Source of the DNA: Cytospora piceicola
Taxonomy: Eukaryota > Ascomycota > Sordariomycetes > Diaporthales > Cytosporaceae
DNA length: 64,000 nt
NCBI GenBank assembly: GCA_023375675.1
Contig: JALQBC010000022.1
Coordinates: forward strand, 434,001-498,000
Reading direction: 5' to 3'
The notes beneath the pieces were generated by a model. That model did no database searches. It saw nothing but the letters and a program-made list of their open reading frames with translations, and was not told the DNA's origin. Of this stretch, positions 1 through 64,000 are shown one piece after another. The translations under genes and the position numbers were made by a program. How positions within the stretch are numbered: the stretch's first letter is position 1; each line of letters starts with the position of its first letter.

Positions 1-209
1 ATGGAAATTGACGTACATATGGTTAAGAGCTCGGGCCATAAACGCGTCGTACTGTATCTTAACGCGTCTCACTACCTAGGTAACTCCTGGGGTATCATCA
101 ATGTGTATGGTTATGACAACACCTTAAAACGTCAACACTTATAAACCACATGTCCTATTCTTCGAGTTACGCATGTAGCGCTTGAACTGTACCATGCATT
201 CGAGTTCTC
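1..209. other. MMS22 upstream region
   Basis: Spacer upstream of the MMS22 start codon. It holds two ACGCGT boxes (listed separately) and one CCTAGG motif near 75. A 47-codon open frame starts at base 1 and ends at 144, but it has no recognisable motif and is too short to support as a gene. Confidence 0.6.
42..67. promoter_or_regulatory. paired MluI cell-cycle boxes (ACGCGT)
   Basis: ACGCGT occurs at 42-47 and 62-67, 20 bp apart, about 148-168 bp upstream of the MMS22 ATG. In yeasts this palindrome is the MCB element bound by MBF (Mbp1/Swi6 or Res/Cdc10) and drives G1/S transcription of replication and repair genes. Function here is inferred from sequence and position; the ORC5 promoter has the same paired arrangement. 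Confidence 0.45.
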
Positions 210-3200
210 ATGGGTAACTGGAAGGAACTTGGGGTCGTCCCCGACTCGGACGATGAAGGGTTCGACTCCGAAGACTCGCTGCCTCTACCCCAGCATCCCC
301 CACCACGCCATACTCTCCCGGAGTCACCATCCGAACAGCCCAACGATGATATCTGGGAGGTCCCTAGCAGCCCGCTCGAGTCGCTTGGAAAAAGGACACC
401 CGGCACTGGGCTCCAGAGAAAGCACAACAAAACCCCCGAACCACGGTCGACCGCCTCGACAACGCCTGAACAGGACGCTCCGAATTCCCTACCGAGACAG
501 CCGAATATACCTGGAAGTAGTATCGAACTTGGAATTTCCGATCACCCCAAACTTGCCAGAAATGGAAGCTCGACTGGTCCTGAATCACATCCTACAAGAT
601 GGCTACCGACGGCTGCCCTCTCTGACGAATACGACATATCACCAAGTGCTGTCCAAATCACTGTATCACCTGCCAATCCCTTGCCCGGCAGCTCACTTGA
701 ACAACTCCCAACTCTCAAACCATTGGTGGAGGATCATGAGGAGGGATATGTGGTCGAACTTGCCGAGAAGGGCAATGGCTCCGACGACCAGGGGAGAACC
801 TCAGCAGAATTGTCCCCACGGGGTCGCCGGTCTCTCAGGCCACGAAAACCCATACAAGAGCACCCATATCTCCTCGAAAACGCCCAGTACAGCAATTTCA
901 TGAAGTCCCATGGTGTAAAGCCAGTGCGCATATCCCTTGCGGAACAGGAGGCCGCCAAACGTCGCGTTGAGGAAGATTCGCAAGGACGTGACTACACAGG
1001 CGATGGGTCTCAAGAACTTCATAGGAATACCACCAGTGGCCAGTCGATCGATGACGTGGACGAACTGGCATTGTCACCATCACCAAGGACGTCCTCGCCT
1101 CGCCGCCGCCTCCGAGCAAGTAGTGAGCACACTGGAAGCCAGCAAACGGATGTTACCAGTATCACTGGAGATGAAGAATTTCCAGATATCAGAGACCTGA
1201 TTGGCAAGCCCAAGACGTCATTGACCAAAAAGTTGAGTCGTCAAACACCAGTGGAATCATCCACGTCAAGGAAGCGCTTGAAAACGAGGCATGAATTCTC
1301 AGCACATTTGTCTCCTTCCAGGGGAACAACGGATGACTGGGATGTTCCGCTGTCGCCTGACCCTCTACGGGTGACATCTTCCCTCGGGGATGTTTCATCT
1401 CCTGATATCTTGCCCCGTCTATTCACGCGGCGAAGGGGGAGGCTTGACTCAATGTCTCCATCCAAGCAGCCTAGCCCTCCTCTTGTAGTTGGGTATTTTG
1501 GAGGGCCAGTTGATCTTACTCACGATACTGAAGCAGCTGAGTTGGTACATGTAGATTCAGATGCAGATGCAACGGAATCTGAAAGTCATGCGTCCAACAG
1601 CGACTCTGACATCGTACGCCGGACGGTGAAGAGGATAAGAGGCGTTCTCCCCGCTTCATGGCTGAGGCTAGACCAACAGCCCAGTAGGGACGCAACTCGA
1701 AATGCGTTAAGAAGGCAGAGTCCGCCGAGACCCCACGCTCAACCGCAGAAAGGAGTGGCTGTGGTCAGGCAGGGAGTTTCGAAATCAGCAGCATCTACAA
1801 GATTCTTTCTTGATGAGCTGAATGACGATGGCGATGATGATGCGACAGTACCTGTACATGAACGATCTGATCATGACCTGGGAGATACACGGGACCGCGT
1901 CAATACTGGCATCGAGGATTTCGACGACAGTCTCTCCGTCATTGAGGAAGACTACGTCGACAGGATGCTGCCGGGTAGAAAACGGAAACGCACTTTGACG
2001 GGTCCTAGAAGCAAAAGGAACAAAACAAAACAGAGTCTGTTCGAAGGACAAAAGCGTTACCGGCAACCGAAAATTTCAACCTCTCTCCATGGCTTGGAGC
2101 GCTCGTCGGTTGGGACTACTAAGGTTCGACGTCCCGGGACAGGTTTCAATTCAGCTCGGAAGGTTCGAGCTGCCTCCCCCCCTGCACTCGGTATCGTCGA
2201 CGTGGTGAAGCCCAACGCGCCGCGGTTTATAAAGATCGCAGCTAGATCAGCAAACAGGCGCCTAGATATGGGTAGATCCAAGCCCAGGCAGAAGAACATC
2301 AACCTTGGAAATCGCATAGACAACGTAGATGCTCTCTCCGTTCTCCGCGACTGGAAAGTAGGCAAGATCAAGCGGAAAGCAGCACAGCCGCGAAGTGTCC
2401 GAGACAAGGTTGAGACTCAACGCAAATTCCCGGCTCCAAGAGAACCTCTTCGCCACCTTCCGTCAAATACCACGAGAAAACCTGTATCGAGACCCGGGCT
2501 TTCATTCACAAAGCCCCAAAAACTGGCGCGGCAAGTAAGAATGGATGATTTGGTAGTGTCTAATGAGGGAAGCTCTGCTGCTCAGCCTGTGATGCCTCTT
2601 GTCAAGCCGAAAGAGGTGAGGAGGGCCAAGTCGAGCACCCACCACAACACCTATAATAGCAGGCCAGCGCAGCTCGAGGCTGATACGCTCTATGACACGG
2701 ACGACGTTGCATTTGATGCCAGAAAGAAGATGCTGGACCTTGTATTTCGCAAAGGCCGCAAGGAGATACTTGCGCCAGATTTCCATCTCCGACGACCAAC
2801 CCTTGACAGAGACTCGGGTCACGAGGAGGTTGAGCCTCCAGTTGCCCAGGTCCACGGGGTTGAGGAAGAAATTCGAGATTCTGAACAACCGGAGGCTTCA
2901 ACACGCAACGGTGTCAAACCTCGACGCCGCAAGCTTGTTCTGCCAAAGCGACTAGACCTTGAAGCGCCTCAATTCAAGCATGCGAATGACCCACTGCCAT
3001 TTTTTGATGAACCCAGAGTTGAGAACCACCCGGAACCGGTACGCCAGGAACAAAGTAAAGTCTTAGGCTTAGGGCCATTCGGTACACAGTATACACAACA
3101 CTTCGACATCTTCCCTCTACATGAAGACGTATACTTCCACCATAGCACTATCATAGGAGATGGCACACTGAAACAGGCATTGGACTACCGAGTTTCAGAA

Positions 3201-6200
3201 GAGATCACCCATCGTCGAGGCGTCACTTCCTTCAGTATCTTGCACCATCAATTTCAGTGGAGTCACTGGACCGACACAACATCCTCCGAATTTGGACTGC
3301 TTTTCGATTTGCTTGCAGAACAACTGCCAACGAGCAGTGGCGCTGATGCCGGGTTGAAGAGGCATCAGGCCATCACTTGTGCTGATCGTGTCCTGGAGTA
3401 CATATTGCACTCGGTTAGCATTGAGCAAGATTCGGACTTGAGGTCATTTGCGCAAAGGTTGTCAGATATGCTTCTCGGTTTTCTGGATCAGACACAACCA
3501 AAGACGCCAGACGAGTGGCGATGCCGGACTCTTCTCGAAGTCAATTCACGATTTCTTATCTGTGCCTTGCTCCTGTTGCGGATTTGTCAAGGCACAACGG
3601 ACCTTTTCAGCGAAACTCTGCAAGCGGAGGAACTTATCAAGCGATTCGGAACGGTCATCACCAAACAACTTCTGGAGGTTGGCCTCCCAGAAGTCCGCGC
3701 GACTTACGATGATCTACAACGCCTTTCTATGAGGGAGCGTGGTATCAGGAGCGATGAGGTTGCCATGACCTGCTGGGTGGTCGTATTGAAGGTACTAGAA
3801 TCAGCGCGTATACCGAGAGCTGGATTTTGGGACCTGACGCAAGTATCGATGGCAGCCACTGACGTCTTGCAAACCCTAGACGCTCAGAAGTTCGATGCGT
3901 TGTGGACGGATGTGTTTACACTTCTACCGCTGGGCGAGTTTGACGATGAGGGTGTTCTGGTCAAGGGGATGCGACAGATAGCCCCTCTTCAGGGATGGTC
4001 TCTGCCCCAGAAACTACTGAAGCAAGTCTTTGAATCCTATCTGGGCAACCCAAGGCAATCTCCCAGTTTCAACGAGTACTGCCGTGCCCTACTGGGTCGC
4101 TGTCATTATCTGGTGAAGCAGTGGGGCTGGTACAAATGCAGTGGTATCGTCGGCACGATCTTTGACTTTTTTGGACAGCAAAATCTCTCACACCTCAGGA
4201 ACGAGGAAGTTTACAAGTCGCCACGATTCCTCGACGAGCTGAGCAGCACACCTTCTCTAGAGGTTGAGCCTGAGGATCGTTGCTTCCACATCTTCCTCAA
4301 GATGCTGGCGGTAGCTATCGAAACGCTGAAGAAGCATGGCCTTACAAATGACATTCGAAACCTCATCGCCCGGACTCTTCCCAACCACAATCGACAATAC
4401 TCAAAGGAGCAGACGATACACGCACATGACCTTGCTGCCTTGCGAAACCACCACGATCTGTTGTCCACACTTTTCTGGGCGGCTCCTCCGGAGGAGCGGC
4501 CAGCTGTCCACCTGATCGAGAAGTTGGTCTCCCCAGCAAGTTCTCACAAGGAGGCATGTCTCGTCAATCTTCGGGCATGGAGCCAGCTTGCGCGATTCAT
4601 TGTGTCTTCGGGATGCACTGTCGATGTTTACCGGCCGTTCATGATATGGCAGAACAATATCTTCCAGCAGGTGTTGGAGCAATACCTTTCTGCCGCCGCT
4701 GAAATTCAGCGACAATTCATGTCGATGCCGAAGGAATACAGAAAGGATATTGGTCAGCAGATGCTTGAAAGCTGTGTTTCTGCAAACCAGGCCGCTTCGA
4801 AGGACGTCCTTCACTTCAGTGTAATGGCATCCCGCGACGTGATGAAGCATTGCCCTTCACTGGGAACTGCTACGTTCTCTTTCAACGCAAGTCAGTTGAA
4901 CAGTGTATTTACCAAGCTCAGCCATAATGGCAACGACTTGGACTGGGGGATATTGCGGGCTTCGTTCGAGACAGTTGACCTCTTCCTGAAGCGTATCGAA
5001 CAGTTCGAGGTTCAGTTGAGGGCGGAGTCTTGTGATTCTCTCGTATCAACTGATAATCGCGAGTTTGAGGATGCTGTCGATTTTCTTGACGAGAAAGTTG
5101 TCCAAGGCTTTTTCGTTGCAGCCCGCCAGGTCCTGTCTTCGTCTGCGGTTGATGTATCATCTCATCCCGCCTCACCTTCACTCATCCGGGAAAAGTGCGT
5201 GATTCTCTGCGGCAAGATCGCAGGCCTGTTCATCAAGGGAGGAAAGACGCAGTTGAAACATTTCTTCGGCGGCGGCAAATACGGCCTCTTTGAGGCACTT
5301 CCGGGTGAGCTCAGCTTGAAAGAGAGGACTTATTTGCCACTCTTTGTGGCGACTCTCCTAAAGAACCATGTATTCGATTTCTCCAGCATCGGCTGCACTC
5401 AATTCGACATATGGATGTTGTCACTGGTCAAGCCGTTCCAAGCTCTTAGATACGAAACATACCTTGCAGAGACATTGAAGAGCTTGGAAATGGGATTCAT
5501 CAAAGGCGCTGTCGTCATGACTGCAGCCAATGCCGACTACAACTCCAACCGCGACTTCTTCGCCTGTGGCCTCTCATACATGAGAAGGGATTTGCGACAA
5601 GCGGACTCGGTGCGGCGCAAACCACTGCGTGCCAAGTACGAGAAGCTGCTCAAGGCGGTGATGCAGCAGATGAGGTCAGATATCAAGTCACTGGTGCTGA
5701 ACTCCGACGGGCACAGGAATTACATCTATTTCATCCGTGACATCGTTGCACTCATCAAGTCTCATGGTGCCGATATCTGTCCGGTGGATCCCTTCTACTA
5801 CCAGTTCAGCACAGAGTACAAGCCCGCTGAAGAGGACCCTCAACTGCATTCAGCCGGGATCATTGCCTACGGCCTAAGACTTGGAGAGGGTGAGATCACA
5901 GCTGTTCCCCAGCTCTTCTACTACCTTTACAACCACTTTAAGCTGTCCATCGCCAATAGTCAACTCGACGCCGAGAGCCAGGTTATCGAAAACAGCATGA
6001 CGGACGACAACATTCTGACCTTTGTCATCGGCCGCATGCTGCCTGCAATAATCCGGGCCTGCTTCCAGACACCAAATGTTTGGCCACTTCTGGGCGTCTA
6101 CTCCAAGGCGCTTCGATGCCTCTTCGGCAGGTCCCACCTACCCAGGGAAATCCCCGAGAGCCTATTCAATGAAGTTGTCGCCCTGCTCGGCGTTATCTTA

Positions 6201-6803
6201 CTCTGGCTGAGGAACCTCAAGGAGGGGAGCTCATTCGGCACGGCAGCGACACCAGCCCAAGTGCGCATATTCACCCAGCTCATGGAGATCTGCAACTCCA
6301 TGCGCCCAACCTTGATATGCTGGCTGATGCAACCTTTGTTGGATCCAATGGGGAGGCTGGCGGGGTGTATCGACGGGATCACAGAAGTTGCGAGACAAGC
6401 CGTCCCCTTCCTGGACGGGCTCCGCGTCTCAAACATATCTGTCAGAGATCTCCTGACCGGTCTAGCAGGGAATGAAAAACCAGCCCCTGCCGCGCAGCCC
6501 GTCGCCGACGGTCAAGTCGACAGCTTCACGCAACACCTGTTGCGCGAGGTGCAGAGGGACTGGGTCGTCACGGCGGAGTCCATCACGATCAAGACTGCCG
6601 TCATGTCGTCCGCACAACTTGGGACGCAGTCAGCGCAAGGGGTTAAGAACGACCTCGACGGGAGGAGACAAGAGAATTTGCTGGAGCTGTACGGGGAATT
6701 GAAGTATTGGGTCCAAGAGATGGGTACAGGAGATGGGCTTTGGCATGTCCGTCCAAAGAGGCGGAATATCAGACGTGCTCGGGCTGAGTTGTTTTTGATG
6801 TAG
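210..6803 (+). CDS. MMS22: Mms22/Mus7-family DNA repair protein
   Basis: Single-exon gene for 2197 residues. The N-terminus has the W-K-E-L-G-V-V-P-D-S-D-D-E signature of fungal Mms22/Mus7 proteins. A long, disordered, basic and acidic low-complexity region (about residues 20-950) follows, and then a large alpha-helical C-terminal half typical of the family. Known role of the family: Mms22 (Mus7 in fission yeast) works with the Rtt101-Mms1 cullin ubiquitin ligase at stalled or broken replication forks and promotes homologous recombination and fork recovery in the nucleus. The start is the first ATG in frame, 18 bases before the conserved WKELG block. The gene is convergent with LIN1, whose stop lies about 230 bp downstream. 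Length and continuity argue for an intact gene. Confidence 0.88.
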   Translation: MGNWKELGVVPDSDDEGFDSEDSLPLPQHPPPRHTLPESPSEQPNDDIWEVPSSPLESLGKRTPGTGLQRKHNKTPEPRSTASTTPEQDAPNSLPRQPNIPGSSIELGISDHPKLARNGSSTGPESHPTRWLPTAALSDEYDISPSAVQITVSPANPLPGSSLEQLPTLKPLVEDHEEGYVVELAEKGNGSDDQGRTSAELSPRGRRSLRPRKPIQEHPYLLENAQYSNFMKSHGVKPVRISLAEQEAAKRRVEEDSQGRDYTGDGSQELHRNTTSGQSIDDVDELALSPSPRTSSPRRRLRASSEHTGSQQTDVTSITGDEEFPDIRDLIGKPKTSLTKKLSRQTPVESSTSRKRLKTRHEFSAHLSPSRGTTDDWDVPLSPDPLRVTSSLGDVSSPDILPRLFTRRRGRLDSMSPSKQPSPPLVVGYFGGPVDLTHDTEAAELVHVDSDADATESESHASNSDSDIVRRTVKRIRGVLPASWLRLDQQPSRDATRNALRRQSPPRPHAQPQKGVAVVRQGVSKSAASTRFFLDELNDDGDDDATVPVHERSDHDLGDTRDRVNTGIEDFDDSLSVIEEDYVDRMLPGRKRKRTLTGPRSKRNKTKQSLFEGQKRYRQPKISTSLHGLERSSVGTTKVRRPGTGFNSARKVRAASPPALGIVDVVKPNAPRFIKIAARSANRRLDMGRSKPRQKNINLGNRIDNVDALSVLRDWKVGKIKRKAAQPRSVRDKVETQRKFPAPREPLRHLPSNTTRKPVSRPGLSFTKPQKLARQVRMDDLVVSNEGSSAAQPVMPLVKPKEVRRAKSSTHHNTYNSRPAQLEADTLYDTDDVAFDARKKMLDLVFRKGRKEILAPDFHLRRPTLDRDSGHEEVEPPVAQVHGVEEEIRDSEQPEASTRNGVKPRRRKLVLPKRLDLEAPQFKHANDPLPFFDEPRVENHPEPVRQEQSKVLGLGPFGTQYTQHFDIFPLHEDVYFHHSTIIGDGTLKQALDYRVSEEITHRRGVTSFSILHHQFQWSHWTDTTSSEFGLLFDLLAEQLPTSSGADAGLKRHQAITCADRVLEYILHSVSIEQDSDLRSFAQRLSDMLLGFLDQTQPKTPDEWRCRTLLEVNSRFLICALLLLRICQGTTDLFSETLQAEELIKRFGTVITKQLLEVGLPEVRATYDDLQRLSMRERGIRSDEVAMTCWVVVLKVLESARIPRAGFWDLTQVSMAATDVLQTLDAQKFDALWTDVFTLLPLGEFDDEGVLVKGMRQIAPLQGWSLPQKLLKQVFESYLGNPRQSPSFNEYCRALLGRCHYLVKQWGWYKCSGIVGTIFDFFGQQNLSHLRNEEVYKSPRFLDELSSTPSLEVEPEDRCFHIFLKMLAVAIETLKKHGLTNDIRNLIARTLPNHNRQYSKEQTIHAHDLAALRNHHDLLSTLFWAAPPEERPAVHLIEKLVSPASSHKEACLVNLRAWSQLARFIVSSGCTVDVYRPFMIWQNNIFQQVLEQYLSAAAEIQRQFMSMPKEYRKDIGQQMLESCVSANQAASKDVLHFSVMASRDVMKHCPSLGTATFSFNASQLNSVFTKLSHNGNDLDWGILRASFETVDLFLKRIEQFEVQLRAESCDSLVSTDNREFEDAVDFLDEKVVQGFFVAARQVLSSSAVDVSSHPASPSLIREKCVILCGKIAGLFIKGGKTQLKHFFGGGKYGLFEALPGELSLKERTYLPLFVATLLKNHVFDFSSIGCTQFDIWMLSLVKPFQALRYETYLAETLKSLEMGFIKGAVVMTAANADYNSNRDFFACGLSYMRRDLRQADSVRRKPLRAKYEKLLKAVMQQMRSDIKSLVLNSDGHRNYIYFIRDIVALIKSHGADICPVDPFYYQFSTEYKPAEEDPQLHSAGIIAYGLRLGEGEITAVPQLFYYLYNHFKLSIANSQLDAESQVIENSMTDDNILTFVIGRMLPAIIRACFQTPNVWPLLGVYSKALRCLFGRSHLPREIPESLFNEVVALLGVILLWLRNLKEGSSFGTAATPAQVRIFTQLMEICNSMRPTLICWLMQPLLDPMGRLAGCIDGITEVARQAVPFLDGLRVSNISVRDLLTGLAGNEKPAPAAQPVADGQVDSFTQHLLREVQRDWVVTAESITIKTAVMSSAQLGTQSAQGVKNDLDGRRQENLLELYGELKYWVQEMGTGDGLWHVRPKRRNIRRARAELFLM

Positions 6804-7031
6804 GAACCGTCATGACCAAATATAGATAGATATCCGGATAGACTGGCTTGGCCTATATAGACACTATGGCTGTGGCAGACCCATCAGCAAATCAGTGAAG
6901 CAAAAAGCCAAAAACACACCATTGTTATGCGCACACGATCGATGCCATGTCACTTCCGTCAAATTGTCAAGGACAAGGCGACATGATGTTGTTCGATTTG
7001 CCTTCATTGGCATAGGTTTCCATACCTTCAA

Positions 7032-8570
7032 CTACACAAAATCTGCGAGAAGATCCCACGTATCTCCACCCACAGCCCGGAACTCGACACCCTCGAAGTA
7101 TCCGGCATCCTGCCACGCCTTCATTGTCGAGCCATCGTAAGGCCCCTGTACGTTCTCGCCATCCCTCCCATCGGTCCAGCGATACTCCCACATCTTCGCC
7201 CCGGGCGCAGAAGATTTGACCTCGGCGGCCACCTCATCAGCACGGGGAGGCGAGGGTTCCCTCCACCGCTCCCCGGCCTCGTCCTGCCACTCCCTAATGA
7301 GCTTCTCCCGCTCCGTCTCATAGATCTCGGCGTACTCCCTTCCGAGCAGCTTGTCCGCTGCCTCGGTGATGTCGTTGATGGCCTCCTTGATCCTGACCTG
7401 CTCGGAGTCCTCAGGCTCCTTGGCGTGGTCCACATCCATGGCGTCTCCCCCAGGGCCGCCGCCGTTCTTGTGCTTCTCCTGCTTCTTCAACTTCCATTTT
7501 GGTATCTTCTTCTCCTGCTTCTTGACCTTCCCCAGCCTGGCCAGCGCCTCGATGGGGGTCTCCAGCTTCTCGAGGTTCACAATCAGCGACCGCAACAGAT
7601 CCTGCGTGAGGATGCCATCGTCCTCTATCCGCTGTCTCCGCAACTCCGCCTCCCTCTTCTCGTGCGCGTCCCTCGCCTTCTTCATGTCCTTCTTGCTCAG
7701 CCCCTCCAGCCAGCGGTCGTGCACGGCGTCCGGGTCCATGCCCTTCCTGATGAAGTTGCCGGCCTCGTCGAAGGCGCCTTCCTCCTGCTCGGCCTTCATG
7801 TTGAAGGCGTCGATCTTGGGCGCGTTCCGCTTCAGCCCGCCCAGGCCGATCTCCTCGTCGACGCCCTCCTCCTGTATGGCCAGCCCCACGTCCTCCTCGT
7901 CGTCGCTGCTGGCGTCCCCCTCGTCCAGGTGGATGTGGCCGCCGGACTTGCTGGCGCCTTCCTGCCCCTCGATCTTGTCGTTGTCGAGGAAGCGGACCTC
8001 CTTGGCCTTCTTGTCCCTCCGTGATGTTGTGCCGGGCGCGGCGGGGTCGTCCGCGTCCTCCTCGTCCGGGTCGTCGTCCGCGAACATGTCCTCGTCCTCG
8101 TCCTCCGCGCCTCCCTTCCCCGCACCACCCGCGCCGCCGTTGCGGAGGTTCTTGTCATAATTGTCCAGCTGGTCCGCAATGTCGACACCAGCATCCCCCT
8201 CGGCGCCCCCCCGGGGCCCCTTGCCCCCTGCCTTCCCCCCCCTCCTTGCCTCGGCGCGGTCGTCAAACGTCTCGTTCTCCGAGTCGCTGTCGTAGCCGTC
8301 GATGTTGACGGCGCCGCGCTTGGTCGCCCCGGCGCCCGCCCGGCCGATGACGTCGGCCTCGAGCACGGCGTCGTCGTCCTCGTCGTCGTGGTCGCCCGCG
8401 TCGGGCGCGAGGGCCGAGGGGTTGCGCACGTCGAACTTGACGCGCTTGGGGTTGCCGGAGGGGCCGTCCTGGCCGCCGTCGTCGTCCGCGCCGCGCCGCT
8501 CGCCGTGGTGGGTGCGCGCGAAGGACTCGGCTTCCCGCTTGGGGCGCGCGGCCGAGTATCTGGAGGACAT
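7032..8570 (-). CDS. LIN1: Lin1/CD2BP2-type GYF-domain protein
   Basis: Single exon, 512 residues. The N-terminus carries a K-R-V-K-F-D motif typical of CD2BP2/Lin1. A very acidic, Gly/Asp/Glu-rich middle follows, then a block with R-K-G-M-D-P-D and H-D-R-W-L-E-G (about residues 275-290), another family hallmark. The last 55 residues form a GYF domain: W-E-Y-R-W, then Q-G-P-Y-D, then a Trp and G-Y-F. GYF domains bind proline-rich peptides. The human homologue is the U5 snRNP 52K protein, present in tri-snRNP precursors and released before splicing; yeast Lin1 also contacts spliceosome and chromosome-segregation factors. The gene is convergent with MMS22. GC content is visibly higher than in the neighbours, which creates long meaningless antisense open frames. 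Confidence 0.9.
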   Translation of the reverse strand: MSSRYSAARPKREAESFARTHHGERRGADDDGGQDGPSGNPKRVKFDVRNPSALAPDAGDHDDEDDDAVLEADVIGRAGAGATKRGAVNIDGYDSDSENETFDDRAEARRGGKAGGKGPRGGAEGDAGVDIADQLDNYDKNLRNGGAGGAGKGGAEDEDEDMFADDDPDEEDADDPAAPGTTSRRDKKAKEVRFLDNDKIEGQEGASKSGGHIHLDEGDASSDDEEDVGLAIQEEGVDEEIGLGGLKRNAPKIDAFNMKAEQEEGAFDEAGNFIRKGMDPDAVHDRWLEGLSKKDMKKARDAHEKREAELRRQRIEDDGILTQDLLRSLIVNLEKLETPIEALARLGKVKKQEKKIPKWKLKKQEKHKNGGGPGGDAMDVDHAKEPEDSEQVRIKEAINDITEAADKLLGREYAEIYETEREKLIREWQDEAGERWREPSPPRADEVAAEVKSSAPGAKMWEYRWTDGRDGENVQGPYDGSTMKAWQDAGYFEGVEFRAVGGDTWDLLADFV

Positions 8571-9441
8571 TGTGGCTTTGTGCTTCCCCCTCTGTCGTTG
8601 GTTGGAGAGGGAGGGTTGTGTGGAAAAGGGAAAGGAGAGGGAAACGGATAAGATGTGGGCGTGAGCTCAAGTGGGGCTACCTAGGCAGCTAGGTAGGTAG
8701 TCTGGTAGTCTAGGTAGCTAGTTTGGAATGAATCAATGAATGAATAACATGTCGTTGGAACAAAGAGAGGCATGTGGTTCGCCTCCAAATTCTGGGATCA
8801 TGTGTGGATGCAGCCCTACGGAGCAGAGGCGACAATAATCCCTGGCCTGGGGAGCTACAGCCACGCGGGGGAGCGAGCCGGGGGGTTAAGCTTCAGTGTC
8901 AGGAGTGTTTTGCCATTGACTTTGACTGACCCTTGACCCCTGATCGTCACTTTTAGGCTATAATACTACATACACTACTAACAATACAGTACGGATCCGT
9001 AGTATATGCACACTACCTACGTCAGGCGGGGCTCGGCTTACAACCATCACACACATGATACGACACCGATGGCTGTTGCTGCTGTGTAATGTATACCATA
9101 CCCTCAATGTAGTGCTTGTTTTCAAGAACAATGTTGATTCTTCGACAAATTGACTAGGACGCGCTGGTTGGTCATCAGCAGCGTCGGGATATCATAGCTA
9201 TCAAAGGCGCAGCGACGCCATTCTCCTCCAAGATTCATGTCATGGCCCAATACACTCATTGTAAAGACGCCCGTTTTTTGTTGATTTATGTTGTTGTTGT
9301 CGTTGTCGTTGTTGTTGTTTTGCGGACAGTACTATAACAAAGATCATCTGTTGTCACGACCTCATAGACTTGTGACAAAATCCAGATCAGCTTCTCTCAC
9401 ATCTCACTCGTCGCTCTCTTCTCGGGTCCCAAACCCCCAAC
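8571..9441. other. spacer: LIN1 promoter and 3' flank of the next gene
   Basis: No supportable gene. It holds a run of CTAGGTAG-type motifs (8678-8720), a TTG/TCG triplet repeat (about 9288-9322) and AT-richer sequence. It serves as the LIN1 upstream region and as the 3' flank of the gene ending at 9442. Confidence 0.6.
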
Positions 9442-11917
9442 TCAGCCCCCTTCATTGGGGACCACAACTTCAGCACGCCAGTTGACATGCTCACGCTCTG
9501 CGAACCGAACCAGCACGGACAAAGCTTCTGTGGCGGCTTTGTGCGGCGATGTCCACGGGCCCATTGCAGGAGTCTTTAGGTTCTTGTCCGACACCTTGGT
9601 CCGCAGCTCGTTGGCCTCGGTCCAGATCTTCGAGTTGCTCCGCAGCGCATGGAACACCCCTTTTGCTACCTCCCTCTCAAGCTTTGGCATCTCACCATTC
9701 TGCATGCCTAGGGAGCCGTACGTCCTCACTATCTCGTTGACCACCGTGCCGTGGAGTTGACAAGCCAGTGCCTGCAAAGGAACTGAGTGCCGCGTCATCC
9801 CCTTCAGCTCCCGCAGATGAGGCTCCAGCGTGAGCCACGCCGGCACATTCATGGGTGTCCCGGACAACTCCGACCTCTGGTCGCCAGAACGGAAGGATAT
9901 CATGTATGCCAGGATCATCTCGATCGTCAAAACGGCTCGGCGGTTCGTGTCGATCTCGGACCGTTTTGCCTGTCCGCCCCCGCTAGGACCTGTGCCATTC
10001 GTCTGGCATTCCCCATCGCGCTTGTGCTTCAGCCTCCTTCCCATTCTGCTGAACGTCTCCCAGCGTAGTTTGTACGTCTCTTTTGCCACCTGTGACCCCC
10101 CTTCGCGGCCAGGTGGTCCTGCATCCCCGGCGCTCGGGGTCTGGGCGATTCGCTCTCCGGGAGTCTGCATGTGTGAGCTACCGTGAGCAGACTGGCTGTT
10201 GGCAGTGGGGGGCTTGGGTGGTGTGTATGGCGCTTTGTTCGCCGATATCTCGGCCGGCCTGGGGCGTTTCGCGGATATAGAAACTGCTGGCTCAGGATCT
10301 GCTTCGGAAGCGCGCGGGCGCTTCTTCGCTGGTGGGGGGGTGTCCTCCACGCTAACCGATCGCTCCTTGGAGCTCTTGGAAGGGAGTGCGAGGAGGCTCT
10401 GTAATCGCTTGCGGTAGCTGCCCTTCTTGATCTTCATAGTCACAATCTTGGATTTTGGTCGACTCTCCTCGTCGACATCATCCGCCCGGGGTCGCGCTTT
10501 ACGCGCACTGGCTGGTGATTCCGAAGACTGGCTGCCTGGCTGTCTTGCCTCGTCCTTTGTAGGCGTTTTTATTCGAGCAAGAGCTTCCTCGATAACAGGC
10601 GGCAAAGTGGGTGAGAGCAGCGGTGGCAAGTCTGGGGTGACAGACTTCTGCTTCTTCACCGAAGCTTCTGTTCTTTGTGATTTGTTTGACAACTTTCCGG
10701 GCCCATGACCATCTCCCAGTCTCTTCTTCGGGCTAGTAGTCTCCAGATCCTCGTCGAATGGAAGTCGCCTTAGCGGCGAGAGCAATGGCGGCACGAGATG
10801 TTTCCCAGAAGTGTCAGGGCGTGGAGGCAAAGAGTTTCGGGATGCAGAGGTTTGAGACTTGGTGCCATTGAGAGTGATCCTTGGTGAGACGGCACGGTGG
10901 TGATCTTTCGAGCTCGAATGTCCGGCGCGACTGCCCGGGGTCGGCTGCGCTCCAGACGTCCTGCCGTCCTTACTGGCAGACCTGGCGTGTTCTTTATTAC
11001 TCGGAGTCTCGGGTCGTGGCGGTCTGCGTGGTTGATCTGATGACGGATGTTCGCTAGGCTTCGTCTTCTTAAGTGGTCTAGCGCTGTCGTCTTGCTCCAG
11101 ATGTCGTTTCTTGCTTTCTGATGACGGACTCGGCATGTCTTTATGGGCAACTCGGCTAGGTAGTGAACTCTTAGACCTGCGACAAGTGTCACATGTTAGC
11201 ATGTTAACAATGCGACGGCGATCCCAGATCTGCGCACGTACTTCTCTACCTCTCTATTGCCCCGAGACTCTTGCGCGTTTGTCTCCCGTCTTGAACCATT
11301 CTCCTTGGCTTTGTCCAGCTCTTTGCGCGAGCCATCCTTTTCCGGTCTTGAGGCCGCACCTGCAGCTTTCTTCTCGTCCATCTTGCCAGGGGTGCCGTTC
11401 TCGGTCGGCGAGGTTGTGGTCTTTTTGTTCTTCCAGTCCTTCAGAGACACCTTGTTCCCGGCCTTCTTGGGGCCAGCCAGAGGCGTGGGCTGTGGAGTAG
11501 ATAGAGGCGCCACAGGCTCATCGCATATGTCGAAGTATGGTCGGGTCAGGAGAACGCCGCGGTCGGCATCTGACAGGAAGGTAGAGTATTGCAGAGGAGA
11601 TTGGTGGGGCCAGAAATCGGGAGGGACTGGGTATTTGCTCTCGAGGGAGAGAGCCAGGTGGTGTGGGCGCTCAGGCAGTATGTTCTTGACGGCGGATCTG
11701 ATTCTCTCCGCCGCAGTCTCCATCTTCCAAGGTGCTTCATGAAAGAAGCCTTGTTTCAATGGCAGACTGCGAGGGTCGAGATGCTTATCGATGTGATGGT
11801 ACGGGTTGCGAGGCGGCCAGTTAGGCGGACAACAGTCAGGATCGCATGCGCGGTCGCGTAGCGCAATCGGACGCCCAGACAATTCGAGGCCGGGGTATCT
11901 TTGGAAAGGAGTGGCCT
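9442..11917 (-). CDS. conserved fungal protein, possibly Ebp1/AFF4-like elongation scaffold
   Basis: At least two exons. An intron at 11177-11241 has donor GTACGT, branch GCTAAC and acceptor CGCAG, and joins ...EVEK to SKSSLPS... The open frame runs from 9442 to an apparent acceptor (TTTTAG) at 11918-11920. No ATG lies at that 5' end: the first in-frame ATG is at 11723, but the 60 codons before it look coding (CDPDCCPPNWPP), so a short first exon further upstream is likely and unresolved. From 11882, a non-ATG codon, about 791 residues. The middle is a disordered Ser/Pro/Lys-rich region with repeated P-L-L-S-P motifs. The C-terminal ~200 residues are helical. R-R-L-K-H-K-R-D followed by an A-x-L-x-I-E-x-I-L-A-Y helix recalls the C-terminal domain of AFF4 and fission-yeast Ebp1 (ELL-binding). 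That assignment is weak and inferred. Confidence 0.75.
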
Positions 11918-13566
11918 CTAAAACGGCGGCAGAGAAAGACTAGACTCGCGTGGATCGTGGCTAGTCAAATGGAAAGACGGTTCGCGGTAGGAGGTGCAGT
12001 GGCTGTGCGGCTGCAAACAATCAGTGAGAATCGAATAGGTAAGTAAGTTTGGCGGTACGGTACCGTACTGTATCGCACGGTAGAGGGGGAAGCTGGGAAT
12101 TGTTGTGATCACGTCAAAGCAATGCGTCCTCCGTACATAGTACCACACAAAGCCAATTGCGATGAGGAGTACGACGGGGCAAATGGTCTCAGCAGCCGAT
12201 AGACCAGGATTTTGGGGGGGGGGGGGGAGACAAAGAATGGATCATCTAACCTTGGGGCCACGGGCGCTCAATGCAGCAATGTTCGACCAACGACTTGTTT
12301 TGGGTATCGCAAAGGTCCAGATGTCTCGAAGCGAGGTTGTTGTGCAGTGCAGCTGGCGTTTCTTTCTGTCTGCAGTTGCACACACACACACACACACACC
12401 CACCCACACCCTTCCATCCACATCAGTCGGCGGACCGTATCTGTCGTCTCTCGGGGTGGCTGCTGTCCACCACATGCACGCGCTGGACCCTCAAGCAAGT
12501 CTCCACTTGCCGTCCCACTTAGGATTCACCACTTGCCTTGATGCACGTGCTGTATGGATGATCCTTGGTAAGCCAAATCTTGGGCGTTGTCAGTTAGAAA
12601 AAGTCCCCAGTAGGAGGAAGCCCTATTTGAGGGGCTGCATGCGACAAGTGTAAAAGTAGGTAGAAGGTAGAAATAGAGGTAGATTCAATGGTGACGGTAG
12701 GGTAGAGGGGGAGAATTGTGGCTGGTGGCTAATGATGTGGGTGCGGGTACGGTGCGGTGCGGTGCGTTACGGTGTCGGTGCAGTGTGATCTCAAGGGTTG
12801 CAGTGGTCGCTCCTATTGTATATTACTTACTTAAGTAGGTACCGGACATGGGTTTGGGGAAACCGGCCGAGGGATGGAACATAGTCTACCGATTGGCTCA
12901 CTTATTGGGCACCGTGCCTGTGTGCTTGGAATATCTATTCAGTATCCATCTGGCGACATAGGACCCGTGGACCTGTGGACATACTTTGGTTACCTGAGTG
13001 CCTCTACGCAGTAGGTACCCAGGTAGTCTAGGAAGGAGTCGTGTACTCCCTGGAAATTGGTCAGTCCACCCGATGTCATCGCGTGGCTTTTCCCGTACAC
13101 GTCCTGTTGTTACTGGGTACATATTCTTGGCCCCAAGACCCTCGACTCATTAACCCAAGACCCCCTTGTATTGATCGCATGGCCTACAACCGGGTGCCAA
13201 ACAACGGTGGACTCGCCACTGTATTGACTGGCTGGCTATTGAGCATGTCTATACAGGCGATGCTGTCCTATGCGGATACAGAGGCTGCAACCACTCATCT
13301 CGTGAATTATGACATTCCAAGGCCTGCAATCCATTGCCTGGCAACTTGGTGCAGGCTTCTATGTGACAATACTGAGAGCCCTTTTGCCTTCTCCGTATGA
13401 ACAGTCCGCAAAGTCACCGAAAACACCTCGCAGCCGAGACCTTTGTAAAATATTATTGAGTGATAATAGAAGCGCAAATCAGTAAATCCGTCTTGGAGTC
13501 TGGGGGTATCTATCCGCCAACGCCACATCCTGGTATAACACCCTTGTCCGATCTGAAGGAAACCCC
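11918..13566. other. spacer with simple repeats
   Basis: No convincing gene, except that an unresolved first exon of the gene to the left may lie at its left end. It contains a G14 run (12214-12227), a CA dinucleotide tract (12381-12399), GGTGC/CGGTG pentamer repeats (about 12740-12780), a TACTTAAGTA palindrome (about 12826-12842) and GTACC/AGGTAG motifs near 13011-13030. Short open frames here are low-complexity or out of context. Confidence 0.6.
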
Positions 13567-15912
13567 TTACCAAGCGTACACATCCGAATCATCTTCTACC
13601 TCGCGATCCGATGTCCAGTCATCATCCTCTGACTCATGGTTCGCCTCGTCAAGGAAGTCCTCGGCGCTGTATTGTATCTCCACCGGCTTCTGGTTGTCGA
13701 ACCGAATGTTGACAACGTCACAGAGGCCGTGGATGAACGGCTCATCCGGCGACGGCGGCGACTCTGGCGGGGTCGATGGGGGCGAAGGGTCTTGGGGTGT
13801 CTCTTCCTCGCTCCCCTCACTGGCCTCTAACTCAAGATCTTCATCTGTGTCGGGGTCACGATATGAAATGTTGGCACGCTTGGGCTGCCTCAAGTCTCGG
13901 GTCAAGGTTGCAGACCGCTTCCTCTTTCGCTTGCTGTCCATCTGCTTAGCCTTGGCAGGAGGTGGAGGAGCGACATTGGATGCAATGCGGGTGCTACGCC
14001 GAGATGGCACATCCGGGTTGGAAATCTCTGCGGTTTCAACGTCCTCGGCCTTGGGCTGCGGCTCCTCCTGCCCAGTGATTTGTCCCCGGAGTGCTGGCCA
14101 CTGGATCAGGGAGTGGTACGGCCGAGGCTTCGTCTGCTTTCGCAAGAAGACTCTCCTCAGTTTGCCCACCCACTTGTCTCGGAACTCGCAACGTTGGCGC
14201 CAAGGAACATCCAACATGGCTTTGATAGCCAGACATCGCAATCTAGGCATCTTTGGAGCTTGATCAACGAGGCTTTGGAAGAACATCTCGGCGGTCGCAG
14301 CGTCCCATTTGGAAAGCTGCTCCAGGTCCATGATCTCGATCGTCTTTGGCCAGGACGGAATGTCGCTGGGGGTCAAAAGGTAGTCGTAGTTTGGATCGGA
14401 ATCTTTGTAGTATTCGTGATGCTTGAAGTAGTTGAGGTCCATAGACAGTTCGCGCAGCTGTGGACAGCTGGTACCTAAAGAGGGCAAGAATTCCAGATTG
14501 AGTGACTGGTTGTGGTGCAATATCAACTGTTGGATATTCCGGCCATGGGTGAGCAGGTACTCTGACAGCATCTCTGCACTCAACTCCCAACAATTAACGA
14601 TCTCGAGGTGCTCGATCGTCTTAGGCAGCAGTGATAGGAACTGGCCGTCAACAATGGTCGACGACTCCATTACCAGGTGTTTCAGGTTTGCTAAAGGCTT
14701 TAGTGACTCCGAGATATAACTGATGTAGTTCTTGTCCGCCTCGAATACCTCAGGGTCTTCTGGGTCCTTGTTTTCTCTGAGGGACGGGACTTGGAAGTTG
14801 ACAAAAGAGACCTTGCGCATCTGTGAAAAGGTCACCCATTCGTGGATATTTTTCAATCCTTCGGGGGGGAGGACATCGCGTTCGATCATCCTCTCACTCC
14901 ATTTCCAAGACTTCAGCCTGACAGCAGACTCAGCTTCGCCTGCGACTTTCAGGGCATCAAGAAGACCCTGTGAGTACGTCCACTTCTTCATCTTGTAATC
15001 AAGTTGGCGATATGGTGGCAGGTCAAACTCATGATAGAGCTCGAGGTGAGAGAGACGGGGTAGAGATAGAATCAGTTCTGCGATATCAAAAACCCGTATC
15101 TGCGATGGGGAAAGGGAGGCAACGCTGACGACAAGAGACTCGATCATAGTGCGCCTGTGATCTTCACGTGCCAAGGCAGCAGCTGAAGTCGCATTGAGAT
15201 GGTGGACGAGAGCCGCGAATTTGTTAGCCATGTTCGTTGAGACGATTGGTAGCGGCGGTGGACATCTGTATAATGCCTTGAGCGCCGGACCCAAGAATGA
15301 TTTGCAGACGAGACCAGCCGAAAGAAGCCAGCGAACATTGGTTTTGGTATCAAGCGGATACGAAGCATACTCGAAGATCTGGACGAGCAAGGTCCACTCC
15401 AGCTTTTGCCATGGGGGAATGACCTTGGAGGTTGGCCAGTCTGGCTCTTTGCTGGCGGGGCGAGATGCAAGCTGCTTCCTGGCGCTGCCAAGCTTGCCCT
15501 GGGGGGCTGACTTCTTCTTTGAAGGTGTGGCAGGTGCTCTTGAAGAGTTTGATCGACTTGGCTGTCCACGGGAGTTTGTTACAGCCGTCGTGCGATTGCT
15601 CTGTGAAGAGGTTCCTCCGACATGGCGTCGAAGCCTTGTCGAAGCAGCAGTCTGAAGGTGACCACGTTGCGGTGACCGGCGAACTTGGTTGTTCAGAGCA
15701 CGACGTGGTCTGGACATACGTAGTTCGTCGGCTGATGAGCCATCGGAGTCGTCGTCTTCAACATGACTGGGATTAGATTCACTTGAAGGCGAAATAAGTC
15801 TTGCAGTGCTCCGTGTAACACGGCCGTTCGGGTCTCGCGAGCGGGTGGATGCGACGGTTGTGGCCCGGCGAGGGTACCGCCGAACCCCTGCCGCAGGTCC
15901 GGTTTGGCTCAT
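13567..15912 (-). CDS. F-box / leucine-rich repeat protein
   Basis: Single exon, 781 residues, starting at the first ATG. Residues 1-160 are basic, Ser/Arg-rich and disordered. An F-box-like motif follows (about 166-215: P-P-W-Q-K-L-E-W-T-L-L-V-Q-I-F-E-Y-A, then L-V-C-K-S-F). A leucine-rich region (about 280-580) has repeats such as L-P-R-L-S-H-L-E-L and I-E-H-L-E-I-V-N-C-W. The C-terminal tail is acidic, with basic NLS-like clusters (SKRKRKRS). By analogy with the family, it should be a substrate receptor of an SCF (Skp1-Cullin1) ubiquitin ligase, with the LRR choosing the substrate. The basic N-terminus and NLS-like clusters suggest a nuclear location. The specific substrate cannot be read from sequence. 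Confidence 0.85.
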   Translation of the reverse strand: MSQTGPAAGVRRYPRRATTVASTRSRDPNGRVTRSTARLISPSSESNPSHVEDDDSDGSSADELRMSRPRRALNNQVRRSPQRGHLQTAASTRLRRHVGGTSSQSNRTTAVTNSRGQPSRSNSSRAPATPSKKKSAPQGKLGSARKQLASRPASKEPDWPTSKVIPPWQKLEWTLLVQIFEYASYPLDTKTNVRWLLSAGLVCKSFLGPALKALYRCPPPLPIVSTNMANKFAALVHHLNATSAAALAREDHRRTMIESLVVSVASLSPSQIRVFDIAELILSLPRLSHLELYHEFDLPPYRQLDYKMKKWTYSQGLLDALKVAGEAESAVRLKSWKWSERMIERDVLPPEGLKNIHEWVTFSQMRKVSFVNFQVPSLRENKDPEDPEVFEADKNYISYISESLKPLANLKHLVMESSTIVDGQFLSLLPKTIEHLEIVNCWELSAEMLSEYLLTHGRNIQQLILHHNQSLNLEFLPSLGTSCPQLRELSMDLNYFKHHEYYKDSDPNYDYLLTPSDIPSWPKTIEIMDLEQLSKWDAATAEMFFQSLVDQAPKMPRLRCLAIKAMLDVPWRQRCEFRDKWVGKLRRVFLRKQTKPRPYHSLIQWPALRGQITGQEEPQPKAEDVETAEISNPDVPSRRSTRIASNVAPPPPAKAKQMDSKRKRKRSATLTRDLRQPKRANISYRDPDTDEDLELEASEGSEEETPQDPSPPSTPPESPPSPDEPFIHGLCDVVNIRFDNQKPVEIQYSAEDFLDEANHESEDDDWTSDREVEDDSDVYAW

Positions 15913-18900
15913 ATTGTCAGCAAGGACAGACAGGAAATTTTATGGTAAATGAATCAAGATGGGTCATCTGAAACAAGAGTGGTCAACAAGTAAAGAGCAT
16001 GGAGCGTTGCCCGCAAGGCAAGTTTGAGGGCGAGTGGGAAATGCGGCCAGCAATGACCTGCAATTGCTATGCGATGTTCACTCGAATGCGCGGACTTTAA
16101 GGGGTGAAGTTGTTGTGGTCGGCCAACGGAGTCGGGCACCCCGGAGTAAGAGTCGACCGAGTTTGAGGTGTGATGACGGTGGACGGAAAAGGAAGTGTGG
16201 AAAGGGAAGCGACGGCACTTTCGAGGTTGAACGTTTTTGGGTAGCGACCCCACCCCTGCTTACTGTGTACCTAGGTAGCCTCTGACTTCGAGTGCTCTGA
16301 CAACCATGGGCTGCAGGCCCGTGCATCGATACTCAAGCTTCCGGGCCGGGTGGGGCAGGGGGGTCTAGAGTTACCCCACCCCGCAGCCCCGTGCAAGTGA
16401 ATGTGTTACTGCAGCCGAACATCACAGTTTTGCATCAGGAGGAGCCTGATGATAGTAAAACATGATGACTTGAGTAATAATCAGAATTACCCTTCAACAA
16501 ATAATGGACTGCAACCTTTCTGGCAAGATTCACGGCTGAATCAATGAATAATAAGAGCCCATCCAGAACCTAGCTGAACATTCCTACCATACCTACTTAG
16601 GCTGTGCTGGTCAACTGCATTCTCCACGCACCTCCCATACATTGTCAATCATATCACCGCACAAGGAATGCTTTCAATAGAGCTACAAGGAATACCGAAT
16701 GGCTGTTGTGATAGGCCATGTACACCGGCGCGTCGTGGCTTGGTCGAGTCTGACTCGTCTCGAGCTGGAATCAATCCAGCTTCGGAACCTCCCTGAGTGC
16801 ACATGTGGACATTGTACTCCCCTTTTGGTCCTTATTGGGGTTATACATTTATGAGTAATGAGAAACAACTATGCATTTCGAACGTACAATGGCTGTAAGT
16901 GTCCGGGTTTCAAATCGAGGCTCTCAGCAGAACCAATCCCAATACCGTATTTTGATACATTGCTCTGCATATGAGAAGATATACAAGCAATCACATGAAT
17001 GCCCCGACCAATGATCCAGTCCTTTACGGGTGTTGTATATCGATTTCTAGATTACTATCGAACTGGAAATATCCTCCTTTTTGTGTGGTTGGTAATTTGG
17101 ATGTTTCTGGCGTGGTTTTATTCCCTACGTTCTTGGCCTGGATGCAGGAGGACACCTGGCATGGCTCTCAGCCGGCTTTATGCGTACTGGGGCCTCATTA
17201 TATAATATCAAAGAAACACATGTTACGCCTTCTTTCTTGAATCATAGTTGAGATTGAGAGGGAGGTAAAATGTCAAAACCACAGCCAGAGCAGTATGTTC
17301 CGATGTCACAGCGTTTGTAGGGTTAGGGCTTGACCTAGTTGGTCGGCGGCCTTGAGGCGCCTCCAGATGTCGTGGTTTCGAAAAACCTGAGTATTTAGTA
17401 GATATCGGCTGCTGGGGATTTTGTGACTGTGGGTTGGGTTTTGAGTCCGTTTTATTCCAGGCTTCTTGCAGTCTCCGTTTGCAGGAAATAATGATCCGCA
17501 TGATGGATAACGACGGTCAAATGCATTCCCATGCTATGGTAGCCTTGAAAACAAACATTTTGGGGGTGCTTGTGACTTTAGGAATCGACGCGGTCAGTTC
17601 ATAAGCATGGAATATAACCTCATGAATCGAAAAGTCACATCTATCTGAACTTGTTGTTCAAGCGCTACTATAAAAGGGGTGGTTTTGAGGTGTAGATAGA
17701 ATTCAACATTTGATCTCACTTTGACTCCCGAACACGATATTTTCCACATCCTTGAGAGGTGAAGCGCAGGAGGAACAAAATATGTAATCGGGCAGTATTT
17801 TCTTTTTTTTCAAAAGCGAAATTCCTCATCCGAAGAGGAATGCAGCCTTGAAGCTTTCGTGGCAGGTTGAGTGTCGAGCTGTCAATCTGTATGCAACGAG
17901 CAGGAAGCTCGACTATACAAGGCTGGCGCTTGCACCATGCACTTACATGTAGCGATAGCAACAGTACGACCGCCAGTCTTACGTGGATTACCATTCGGGG
18001 TTTACTTTATCGCCAATCAGCACTACCTTGGATGCATGGAACTGATTCCAGGTCGAAAAACGTATCGACGCTCTTTTTTGTTATGGTCTTCATGGTGTGC
18101 CCGAAATATCTCAAATTTACTATTATTCGCGAGGCTCAATGCAGTGACTATTACAACAGAGTTTGAAACGCAACTACAACTTGACTGTGTAGCTCTCTCT
18201 TGCGGTAGTAGCGGACTATATCCACGATCCGTGTAGACGGCCCTCATCTGATTGATATCAATTTTGTATATGTATGGCTCTAAAGCTCGTAGCCAGCCAG
18301 CGATTATCCGACCCGGCATGCGAGGCTAACATTGAACTCTAGCCTTTCTCACATGCAAACCCGGCGAGTGACAGCCAAGATTTAACACTGCACCAGTATG
18401 ACGCTCCTTACGTATATCTCCTGTTCAACTTAATTTCTCCGTGCCTTTATTTGGGGCACAAATGCATCTGGGTATCAGTGGATAGACGAAATTCGGTTTT
18501 GAGGGCTATGAACATATTCATCTTGGTTGGCTTGCCCGGCCCAATTGTAGTAGTGAGCGCCGGAAACATTGGATTTTCCCCGCATCGATTCATGCTTTGC
18601 ACGTGCAGTAATCGAACAGAGCGTTCTGATATGAATAAAGCAAACATTGGAAGCCGTCTTTACTGCAATTCGACCATTCCGTCTCATAAAGCTATTAGGC
18701 AGAAGAGGCTGGCGAGGCTGAAAATGTTATGATGGAGAAAATGTCCATTTCACATACAAACACCGTTTAGAACCTCGGAAGACTCTTGGTTGTTTCCATA
18801 AGGGCGGAATAAATGTTTATAAACACAGGATGTAGGAATAAAACAAAAACAGCCCAAGTTTGGGCATATGCCCTCGTGTCCTCCAACCTCGTTCGGCCCC

Positions 18901-19793
18901 GTTGTTGCTTCCAGAAGTTGAGATGACAGTGGAGCACCCACAGTTAAGCTGAGACATGTAAATTGCAGTCCATATGCTAGCCTTCGTGGGTATTCCGGTA
19001 ATACGAGCACGCGGCTGTCCACATTCGCTCTAGCGGATTTTCAATTGGTCCAAGCGCTAGCCCCGGATCATGGCCATTTCCAGCACTGGCAGCCGCGATG
19101 GATTCTTTCAGGTTGTTTCTCTACCGGTCAGAGACCAGGCACGCGCCATTACCTCCCGATCCTTACACAATTCAAGCAACTTCAACGTCTCAATACTTTA
19201 TATTGGGTCGTAGCGTCTATTATTCACTTCCCTCCTTTTCTGCAGCAACGCCTGATTGATGACGACAAGCACGGGTAGCCCTAGATTGATGATGGGACCC
19301 CTAGCGGCAGATTGTTCATAACTTGACGGCACTCATCTCACCGCCCGTCCAAAGCCGACGGTGCTATCCCTCATATTGCCTTATTGCACACATCACAGCA
19401 GGTGCATCGATACCCCAGGTCGCATCCAGTTCCAAATTCATTCGCCACCAGCAACTCCGTCCGTCTCATCGAGGGCAGCCACAGGGTTGCGTCGACATTG
19501 TGTGTGGGTGTTATACAGACCCACGTTTTGATTCTCCCCATCCGCATTCTGAGGTCTCATTTTTTTGTCGGCTGCTGCTTTGAGTTTGCAGAGGAGGGCA
19601 ATCCGTTGAATGAAATTGCACCGATCACAGGAACGGGAAACTGGTCACGCCGGGACTGCCCTGCAGACGTCTCAGTCTTGGCGCGACAGAATCTCTCGGT
19701 CGCGGGACAGGCGATAACCTCGGTTCCTACTTGCAGAACGCCCCAAAGCGCTCGTCGTTTGGAATCTCTGGGTTCATATGCCTTGATCCAACC
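15913..19793. other. 3.9 kb gene-poor spacer
   Basis: No gene I can support. It is AT-richer than the flanking genes, with only short open frames on both strands. A 68-codon hydrophobic frame at 16999-17205 lacks context. TACCTAGGTAG and ACCTACTTAGG motifs occur near 16267-16279 and 16588-16600. The last few hundred bases are the probable promoter and 5' leader of SUZ12. Confidence 0.55.
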
Positions 19794-22142
19794 ATGACGC
19801 AGTCGCCTGCCCGCCCTCGAAATCTTCCATTCCTTCACCGGAATTGGTTGACGGCCGTCAACTTCCTACAATCAGCGACTCTAGGATCTAAACCCGATGA
19901 CGCCCATTCTAGGTCGACTGACGGCAATGATGATCACTATCTACGTCCTGCAAAGCGGCGACGCTTCGCGAGCTCACCTGATTCGGGGATAGGTCAGGAC
20001 ATCGATACTATTCTGCTCCCTAATGGGCAGTGTGAGATTGGACGCGCCATACGGATCGAGGTTCTCAAGATTACCCACCAGGATGTCTCACGCGTCAGAT
20101 CCAACGGCGTACTGAACGGGACTGTCCCTCCCGCCGTTAAGGACGTCGCCAGCGTAAACGCTCGTTGCAAGATCACCATCACCACCCCGAGTCACATTGT
20201 TGGCGAAAGTCGCACGCTTTACTGTGATAGCCAGATGTGTACCATCAAAACCTTCCAGAATCCTGTGGGATCCTCTCCAATGGCTAGGGTGTACTTGCCC
20301 CAGCCATTCCACATTCCCGAGGAGAAGATCTACGTGGAGCGCGACGATGACGCTGTCTTTGATCTTGCAGACAGCTATACAGTCACAGTGGATCTTGAGT
20401 CAGCTGGTGACCGCAACTGGCCACCTCTCAATCTAACCAACACAAGTTCTGATGAAGACATCTTCACAGTGCGCTCTGCATCGCGTCACTGGGCGCTTGG
20501 AGCCGAAATCCCGAAAATTTTCGATCGAGGCAGAAGGTCGGGATCATTAAGATTACGCAAGGGAACTGGACAGGACCTCCGGACCGACTTTGTTCTGGAT
20601 ATTGACGTGCGGGGGACAACTGCTCTTCCCGAGAAGAACGTGTGGATGGGGAGGGACAAGGCTCCCCTAACATCTGTCGCACTGGTCGACCCACACGAGG
20701 AATCTTTGCCACTCAGTAATGGACATGTGAATGGACTTGTCAATGATCATCTGAGTAATGGTTTGACTCTGCTCGAAGATGACATCGAGGAGGTAGCAGA
20801 GGGCGAACTCACTCCCAGTCGTTCGCTCAGGATCAGAGGAAACAAGAACTACAACCTCAAGGTTCTGAGCGCCCAAGCACAAGGCAAAGCGATTCGCAAA
20901 CGCTCTAGAACGGTAGATCCGAAGAGAGCTGAAGCTGATAGCATCCTCTACCACCTGCCTAGGGAAGCAGTTCCGTTGAAGGAAATCCTCGTCGACGGCC
21001 TTGCTTGTTGCTTTTGCCACGCGTCTCACCGATCTTTGGCTCAACTCCGTGCTCACCTTGACAGCCATGTGAAGTTCAAGTACGATGTTAGCTTTGTCCC
21101 TGGGAAGACCGGAGGCCAAATCCACGTGTTTTGCGTCGCTGTCGACTCGGGCCCGTTGCTACGCCCCAAGATATATCAATTGGGCAAACCGACTAAAACC
21201 TTTGATATAGACAGATATGTCGAAGGTGATGACTCTTGGGTAAAGTCCCGTTTGGGACCCCACAACGACGACGGTCCAGTCCTTGCTCCCAGGAAAGCCA
21301 CGCATACTAGAACAGTTCAACCAAGGGTTTTCCAGGTAAGCAAAACCCCGCAGCTTTCGCATCTCATCGTTCATTGCACAACTGTAATCTAATTTCTTCA
21401 TAGAAGACTGGTCCTCGTCGCAAAGAGAAGAAGGTTCTTGTCCCATCAACCAAGCAGGCACTGTTCCATCCCCTGAGCAAGGCGAGGCTAGAGCCAGGAA
21501 CAGAGGTTCGACAGCCTGTAGTCGATGATACTTGGCTGATTCAGAAGCATCGAGATATTGTCCAGGACTTTATTGATGTGGATGCAGAAGAGAAGGACTA
21601 CATCAAGGAATGGGATGCCTTCATTCAGAAGAAGCATATCAGCTCAGATGCATACATCTCACGTGCAGTCTTGGACTTTGTGACTGAGAAAATCCATTGG
21701 CTCCTGGAGTCCAAATCTCGAACTACAGAGTTTGGCAAACATCTGACAGTTCTCATTGCAAGAGGACTTGACGATGATACTGTCAAGCAAGTTCAGTCTC
21801 GGCTCCAGGAAGCCCGGGCTCAGAAACCCCAGGACAAGGAGAAGGAGAAGGAGAAGGAGAAGGAGAAGGATGTCCCTACAGAATCCCCCAAAGAGGCTCA
21901 ATATCGAAGCTCTCGAGGATGTGCAGTGTGCGGGCGGTTTGTGCGTGGCCCACAACTGTTGCTCTGCGCCAACGAGGTAAATAAGATCCATAACCATCCT
22001 TATGAGCCATGTAATGACGGCAACTAACTTTCGAATCCTACAGTGCTGCAAGAAGCCTCTGTACCATGAGGACTGCATTAGGGACAAGGCTAGGATGCCG
22101 GTGGAGCATCAGCATTGGCGATGTAATGAATGTACACGTTAG
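19794..22142 (+). CDS. SUZ12: SUZ12-like Polycomb (PRC2) subunit, VEFS box
   Basis: Three exons: 19794-21335, 21404-21976 and 22044-22142, all phase 0 (donors GTAAGC and GTAAAT; acceptors CATAG and CACAG... read as TAG and CAG), giving 737 residues. Visible features are a C2H2 zinc finger (about residues 403-424, C-C-F-C-H then A-H-L-D-S-H) and a VEFS box in exon 2 (about 530-655: F-H-P-L-S-K, D-T-W-L-I-Q-K-H, D-F-I-D-V-D-A-E-E-K, W-D-A-F-I). A Lys-Glu repeat follows, then a Cys/His-rich C-terminus (C-A-V-C-G ... C-C-K-K-P-L-Y-H-E-D-C ... W-R-C-N-E-C) resembling a PHD-type zinc finger. SUZ12 binds and stabilises the EZH2-type methyltransferase in PRC2, which deposits H3K27 methylation and silences facultative heterochromatin. 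The first in-frame ATG after the upstream stop was taken as start. The gene lies alone between two gene-poor spacers. Confidence 0.88.
21836..21870 (+). repeat. AAGGAG hexamer tract inside SUZ12
   Basis: About five to six AAGGAG units in frame, encoding alternating Lys-Glu between the VEFS box and the C-terminal zinc-binding segment. It probably forms a charged flexible linker whose length may vary between strains. Confidence 0.8.
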
Positions 22143-25100
22143 TAGGATGTCAGCTGAAATCTGATGATCTCGGCCTTCTCTCCGGTTGAGCTGTCAGTCT
22201 TTGGCATAGGCGACACCAGCCAACGCGGCAAGAATTCGACTAGATGCCAAGTGCATTGCCTCGAGAAAGTCACACGCCTAGATTGTGCAAGGAAACGAGC
22301 TTGCACACTGCAAACCACGTTCGAGGTGCAGCTTCATGATCTTCAGTCTCGAAGTTGTGGATGAGGCCAGCTTGCCTTGGTTTTGAAGGCGCCAGATGAG
22401 CCCATGGTTTCTGCTCGTTGTAGCACTTGGTGTCCTCTACTGGTCCTACACGGGAGCAGCTGGGATTCTATGAAATTATGGAACTATGGAACTGTGGAAC
22501 TATGGTGTCTGTCGGGCTTGGTCGGTTGTTAAGGCATTGGCAATTATGGAGTCAATGCAAAGATCTGACACGGTAATAGGGTCTGTGAAAATAATACCGG
22601 AGGGCGCAGAAGCCAGGCTGAAGAAAGGAGTGGGTGATGCGTGACCTTGATGAGATCTTTGAATAGCGGTTGGTTCTAGAGGCATGCGATGGAGATACCA
22701 AGCGACTGAGGCCTGCCGTTGTCTACGTCGATGAAATAATTATGACCATGTATTGATGAGTCCGGCATACCAAAAAGATCATTTTCCACACCAGCGTTGA
22801 TATATTATGAAAGGCATTATCCGGTAGTAGTAGGAATCCTAGTCGATCACACTGGAATATGCTTTTGAGGAGAACCGGTCAATATAATACCTCGTGGTGT
22901 ACTGAGCGATAGTAACCGTCGAGGTTTGATCTTGTTTTTTCCCTGTTGAAAGGATAAGTGAAATCATATGTACTCATGTGGCTTCTACAGGGGCTGCCAT
23001 GACAGGAACCTCTCAGCTGAGCCAAGCTTGGCATGCATATGTTCCCATGGTGAGGCGACGTGCCTAAGACGCTACTGTGGTTGCAATATGTTCCGGCGTT
23101 GCATCAAAACTGCCAGTCTGGGCACACAGGATCAACCTGTTGTGATATAGATTGTTGTGCTGCAGAAAGAAACTACCAGAGTCGGAGGCAAAGCCACCAT
23201 GAAGTAGAAATGAAGGAGAATTGACCCGAGGGAGATAGCCCATGGTGCCATGCGGCCATAGAAGAATAGGGTGTCATGCATACCTACTGACCTTCTTCCC
23301 TCTTCTCAGCGCCCAGATGCAGCTTCTTCTCGAAGCAAAAAAAGAGGAAGGAAAAGAATCAGGTTTAGGAAAGGACAATCTTAGACATGAACAGTCAAAG
23401 AAGCGGCGAAGCGTGGCAACTACTTGTGCCATTGTCGCCGACTAACTCGGATTACATCAATTGGATAAAACAGTCTGTTTTTCTCGGCTTGGAGATGTTA
23501 GTGACCACTCCCAAGTTTGTCAGTAATCCATGGGCTTGACGAAGATTGACAAGTATTTCGATCTAGTCCTTCGTTTACCCTTTATATCTACATAGGTTCT
23601 CAAGTAGCTACTCGAGAGACCCCGGCTGGACCAGGACTGAGCGAGTCCAATGCTCTTGAAGACCTAGCTGACCGTCTCCTCCGCGACTCATTGTCAACGG
23701 GCGTACATGGGATCCGTGTCTTTTGCGCAGTTGCTAATGAGCCTTCGTCGTGGGCCGCTGAGAGGTTTCCCTAGCTCTATTGGACTCTCCAGTTATCCTT
23801 GGCCTTCCCAACCCGACATAGAGTGATTATTTGTACGAGACCTGGAACATGAGAATTAATCACATTAACAGGTGCTTCGAAGTTCAGCGGAGAAGGCAAC
23901 CAAAATAAGGACTCACGCACAAAAGTAGCTCGCCAGCCAAGACAAAACCGCCATGAAGTTCTGGCTTGTTCTTACATCTAGAACATGGCAAGCCTCATGT
24001 TGTTTGCCAGTATTGGTTTCTCACAACCTTTCCGTTGCTTGATTTCCGGTGGTTTTTATTTTTATTCTTTACTTGAAGTTGTCACATAATTAGGGCGATT
24101 ATCAAAAGTAAGATACCATTCCAAGATACCTAAAGGTATGAGTAGGTAGGTGAGATAGAGTAATAACTCGAACTCCCGAGGTCCGACCTACTCGAAAGTT
24201 GAAGTGCACAATACTTGTTTTGCTATGCTACTGCGTTTTGGGTTCCTTGACCTCGGGACTGACTGGTAACAGCTCCTTGAGACGCTTCTTGGGTCAGTCG
24301 ACTTGTCTTCGAGCTTGACTAGCTACTTATGTACCAAATAAATACTCTGAAGACACTTCACCGAATATGCGTCCCCGCCTACATAATTATAGCAGTACTA
24401 GATCTCCTGCGAACATTCCATATGTGCATTCAACGTCAAAGTAGCACTGGAGAGTACCCTATCGGGCACAATGATCCCAGGGGAAAGAAAGGAAAAAGGT
24501 GAAAACGGAGCGAGAATGGCATAGTTATTCCAGTTCTGGTGCTATACCTCTCGCGAACGGAGCTTTGCATCGTTGAAGAATATAAGTATATACCGTGGGG
24601 CATTCGTTGTTATGGTATCCTAGCTTTCATACAACATGCATAGCATGGCACAGGAGTCTCTATTACAGTGACTGTCAATGTGCGCTGCAGTCTCATACCC
24701 TCTCGAGGTTATACTCGTGGTTGTCAATGAAGAGAGCGGACTGCGAAAAGTCCTTGGGACCTTGGGAGCTGAAAATGTATCTTTCGAGTAATCACAAGGC
24801 ACTTGGGTTTTATAGAGATTGCTCTCCTGTAGCCAGCGTGCTCTTGGGTGGTATAGATACACGTACGTGCCTGGGCACTTCCTGATCGTCCCAAGGATCA
24901 CATCCGGAACTCCCCTGCAGGAACCCCGTTGTTGAATACTTTTATTCACGTTTCGCTCTGGTGCAATCAACTGGTGTTCCACAGTGGCATTAATGACCAG
25001 ATGGGCCAAGCCGTTATTATAAGGAAATTGTGGCTTGAAGAAAGTTTACGCGGAACTAGGTTTGGCTTACCGGTATGTCCAGTTTGGAAGCTCCGTGTTT

Positions 25101-25709
25101 GGCAGCCGAAGGCGGAGACGACACGACCACGGATGTGCGGAACAGGAATCGGACGAATTACACCTATAGTGTTGAGGTGTTCAAGACAAGAATCCCGATA
25201 TGTTATGGCCAATCTGAAATATCAAGGCCGGGACAGTCATTCATTCACACGGCAAGCAAATATGGTCTGCGGAATACTCGGAGGTGAGGCTTGTCAATTT
25301 GTTCTAGGACTCAGCCTCGCCTTGAGCCATACGCCATCTTTCCTCGCCCGCCCTTTCTTGATCCGTACATTGCATGGTCGATGTATTTGGTTTGGACAGG
25401 ATGGAGCTAGACATCTCAGACTTGAGTATCCTGGGGGTATCTTCTCACCTCCTCGCCTAACTACCCAAGTGTTGTTTGAGTAGTTCGTGCATTTGTTTCC
25501 GTTACGATGGAACTCCAGCTCGTCTATCGAGACGGGCTTGCCTATAATTCCCGAGAAAGCGAATTGAATACTTTCATCCTGTCGGGCAATGGTTGAGAGA
25601 CCGGAAGATTGTACATTTTTGGGTCATCAAATATCGAAGCGGCGCGGCACCACGTATATTTGCCTGAACATCATTAATTTCTGAAACTTGACGCAATGCC
25701 AGCAGCTAT
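22143..25709. other. 3.6 kb gene-poor spacer
   Basis: No supportable gene on either strand. It is AT-rich. The longest frame (184 codons, 24929-25483) has no recognisable domain or splice structure. A GTAGGTAGG motif occurs near 24133-24152. It holds the 3' flanks of SUZ12 and of SF3B2, which converge on it. Confidence 0.55.
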
Positions 25710-27587
25710 CTAGAAGCGGTACTTAGTCTCTTTCTTCTTGTCACCACCGCCACGCTTCTCCTCGTCCCGCTTGATCCTCTTCCGGCTCTCCTGAGCAATC
25801 ATCTCACTAAGATCATCATCATACTGCCACTGTTTGCCAACGCCATCTTCCTTGCGGCCCTCATCAAACTTCTTGCGAAGCTCGTCCTTGCTGATACCGT
25901 CATGGTTTGCCAGGGCCTCTGGATCAAGCGCAACATCCACATCACCGGGCTTCTTCCTCTTGCGGCTCTCATCTTCCTGACCCAGGACAGGCACGCCGCC
26001 CTTGTTTTTGGACAAGTCGTATACTCTGTCACTGCCGAAGAAGCCCTCTGCACGAGCCTGTCTCTCGGGAACGACTTGGTATGCTGACCGGGGCCCGGCA
26101 ACGCTCTCTTCCGTCTCGTAGCCACGTCGCTGCTTTCTAAGGTCGAATTCTCCTGCCATGCTGGTCTCCACGCCGCTCGGGCCATATTCTGTTGGTACAG
26201 AACTGACGAAGCCTCCGGGCGTCTCAAGACCGCCTGGAATATCAGCGTCCTCCTCCTCTTCCTCTTCCTCCTCGTCCTCCTCCTCGGATTCTTCCTCTTC
26301 AGACTCCTCTGGAGGCTTGAGCTCACCCCAGAGCGTCCGATCAACCGGCTCTGCTTGAGGTTGTGCTGCTTGCAACTGTGTTGGAGCTGCAGGGTTGCCA
26401 GCTGTGACACCAAAGATATCACCACCATAGATAGGTCGGTTATATTCGTCGACAGGAGGCTTGCCCCACTGACCCGGACCAAAGCCCCAGGATGCACCGG
26501 CCGGCAGAGGAGCGTTCAGACCGGATATTTTCAGGAGGGGGTATGACGGAGGAGGCCCGACACGCTGTTGTTGCAGAAGCCATGGCGGTGGGAATCCTGG
26601 CTGCATACCAAGCGCATCCCTTAGAGAGTCACTAACCTCACCGGGTTTGAAGTACCTGTAATCTGCCTCCCACTCCTTGCCCTCGTGATATAGATCTCCG
26701 AACCGCGTCATGTCGGGCTTGCTCTGGAAACGGAAGAAGGCGTCGTAGAGCTTCTGGTAATCAATGTCAAGCTTGCCCATCTTGGGTTGCACGCGCTCTC
26801 GTTGCTTCTGCTTCAGGCTCTGCTCGGCTTGTTTCTCCAGCACTGCATCCCGCATCTCGGTGATACCCGTATCGGCGATGAACTTGGGAAGTTTGAAGGG
26901 GGGCTTCTCGATACCCCTCTTGCTTGACAGGTATTCCCGCTTGAGGGACCAATGGCCGGGTACGGGAACGACGTTTCTTTGCGCCTTGATCTGGACGAGG
27001 AGACGCGGATCCGACGATGATGGATCTTGCCACTCGACCACCTCGGGATTCCTGACCAGGGCCTTCAACTCGGCAATCGAGAGTTTGTTCAGCTTCTTCC
27101 TCTTCTTCTTGGAAAGCTTCGGCTGCCCATCTTGTTCTTCCTCGTCTGGTATATCATCGTCCTGGTCGAAGAAGACCTCGCCCTTGTTGCCGGCATTCGC
27201 CTCTCGTTGGACGTCGCTCTCGTCCGGATCCGGCCCGAACCTCTCGAAAATCCGCTTGTAGTCGGCAAATGCTGGATCTTCGTCGTCGACTGCGGGATTG
27301 GAGGGCCCATCGGGCTGTGCCGTCTCCTTGGCATCAGGATCTTTCTTCACCTCCAACTCCTCAGCTTTTACTGTAGGCACTTCGTCATGTGTTTCATTCT
27401 CGCCATCCTCCTGTGCTTCGGTGCCCTCGGTTGGTTTCTCGGGTGCCTGTGGCTGACTGTCAGTGACTGGGACCAAGAGGATCTGGGGCATCCTTCTTCC
27501 TCTGCTGACCTCTGCGTCCACGTTCTTCTTCTGCTCCTTCTTTTTGGCGCGGCGCATCTGATTCTTGGACATCTTCGGAGCCGCCAT
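25710..27587 (-). CDS. CUS1: splicing factor 3b subunit 2 (SF3B2/SAP145)
   Basis: Single exon, 625 residues. The N-terminus is basic (K-N-Q-M-R-R-A-K-K-K), as usual for the family. The DUF382 block covers about residues 165-290 (K-L-S-I-A-E-L-K-A-L, then V-E-W-Q-D, then G-H-W-S-L-K-R-E-Y-L). The PSP proline-rich block is at about 315-395 (S-D-S-L-R-x-A-L-G, P-P-P-W-L, G-Q-W-G-K-P-P-V-D). An acidic Glu tract at about 425-455 and a basic tail follow. The protein is a core subunit of SF3b in the U2 snRNP, needed to hold U2 at the branch point during pre-spliceosome assembly. The ATG is upstream of the conserved basic block and no intron is visible. It is divergent from the transporter gene, with an AGC triplet repeat in the shared upstream region. 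Confidence 0.95.
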   Translation of the reverse strand: MAAPKMSKNQMRRAKKKEQKKNVDAEVSRGRRMPQILLVPVTDSQPQAPEKPTEGTEAQEDGENETHDEVPTVKAEELEVKKDPDAKETAQPDGPSNPAVDDEDPAFADYKRIFERFGPDPDESDVQREANAGNKGEVFFDQDDDIPDEEEQDGQPKLSKKKRKKLNKLSIAELKALVRNPEVVEWQDPSSSDPRLLVQIKAQRNVVPVPGHWSLKREYLSSKRGIEKPPFKLPKFIADTGITEMRDAVLEKQAEQSLKQKQRERVQPKMGKLDIDYQKLYDAFFRFQSKPDMTRFGDLYHEGKEWEADYRYFKPGEVSDSLRDALGMQPGFPPPWLLQQQRVGPPPSYPLLKISGLNAPLPAGASWGFGPGQWGKPPVDEYNRPIYGGDIFGVTAGNPAAPTQLQAAQPQAEPVDRTLWGELKPPEESEEEESEEEDEEEEEEEEDADIPGGLETPGGFVSSVPTEYGPSGVETSMAGEFDLRKQRRGYETEESVAGPRSAYQVVPERQARAEGFFGSDRVYDLSKNKGGVPVLGQEDESRKRKKPGDVDVALDPEALANHDGISKDELRKKFDEGRKEDGVGKQWQYDDDLSEMIAQESRKRIKRDEEKRGGGDKKKETKYRF

Positions 27588-28679
27588 GATGGGCGATTAT
27601 TTTGGATGCCGTGATTAAATTCGAGCCAAGCCTCCCCAAGAATACAAACCAGAATCAAAGTAGAATGCAAATCGATAAGGCAAGGTTGACGTTTGCGAAG
27701 CTTGATGAGCGCAGACAGGTCGCGCCAAGATGCGTCTCGTGCACAAGGTGGATTTGAGCCTTCCCGTTCGGACTTTTAGCAGCAGCATCAGCATCAGCAG
27801 CAGCAGCAGCAGCAGCAGCAGGGGTGTGATGGAGGTACCTAGGTACCTTATATACTGCAGTAGCGTACCACGCGTAGGTACCTAAGTACCTCAGCACCTG
27901 GTAAGAAACACCCGGGTGCAGTGACGGATTGATTATCTAGACGCTATCGGACCAATCATACTGCCCTTTTATGTGACAAGGGTCGACACTTATGTACGTA
28001 CAGTACACGTCCCAGGGATTAAAAAGGTTAATTGCCAATGGTGAAAAACGGTTGGCTGGTCAAGGTGGTTCCGTCTTTCTCACCAAAATTGATATGGGAG
28101 GAACATTACTGTCAGACCCAGAACGGTGGCGAGACTGACGTTTCGGCCTCCAGTATTCAAGTCGATCGGTAGCGTTCTCACCAATCTACTACTAGGAAGC
28201 TACCTCGCTCCCAAAACGGTATGATCTGTGGGAAATAACCTTTTTATTCCCTGCGACGTGTAGGCTAAGTTTTTTTTAGACGACACACCTGGCTGAGCAG
28301 CAGCCAGTTCATACTAAGCAGCAGTTCCAGATTCCCATACTGTACTTACTGTACTGTATTCGTACCTCTCCCAACGTCTGTTAGACTGTCTCCACGATCG
28401 CATCATCCATCGCCTTCAGAGTGGCTCGTGAACTTTGGTCCCTTCAACCTGCCACACAAGATTGCGAGCCAACTTTGGATCCTCCAACGCTCTTCTACTT
28501 TCAGGTTCTTTTTTATTACCTTTACCATCACTGTCACCACCCAGGACTTTCTGAACCGGGTACATCAAAAGCAATGATTTGGCAGATTTAACGACACCCT
28601 ATCTCCCGTGTCTAGTCGCTCTTTATACTACAGTCGCCCGCCGCCCCCCGCCGCCCTTCGATTCCTCTTTTCCTACGCA
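27588..28679. other. divergent promoter region, SF3B2 / transporter
   Basis: No gene. It contains an AGC repeat (27778-27821) and clustered GGTACCTAGGTACC / TAGGTACCTAAGTACC palindromic motifs (27833-27895), followed by pyrimidine-rich sequence leading to the transporter start. Confidence 0.65.
27778..27821. repeat. imperfect AGC/CAG triplet repeat
   Basis: About 14 triplets, mostly AGC with two ATC interruptions, lying some 190-235 bp upstream of the SF3B2 start codon. Confidence 0.85.
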
Positions 28680-30424
28680 ATGCCACACTCGATATCCTCC
28701 GGTTCCGAGCGGCGCGATGTGTCGCAGACCCGCTCCAAGGCGAACCGTGACCACAGCGTCGACTCGCGCGAGGCCACCACCGAGAAGTTCCCCGACTTCG
28801 AAACCTCCAACTTTCACAACGCCAGCCCGGCCCAGGCAGCGCCGGACGGCAGGCAGAACGGTTACCTGAATGGCGTGTCTGACGACCGATGGCAGCCACG
28901 AGGAGGCAGTTCGGCACTGGGGTTGAAATGGGGTGCCTCGGGACAGCCGGCGCGCGGCCATGGCCGAAAGAAGAGTATCAACGATGCAATCAAGAACATC
29001 CGGACTCGCAACGGTAGTGTCAGCCAGAACGCCCATGAGATTGCGGATGCGCTTCGAGCGCCTGTGTCGCCAACACTCATTGTATGCCGCCCTCATATGC
29101 CCCAGAAAGCATTTGCATGTTCGCTGATTCAGAACCGTAGATACTGTGCATCATGTGGTACGCGTCGTCAGCCCTGACCAACACATCCGCCAAGTCCATC
29201 TTAAATGCCTTCGACAAACCCGCCACTTTGACTCTTATCCAGTTCCTCTTCGTAGCTGGCTATTGCCTCCTATTTTCGTGGCTTGCGGCGACTTCCTCCT
29301 TTTTAAGGAACGCCGTCCCGGCATTAAAACACGGAATCCGCCCTCCGAGCATGGAAGTCATCCGGACGACGATGCCACTGGCGCTGTTCCAGATAGGAGG
29401 TCATTTGTTGAGCTCCAACGCAACCTCGCTGATACCTGTCTCCCTTGTCCACACCATCAAGGGGCTGTCGCCTCTCTTCACTGTGTTGGCTTACCGCCTC
29501 GTTTACGATATTAGATACCCCGTGGCCACCTACTTATCATTGATACCCCTGACCACTGGCGTCATGCTCGCCTGTTCTGGAAAGCATAGTTTTGGCGGAC
29601 AAATGATCGGAATCATCTACGCGCTCCTGGCCACGCTCATTTTCGTCACCCAAAACATTTTCTCCAAACGCCTCTTCAACGAAGCGGCAAGGGCCGAGGC
29701 TGAAGGGTTGACGGCAACGTCACGGAAGCTCGACAAGCTTAACCTGCTGTTCTATTGTTCCGGCCTTGCGTTCCTCCTGACGGTGCCCATCTGGTTTTGG
29801 ACTGAAGGTATTGAAATCATTGGTGACTTCCTTCACGACGGTGCTGTGGACCTCGAGGAAGGGCCCAACACGTTCGACCATGGCCGCCTCTTTGTAGAGT
29901 TCGTCTTCAACGGCACCTTTCACTTTGGACAGAACATCCTGGCTTTTGTCCTGCTGTCCCTCGTATCTCCCGTTACCTACTCTGTCGCGAGTCTTATCAA
30001 ACGGGTCTTCGTGGTCGTCATTGCGATTATCTGGTTCCGAAACCCGACCACAAAAGTCCAGGGAATGGGCATCGCCCTTACCTTCTTCGGCCTCTACCTC
30101 TACGACAGAAGTAGCGAGAGGAACAAGGCTGATCGCAAAGCACGGAATATGACCGAGGGCAAAGAGACGCCACTACTACCGCTCAATACTACAGACGGTC
30201 TCCGTGGGGATCAGCCAGCACCTGTTTTTGAGAGTCCAGCATCCATCACACCGAACGTCAACGGCTATGTGTACGGCAATGGGGACGGTCCCAAGAAGTC
30301 GGACGATCCTGGACCAGCAAATGCGAGGTCACGCACCCAGAGCAATGCGCAGTGGTTGCCACCAGGGACGAAGGCGGAGGAAACCTGGAGGCTGGGTGAC
30401 CAGGCTGTCAAGACTCACGCGTAG
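28680..30424 (+). CDS. TPT-family nucleotide-sugar/triose-phosphate transporter, SLY41-like
   Basis: Two exons, 28680-29081 and 29141-30424. The 59 bp intron (GTATGC...CCGTAG, phase 0) joins ...SPTLI to ILCIMWYASS, restoring the first membrane helix; 561 residues in all. After a ~130-residue polar cytosolic N-terminus come about ten hydrophobic helices with TPT-domain signatures: S-A-L-T-N-T-S-A-K-S-I-L in helix 1, the Q-N-I-F-S-K-R-L-F motif, and the late P-V-T-Y-S-V-A-S-L-I-K-R-V-F-V block. The family (SLC35E/TPT) exchanges phosphorylated sugars or nucleotide sugars across ER and Golgi membranes. The long version with this motif set resembles yeast Sly41, a suppressor of ER-Golgi transport defects. 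The substrate is not determinable from sequence. The C-terminal tail is polar. Confidence 0.88.
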
Positions 30425-30718
30425 CTGCAGGGCAGGCTCTCTCTTCGCGTGCATTGATGCCTCGCTTGGTCGGGACGATGTGGATATGATAGGAACGAAA
30501 GACAAAAAGGACATAGATTTGAGACAATGACAAAAGTGAACCGGGCGTGGCGTTTTTGGGTATCTAGGTAGGCGTTCCACGAGTGAAAGGCTTGCACAAG
30601 CAGTCTCATTCCGAGCATTACGCTGTATAATATTGCATGACACTTATGTGCTAGACTTATAAGAATCATGTCCATGGCATCCCTTCAGGTAGATATGCAA
30701 AACCACCTTGGCTAAAGC

Positions 30719-32260
30719 TTACTCGATCAACCACTCCTCAACCTCGACATTCAAGCTCCGACCCAAGCTCCTGATAACCTCCCATCCGACATTAACCCTC
30801 CACTTCCCGCCCCTATCAAGCGGATCCCCGCCGGAGGCCCCGCCGGCGCGCACAAGCAGCCGCAGGGAAGACAGCGTCGCCAGCGCCATGCCGACGTCCG
30901 CGTCCATGGCGTCACCGCCGCCGCCCCCGACCCCCCATTCCTGGCGCACGGCCGTGAAGATGGCCATCATCCGCTCCAGCACGAACGCGTGGGCGCCCAG
31001 CAGCTTCCGCGCGATCTTGCGGTGCTTGCTCCTCGGCCCCGGCGCCCCCGCGCCGCCGCCCCGGCGCCGGCGCCTGTTGTGGTGGTACGTCGAGAAGAGG
31101 GTCAGGTCGTGCCGCGTGGCGTTGTGCGAGGCCAGGTAGGCGGCGATGAGGAGGACGCGGGCCGTTGAGGGGAGAAGCGCCGCGAGGCTTTTCGTCGACG
31201 TTGTTACTGCCGGAAGCGGTGTTTTCTGCGCAGGTGTCTTGTTGCTGCTGCTGTCCTCGCCGTTTGCCGAGAGCTGCTTGCTGGCCCCGGCTGGGCCGTG
31301 GTGGCGGACGATGCCCGGGTCGAGGAGGGTCTCATCCTGGAAGTGCACGCGGGAGGCGATGAGGAGCTTGGAGAAGTCCCTGGGCCCGAGGTTGCCCTCG
31401 CGTATCGGGGCCGTGAAGCGCCGCCAGAGGGCGTTGCAGGCGAGCTCGAGCGCCGGCAACGTGCGCGCGGCGGATCTGGTCAGGGCGTCGTGGACGGCGC
31501 CGCAGAAGCGGGTCCACAGGTCAGCGGCCTCGGTTGCGGTTGAGTTTGCCAGAGACTCTGGGGGCGCGGTGGAAAGGATCTTGACGAACTCTGCCTTGTT
31601 GTAGTTTGGGAATGGGACGTGGGCGACAAAGGGGGTCCGGAGGCAGTTGGGCGGCGGGTTGGTCATGATGAAGACCGTGGTCAGGCAGGGGATAATTTCC
31701 GAGAGCCTCCCCAGGGCAGGTAGTAGAGTTGGCGGTGCTTCTCTCTGGCAGTCGATTGCGTCGAAGACGAGGACAAAATGCCGCCTGTCTGGCTGTGGTG
31801 GGTACTTGAGCATCTTGGACAGCTCAAACGTCAACTGAGCGAGGTTTTCGCATCGTGGGCTGAAGTCATCCTTTCCAAGAGCCTCGCCCACTTTCCGCAC
31901 AGTAGTTTCAAAGAGATGTCTTCCCGTGACACATTCGGCCGAGTTGATGATGGCGTACTGAAATGCAAAGTCATTGTCATTGCTGTGTTGAGCTCCGCTG
32001 AGCCCCTCCAGCAAAGCTGTGACCACGGCAGTCTTGCCTGTGGATTCAGTACCATGGACGATACAGTTGCGACATGGCGCGGCGTCAGGCTATATGAAAG
32101 AGTCAGCCATTCTGTATTGAAGCATTTGCTCCGAGCTCATGATACTCACTGAGATCAAGGTTGCAAGAGCGCGAGTCTGTTGTTGGCGGCAAGGGAACTT
32201 TTGGTCAAGAATTGAGAGGATGAGCTCATCCGGCAGTTGTGCTATATTCACAGGTGCCAT
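30719..32260 (-). CDS. ORC5: origin recognition complex subunit 5
   Basis: Two exons, 32150-32260 and 30719-32089; the 60 bp intron (GTGAGT...CATATAG) is phase 0; 493 residues. Exon 1 begins MAPVNIAQLPDELI. Exon 2 opens with the Walker A motif G-T-E-S-T-G-K-T (about residues 49-56). Walker B is H-F-V-L-V-F-D-A-I-D. The C-terminal ORC5 winged-helix region contains a Gly/Arg-rich low-complexity insert (around the R-R-R-R-R-G-G-G run) and ends with the conserved W-E-V-I-R-S-L-G. ORC5 is an AAA+ subunit of ORC that binds ATP, marks replication origins and helps load MCM helicase. The true start lies in the upstream exon; without it the Walker A motif would be lost. Its promoter carries paired ACGCGT boxes and a telomere-like element. 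Confidence 0.93.
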
Positions 32261-32332
32261 TTTAATGGCCTGGTTTTTGGTATTGGTAGGGCGTTGTCAA
32301 TCTTGGGGAGGCATCGTCGTCGCCTTAGCCTG

Positions 32333-32359
32333 ACGCGTAAAGTCGGCATCGAGACGCGT
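32333..32359. promoter_or_regulatory. paired MluI cell-cycle boxes (ACGCGT)
   Basis: ACGCGT at 32333-32338 and 32354-32359, 21 bp apart, 73-99 bp upstream of the ORC5 start. The MCB/MBF element is known for G1/S replication genes in yeasts; regulation here is inferred. Confidence 0.5.
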
Positions 32360-32383
32360 CTTCGGGTTCTTCAAAGTTGGGAA

Positions 32384-32405
32384 TTACGGGTTAGGGTTAG
32401 GGTAA
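32384..32405. promoter_or_regulatory. interstitial telomere-like (telobox) element
   Basis: One TTACGGG unit, two TTAGGG units, then TAA. The fungal telomere repeat is TTAGGG; short interstitial copies in promoters (teloboxes) are bound by Tbf1/Teb1-type Myb proteins in yeasts. It lies about 125-145 bp from the ORC5 start. Confidence 0.6.
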
Positions 32406-32989
32406 TATCAGATTCGGATGAACAAAACCCTCCCCTGTCTTCTGCATCTGTCCCGGTTGCCCGGGCGGGAACATTGACTATTGAAGTTTAGATGGGCCGC
32501 GGTGGCACTGCAGGACTGCTGCACACCGGCACCTGAAGGTTGCCACACTGGCAGACTGGTTGACTAGACTCGGAGATTGGAGAAATATTGGATCGATACT
32601 ATGGAGATGATGGCACGGTACTTCCCACGTAGCTACTTAGGTACTTACTAAGTAAGTAGGTACTTCAATACATACCTACTTACATATCTACCACTCTAGT
32701 ACACATGCAGCCAACAGCCGAGCCTCAGGATAAATAATGTTTCAATTATCACTCGGGAGCTCGGGGATAATCTATAGCCCATGATTAGTATCAACATTAT
32801 ACAAGTCCATGGGCCCAACGATCATACACCTGAGCATCTAAGGACGTGACCTTGGAAGGATAGGGCCGGTCCGTTTAATAGCCACACCGGTCAACGTCTT
32901 TTCTCTTTAATCTATCCTGTTATTAGTTAGTCTCATCGACTATCAAGACATTCATCTCTAATCAGTAACACTACTTTTAGTCACACGCC

Positions 32990-34663
32990 ATGACCATTGT
33001 GGAAGTGGACCGGGACCGGGACCCTGACGGCGACGACGGCGTCACTCATCAAACATATAATCAAACCCAAACCCCAACGCCGATGGCTTCAGAAGAGAAA
33101 CCCTACCACGCGAAGCGGCCGCATAGGAAGTCACGCCTGGGCTGCCGCAATTGCAAAACACGCAGGGTCAAGTGCGACGAGACCAAGCCAAGCTGCCGTA
33201 ATTGCAGCCTGAGGAAGGAGACATGTGCTTATCCGTCGTCGTCTCAGCTTCCACCGCAGCCCTCCGCGTCCGCATCGTCGTCTTCGGCCGCTGCCTTGGC
33301 CTCCTCGTCTCTTTCCGATGTATCCGGTGTGGCTAATGCTGCTCCCTTCTCAGCCTTGGCATCCCCCGTCTCTCCACTGTCACAGCGCACTGCCGTTTCA
33401 CCTGCTGTGTCGTCCACCTCGCTCCTTCTCGCCCAGAGATCATCGCCCGCTCGATCGTGCGCCTCCCGCCGCGGCTCCGCCCATGATTCCTGGTTGTCCA
33501 ACAGCGGCAGCGGCAGGACTGATCTCATCATCGTGGATGAACCTCCCGTCAAGTTCGCGGGTGCGGATGAGCATGATATGAGATTGCTCTGGTTTTATAC
33601 AACCGAGACCTACGCCTCGGTTTCTATCGAGACCGGCCGGATTCCCTACGTCGACAGCATTCTCAAGTCCGAAATCGTTAGCTTCGCTTTCCAGAGCCCT
33701 TTCTTGATGGATTGCATACTAGGGCTGTCTGCCTTGCATATGCAGTCCTTGCATATGGTGGTCCCCGTATCCAAAGCCATCACATACAGGGCCCGCGCCT
33801 TCTTCGGGTACCGCAAGGCCATCGAAGGCGCCCAGCCAAAAGACTTTCCGGCTCTTCTGGCCTGCTCGGTGCTTCTGTGTGCTCTCTCGTCAGAGCTCTT
33901 CCGGGAACCGGATATGAAGCCCCTATACGTCATCGACTGGATGGTCGTCTGGCGCGGAATTGGTCTCATCATGGAATTCGTTCCCACCGAAGCCTTGTTC
34001 TCCTCCGGCTTATATAAGCTGTTTTCTCGACCTGCCTTCAACATCAACCAGGCAGCACTGTACATTCCGAACAACCTTCTTTGCATGATCGCGTCCATCA
34101 AGGAAGGTGACGAAGACTACCCTTATGTCGATGCCTACCACGACACTCTCAAGTTCCTGGGCGGCCTCTACCTCGAACTGGACGCTGGTATCAGTCCAGT
34201 GCTCAGCTTACGGATCATCACATTCTTCACTTTCTTGCCGAGGCCGTTCATAGAGCTGGGAAGGAAACACCGCCCGAGGGCCTTGATCATTTTAGCCCAC
34301 TATTTGGCTTTCTTGAAGATGGCCGAGAACGTCTGGTGGCTGGTCGGGATCGCAGATCGAGGGATCCAGGACATCATAGACCATCTCGGCCCGGAGTGGC
34401 AGTCCCTACTGGCCGTCCCACGAGCAGCCGTGGGCCTGTATGACAAGGTCGAGATCGCTAAACTGATCAAGGGCAATCATGCCTGGCAACCTGCCAAGGT
34501 CGACCAGGTTGTGCTTAATTCCAATAACCTCACCATGGTCAACAATGTCGGCGAGAAGGTTGCATATGACAAGCAGAAGGGCTGGGTGCCTCTGGAAAAG
34601 ACCACGGTGGAAGGTAACAGCTCGTCACGTTCAAGGAATTATCTATCGCCACCCAACACATGA
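32990..34663 (+). CDS. Zn(II)2Cys6 fungal transcription factor
   Basis: Single exon, 557 residues. The binuclear zinc cluster is at about residues 51-79, with spacing C-x2-C-x6-C-x6-C-x2-C-x6-C, preceded by the basic H-R-K-S-R-L-G-C-R-N-C-K. This start of the cluster is typical of the Upc2/Ecm22-like (sterol-uptake regulator type) subgroup. A Ser/Ala/Pro-rich linker (about 80-185) follows, and then a helical regulatory domain (about 190-520) with the usual L-L-W-F-Y-T and L-L-A-C-S-V-L-L-C motifs. It would bind DNA in the nucleus; the target pathway cannot be told. A second in-frame ATG at about 33083 could be the real start, as the first 30 residues are Asp/Arg-rich and low-complexity. It is divergently transcribed from ORC5. 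Confidence 0.9.
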   Translation: MTIVEVDRDRDPDGDDGVTHQTYNQTQTPTPMASEEKPYHAKRPHRKSRLGCRNCKTRRVKCDETKPSCRNCSLRKETCAYPSSSQLPPQPSASASSSSAAALASSSLSDVSGVANAAPFSALASPVSPLSQRTAVSPAVSSTSLLLAQRSSPARSCASRRGSAHDSWLSNSGSGRTDLIIVDEPPVKFAGADEHDMRLLWFYTTETYASVSIETGRIPYVDSILKSEIVSFAFQSPFLMDCILGLSALHMQSLHMVVPVSKAITYRARAFFGYRKAIEGAQPKDFPALLACSVLLCALSSELFREPDMKPLYVIDWMVVWRGIGLIMEFVPTEALFSSGLYKLFSRPAFNINQAALYIPNNLLCMIASIKEGDEDYPYVDAYHDTLKFLGGLYLELDAGISPVLSLRIITFFTFLPRPFIELGRKHRPRALIILAHYLAFLKMAENVWWLVGIADRGIQDIIDHLGPEWQSLLAVPRAAVGLYDKVEIAKLIKGNHAWQPAKVDQVVLNSNNLTMVNNVGEKVAYDKQKGWVPLEKTTVEGNSSSRSRNYLSPPNT

Positions 34664-36448
34664 GGAACGCAATTGACCGTCGAAACATTTTTCAACTTTG
34701 GGCTGGTTGGATTTGGTGTCACGATTGCGTTCTACAACTTGAGGCACATATTGTTACTGGGCTTGCTGATTCCGTACAAAACGCCAACCCTTCGTGGCTC
34801 ATTATCGTTGCAAGTGCTGGACTGGTATTGACGAAGGCAGTTCCGATAAAAACTCGAAAAACTGAACCATTGCCCACTTGCCGTCGAATTTTGCCACCAC
34901 GTTGGATAACAATGGCCTAGGGCAATCAATCTGTAACTGTCCATCTGGCATACCGCTACGGCAAGAGGATGTTCTCAGCGGAACAGGTTGGAGTCTGCTG
35001 ACCAAGGTTGTTTGTCCGCTGCTTGATAGTTTCTGGCAGCTCCGCGGATCCACAACCGTGTCTGTCAAGTCGTGTCAGATATGGGCTATCGGCCGAGTGC
35101 TGTTGCATCACATAGCACGAGCGAAATCGCCTCAGGCGTCTGGCGTGGCGGTAAGCATCTCGCCGCCAACACGTTGGGCATCGTGGCTCACAGGCACTTT
35201 TAGCGTCAGCGTGCCCGGCTTCATGCTCCAATGTCGAATTTCCAAGGTTATGACTTGTCTTCAGAACATATACCCCGTCACAAACAGCCTGTGGCCGACT
35301 AGACTGTGTAGTCCGAGACGGCGTAGGTTAACGCTGAGAATAATCGGTCTGCCTCTTGTCGCCACCAGCATATTTGAGTTATCCATGCTCGAGACATTGG
35401 ACGGATGTCGCTACCAGACTGCTGGGCCAGACAGTGATTTAGCCCTTGGTATCGGATCCAACACACTCGGAGACCAGGCCGATTCAAATGCAGACCCGGG
35501 CTGATGACTCGAATGACTTGATGATGACGACCAGCGGCGGGTTGAGGACATCTGTGTCTTCGGGTCTCAGTTTGTCAACGCACTGAAGCGCTACAGGCGC
35601 ACCTTAGGTTTTGGGGAATGACTGTAATCCCTCGAGGGGTTGTACTTTGGATGCAACCTCTGGTAAACAACTGTCCTGGCCAACTCATGCCAGAGGAGGG
35701 TATTCCAGAGATATTATGCCTATTTTGGGTAAAGCACTTGTAAAATATTTCAACAGATTCATTGAGTATCTGGCCGGAGCCTTCAAAGAAGACAAGGGCC
35801 TGTCAAGAAGTATTGTAGAACACCATGGTAGAAGTAATAATAAAAAAAAGACGGCGAGAAGCGTTAAAAGTCAGTAGGTGGGACGAAGACGGATCAATTG
35901 CACGGTACGAGTGAATCCAGCTAGAAGAGAAAATAGGATTCGTGAATGTCAGCCCTTCTTTGCTGAAGTGAAATTCTTTAATCGCAGTCTTCAAGTGAGC
36001 ATGTTACCAAGCTTTTGAGCTATAATAAGACTGCCTCGGTGTTGCTGTGATATGGGCTCATTCTAGGAATTATCACAGTACACCCACCTGAATATATGAC
36101 AGATATAGTCTGAACACTGGACTACAGAGCAGAGCTTAGTATCCATAGTAAGCTCACGGGGCTGTAGGTCATCGACATAGATGAGCATGTCGAAGCAGGA
36201 GAAAGGATCTTTGCGAGCCGCTTACATCTTGGTCATGCACGTTGTAATGATACCACATCACATAATTGGGACCGAGGAAGTGTAACCAAAATCTTGAAGT
36301 CGTTTAGGCCAGCAGGGATATTTGCGATATCCACATTACGCCGTCCAATATGGTAACAATAAAACATCTATCATGATATCCCACCCTGCCGTCACTTTTC
36401 TCCAACCGAAACGCCTGTCCTAGTTTCTCCAGTCCGCATTACTTTCTC
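34664..36448. other. 1.8 kb spacer
   Basis: No supportable gene. A 208-codon frame at 34878-35504 starts at TTG, contains no family motif and has no matching splice structure, so I do not call it. The right part is the AT-rich 3' flank of RVB2. Confidence 0.55.
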
Positions 36449-38644
<2,196 letters not shown>

Positions 38645-40693
38645 ATGTCTTCTCGCGACTTCAGCTCTGGTCAGTTTCCCAACTCCTACCGGCAACCCCC
38701 ATCTGGTCCTCGTGACCGTTCTTCTCATTGGGACCCAGTCAGAGGAAGCTCTTCCCGCGGTCTCTCTGGAGATTATGACCGCGATCGCGACAGGGGCTTC
38801 TACGACCGTGATCGTGACCGTGACCGTGATCGTGACCGCGATCTTCGTGATCGTGACCGCCGCCAGGAGCCCCGCGATCGCGAACTCATCCGCCGTAATT
38901 CAGACATAAATCGGCCTCCCCCCGGACCCCGATCGCAGTCACCCAAGATGCCTTCTCCAGACAAGGCATCGGCCGAGGTTGCAAAGGGCCTCCGTACCGT
39001 TTGCGACCTCATGACCCAAATGGTTCAGTTGTCCTACAAGAAAGACATCGAAACCAAGGCTTCTAAGAAGAGGGAGCAGGACTACAACAACAAAGTTTCT
39101 GGCGCCAAGCAGTTTCCCGCTGTAAGGGAGCTCTACGCCAAATACAACAAACACCACAAAGATATTGTGGAGCCCATCGAGAAGAAGCTTGCCGATCTCG
39201 CGACGGACTACCAAATTGTAACCGACAATTTTGCAGAGTCTCTTGTCAAAGCGTTGCCTGTCAACGAGGTCAAGATTCGCCAAGCTATTGAAGCGGCGAA
39301 AGGCGAACTGAGCCGCGAGACGAAATCCTCATCCTCACAGCCAGCGCAGGGCGATCGATTACAGAAGCTAGAGGAGCTAGTTAATTCGCTGAAAGAGAAG
39401 CATGAAACGCAAGATCGCGAGTTGGCCAACTTGAAGAAGCTGAATGACGAGCTGCGCACAGGGGAGAGCAATGCTGGGACCTTGAAGAAAGAGAGAGAAC
39501 AGCTCCGATCGGAGAACCAGTCATTAAAGACCCAACTCGATGCACTCGCCGAGAGGGTTGGATTAGTCGAAGCATGGAAAGCAGAATACCCCAAGACGGT
39601 TGACTCGCAATGGGCGGAATACAGCAAGTCCATGGAACAAGTCAAAGCCGAATGCAGCTCCATTACGACGCAGATCAACTCGAAGCCAATGCAGGACGAT
39701 ACTACGCGTGAGCAGATAGCGGCTTTGGAACGGACAGATGACGCACTGAGCGCAGACATTGCCGCCCTGAAGAAATACGTCGATGGTCACGAGGACCTAC
39801 TGGCCAATGTCGATATCGAAAATCTTGATGATACCATTGCCAAAGTGCAGGAGTACCCGACGTACAGTGCATTGGATGATCGAGTCGCTCTCCAACAGGC
39901 TGATGTCGATAGCCTCAAGGGCTCCCTTCATGCTACAAAGCAAGACCTCGAGAGAGGTCTTGACCAAACTTTCAAGGGCTTTTCGAACAAGGTCATCGAA
40001 TATTGCGGACAAAAGTTCGATGGGTTCGAGGGCCGCGTCAAAGTTCTGGAGGCGGCCGACTCGAGTGCAGATATCAACCCAAGCTCTAGAGCTCACCCAC
40101 CTCAAGCAGGCTCCTCGGCCCCAGGGTTGGCTTCAGCCAGCGGACCAGAGGTTGCATCGGTGCTCCAAGGCTTTTCGTCTCGGTTGGATGCGGCAGAATC
40201 TCTCCTGACTGCTGAAGTGTCCAGAGTCAGTACCACCGAAACGAATGTCGGCACTTTGCAAAGCCAGACTGAAGCCTTGCAAACCAACATCAAGGCTATA
40301 CGAGACGAGACAGATAATCGGTGTGCGGCTTTGGAGATAATGGTCGAGAGCCTCGATGGCCAGTGGAATAACTTGAACACCACACAGATGGCCGAGTACA
40401 TGCTCGATCATCTGAGTCGGCTGCAGCCAAGTCAATTGACGCCCGAACTGCGTCAGCTTCATATGAGGCTGGTTGATGTGGAGAAGAGCGTTCATGCTGA
40501 AAAGCAGGAACGCCGAGCTATACGAGATCGTGTCCGATCTTCCTACGAAGTCATTGCGGACGCAGGCGAGAAGCGAGTCTACGCTGAAGATGAGGCATTC
40601 CACCGTCAGAAGCGCGCGAGGCATGAGGGCCTGAACAGCGTGTCTAGCGTGGACAGCATGAATGGAGTTGCAAATGGCCATCCTCACCCGTGA
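38645..40693 (+). CDS. coiled-coil protein with Arg-Asp repeats
   Basis: Single exon, 682 residues, not assigned to a named family. The N-terminus (about residues 1-40) is Ser/Pro/Gly-rich. Residues about 42-75 are a near-perfect Asp-Arg alternating repeat, from a GACCGT/GATCGT tract at about 38776-38860, as seen in some RNA-binding and splicing proteins. After a Pro-rich linker, about residues 110-640 are strongly helical with long coiled-coil stretches (for example L-Q-K-L-E-E-L-V-N-S-L-K-E-K-H). The tail has a basic K-R-A-R-H cluster that could be an NLS. A role in RNA processing or as a nuclear scaffold is a guess. It shares an upstream region with RVB2. Confidence 0.82.
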   Translation: MSSRDFSSGQFPNSYRQPPSGPRDRSSHWDPVRGSSSRGLSGDYDRDRDRGFYDRDRDRDRDRDRDLRDRDRRQEPRDRELIRRNSDINRPPPGPRSQSPKMPSPDKASAEVAKGLRTVCDLMTQMVQLSYKKDIETKASKKREQDYNNKVSGAKQFPAVRELYAKYNKHHKDIVEPIEKKLADLATDYQIVTDNFAESLVKALPVNEVKIRQAIEAAKGELSRETKSSSSQPAQGDRLQKLEELVNSLKEKHETQDRELANLKKLNDELRTGESNAGTLKKEREQLRSENQSLKTQLDALAERVGLVEAWKAEYPKTVDSQWAEYSKSMEQVKAECSSITTQINSKPMQDDTTREQIAALERTDDALSADIAALKKYVDGHEDLLANVDIENLDDTIAKVQEYPTYSALDDRVALQQADVDSLKGSLHATKQDLERGLDQTFKGFSNKVIEYCGQKFDGFEGRVKVLEAADSSADINPSSRAHPPQAGSSAPGLASASGPEVASVLQGFSSRLDAAESLLTAEVSRVSTTETNVGTLQSQTEALQTNIKAIRDETDNRCAALEIMVESLDGQWNNLNTTQMAEYMLDHLSRLQPSQLTPELRQLHMRLVDVEKSVHAEKQERRAIRDRVRSSYEVIADAGEKRVYAEDEAFHRQKRARHEGLNSVSSVDSMNGVANGHPHP

Positions 40694-41459
40694 GCAGCTA
40701 TATAGGAGTATGGATCTGACGTTTATACCGTCAGAGGACGCTTGATACTAGGCATTGGGACTAGGGAGGTGAGGAGGATGGCACTTGACCCATGAAGTAG
40801 CTACCTAGGGAGTCGGGAGAGCCTGGTGAAGGCTGCGTTGTGGAGGATGTCTGGCACCAGACTTGTGTGTTGTTTTGTGACAATAGGCTTGCATGGACAT
40901 CGCGGGACACATGTGCTTGGTTGCCTGGGCTTTCTTACTGGCATTATCCCATGTCTTGCTTCATGCATTGGGATATTTGATGATGGTTGTTGAAGCATGT
41001 TAGAGATACCCCGGGGAAAACTACCGGTCTTAAGGTAGGTAGATATTTGTACGTACTTGCAGGCAGTTTCGTGGGCTGCATAGAAACCACAGGCACCCCC
41101 CCCCCCTTTCTTTAAGGGGCAATATTGAGCCCGGTTTACTTTATTTACACCAGGACCCTGGCTGCCTGGTCAGCTCAAAATTCACAGGGTTCGCAGAATG
41201 CTTACCTAATCCTAAAACGTGGGGAAACTTGGGGAACCAAGACTGTCGTCATTCACGCTGCCTGCCTGCCGCTACTAATATCCGAGAGCTCGTCCTCGCT
41301 TCATAATATGTAGTAGAACCAAGCCATCTAGGCCATTACGCTTTGATTGTCCAACTCCCTTTTGGCCAGTCTTGAAGCGAGAAACCGGCGACGCACCTTT
41401 CCACCCGCCATCTCTTTCCTCTTCAACCTGCCTCTCATTCACAATCCTACAACTTGGAC
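40694..41459. other. spacer upstream of UFD1
   Basis: No gene. It contains a GTAGCTACCTAGGG motif (about 40797-40811), AAGGTAGGTAG (about 41032-41042) and a C10 run (41097-41106). The last ~150 bp are pyrimidine-rich, as expected of a fungal promoter and leader. Confidence 0.6.
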
Positions 41460-42782
41460 ATGGTGAGTCGCTCGGACCTTAAACCCAAACCACTCTACGT
41501 CCCTCACCCGTCGCAGACACGGAACATCAGGAGCTAACGGATCGTCTTCCCATCTTGCAGTTCAACCCTCCATACGGCGGGATGGATCCGAACAATCCCC
41601 AAGACTTCCTCAATATGGCGCGGTCGATGCGCAGGCCCATCACCCAACGATTCGACGAATACTACCGCTGCTATCCCATGGTGATGGCGCCCGGCCCCGA
41701 ACGGACGGACCTGAACTATGGATCTAAGATCTTGCTGCCACCTTCAGCACTAGACAAGGTATCGAAGCTCCACGTACAGTGGCCGCTCCTTATGGAGCTG
41801 GTCAATGGTGAAAAGGGCAGCCACACTCATGCCGGTGTGCTGGAGTTCGTGGCGGAGGAAGGCAGAGCATACCTGCCGCAGTGGGCAAGTACAACTGCGC
41901 CTTCATGATTCCCATTCATGCTGTCCAGGGTGGTATTAACATGCTCCGCAGATGATGCAAACGCTGCTTCTCGACGTCGGCGACATGATCCAGATTAGGA
42001 CCACCTCTCTCGAGCTCGCAAGATTGGTTAAGCTCCAGCCACAGTCCGTCAACTTCCTCGACATCAGCGATCCAAAGGCCGTCCTTGAACGCGCTTTCCG
42101 AAATTTTGCCACGCTTACCAAGGGCGATATCTTCAACTTCGAGTACAACGACACGGTGTACGATGTCGCAGTGCTAGACGTCAAACCCGAGACAGAGAAG
42201 ATGGGAGTCTGCATGATCGAGACTGATGTGTCGGTGGACTTTGCGCCTCCCGTGGGCTACGTTGAACCTAGCAAGCCAGTGGGCAGCGGCACCAGCACGC
42301 CAAGGAGTACCAGGGGCGGCCTGCCAGCAGGAGGCTTGTTGCACAACCAAGGGACCATGGCGCAGGCCATCAACTACAACACCATCGCACCCTCCTCCGC
42401 GGCTGCCCAGGCGACGAACTTTCAGGGAGGAGGAAACAAGATCGGCGGGAAAAAAGGCAGTAAGGTGCCTACTCCGCAGCCAGCCACTCCCGTTGCAGGT
42501 ATGTCGGCGAATAGTGAACCCGGTCCTACCCGCAGACGGACAAATGGGCCCCTGCCACTACGGCTCCCCTCGAACAAGCTTTTCCTCGGCTACGAAATCA
42601 AGCCGTATAAGAGCAAAGAGGAGAAGGAAAAGGAGAACACGGGTACCCAAAAGCCACATTTTGCAGGTCAGGGGCAGACGTTAAGAGGAGTGGTCAAGAA
42701 GGGCGAAAGTGAGGAGGAAACAAAGGCTCCAGAGAAGAAGCCCGACGTTGGCCGTCGCTTGGATGGGAAAAGCATCCAGTAG
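41460..42782 (+). CDS. UFD1: ubiquitin fusion degradation protein 1 (Ufd1)
   Basis: Three coding exons: 41460-41462 (the ATG alone), 41561-41884 and 41952-42782; 385 residues. The ATG is followed at once by donor GTGAGT; splicing to TTGCAG| gives M-F-N-P-P-Y-G-G-M-D. The second intron is GC-AG: donor GCAAGT at 41885, branch ATTAAC, acceptor CGCAG, joining ...AYLPQW to MMQTLLLDVGD. That junction matches the invariant Ufd1 sequence and no GT donor would keep the frame. The Ufd1 double-psi barrel spans about residues 15-190 (F-L-D-I-S-D-P-K-A-V-L-E). A disordered tail with Cdc48-binding-type basic and hydrophobic segments follows. Ufd1-Npl4 is the Cdc48/p97 adaptor that extracts polyubiquitinated proteins in ERAD and chromatin turnover. 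Confidence 0.95.
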
Positions 42783-43337
42783 TGTTGTTGTGTAAAGCTT
42801 CAGAGGCAGGGGTATTCATGGATGTTTATGCATTTCGGTTTTGGAGCAAAGGAGTCCAGGTTTCACGACACCGCGGTAGACAGGGCAGGCTTATGAAGGT
42901 TGTGATTTCTCCGCAGGGTGTCCAGGTGCAGTTTTAGACGTGGAAGATCAATGATATTCGTGGATGGCTCACTGATACGCGGTTTAGCTGCTGTTCTCCT
43001 ATCCTACACACACCAAAATTTTGCTTCGTCGGCCAAATACGCAAAACGCGATGTAACGCACCGCACCGCACCGCACCGCACCGCACCGCACAGAAATTTC
43101 CGTCAAAAAGCAAACCTTGCAAACTTGCCCAGCTATATCCGCCATCAAAGGGCCAAAAGCTGACAAAAGCTGACATGTGAACTGAGTGGAGTAAAGGTTC
43201 CATCGTCAACGCAAACAACAACACGGCCCCTAGCTGTTCCCCTCCCATGCCGTTTCGTGTGGCAACGAGCGGGTGCAGATGTTCTCGTTGTCCACGATAG
43301 AAAGCCGGTCATCACCGACATGACGGACGGTCAAGAC
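42783..43337. other. convergent spacer with CGCAC repeats
   Basis: No gene. It holds seven CGCAC pentamers at 43057-43091; the Thr-Ala-Pro-His-Arg frames across it are artefacts of the repeat. It marks the boundary between housekeeping genes and the Myb-like cluster. Confidence 0.65.
43057..43091. repeat. CGCAC pentanucleotide tandem repeat (7 copies)
   Basis: Seven perfect CGCAC units in a row. The complementary GGTGC/CGGTG pentamer recurs at about 12740-12780 in another spacer. Confidence 0.9.
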
Positions 43338-44398
43338 CTAGACGTCGAGCGCGAAGTCATAGTCCTCGTCGTTCTCCTCGGGCTTGGGCTGGAATTTGAC
43401 GCCCTCATCCTCGTCAGCCTCGCCCTCGTCCTCATCAGCGTCGTGCTCGACCTCCTGCTTGACCTTCTTGGCAGAGTTGCGAGGGGCCTTGGTCTTCGCA
43501 ATGGGGTCGGCGACGAAGGCGCCGAGGGGGGAGTCGCCCTCGTCGTCGTCCTCATCGGCGGCCCGCTTCTTGCCCTTGCCTTTGCCCTTGCCCTTGCCAG
43601 AGGCGGGGGTCTTCGGGGTCTTCGGGGTGCAGACGGCACGGGAACCTCCGGCCTTCTTGGCGGGAGTGGCGGGGGCACTGCTGCTATCGCCGTTTCCGGC
43701 GTTGTCGGGATGGCGCTGGCGGAACTCTTTGAGGATCTTCTTGCTCCACTGCTGAGCTGTGCGAGTATGAGATACCAGCTTTGTGAGGTAACATGGGGAT
43801 GAGGTGGGGACGAAGGGGAGATACAATTGCTGCATGGAAATATGGTATTCTCATAATGAGGGTGGGTACTTGAATTGATGAGGGGGGGGGGGTAGCAGAC
43901 AAAACCGAACCAGGGGAGGATTGGGACGTGTAACAGGGTGAACGCGGTCAATCGCATCAAATTGTCAGGGTCAGACTTACACATGGCGCCCTTGGAAAAG
44001 TCATGGCCCCAAGTCTTAGAAAGCCAGGTCAGTCAGAGATGGCTGCCGAGGGGGTTACAGCGTGGCGGTATACCTTCATGTATTGCTCAACCTTCTCCCA
44101 ATTGGCCTTGACATTGACGTTGCCGTCGTTGGCAGACATCAAGACAGCGAAGGTCAAGTCCTTGTTGGACGCGTCATTCCCTTCCGATACAGGTGTCAGT
44201 ATCATCGTAAATTTATGGTTAATCGGACACTGATGATCTTGAGTTGAATCGGTACGACGTAGACAATGAGGTGTCGAGGGTCGATTTGATGGAGGAGGGG
44301 ACGTGTTGATGTTGGAGAGGAGGGGGGAAGGGGCAGTACGCGTCGCGGTTTAGGTGAAACGGGTTTTGAAAATATGAAAACTTACACTTGCTACTCAT
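43338..44398 (-). CDS. Myb-like DNA-binding protein (cluster member 1)
   Basis: Four exons: 44386-44398 (13 nt), 44074-44180, 43981-44014 and 43338-43756; 190 residues. Introns are 205, 59 and 224 bp. Donors are GTAAGT, GTATAC and GTAAGT; two acceptors are AAG, which is less usual, and the last is CACAG. The assembled N-terminus starts K-W-N-D-A-S-N-K-D-L and continues through A-N-W-E-K-V to Q-Q-W-S-K-K-I-L-K-E-F: a three-helix Myb/SANT-like domain of the fungal type. The tail has T-P-K-T-P-K-T-P, a Gly-Lys repeat with K-K-R, acidic stretches and a V-K-Q-E SUMO-type motif. Probably a nuclear DNA-binding or chromatin protein; target unknown. Splice sites were chosen by frame and by matching the domain in neighbours. 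Confidence 0.72.
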
Positions 44399-45794
44399 CG
44401 TGGATTGATTTCTCTTGATTGAAGCAATGCTGGTTGGTGTTTGTTGGTGTGTTGTGTGGTTGTGTTGTTATGGTCGTGGTGGGGGTGAGGTTGGTGTTGA
44501 TAGGAGAAGTCAGAAGAAGTTGTGCAGAGGGGAAGGAAGGTGTTTGAAGGTAGGTTTGAGAGGATTAAATAGGATAGAACCTCTTGGTTTATTCCAGGTT
44601 GCTGCAGCTCTCGACCCCCGTCCGAGTTCCTCGTCTTTCTTTTGCGACCCAGCCTCGTTCCTCTGCGTCCCTCGTCCCCGTCACCTGCGAGCTGGAGCGT
44701 GCCAGTGGGACTGACAATATACACTCGCCGTCTTTCTCTATGTGCCTTCCTGGTTGGTCGTAAGATCTACGGGACCCGACCACAAAGTTGAAGTAATATC
44801 GAATTCCTTCGAGCTTCCCACCCACAGACCTAGTTGAGGTACATGATCTACCTTCCTTCTCATCCAGGTCTGTAGCCATTGGCACGAGACACGCGACAAC
44901 CACTTCGCCTACAAATCCACCAGTCTACACGGAATTTCTCTCTCATTTTTACACTCACCCAACACGCAGGTGACGGTCTTATCACTGTGACTGTGTAGGT
45001 CTCTACCGTTTTCCTTCCTTCCCACCACATCCACCACACCCAACAACACCCAAGCAGACAACAAATTCATTTGCTCTAATTTCACCAGTCCACGCCGACT
45101 TCCTCTCTTCCCACTCATCCACTATCACCAAGCGAGCAGCACTCACGTCGCTCATAGCTTGATCCTACTAGTCTACACAAACTTCCCTTCCTTCTGCCGA
45201 GCTATCTTTACGCAGCAGACAACAACCACGGTCCGCGCTTTCACCAAGCCATGCTTTGAATACTCCCAACCACACAAGGCGAAAGCTCCACAGGTATGTA
45301 CTTCAAAAGTATGGTAGCAGACGCAACTATTCCCGCCTCTGACTCTCATATCCAATTGATCTATCCCCATTTCACATTACCTACCAAAGGCGCCCATGGC
45401 TTCAATATTGACAGGACCTCAAACATGGAACGTTATGGCCCCGATGTCGCCTCTTTCCCATTGCAAAAGCCTCAGACTGTTCAGGAAGTTACAGGAATTG
45501 GCGTTTGCCTTGCTGTGTTGCTGTTCTTCGTCCTTCCGTTTATGATATTGCATCACTGAGGTCTATCCCTCTCGACCCCCCCCCCCAATCCTTCTACACT
45601 CGACGCTGTCTACCCAACCAAGCTTCTACCTTCCTCCACTCAACGTCAAGTCTTCCTACTGATCTTCATCTCAGCTCACAACCCCGCTCAAGACGATTCC
45701 CTTCAAGAGTGAGCAGGACTGAAGATCCAAGGCAAGTATAGCAAGCCCAACCGCGATCCCTGTATATTGACTTTACACCTTTTCAGAGACCACC
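44399..45794. other. divergent spacer, Myb-like members 1 and 2
   Basis: No gene. Much of it is pyrimidine-rich, with loosely repeated CACCAGTC(T/C)ACAC-type segments (about 44920-45220) and a C11 run (45576-45586). A probable 5'-UTR intron of the right-hand gene ends at TTTTCAG (45786), with a donor near 45732-45736 (AAG|GCAAGT or GTATAG). Confidence 0.5.
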
Positions 45795-47044
45795 ATGTCC
45801 AGCTACAAGAACAACAAGATGCCACAGGTGTCGACCCCTACCACGCCCAAGAAATCTGAGACCAATGTCGATGAAGGCGACTTCGATGAGACCATGGTCG
45901 ATGACAGCACTAATGTCGACAACACCAAATATCCTAGGAACCATGGTGGCAAAAAGGCCAAATTGTGTCTCCGGCTGACTGAAGTCGAGTCCCTCCTATT
46001 CTTCAACATCATCCGATTCAACCGTTACCCTGATCAGGTTGACTGGGACAAAGTTGCTGAGCACTCCGGCCTGAAAAACAATTCCGTCAAGGTAAGCTTA
46101 CTCGCTCAACATCATCATCTTGCTGGTCTGTTACTCACTGTAACTAGGTTCGCTTCCGTCAGATTTTGAACAAACATGGCTTGTCAAACCTGATGCCGAC
46201 CCCTTACAAGAAGCCTGCTGAGGCCGGCGGTCAGCGTAAGGGCAGAAGAGCCAAGAATAAAGCCGGCGGTATCGCTGCCGCCAACCAGGACGACGGCGAC
46301 GGCCAATTCAACACTGGTCCTGATACCCGCGATTTCCAACTCGCTGTTCCTGACAGTCAGGCCACAGTTCCTCAGATCCAGTCCGGTACCCCTGGCCTTC
46401 AATACGCTCTCCCCAAGCTTCAGGCGCAGGTCCAGACCCCTCAGTCCGGAAAGGGAGCCGAGCCCGAGCCCCAGCTTTCCCGCTCCAGTCCTGTTGTCGA
46501 CGAATCCGGCTTCTCTCCCCTATTTGCTCTCCCAGGCCCTCAGCAGAAGCAACAACAACCTCCAGCCACTACCCAGGGTGGTCCTTCCAACTTCGGTCCA
46601 TCGGACCCTTTCTTTGATCCAAGTGTGCCCCTGAGTATGACCTTGGGCGGCGGCAGTGCCATTGGCAAAACAAACCTAGCAATGACAGCTACCGCCGAGC
46701 AGCCTCAGGAGAGACAGGAGCAAGTTATCAACGAGCAGGTGATGCAGTCGCTCAATCAGTCTGACAATGTGGGTGGCTTCCAGCAGATGGGAAACTGGAA
46801 TGATGTGGGCAGCATGGCTGGCCTAGGTGTCAGTCCCGTTGCTCAAACCGCCCAGACGAACAACCAAAACGGAACCAACACCGACGGCAACAAACGCTAC
46901 ATCAAATTCAAATTCGTCGACGACCCCCGGCCTTACCTCGGAGATCCCAACCTCCAGGTGAACTACAGTGAGGGACATCGCAAGTGGAGGGTGGAAACGA
47001 CTATGCCCATTGATCATGACCTTGGCAGCGATTATGATATTTGA
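45795..47044 (+). CDS. Myb-like DNA-binding protein (cluster member 2)
   Basis: Two exons, 45795-46091 and 46148-47044; the intron (GTAAGC...AACTAG) is phase 0; 397 residues, the longest of the cluster. The Myb-like domain lies at about residues 58-112: L-T-E-V-E-S-L-L-F-F-N-I-I-R, then Q-V-D-W-D-K-V-A-E-H-S-G-L, then K-V-R-F-R-Q-I-L-N-K-H-G across the splice. The intron falls just before helix 3, as in its neighbours. After the domain come K-G-R-R-A-K-N-K (NLS-like), a long Gln/Pro/Ser-rich region resembling a transcriptional activation segment, and a conserved-looking end (R-Y-I-K-F-K-F-V-D-D, then R-K-W-R-V-E). The acidic N-terminal 50 residues are disordered. It should act in the nucleus; no target can be named. 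Confidence 0.82.
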
Positions 47045-48625
47045 TGCTGGTCTTTGCGGGTATCGATTATGGCCTCTTTTTTCTTCTCTTCACGACTTGG
47101 TGAGCACAAGTCTGGCTGGATGGCGAAGGTGGCAAGGGTACTTGTTGTATGTCCCATCATGGCCTGGAGGATTGACATCTGGAGCGACTGGACTGTGATG
47201 TTGATTGGGAGATATTACGGGGTACTCGTGAGTACCTAGGTATATCATGCTTTTACCAACAAGGAAGTCTAGTCGGACAATTGACGTTGCTTCATGCCAA
47301 CGAGAAACAGTCTGGATGCTGTTAATTGGTTGAAGAGGAAGCTTATGACAGGCTGACTTGACTGGATGGAACTGTTTGGGTTGATGAAGTTTATGACAAA
47401 ACGAAAACTAGGAGAGATTCTTGCTTGGCCCATCGATAATTACTGCGTGTTTTTGAAAGATAGGAAGGACCCCGGCAGAACCAAAACTTTTTGATCAATT
47501 GACTGATGATCAGTACCAGTGCAGGATATCGTAGCATGCCCCAAACCATGAATAGTAGTATTTGCGGCAAGCTCGCTGGATATTCAAAGCCACGGTCTGG
47601 GTGGAAATAAAAAAGATCGATTCTCCCACCTCCAATTGGATGTAACATTGGAAGAAGTAGCGCAAGGCAACAAGAGTGTATGGCCAAGCCAGTTAAAGCC
47701 TATACGAGTGGTGGGAGAGGGTTGAAATGTTGAGAACGAACGAAAAAGAAAAAAGTAAGGACCAGTCAAAACATCTGGAGAGGGTGTTGTTACGTCGTGG
47801 CCTGGCAGCAAAAGTGAGAACCCCCGTATTACCCGGGCGCCCACACACTGCGGGTGAAACAGGGGAACAGGAAGAACGCCCCGCATACTGCTGTAGCAGT
47901 ACACAGAAGAGCCCCGAGGCTGAGCTGTGTTAGTATGCTTCCTAGTTGAGTTCCTAAAGTGCGGTCGAGTATAATTGCCCTCCCGCACGGACGAACAATA
48001 CGAGCGCAGCTAGCTGGTCCAGTCACAAAGATCACATTCAATGATTGGTGATTAGTGGATGACTCGCAATATTCCGAGAAAAGTCAAAGCAGGAAGACTA
48101 TATGAAAACCCTGGTGAGGGTGCAATACTATGCCCACTTGGGCCTTCGATCCGGTCAAGGGAATAATAGAGCAGTGTGTAGATCGATTATGACAGGAAAA
48201 ATTTTCAGGGAGAAGCAACCTGGATAGACTTGTTACGATGAACATTACCGGCTAATGTTTTGGGCCGGCCAACGAGCCTTGTTGTGGTATCATTGAGCAG
48301 TTGATTGTTAATTTTTCCCCAAGCCCTTCCAGCCCCTTTCTCAGTCAGTCTAAACGTATGGCTACCACTGTCACGCGGACAGTATGGGAGGGAAGGAAGA
48401 AAGAAGGGAAGAATGGAAGCTACTTACAATAGCCCGTGTCATAACTCGTTCCAAGGAAAGACATACCAGTAATACATAGCACATTCCACCGTAAATACCC
48501 AAAACTCCAACGAAAAATCCGTAGTCATAATTCTAGAAATACAATTGTTGGCCTTGGTCCAGCACCTAAATCAAAGGAGGCCATCGCAATCGCCATCGCC
48601 ATCGGCGACGGTGCCAGTCGGTTGT
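47045..48625. other. spacer between convergent cluster members 2 and 3
   Basis: No gene seen. GAGTACCTAGGTA lies near 47228-47240. Other open frames on both strands are short and lack the Myb-like motif. Confidence 0.55.
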
Positions 48626-49511
48626 TCAGCAAAAACGTGTGTCCCACTCCTCTTGCTTCACAGGAACGTGACTGTGGTCAGGCCCCATCATCTCACTCGG
48701 GGCAATGCCGAGCCCTTCCGGGTGAGCGACCGTGTGCTGGTGGCCGAAGAAGGGAGCGGCGCCGAAGCCGTCCATATCGTACGATTGTAGCTGGAAGGGC
48801 GAGTACGACGGACTCGGCTGCCAGGACGGCGCCACCTGGTTGGGGTCGACGTGGCAGTGGGCAGCTCCCGTGTAGTCGAAGGGGCTCGTCTCATGATGGT
48901 TGTGAAGCATCTCGTTGACTGGGCTGGCGGCGTACCCGTGGGAGGCGGCGAAGAGGTCGGTCTCGCTGCAGGGTGTCAGGAGTCGGTTGTGATGGAATTG
49001 CATCTGGGCTTCGGGCATCGAGACGGGAGGCATTTCGGTCGGTGCGTCGGTGCGAGTCTGTTGAGTTTCCTCCTTGATGATGGCCTCATTCTTGATCTTG
49101 GGAGATAGGGTCTTGGAATCTTCTTGATGGGCGTCTGGTGTCGCGTTTGGATCTGGTTTGATAAGTTGTTCGTCCTCTTCTTTCTCTTTCTTGGTCTTGT
49201 TCTTGGTGTCCTTCTTCGACTTGGTTATTTTGGACTTGTTCGCTGCGGTTCGGTTTCGTCGTTGGGGTTCAATGCCTAGAAGAGAAGCCCGGAAGCGAGA
49301 GTACCGCATGCGAGCGGCATGGCCATTGCTAATGGGTTGGGTCAGGTGCTTGTTGTTGGCAACTGCGTTCCAATCGATCTACACAAGGGTCAGCGATAGG
49401 AGCCCCTGAGGCTCATCCGAAGCTTCGAAGGGCTCTTACGTCTTTGAGATTCTTCTGCTGCAATATGGCGAACAGAAACCGAGCCATGGCATTGTCATTG
49501 TTGGAAGACAT
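48626..49511 (-). CDS. Myb-like DNA-binding protein (cluster member 3)
   Basis: Two exons, 49440-49511 and 48626-49378; the 61 bp intron (GTAAGA...TGTGTAG) is phase 0; 274 residues. The domain covers about residues 8-62: F-L-F-A-I-L-Q-Q-K-N-L-K-D, then I-D-W-N-A-V-A directly after the splice, then N-G-H-A-A-R-M-R-Y-S-R-F-R. This is the clearest match to a widespread fungal Myb-like family. A basic Lys-rich segment (about 75-100) follows, then three or more SUMO-type motifs (I-K-N-E, I-K-E-E and V-K-Q-E near the C-terminus) and a His/Pro/Ser-rich tail. It is a likely sequence-specific regulator; its target is unknown. Confidence 0.88.
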
Positions 49512-51757
49512 GCTGACAATGCGGATCGTAGTGGCGGAGGCGCACAGGGGTTACGTGGGCCAGCCGGACGAGGAGCAAGTGGGACTCTGTCCCAGGGCGG
49601 GTAGAAGAGGAGGGGGGGCTTGGGCTCAATTTGAGCTTCACAACGAAGAGGCAGATCCGTTAGATTGAACACCTACCCAAGATCACACACAGTTTGAATA
49701 GTAAATAGTAAAAGGATCGAAATGGGGGTGAGTCAACTAAGGTGTGTGTGTGAAGATCAGTGAGGCGAGGCCTGAGGGGGGTATTATATGCCCTGTTCAC
49801 CCGAGGAAAAAGCTACTATGAAGTATAGGGGATGCTTTGATAGAGTGCCCTGGAAGGGGAGATGCAACTCGGCTGCCCCAGTGCCAACAGCTCTCTGATA
49901 GCCAGCACTCCTGCTTGGTTGCAACCAGCAACAAGCCGGGATGAACACATTTGACCTCAACAATGGAACTGGGGACGGCAACCCATGTGTTTGAAAAGAT
50001 GGAGATAACAGCCAAAAAAGGATGTCTTTGCATGAAAATTTGTTTGCTCTTGTTCGAGAGTGTGGACCGATAAAGCAAGACAGCAAAGGAGGGGGGAAGA
50101 ACTCTGGGCTCTTCCCGCTCAGATGTTCTTGCTTTTTGACCGAGGAGCATCTATCTATGTATGTATCTGCTGGAAAAAGTTTGCCTTGATGATAATGCCT
50201 GTGGTTGCCTGGTTAGTTGAGAGACCCGACAAATCAGGAGGCCAACAAGATGGAGGTGTGGATTCGACGTGATCTCGCGGGCGGCTCGCGTAAAGTGGTA
50301 GTTCCAAGGTTGTGCCGGAAGGGGGTTGCATAGGCTTTCCACCCCTGCCCCTGCTCCATGTACCACTACTTCGAACACGGACATGATATGGAGCAGAACT
50401 GGGCAGTATTGGCAGAGTTTCTGGACCCTCGAGGCGTAATTGTGGACTTTTGGTTGGAACGGCCAAGGACCTTCGACATTCGAGGCAACGGCTTGAGGAG
50501 GGCCATGGTTGTCTTCGATGCAAGACAGGTACAGATTCAAGAAAAGGTGTGAAGGGAAAGCGCAGAAGTGATGTGACAGTGAGTCATTGCAAACACGCCG
50601 AGACAAGTTTGGGAAGCAAATCGTTTGTCCTAGTTCATGGATCTTAATTGGAACGCGGCGCAGTGCCTTACCGGAGGATGCGTCTTCCCCGGACGGGCAT
50701 GCCATCATCCTTAGACACTACCAGGCCAGGAATGGATGATAGCCTGTAAAGATTGCTTTTTGCTGCAGGTAATAACTACATGGAATAGAGTTCCATGGCG
50801 ATAAGCAGGAGAGGAGTTCGGTGAGTTCTTTTTGGGAATGGCGAACCAAGACGGCTGCAGCGGCCAGGCACCGTAGAGAGAGCCTGGCCCACCTAGGCTT
50901 CCCCGGAGCTGCAGTGATTGCGTTGCATCTTTTTGCAATCCTGACAATTTCCCGCTCTGAATCTGGCCGATCCGAGTACGAACGGTGCCTTGTTTAAATC
51001 GTCAATTCCTGCCGCAGTTGGGGGCCAGCATTGCTGCACTACAGCCATGCTGCCTGCTGAGAGGCTTGGGCGAGAGGGGGGGAAGCAAACCAGTGCAACT
51101 CTCTCTGACTCCACGGAGGATCCCAATGAATCATGCGTGATTCGGTTGGGAAAAAATGATTCACTTAGGCTGGGATGGGCCGGGGCTTGCGACGAACTGA
51201 AGTCTCGATTGGCCGGAGACGTGCCGAGAATACGCGTCCAGCTGGTACAGCGGGGGCCGGTGACTTGTAAGGTTGGGAAATACAGTGCAGGAGGGAACGC
51301 GCTAAGGGAGCGAAAGCACGTGAAATATGGGGACGCGGGTGGTGGTCCCGCTAGTTCCGTCGACTGGTAAGTTGGACGCCTCAAGAGCTCCGTTATGATC
51401 CGGTACCTAGGTAGGTAGTCGGATTAACCCCGGCTGCCCATGGCGCCCAGCCATTAGGTAGACGGCGGCAGTGAACGTAACGGAGCTCTGAACATTTGAA
51501 ACGGATCGGCCTCTAGCATCCCCGCCCCAGCCCCCGCCCTTGCGCTCTGACTGGCTGGGCCACCCACCCTGGCCTTTCCAGCTCCTTTCCTCCACTGCAG
51601 ATAGCCAGCTATCAAGAAGTGCTTTCTTCCCTCCCTCTTCCAAGGCATCGAGGTACCAGTCTAACAATTAATCTTCATCTCAACCGATCAATCATATCCA
51701 CCAGCGCTTTTTTGAAGCTATACAGAAGTCCGGGTTCGCCTTTCCAGACTCGCCAGA
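49512..51757. other. 2.2 kb spacer between members 3 and 4
   Basis: No supportable gene. Several open frames of 60-185 codons overlap on both strands without recognisable motifs. CGGTACCTAGGTAGGTAG lies at 51401-51418. It probably holds both divergent promoters. Confidence 0.5.
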
Positions 51758-52930
51758 ATGAACAGCAAAAACTGGGGCGATAGTTAGTAGCTTCTTGTTT
51801 CTCAATTTTGTCCTCCCCTCTTTCTGTTCGTCGTGCCACCTGCCGGCAATCCATGTTTCCTAAGCTCATATCGAGCCATGCTGTCCGCCCAAACAACCGG
51901 CCAGCCCCATGAGAGCTTCAGCTTACTGATAATCTATTGTCGCAGAAGCCGACAAGGACCTCTTCTTCACCATCCTGTCCGTCAAGAACATCGGTGTTAT
52001 CAGCGGCTCAGAATGGACCACAATCGGTGGCCATATGCGGACCCTTGGCTATGGCTTCACTAATGAAGGTTGCCGGTAAGCTTGGTCCTCCTCTGTCGCC
52101 CCCCGACTGCCGCATTTCTCGTAATCTTAAATTTGTTGTTCTTGCATTCATTCTTTTTTATTCTTCGTATCCTGGTGAACAACCTTTATTCCTGTTCCGT
52201 AGGCGTATACTTTATCGGGTCGTTGCTTCCATGTTGCTGAGCTCGACTGCGAACCTTGTGTGTGCAATGCGAGACTGCTTGGTGTTGGCTGCTGGCATCT
52301 CGCACAGAGAAAGCCCTGGTTGCCCACGTTTAGGTCCTGTCTTAACGAGTGGTTCCTGCTCATCCATGTTTCTTAGCTAATATCACCACCAGTCAACACT
52401 TCCAAGGCCTTCGTCGAGCTCAGCAGAAGGCTGAGGCTAACGGTGCCCTGAGCGAGAATCCTCGGAAAATCGACCCTACTTTGAACCCAATCACTCGTCG
52501 GCCAGGCCCTGGTCGGGGGCGGCCAAGGAAGTCCGCGGGCGGCGGTCCTGATTCCGAGAGTGCCAGTCCGGGCCAGGTACAGGCTGAACTTGAGCTCCAG
52601 GACCAACAGCAGCAGTCTCAGCCGGAGCAGCTTCAACAACAAGCCCCCATGCAGCCGCAGCCACCCATGGACCCCAATGTTGGGCCTGCACCAACTCCCA
52701 TGATGGATGCTGCACCGCCACAGGTTGAGGCTTCGCCGCCGCAGCAGCCCATGATCATGCAGACAGAGGGTGTGTCTTTCGAAGATGCGAGTGAAGAATC
52801 TGATGAGCATGCTGCTAAGCGTCCTAAACTCGAAGAAAACCATGACCCCGCCCTGAACGACGAGGCCATCTTGAGTGCCCTGGCAGCTCACACCCAACCC
52901 GGCTCTGTCGAGCACTACAATCCCGAGTAA
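51758..52930 (+). CDS. Myb-like DNA-binding protein with AT-hook (cluster member 4)
   Basis: Three exons: 51758-51782 (25 nt), 51946-52075 and 52393-52930; 230 residues. Donors are GTTAGT and GTAAGC, acceptors CGCAG and CACCAG; the second intron is long (317 bp) and phase 2. The domain runs N-W-G-D-K-A-D-K-D-L-F-F-T-I-L, then S-E-W-T-T-I-G, then G-Y-G-F-T-N-E-G-C-R and, across the splice, Q-H-F-Q-G-L-R-R. Just behind it is P-G-R-G-R-P-R-K-S, an AT-hook core that binds the minor groove of AT-rich DNA. The rest is Gln/Pro-rich, with an A-K-R-P-K-L NLS-like motif and acidic patches. It is the structural model for the truncated exons that follow: they end at the same phase-2 donor. The two-part DNA-binding layout suggests a chromatin-binding regulator. 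Confidence 0.8.
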
Positions 52931-53877
52931 GTATTGGTCGGGGAGTATGGTATGCCATGATTTGTTTGCTGACGTGCGTACAAGCTTTTACGGAGAGGCC
53001 TAGTCGCCCTCCTGCGGAGGCGAGCCAGTCCATCCAACCTTTTCGGACTTGGGAAATTGAGTTTTACAAGCGGTCCGCCAGGCGTTGAGCTAATGGGCGT
53101 TTTTCTTCGTCGATATTACGACGGTATGACAGACCTTGGTCAATTGGTGTTCGGGTATTTCATTGTTTGTTATGGGGACCCTCTATTCTTGGAGCGCGAT
53201 ATTGATGTCTTCGAGCGTCAAAGTTGAGTCAACAAATTGGGTTTCGGTGCTCTTGGGACGCGGAGTTGGACTTACACGGGAGAACGGAGCCGGCTTCTTT
53301 GAAGTGCTCAGGGACAACGATGGAACCGCGGAAAATCGTCTCTGAATCACATATTCGTATTTCTAAACCCTAATCCTTCATGTTGTCTTGCACCAGGTTG
53401 GTCATTGGGCTTCTTGTGCCTCTGTTCGTCATGGATCGTGGTGGAACTACTATGACGTTCGATCTGGTACGTACGCTCCTCTCTCAGGGACCTCATCTTA
53501 AGCATATTCAGGTGCTGGCCTGACCTTGGTGGCTAAGCCAGTCATCTATCCTCTCGTGTGTGTTGTTCAGGAGGTGGTGAGGGATGCTGTAGTTGTTAAA
53601 CCCCTTTGGTTGATAACATGGTTGGAGCGGAGTATCACTATCTCACTCTGATTCCAGCCTGTCACATAGTCATCTATTCGGGTACAGGCATATTTGAAGT
53701 TTGGACTCGATTTTTCTTCTTCAGCCTATCGGTGTTTTGTGTTCCCCGCCATAACTACAGAAAGCTGCAACTGACCAACCGTCCTGTGCCTCAGCAACCG
53801 ATATTTTTTCACAAGGCAAATATTCAACATATTGATCCCAAACCAGCAAAAACATTAGAAGCTAACGGGAAATCATC
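52931..53877. other. spacer before the short-exon array
   Basis: No gene recognised. It contains the 3' flank of member 4 and the probable promoter of the 53878 exon. No helix-3-like exon was seen here. Confidence 0.5.
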
Positions 53878-54099
53878 ATGGCCAATAACAATATCAGTGT
53901 TGCTGGCTCTGACGAGCCCGCGTTCAGTACCACGAAGGTCGGAGGTGCCAAATGGAATGACGATGCTCACCAGGCCCTGTGTGGTGCGCTTATTGAAGTC
54001 ATTGAAGGCGCTGGAGCTTCCTGGAGAGCCCATCTTGACCGTATGGTGGAGCTCATGGGCGAGCGTGGGCACAACTTCACTCGAGAGGGCATTCGGTAA
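53878..54099 (+). CDS. truncated Myb-like exon (array unit 1)
   Basis: If unspliced, 73 residues ending at TAA. The frame has the first part of the domain, K-W-N-D-D-A-H-Q-A-L-C-G-A-L, then A-S-W-R-A-H-L, then G-H-N-F-T-R-E-G-I-R. The stop is formed by reading one base into a consensus donor (CG|GTAAGT, phase 2, exon end 54095), exactly where member 4 splices to its helix-3 exon. No matching 3' exon is visible in the next 250 bp. It could be a decaying duplicate, a micro-protein, or an alternative first exon spliced to the 3' exon at 56343. Confidence 0.5.
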   Translation: MANNNISVAGSDEPAFSTTKVGGAKWNDDAHQALCGALIEVIEGAGASWRAHLDRMVELMGERGHNFTREGIR

Positions 54100-54344
54100 G
54101 TAGTTGATACTGTTCATTCGTCATAGTCCCAGTGGCCACACCTGTTGCTGGGTTTATCTGGTTGCCTATACGCCTACTTTCCAATCTCTCTACATTCCCC
54201 AAAACTCGCAAGCTTGAAAGCTTCCAGCTTCTGTTTCCCACTCCTCAAACTTGCATCACTCTCCACCACCACCTCAGTTACCACCAACTACATCAAGCAC
54301 CCATCGTCAACAAACATCACCCGTCATCCACGAAACACTACAAT

Positions 54345-54500
54345 ATGCCTTCTACGTGGGACGACACTCGCATGAAGGACCTCATGGAGGAGATCTACTT
54401 TCGCACGGTTCCTCAGCTTTCGCAGGATGACAAGGATGCCATCGTCAAGGGGATGAAGCAACGCGGCCACACGGACCTCACCTGGAACGCGATTCGGTAA
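54345..54500 (+). CDS. truncated Myb-like exon (array unit 2)
   Basis: 51 residues if unspliced: S-T-W-D-D-T-R-M-K-D-L-M-E-E near the start and H-T-D-L-T-W-N-A-I-R at the end. It ends at CG|GTAAGC, phase 2 (exon end 54496), again at the family splice position. A possible vestigial tail lies at about 54640-54695: a splice to an ACACAG acceptor would give R-P-A-T-K-R-R-S-E-P-P-N-T, basic like other members' tails but without helix 3. The status of this unit (gene, exon or relic) is open. Confidence 0.5.
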   Translation: MPSTWDDTRMKDLMEEIYFRTVPQLSQDDKDAIVKGMKQRGHTDLTWNAIR

Positions 54501-54876
54501 GCTGCCTTGTTACGAGCTTTGCCCAGTGGCGCCATCTCCATGTCTGTTGTTTTCTTGCCCTCCAGGCCAATATGTCCTTCACTCATGATGTACCGTTTGC
54601 TGTGCTATTGCACCTTCGTGTTTCCCAGCGATAACACAGCCCTGCCACCAAGAGGAGGAGCGAACCTCCCAACACCCACAGCCGTTGAGCTCTCCGTTTC
54701 AGTTACCTGAGAGCGCTCTGCCGCATTGCTAGTGACTCAAAAGGCTTGTTTGCATTGTTTCCACCTCCGTTTCTACATCTACGTCCATTCCACCAACTTG
54801 GTTAGAGCATGAGTCTTCAGACTCCTTACACGCCTCTATTACAATCGCCAGTACGAACCACCACAACCAGCAGACC

Positions 54877-55038
54877 ATGTCTCCTAAGTCGAAGTCGATT
54901 TACGAGTCGCCTGGCTTCTGGCGTGATTTTGCCGTTGCGGCCTACGAGATCACGGCGCCCTCATCGGCAATCATGACTGAAATCATCGAGAAGGCCCATG
55001 CTATAGGAGGTTGGGACATCAACCAGAATGGTCTCTAG
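54877..55038 (+). CDS. truncated Myb-like exon (array unit 3)
   Basis: 53 residues if unspliced, ending I-G-G-W-D-I-N-Q-N-G-L then TAG. The stop overlaps a donor (TA|GTACGT, phase 2, exon end 55037). It carries P-G-F-W-R-D-F-A-V-A-A-Y-E and is clearly paralogous to unit 4, 333 bp downstream. The first helix differs from the W-D-D type seen in units 2, 5 and 6. No following 3' exon of the family was recognised. Confidence 0.5.
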   Translation: MSPKSKSIYESPGFWRDFAVAAYEITAPSSAIMTEIIEKAHAIGGWDINQNGL

Positions 55039-55209
55039 TACGTGTCGCCAAGCTGGCTGCTTCTTTCCCTACTTGGTAATTTTATCCGCGCCTGTAAACT
55101 TCCCCATTCATCCATCCGCCTACTCTGCTTTCTATCTCAACATCAACTTCAACTTCATCATCATATCCGACACTTTTCCCATACAACCACAACCAGACCA
55201 GAAAAAAAA

Positions 55210-55362
55210 ATGCCCCCTTCAAACTACGAAACGCCTGGTTTCTGGCGAGACATTGCCCTGGCTATGTACGAGCATTGGTCGCCGTCAAAGACGGATTTGG
55301 GTCAGATCACAGAGTCGGCCAAAGCGATTGGCGGTTGGGAGGTTACCGGTTCTGGTCTTTAG
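55210..55362 (+). CDS. truncated Myb-like exon (array unit 4)
   Basis: 50 residues if unspliced. P-G-F-W-R-D-I-A-L-A-M-Y-E and A-I-G-G-W-E-V-T-G-S-G-L align closely with unit 3 (Y-E-x-P-G-F-W-R-D at the same offset), so the two arose by tandem duplication. It ends TA|GTATGT, phase 2 (exon end 55361). Downstream, 55388-55440 has a block similar to the intron of unit 6, including a Q-L-Q-like helix-3 remnant out of frame with this donor, which points to a decayed 3' exon. Confidence 0.5.
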   Translation: MPPSNYETPGFWRDIALAMYEHWSPSKTDLGQITESAKAIGGWEVTGSGL

Positions 55363-55560
55363 TATGTTGTCAATCATTTTGTACCTTCAGGAAGGCTCCA
55401 AGCGGACGCCTCAACTACTCCAAACTCTAGCTCAGCAGCTTCAAACACCTCCTTCTCTTCTTCAGCTTCCTTTCTCCATATCAGTTTGACGCGTCTATGC
55501 CAATCTACAACACTACACCTACCACAACGAGTCCATCAGCACCAGATCACGCTCTACAAC

Positions 55561-55746
55561 ATGTCTGACCGTACCACTTGGGACGACAAGGCCCATCTTG
55601 ATCTGCTCATGGCCGTCCTGAACAGTGTCACACTCACCAACAAGGAGTGGGACAAGATCTTGGCCGATTTGCAGGCCAAGGGCTACCGCTACACATCCTC
55701 CGCTGCTATGTATGATCTTGCTACTGGCGCCTCCCCGTTCCATTGA
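55561..55746 (+). CDS. truncated Myb-like exon (array unit 5)
   Basis: 61 residues if read through. T-T-W-D-D-K-A-H-L-D-L-L-M-A-V-L, then K-E-W-D-K-I-L-A, then G-Y-R-Y-T-S-S-A-A-M matches member 4 helix for helix. A donor (AT|GTATGA, phase 2, exon end 55710) sits at the family splice position; translation past it gives a short unrelated tail ending at 55746. No helix-3 exon follows before unit 6 at 56027. Confidence 0.5.
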   Translation: MSDRTTWDDKAHLDLLMAVLNSVTLTNKEWDKILADLQAKGYRYTSSAAMYDLATGASPFH

Positions 55747-55794
55747 TTTCAGCGCGTCTGTTGCCTCCTACCTCCAAACTCCTCCCTTCAACCC

Positions 55795-55850
55795 CTCAAA
55801 ACTTACTTCCCACCTTCTACCTTCTACCTTCTACTTTCTACCTCCCACCT
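55795..55850. repeat. CCTTCTA-type pyrimidine repeat
   Basis: Several imperfect CCTTCTA/CTTTCTA units lie between array units 5 and 6. This could serve as a leader or polypyrimidine tract for unit 6. Confidence 0.65.
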
Positions 55851-56026
55851 TCCCACCCCTGTAAAGCCCACCGTCCCCAGCTTTTGCACTTTCCCAACAA
55901 TCAGCCTCCAAGCATCAACCACACAACCATCAACACGCATCTCATCAAGCTCCTGAGCAACCCACATCCACCCATAGCATATTTCTATCACGCTCAACTT
56001 GAACTTTCCCTTCCATAGAAGTCAGC

Positions 56027-56656
56027 ATGGAAACCCCTACCAAAGGCACCCCCTTCAAATGGGACGCCGAGGCCGAGCGTGACTTGTTCGCTGCTTGCCT
56101 CGTCGCGTCTGGTGAGCCCAAGGGCCCCACCCTCAAGAAAGCCATGGAGGTCCTCAAGGACACCTATGGAGAGCGCTTCACACAGAAGGCCGCTACCCAC
56201 CGCCTGTAATTGAACACTGACTTGCGCAACACCCACATCAAGGAAACTCCCAAGCGGGACGCTTCAACTAGCTCTAAGCTTACCATTCTCTACAAGTTTC
56301 GCGCCACTTAGGAAATACTGCTAACCCCACTCTCTTCTATAGTCAGCATCTTCAGAAGCTGAAGCGCAAGGACGGCGCTGCCGGCAGTGGCAGTGGCGAC
56401 GCGACCCCCCAGAAGCCCCGCGCGACTCCCAAGAAGCGCGGCAAGGCCGCTGATGAGGACCCTGGCACCGACTCTCCCAAGCCCAAGAAGCGTCGTACTC
56501 CCACGACCAAGAAGGCCCCTGTTTCTGAGGACCAGGACGACGAGGAGGAGAAGGGCTCCTTCTTCAAGAACGAGTCTGAGTAAGCTGGGTCTCCCTTTGA
56601 TTCTACGCGCACCTTGCTAACGTCCAGACAGCGATGCTCAAGACGGAGAGTGCTAA
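56027..56656 (+). CDS. Myb-like DNA-binding protein (array unit 6, complete)
   Basis: Three exons: 56027-56205, 56343-56579 and 56632-56656; 146 residues. Exon 1 carries F-K-W-D-A-E-A-E-R-D-L-F-A-A-C and T-Q-K-A-A-T-H-R-L, ending at a phase-2 donor (CT|GTAATT). Exon 2 begins with helix 3 (Q-H-L-Q-K-L-K-R-K-D) after the TATAG acceptor, followed by a tail rich in T-P, R-A-T-P-K-K-R and K-P-K-K-R-R NLS-like motifs, then acidic residues. A last 52 bp intron (GTAAGC, branch GCTAAC, ACAG) leads to D-D-A-Q-D-G-E-C and stop; reading through instead gives a 139-residue form. This is the only unit of the 53.9-56.7 kb array with a recognisable 3' half, and its exon 2 is in phase with every upstream unit. 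Confidence 0.78.
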
Positions 56657-57773
56657 GCGCGATGCTTTACTCTATCCAACACAGCTGAAGCTTTGATGAC
56701 GCTTTCGACAGCTTGGACATGGCTACCTTCGGTGGTTGAGAGAAGTATGGAGGAACGTCTGGTTCGGGCTTTGGGTACCTGTGCTTGGATTGGAAAGGCT
56801 TGTCGATGCACCTTGGTCTTTGGGGAATTGAGGGGTCCACACATTGCACACAACACAAGAGGGGACGTATGGAGGTTTGATTTGAACTTTTGATCTGACC
56901 GTATGCCGGATTGCCATTTGCTTGGTGATGAGGCTGAGGCCCAGGAAATGTTTTGATCGTGCGTGGACCCCTTATTATCACATCAATGCAAAATGATGGT
57001 TTGACTTGAACTTGTGTTGAGATCTCCCTGGTGTCCATGTTTCTCGTGATGCCCAACCAGGAATTTGATGATATGAAGCAACAAACGTAAGTAGCTACCT
57101 TTGATCGACGCGTCCTGCGGATCGTATCTTATTTGTGGCATTGCATTATTCGACTGTTAGCTTCTTGACTGAAAGGTTCATCTCAGTGGGCTTCCAGACT
57201 GAGAGAAAATGAACCAGTTAAGCAACGCCCTACACTTAAATGCTAGCTATCTGAGTACAGTGCTCTGTTGAGGTTCGGTTTGGTTTGGGGTACTCCTGTT
57301 GATTTTGCCGCCTGCCCAGCTGGTAGGCCGAGATTTGCCTAACCAAATCGCAAAAATCCACTCCGCGGCACCACCACCTCCTCATAAAAAGGCCACTCGC
57401 GCACTCATCGTGAGGAGAAAAGAAACCCGCCTGGATGTATTAGGCCAGAACGGAGTCCTAATACTCACGACGAGAAGTCATATGAGCGAGGTTTAGGAAG
57501 GTATTGGGCAGGGGTTGAGCATATCCGCGAGCGGTCGGTCATAATAGGTCCTACTGGTGGAAGTATCTACTTCAAGGACGGCGGAGCACATCATCGGTGG
57601 TGTAAATTCCTTGCTGGATTGAGTAATTCGTCTCTATCGTGTGATGCGACACTTCATAAGCCCGCGGTATGGTGCCCATCCATCATGTACTATCGCAAAA
57701 CCACGGCATGTCAACTTAGGACCAAAAGCCGGCAAATGCTAGCCATATCCCCGTGCATCAAGGCCCACGAACC
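56657..57773. other. spacer between convergent members
   Basis: No gene seen. Only short frames without motifs; it holds the 3' flanks of unit 6 and of the minus-strand gene to the right. Confidence 0.55.
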
Positions 57774-58371
57774 CTAGATCTCACCCGAAACGAAAGGGTC
57801 AATCGTATCGGCAGCCTCCTCCTTGATCTCGGAGCTGACATCCTCGTGGACGTCCTCGTCGTCGTCGCCGGCGGCGGCGGCGGCAGTGGCAGTAGCAGCA
57901 GCAGCCGCCTTCTTGCCGCGGGGCTTTCTGGCGGAGCCGACCTTGCCGGTGTTCTTGGTGACCCTGGGGGTCTTGGAAGGCGTGTCGCAGACGCTTCCGG
58001 GGGTGGCGGCAGAGCCGCCGGTCTTTCCCCAGCCGAACTTCTTGCACATCTGGCGGTACATCTCCTTGGCGACGCGGTCGTTCTTGAGAGAAGCCTGGGT
58101 GGCGACGTTCTCCCACTGGGGGGTTTTCCGTGTATGTCAGCTACCCTGGTTGCCCTGTGTGGGTGGTGCTCCCAGTTGTCTCCTTGGGGCCTGTGGGGAA
58201 GGGGGGAGGAGGGGGAGGGGACAGGTATGTGCTTACATTGATCTTGGGCTGGTCCTCGATGTTCTGCATGATGATGGCAAGCAGGTTCATCTGTTTCTCG
58301 GAGGGCTTGCCCTTGGGGGTCTCGGGAGCGGCGCCACTGCCGTTTCCAGAATCGCTCTTCTCGGAGGCCAT
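57774..58371 (-). CDS. Myb-like DNA-binding protein (cluster member on minus strand)
   Basis: Two exons, 58237-58371 and 57774-58115; the 121 bp intron (GTAAGC...CCCCAG) is phase 0; 158 residues. The domain includes K-Q-M-N-L-L-A-I-I-M-Q-N-I and, across the splice, I-N-W-E-N-V-A-T-Q-A-S-L, then V-A-K-E-M-Y-R-Q-M-C-K-K-F-G-W. The splice falls immediately before the helix-2 Trp, as in member 3. The tail (C-D-T-P-S-K-T-P-R-V-T, R-K-P-R-G-K-K, an Ala/Thr run, acidic residues and I-K-E-E) resembles the tails of the 43338 and 60070 genes, suggesting these three are closer relatives. Confidence 0.85.
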
Positions 58372-60069
58372 CTTGTTGTTGCTTTTGATGTTTTTGGTAT
58401 GTTTGGGTAGAATCTGTTGCAGGAATTGTAAGTGCCGGTGCGGGTAACGTGGAGGGGAGAAGTAGGCAACGCAGCTGCCAGAAAGCGAAGCAGGTGTAAT
58501 GATCTCAGAAGGAGAGCGCAATAGAGAGAACCATAGTATGTGCTACTAGACGCTTGACTTACTGTTTTTGGTATGAGGCACTTTTTTGGCAGTGTCCTTC
58601 AATGATTTCCTGGGGAGCAGACAGCTGGTGGCAATGTTAATTATGTTGTTGTAGTAGTCGTTGTTGCTGTTATTTTTGTTGCCGAATCGGACGTGACCTC
58701 GGGACGCTTCAGAAAACAGGACGGAAGGGCTACTTATGTAGTCCTGGGTGGTGAAGCAGCTGAAAGAACTGGCTAGGTCGACTGGTGGCAGGTAACAAGA
58801 GTTACTGATAGAGAAGTGGTGGTAGATGCATTGGGAAGGGAAACTTGTCGAACAGCCGAGTAAATCATGGAACTCTTATATAATTTCCTTACTCTAAGGA
58901 TTCCCGACGATCCACTGTTGTGGTCTCATCCAACATCTCAGCCACGTAACTTTCACAGAGTGCAGCCCTTGGAGAGCGAGACACCATACTAATACACTAC
59001 CTTCGTATGTACAACCGTATCACAGGGTCCAGATGTGTAATTGCTCAGGGGATTGATGCCATCCTCACAGCTTGACAAGGCGTGCAACCTTGGAAGCACA
59101 TCGACATCGGGTCAACAGTATCCCGGCGGATTGATCTGAACCAGACTCGAACCGTATCGATTTATTTTACAAAAGCCATTCAAGATATCCCGTAGACAAA
59201 GGTGCCCACAATGGCATGCCTGGCTCCCAAGGCAACATCGAGTTGATGTCCAAGCAGCTTTATCGTGTTGTTCTTTCATACCTTTAGCCTGTTTATGGCT
59301 TGAGTGGAGGTATTCTTAATACCAGATTGACTTGTTGGCCTGCTGAGGTTATTCAGCTCCAGAAAAGAAAAAGCATACAGATATAGCAAAGAGACATGTA
59401 TAAGGAAAACATGTATGTGAAAGAGAAGGGCCAAATAGTGATCCGTAACTTCAAGGGCTCTTGGTCCATGGAAGCCAAAAGCCATCAAACAGATGAGGCA
59501 ATGGTATATTGTACTTTACATCCAGCATTCAGGGCGATTTTGTAAGGCATTTGGTATGTCCTTGACTCAGACGCGACTTTCGGGAGGTAGATAAGGTATA
59601 TTCGTGTGTCTTAATATATCCTTGAGGTAGTGTCCAGGGGACAGGCTCAGACACATCGTAGACCTCTAATATCCCGGAACCCCTGCGAGCACCTTCCCGG
59701 CCAGTGGACTCCCACCTGGGCAGCAACAGAACTCTCCCGGAACTGTAGCCTCCCAAACCTGAGCCATATCTCTCTTAACCTTCAACCTTTCGTTTCGGTT
59801 TCCACCTACATCTTTGCAACTTTCCGCATTGACGTGAAGTTGCATCCATCGTCGACAACTGTCAACTTCTTGCCCCGGCCTCTATCAAGGTGAGCTCAGA
59901 AACGGAGACCACGAGAATCAGAAGCACTACCTTTTTCCTACGACGTCTTGATCCTTCTGTCAACGACAGACCGTCGCGTTGTTTCTATGCGCTTACGCTG
60001 ACAACCTCATGTTGCTGCAGTAAACCAAGCAAGCCCACCTTCACCGTCTAACCGACACAGATCCTCAAA
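58372..60069. other. divergent spacer with promoters
   Basis: No gene recognised in 1.7 kb. It has TTGTTGTTG-type triplets (about 58640-58680) and a pyrimidine-rich stretch close to 60070 that should be the leader of the next gene. Confidence 0.5.
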
Positions 60070-61038
60070 ATGGCTCCGCTCGATACCGAGGCCCAGTTCA
60101 AGTTCCTTATTTGTTGCATCAAGCACACCAATGCTGGCAAGGTAGGCAGCAGAACAGAACTGTACATTGCTCGATTCCAAGTTTACTAAGACAGCATGAC
60201 AGGTTGACTTCGGCGAGGTCGCCAATGAGCTCGAGATCGTCTCCAAGGGCGCTGCGTAAGCTCTGATTGATTTCTCCCCATTTGAATATTCATGCTCACA
60301 GAAAACAGTGCCAAGAGATACGAGCGTCTCATGAAGTCCCACGGCATTGCCGGTAACGGCAACAACGGCAGAGCTGGTGGCTCTCCTGCCCCCTCTGGCC
60401 CCAGCAACCCCGCCACCCCCAAGACTCCGGCCAGCGCCCGCAAGACCGCTCCCACCAGCCGCGCCGGTGCCTCGGGCAACAAGAAGCGCAAGCTCGCTGG
60501 CCGTGGCAACGACGTCGATGATGATGACGACATCAAGTCTGAGATCAAGGATGAGGTCAAGCAGGAGCACCAGCAGGAGTCGGACGGTTCGTACACGATT
60601 AACCCGAGCGGGCCCCCACCCGAGGCTTCCGCAGCCGCCATGCCTGTGAACGTGACCGGCGATGCTTACGGCGAGAATGACGGTGCGAACGGCGAGGTCC
60701 TTCTGGTCTCGGAGGTCCGCAGAGAGAATGGTGGACCACCCGCGCCTGTCGCCTTTGCGCAGCAGCAGCAGCAGCAGATGCTCACTCCTCCCCAGGAGAG
60801 CTTCTACGGCTTCGTCAGCCCCGCAGCCCAGCTGCACCGTCCGTCCCAACAAGCCATCGCCGTGACGTCTATGCCAATCCGATACGAACATGACGCTAAC
60901 TACCCACCACCACAGACGATTCCACTGGTTCCTGCTGAACTGGGCGGCCACTGGCTGCACCATCCGGACCCTGCTTTCTTCTGGGGTGACATGACACGGC
61001 TAGAGACTTCTCCAGACCATGTTCGCCACCACGCTTGA
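60070..61038 (+). CDS. Myb-like DNA-binding protein (cluster member)
   Basis: Three exons: 60070-60141, 60203-60255 and 60309-61038; 284 residues. Donors are GTAGGC and GTAAGC, acceptors GACAG and AACAG. The joined domain (residues about 8-54) reads A-Q-F-K-F-L-I-C-C-I-K-H-T, then G-K-V-D-F-G-E-V-A-N-E-L, then S-K-G-A-A-A-K-R-Y-E-R-L-M-K. This is the canonical fungal Myb-like form, which I believe corresponds to the Pfam family named Myb_DNA-bind_8. The tail has T-P-K-T-P-A-S-A-R-K, K-K-R-K-L and three SUMO-type motifs in a row (I-K-S-E, I-K-D-E, V-K-Q-E), then a Gln run and a Pro/His-rich C-terminus similar in style to member 3. The three-exon domain shows that splice sites interrupt the same helices across the cluster. 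Confidence 0.88.
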
Positions 61039-61859
61039 GGTATTCCGCCCGCCACCGATGGAAAGAGGCGAAAGAGCTGACCATGTCTCAGGAACATTTC
61101 GAGGAGGGCCGGACGCTCATGATTGATTTGGAACTGGGCCACGAATGATGCATCGTTTTGATTTGTGTTCGGAAGGGTGGTCCTTTTGACGCTCTAGAGC
61201 AGGTATTGAGATCCAAATGAAAACGCGTTGACTCTAGCAGACCTGGTCTGCATAACATTTGAAGAAGTAAACGTTTGATGAAGAGTGAATGTTGTGGTTC
61301 ATATTGATGTCGTCAATTCCGGCAAAACGTCGGTTTCCTTCCCCCACACTATCTAAGCCCCCGCTGCGCGAGCCGCAGAGCCGCATTATATAATCCAAAC
61401 CAATCCAACGTCAAATATCAACTGAGAATCACCAGCCAGCCATCCCAACCCCGACCTTCGTTTGGGGCCCACTGGTTGCCATGCCAGACCCGAGAGATTC
61501 GGCTTGCACACCAAAAACCCAAACTACGTTTCTGTTGCCCTGTTGTCCTTGTTACTCTACAATGACAATGTCACTTGATACCTGGATTGTATTTGAGCGG
61601 TGCCGAGGGTGCATCTCCGAACATCTCCGTTCCAGACGACAACTCTCCTCGCTCTTATCATTCACTTGATTTGCGTCAACCATACTTGAGTTGTTCAGAC
61701 GCAATGACGGACGACGAGGATATATGGCAGTTTCGGCGCCGACTCGACTTGCAAGTGCATTTCTGGCAAACATGACTAAGGTCGGATGCCGCAAAACATT
61801 GGCGTTCAAGAGGCTTACCACTACAGGTACAGAACAAAAACATGCAAAAAGAGATGTCA
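61039..61859. other. spacer, no gene seen
   Basis: 3' flank of the 60070 gene and AT-mixed sequence up to the tRNA. No open frame with a recognisable domain. Confidence 0.55.
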
Positions 61860-61957
61860 TGGTCCCGGAGAGGATCGAACTCGCGACCTTCGCATCACTA
61901 ATGATTCCCATTCAGGAATTATTAGTACGACGCTCTAACCAGCTGAGCTACGGGACC
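61860..61957 (-). tRNA. tRNA-Ile(AAU) with intron
   Basis: The minus strand folds as a tRNA: 7-bp acceptor stem GGTCCCG/CGGGACC, D-arm TAGCTCAGCTGGTTAGAGC, anticodon stem TCGTA/TGCGA, T-loop TTCGATC and discriminator A. The anticodon loop reads CTAATA then A, giving AAU, read as IAU for isoleucine. A 24-nt intron (61896-61919) sits at the canonical position one base 3' of the anticodon. The T-stem has one apparent C-U mismatch (GCGAG against CTCTC), which could lower the score in a tRNA search but leaves the rest intact. It lies inside the Myb-like cluster, where dispersed tRNA genes may act as boundaries. Confidence 0.92.
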
Positions 61958-63396
61958 AGATGGAACAGCGAGTAATGCTGTTGTGTGAAAGCGGGCCTGA
62001 AAATTTGGTATATACTTGGAAGACCAGAGTGCAGTATTGTTCCGTGCCATGTCAGGGAGTGTCGTTTATAGGTATCAGGGGCAGCATGGGTGCTCAACTG
62101 GATTAGGCTGCTTAGCCATGGCGTTGCTCGCTCATTAACTTGACAGCATCAGAGACTTGGACTTGTGTGGAAGACTTCATGATCCTTCCGGTTTGGACGC
62201 GGGAATTGTTCGCCAAAAGGAGGCCTTGCTACACTCGTCAAAGGACGGATTGATACTGAACGAGCACTGAGGAAAGGATATGCACATGTGGCGATAGCCG
62301 AAGGCGATCAGAGAATATTGGTATTTGTTAGACCAGTGCTGAAAGACAGAGAGATATGTTTTTGAACAAGGAGTATCATGTTGAAAAAGGAGCATTCTGC
62401 AGCATATCAAACACTTTCTCTTCCCTGAAGATTCCTATTTTGGCACATGGGTGGAATTATTCTTCTCCAGATGTCCAAGATCACTTCGAATCTGGCGCTT
62501 GTATTGTCACGCGCGTTTATCTCTCTTCTATTTGATTTACAAACAAGTCGATATGTTCGGGACAGAGATGTTCGGGGCAGAGAGGTGTCCGGGCAGAGAG
62601 GTGTTCGGGAAAGGCTGCAAATTCGAACACAGTTCTGCTGATCCATCTTCCTTCTTCTACAAGTTCACCACAGGTGATACTAATACATCTGCAGCTAACA
62701 TTGCATGCATGTGCTAAGGAACTACCACCTTCAGGGTGAATGCACTTACCCGCAGCTACACCATCCGACCTGAACCTCACAAGTACACGCTTCCAGAGAC
62801 TCTTGTTCTGCTGAGTAGGCATATCACTACCTATTGAGAGCTCTGCCCCTGCTGTTGACCCTTATAGTGGGGCACGTGACACCCCTCTTGCTAACCACTG
62901 CAACGCCACACTATCCCTCCACTGGTTTCACAGCTTGGATTGGGCAGCTTCATCACTCATGCGTTTCTTTCACTCTTAACAATCTGACCTATTTTCCCAC
63001 ACTTCGTGGCTGTGAGCATCCGAGACATCAGCTCAATAGCCAGCCTCCTGAATTCACTCCCTTTGGCCTTCGGTATGTACTTTTCAACACCTCTACTCCT
63101 TGATAATTGAATCCGGATGTAAACAGACCGCACTGTATCGAAAATTCAAGCAACTTGCCCCTCTAGCTCCGGAATAATAGTCTTAGCATCAGACACCTGA
63201 AGCTGCCTTTTCCTTCCTCACTTCCTTCAACAACACGTACTATTCTACCCATCCCCTCTTCTTGTCTGACCCTCTTTCATCGTCCTCGACTCTTTGATCC
63301 CTCTGAGCAGTTCATTTGTGTCGAAGCTGGCGGATGTCGACTTACACACAATAGTTTTGTTCATCTACGTCAATTCCGTCCTAATTACCAGTCAAC
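61958..63396. other. spacer between tRNA and last gene
   Basis: No gene recognised. It contains a 15-16 bp minisatellite (62553-62614) and a pyrimidine-rich region before 63397. The 89-codon frame at 62834-63103 has no motif. Confidence 0.55.
62553..62614. repeat. minisatellite, 15-16 bp unit, about 4 copies
   Basis: Units of the form ATGTTCGGGACAGAG, ATGTTCGGGGCAGAG, AGGTGTCCGGGCAGAG and AGGTGTTCGGGAAAGG. Each differs by one to a few bases. Confidence 0.85.
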
Positions 63397-64000
63397 ATGG
63401 AACCATCCAAGTCTTCTCCCCAGATCCCCAAGAAGCGTATGGCCTCGGGTGCCGCCGAGGCGGACTTCGCCAACAAGAGGAGATACCACAACCGCGTCGG
63501 TGGCCCCGATGAAGATCTGGACAGCTGCCCTCGTGATCTTGCCGCCGAGAACAAGATACAGGAGGACCTCAACGTTGGGGACCGTAAGTCAATCCCACCA
63601 AGTTGTTGTGAGATGTCTCGCAAGAGTACACAGCCTTTGGGGCGTAAATGCTAAAACAGCGACAGCTCCTCGTATGGCTGAGAAGCTCCTCCTGGACATT
63701 CACTACGAATGCGCAAGGAACAACATCGATCTGCCTTGGGATCGCATCGCTCAGCGACTGAGTGAGTCCCCTTTCACACTCAGTTCCAACTTCGCCATCC
63801 TCTGTGGATACTGTCGTGTATATTAGGCTTTGGGGAGCCCGTTGCTCTGCCATGATATCAAACGTTTCGAATAAATGCTGACAAGAGTAACAAGAACTTG
63901 GCCCGTCCTCCGGCGCCGTTCATCAGTTTTTGTGGCGCACGCGACAGCAGCTCATTGCCGAAGGCCATGTTGTTCCACCCCAGGTCGGTCTTGGTGAACG
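63397..64000 (+). CDS. Myb-like DNA-binding protein, cut by window end
   Basis: Three exons seen: 63397-63583, 63660-63761 and 63895 to beyond 64000. Donors are GTAAGT and GTGAGT, acceptors AACAG and AACAAG (the last is an AAG). The joined protein has a basic, polar N-terminal extension of about 60 residues absent from its relatives. The domain follows: R-M-A-E-K-L-L-L-D-I-H-Y-E-C-A, then I-D-L-P-W-D-R-I-A-Q-R-L, then S-S-G-A-V-H-Q-F-L-W-R-T-R-Q-Q-L. The frame is open at base 64000, so the tail and stop are not seen. The cluster therefore probably continues to the right. Confidence 0.78.

Follow-up and report, generated by a model that had tools for sequence, protein, structure and literature searches.

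In the vertebrate UGT1A locus the variable N-terminal part of the enzymes is encoded by first exons in tandem, which have separate promoters and splice to shared 3′ exons, and in the clustered protocadherins an array of variable first exons likewise precedes constant 3′ exons, with the promoter making the choice among them. To our knowledge, arrays of alternative first exons have been described in the large genomes of animals and plants. Also among the closest known systems are the GARP, or Myb-like, plant factors PHR1, LUX and ARR1; helix 3 of the GARP domain carries the motif SHLQK(Y/F)R. The literature that we searched, consisting of open-licence papers, yielded no tandem first-exon array in fungi. 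For Verticillium dahliae, alternative first exons have been counted among splicing events, in a passage that describes no array (PMC4035056).

The locus described here lies within a stretch of 64,000 nucleotides from Cytospora piceicola (contig JALQBC010000022.1, forward-strand positions 434,001 to 498,000; hereafter the window, in which position 1 is the first letter) and, as judged from relatives, is very probably one gene in which six tandem alternative first exons share one 3′ exon. It would resemble UGT1A in having tandem first exons for a variable N-terminal part and shared 3′ exons, whereas UGT1A makes a vertebrate enzyme and this locus would make a DNA-binding-like domain of roughly 60 residues, cut inside a helix, in a compact fungal genome. 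The likeness to the protocadherins lies in the array of variable first exons followed by constant 3′ exons; there, however, the variable exons encode whole extracellular regions, while each unit described here encodes a portion of a domain, which the constant exon is needed to complete. The array is new to us with respect to its host, its size and its cutting of one helix.

Architecture of the locus

The six units all lie on the forward strand, and each opens with an ATG, closes at a GT donor in phase 2 and has a length of 2 modulo 3. In order, the candidate first exons are U1 (53878..54095, donor GTAAGT), U2 (54345..54496, GTAAGC), U3 (54877..55037, GTACGT), U4 (55210..55361, GTATGT; a paralogue of U3), U5 (55561..55709, GTATGA) and U6 (56027..56205, GTAATT), the last of which is nearest to the shared exon. 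A preliminary description had named start codons at 53878, 54345, 54877, 55210, 55561 and 56027 and a phase-2 GT donor at the end of each unit; the start codons proved exact on the sequence and all six donors could be read, with the correction that the U5 donor had been put at 55710 and the last exon base of that unit is 55709. No internal stop or frameshift occurs in any of the six. The same description had explained the in-frame stop as simple read-through of the donor in four units; the effect is real but the count is five of six (U1–U4 and U6), the read-through of U5 running 12 codons past its donor.

Downstream of the units, on the same strand, lies the shared exon (56343..56579), which completes helix 3 with QHLQKLKRK and encodes a charged tail. 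Each of U1–U6 joins 56343 in an open frame that continues as QHLQKLKRK..., and the split codon, to which the unit supplies two bases followed by an invariant T, reads R, R, Y, Y, I and L from U1 to U6. The intron to 56343 would measure 137 nt from U6 and 2,247 nt from U1, the latter being long for a fungus. A further predicted intron between 56579 and 56632, with a branch-like GCTAAC at 56616-56621, would extend the gene past the shared exon to a shared last coding exon on the same strand (56632..56656, splice sites likewise predicted), which reads DAQDGEC and then stops. The arrangement found is accordingly a row of first exons in one phase, upstream of one constant 3′ exon.

That a single helix-3 exon, at 56343, is in phase with all six donors had been noted before and holds up, since the joins are open and no second acceptor appears. 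Among the 167 AG sites between 53800 and 56700 no second helix-3 exon was found between the units, the best other in-phase score being 12 against 46 at 56343. Across the 43.6-Mb genome, a strict pattern for the start of the shared exon occurs once, at 56343, and a looser pattern for the start of a helix-3 exon occurs twice, at 56343 and in the neighboring gene A, both patterns being of a kind that overlooks exons using other codons. A layout with one helix-3 exon per unit was also considered and ruled out, there being none between the units and none by exact patterns in the genome.

Detection and copy number

A profile based on 48 first halves from relatives other than Diaporthales (the 48 include P0040, which carries no taxon label), was run against the six-frame translation of the window and found U5 (E 1.6e-18), U1 (3e-10), U2 (3.7e-9) and, weakly, U6 (5e-3), while U3 (7.2) and U4 (0.31) were missed. 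With Diaporthales units added to the profile, the six units fell between 3.8e-18 and 3e-11, U3 being at 3e-11 and U4 at 2.3e-12. One shuffled and one reversed control gave a best E of 0.53 in the profile search. Because the profile finds the units while the controls give nothing below 0.53, we conclude that the array is beyond chance.

Each of U1–U6 has a single place in the genome, the U3 query also finding U4; for U1 there is one weak match elsewhere (E 0.12), with a stop inside it. The shared tail has no second copy in the genome below E 0.4, its sole weak match standing at E 0.42. Different units of the window are 13–34% identical to one another, and U3 and U4, at 54%, are evidently duplicates of each other (dN 0.39, dS 1.15, dN/dS about 0.34, from 45 codons only).

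Just upstream lies gene A (traced over 51758..52926, forward strand), a paralogue of ordinary layout with one first half and its own helix-3 exon. Its first-half exon ends at 52075 (the profile matches 51933-52076 at 2.9e-5), and its helix-3 exon, which reads QHFQGLRRAQQ, runs from 52393 to a donor-like site after 52926; the intron between them is identical to that of the array in place and phase. Gene A is a natural control for the array. Beyond the array, a small convergent gene on the reverse strand (57774-58371; MASEKSDSGNG...), with the later exon WENVATQASLKNDRVAKEMYRQMCKKFGW, has a similar Lys/Thr/Pro-rich tail and perhaps encodes another small DNA-binding-like protein.

Relation to known DNA-binding domains

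Joined to the shared exon, U1–U6 give a predicted three-helix Myb-like domain in which the splice point falls inside predicted helix 3, such that the half domain of a unit is without most of that helix. What varies is helices 1 and 2, the opening residues of helix 3 and the residue of the split codon. Myb-like is used here for resemblance and not as a family assignment, because no Pfam Myb model passes its cut-off; the best was Myb_DNA-bind_3 for the U5 join, at 15.6 bits against 23.6. Pfam gave no family for the array protein, a Myb model at E 0.01 was matched by none of 47 relatives, and none of the 21 genome matches to PF00249 lies in the array. For a model of the U5 type the fold matches were weak, and in the comparison with GARP domains the best E was 0.015, with HLQK aligned. 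The preliminary description had suggested that the layout would give one locus several DNA-binding specificities. Since the shared exon supplies most of predicted helix 3, this does not follow from the layout, and the use of different promoters or different partners is at least as likely a purpose.

Orthologues and unit order in related fungi

In the first two protein searches the candidates scored were those with the most words in common with the query, 7,988 in one search and 7,987 in the other. The best matches among named proteins come from Cytospora, then Diaporthe, Cryphonectria, Xylariales, Magnaporthales and Sordariales. Named Cytospora species contain an orthologue of every one of the six units, at 61–88% identity, and U6 reaches 90% in a jgi protein. 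Orthologues of U1, U2, U5 and U6 are found in Diaporthe at 42–78% and in the same order, and Cryphonectria has orthologues of U4 (52%) and U5 (57%). U1 is represented in C. mali, C. paraplurivora and Diaporthe, and U5 shares 25 of 49 residues with a unit of P0017 from Nemania serpens. Every unit has protein orthologues in two or more species, and we take the variable exons to be kept by selection.

The order of the units could be followed through gene models that contain more than one of them. U1-U2-U3 stand in one model in C. paraplurivora (P0022) and C. mali (P0033), U3-U4 in C. schulzeri P0051, U4-U5 in C. chrysosperma P0048 and C. leucostoma P0083, and U5-U6-tail in C. schulzeri P0001; Diaporthe provides U1-U2 (P0067, P0072, P0075) and U5-U6-tail (P0006, P0007, P0008), and Cryphonectria P0009 has a unit of U4 type, U5 and then the tail. 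Models spanning two or three units make up 20 of the 107 fetched proteins, and the 13 from Diaporthales among them keep the order U1-U2-U3-U4-U5-U6-tail. The array pieces carry neighboring locus tags in C. mali, C. schulzeri, C. paraplurivora and C. leucostoma; in D. amygdali the tags differ by two. None of the 107 fetched relatives has a second QHLQKL segment. We take the models that string units together to be mispredictions across a row of first exons. Entries for U1 that contain neither the tail nor a further unit end in EGIR (11 of 11), as would be given by read-through of a CG/GTAA donor.

Joins between first halves and the tail

In several relatives one tail is found with different first halves. 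The P. oryzae proteins P0054, P0076 and P0082 have tails that are 100% identical over 78–86 residues and first halves that are 22–33% identical, and a search with the P. oryzae tail alone returned 4 proteins of 28 candidates, namely those three and P0046, a model from another Pyricularia that strings three units together. The P. oryzae joins are annotations of different strains and may be predictions. In Xylaria flabelliformis, P0034 and P0038 have tails that are 88% identical and last units that are 32% identical. Among the tail pairs with at least 60% identity, drawn from 60 proteins after the removal of 14 (13 intron read-throughs and P0106), 10 of 18 carry different units, where a different unit is one below 42% identity, a threshold that we chose; these ten pairs are not independent, because three come from P. 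oryzae and a further three include P0046. Gene models of Cytospora and Diaporthe join U6 to the tail, and the joins to the tail in Cytospora (P0001, P0003, P0004 and P0005) are all by U6; among the scored candidates sharing most words, no Cytospora protein joins any of U1–U5 directly to the tail. As a separate observation, P0055 and P0058 (Triangularia verruculosa / Podospora pseudopauciseta) have tails that are 54% identical over 104 residues and first halves that are 12% identical, hinting that arrays may also occur in a group with laboratory models.

Transcript-like sequences bear on the same joins. Proteins designated 'lgn', which we assume to derive from contigs assembled from public reads, carry QHLQKL in 14 cases, of which 12 enter it from unspliced intron and two cleanly. 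Eleven of the 12 intron read-throughs are on contigs of 6.9–99 kb, and one (P0002) is on a contig of 915 nt. The first of the clean joins is P0016, on a contig of 2,086 nt from a Diaporthe-like fungus, in which a U1-type unit passes directly into the tail and no intron intervenes; its first half and the first half of D. batatas P0067 share 93% identity. The second, P0040, leads cleanly from a U2-type unit into the tail on a 932-nt contig. Judging from the small contigs and the missing intron, we take P0016 and P0040 to be assembled mRNA, bearing in mind that short contigs are not always spliced, because the 915-nt P0002 is unspliced. In Diaporthe, U1/U2 are annotated apart from U6/tail (P0075 and P0019; N8I77_006452 and 006450 in D. 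amygdali); the clean join of U1 to the tail in P0016 is thus what would be expected from splicing over the array.

Leaders, donors and intron elements

An A stands at position -3 before all six ATGs. The 130 bases before U2–U6 are C-rich and G-poor, lying at the 97.0–99.9th percentile of skew in the window, with U1 at the 86th; for U1 the A at -3 and the leader skew are weak signs. The leader composition fits a separate 5′ leader for each unit, the promoters themselves being putative. The donors of the distant units U1–U4 look stronger than GTATGA and GTAATT of U5 and U6, which fit the donor consensus less well, and we remark that stronger donors on the distant units are what long introns would want.

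Within 10–60 bases after each donor there is a loosely shared and often palindromic stretch, for example CCCAGTGGC and AAGCGGGACGCTT, and a complementary GCGCCACTTAGG stands before the shared acceptor at 56301-56312. Dscam-like docking offers a model for pairing between post-donor elements and a pre-acceptor site. The shared stretch scores 64.7, against 58.2 ± 1.5 for 15 plain shuffles; in a second test it does not go beyond dinucleotide shuffles, of which 13 to 63 of 100 reach it across six settings. Pairing with a core that was chosen by eye, post hoc, gave p 0.013 for U2 and 0.08–0.31 for the other five units, and the post-donor folds are not stable (z -0.4 to 1.5). The Diaporthe intron read-throughs P0028, P0037 and P0061 (SPSGEPN) could encode a similar stretch.

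Proposed organization and alternatives

The reading of the locus as alternative first exons with a constant 3′ exon, put forward in the preliminary description, is strongly supported by the joins, the unit order and the orthologues in relatives. Under this arrangement each first exon would have a leader and a start codon to itself, presumably with a promoter of its own, and would encode helices 1 and 2 together with the start of helix 3, and promoter choice would select the first exon. Because the first exons are without an acceptor, a transcript from any unit is expected to splice onto 56343, over the later units. The shared exon would complete helix 3 and add a lysine-rich tail, and the locus would yield six proteins that share the end of helix 3 and the tail while their helices 1 and 2 are exchangeable. 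We infer promoter choice, splicing in Cytospora piceicola itself and a nuclear DNA-binding function for this gene.

It is improbable that U1–U5 are instead small stand-alone genes encoding half-domain microproteins of 50–75 residues, for instance inhibitors. The frames of U1–U4 do stop right at the donor, unit ORFs that end there are deposited, and a conserved TAA could be retained for its role as a stop and not as part of a donor; however, such genes need neither a donor consensus nor a common phase, U5 reads on for 12 codons, and a half domain would have to act with most of predicted helix 3 missing. P0016, P0040 and the P. oryzae models, moreover, join units of this kind to the tail.

It is decidedly improbable that consecutive units are spliced together and then to the tail, to give a single long protein in which the half domain is repeated. 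The 20 of 107 fetched proteins with two or three units per model speak for such a protein, but the linkers between the units of these models range from none to 61 residues and are unlike in length and sequence, and 20 of the 23 internal units have a methionine at their start or shortly ahead of it, when an M is accepted anywhere between 13 residues upstream of the unit and 4 residues inside it. Of the three misses, two fall in P0046 and the third is U2 of P0033, whose M was assigned to the unit before it; small stand-alone genes could also retain methionines at unit starts. Halves repeated without the remainder of helix 3 would not add up to complete domains, and the P. oryzae models and P0016 join a single unit to the tail.

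Trans-splicing, in which the short transcript of each unit would be attached to a shared exon carried by a separate RNA molecule, would lead to identical joined products and would need no 2.2-kb intron. We nevertheless hold it to be highly improbable: no observed feature requires it, and it would not need the units to lie on the same strand, upstream of and close to the shared exon.

The plainer alternative offered in the preliminary description, that the units are decaying relics of tandem duplication, each without its 3′ exon, can point to the missing helix-3 exon between each of U1–U5 and the next unit and to the evident duplicates U3 and U4, but the fact that every unit is conserved contradicts it and was the ground for its rejection, the six units being free of internal stops and frameshifts, their orthologues standing at 61–88% in congeners and 42–78% in Diaporthe, dN/dS between U3 and U4 being about 0.34 (from the 45 codons only), and similar layouts recurring in several orders, a recurrence in related fungi that makes a row of dead copies very unlikely.

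Implications

Beyond Cytospora, the Sordariomycetes probably keep an old array, in which a transcription-factor-like gene swaps helices 1 and 2 by means of tandem first exons and retains a constant helix-3 exon. If the locus is such an array, gene models that string units together or give one unit hide a combinatorial choice within one small domain; the finding thus points to a fault of annotation, the deposited models in several species stringing units or giving one isoform. A conserved array in compact fungal genomes would be a small, tractable system for studying promoter choice and splice-site pairing, and it would allow one to ask what is gained from varying helices 1 and 2 while most of helix 3 is held constant.
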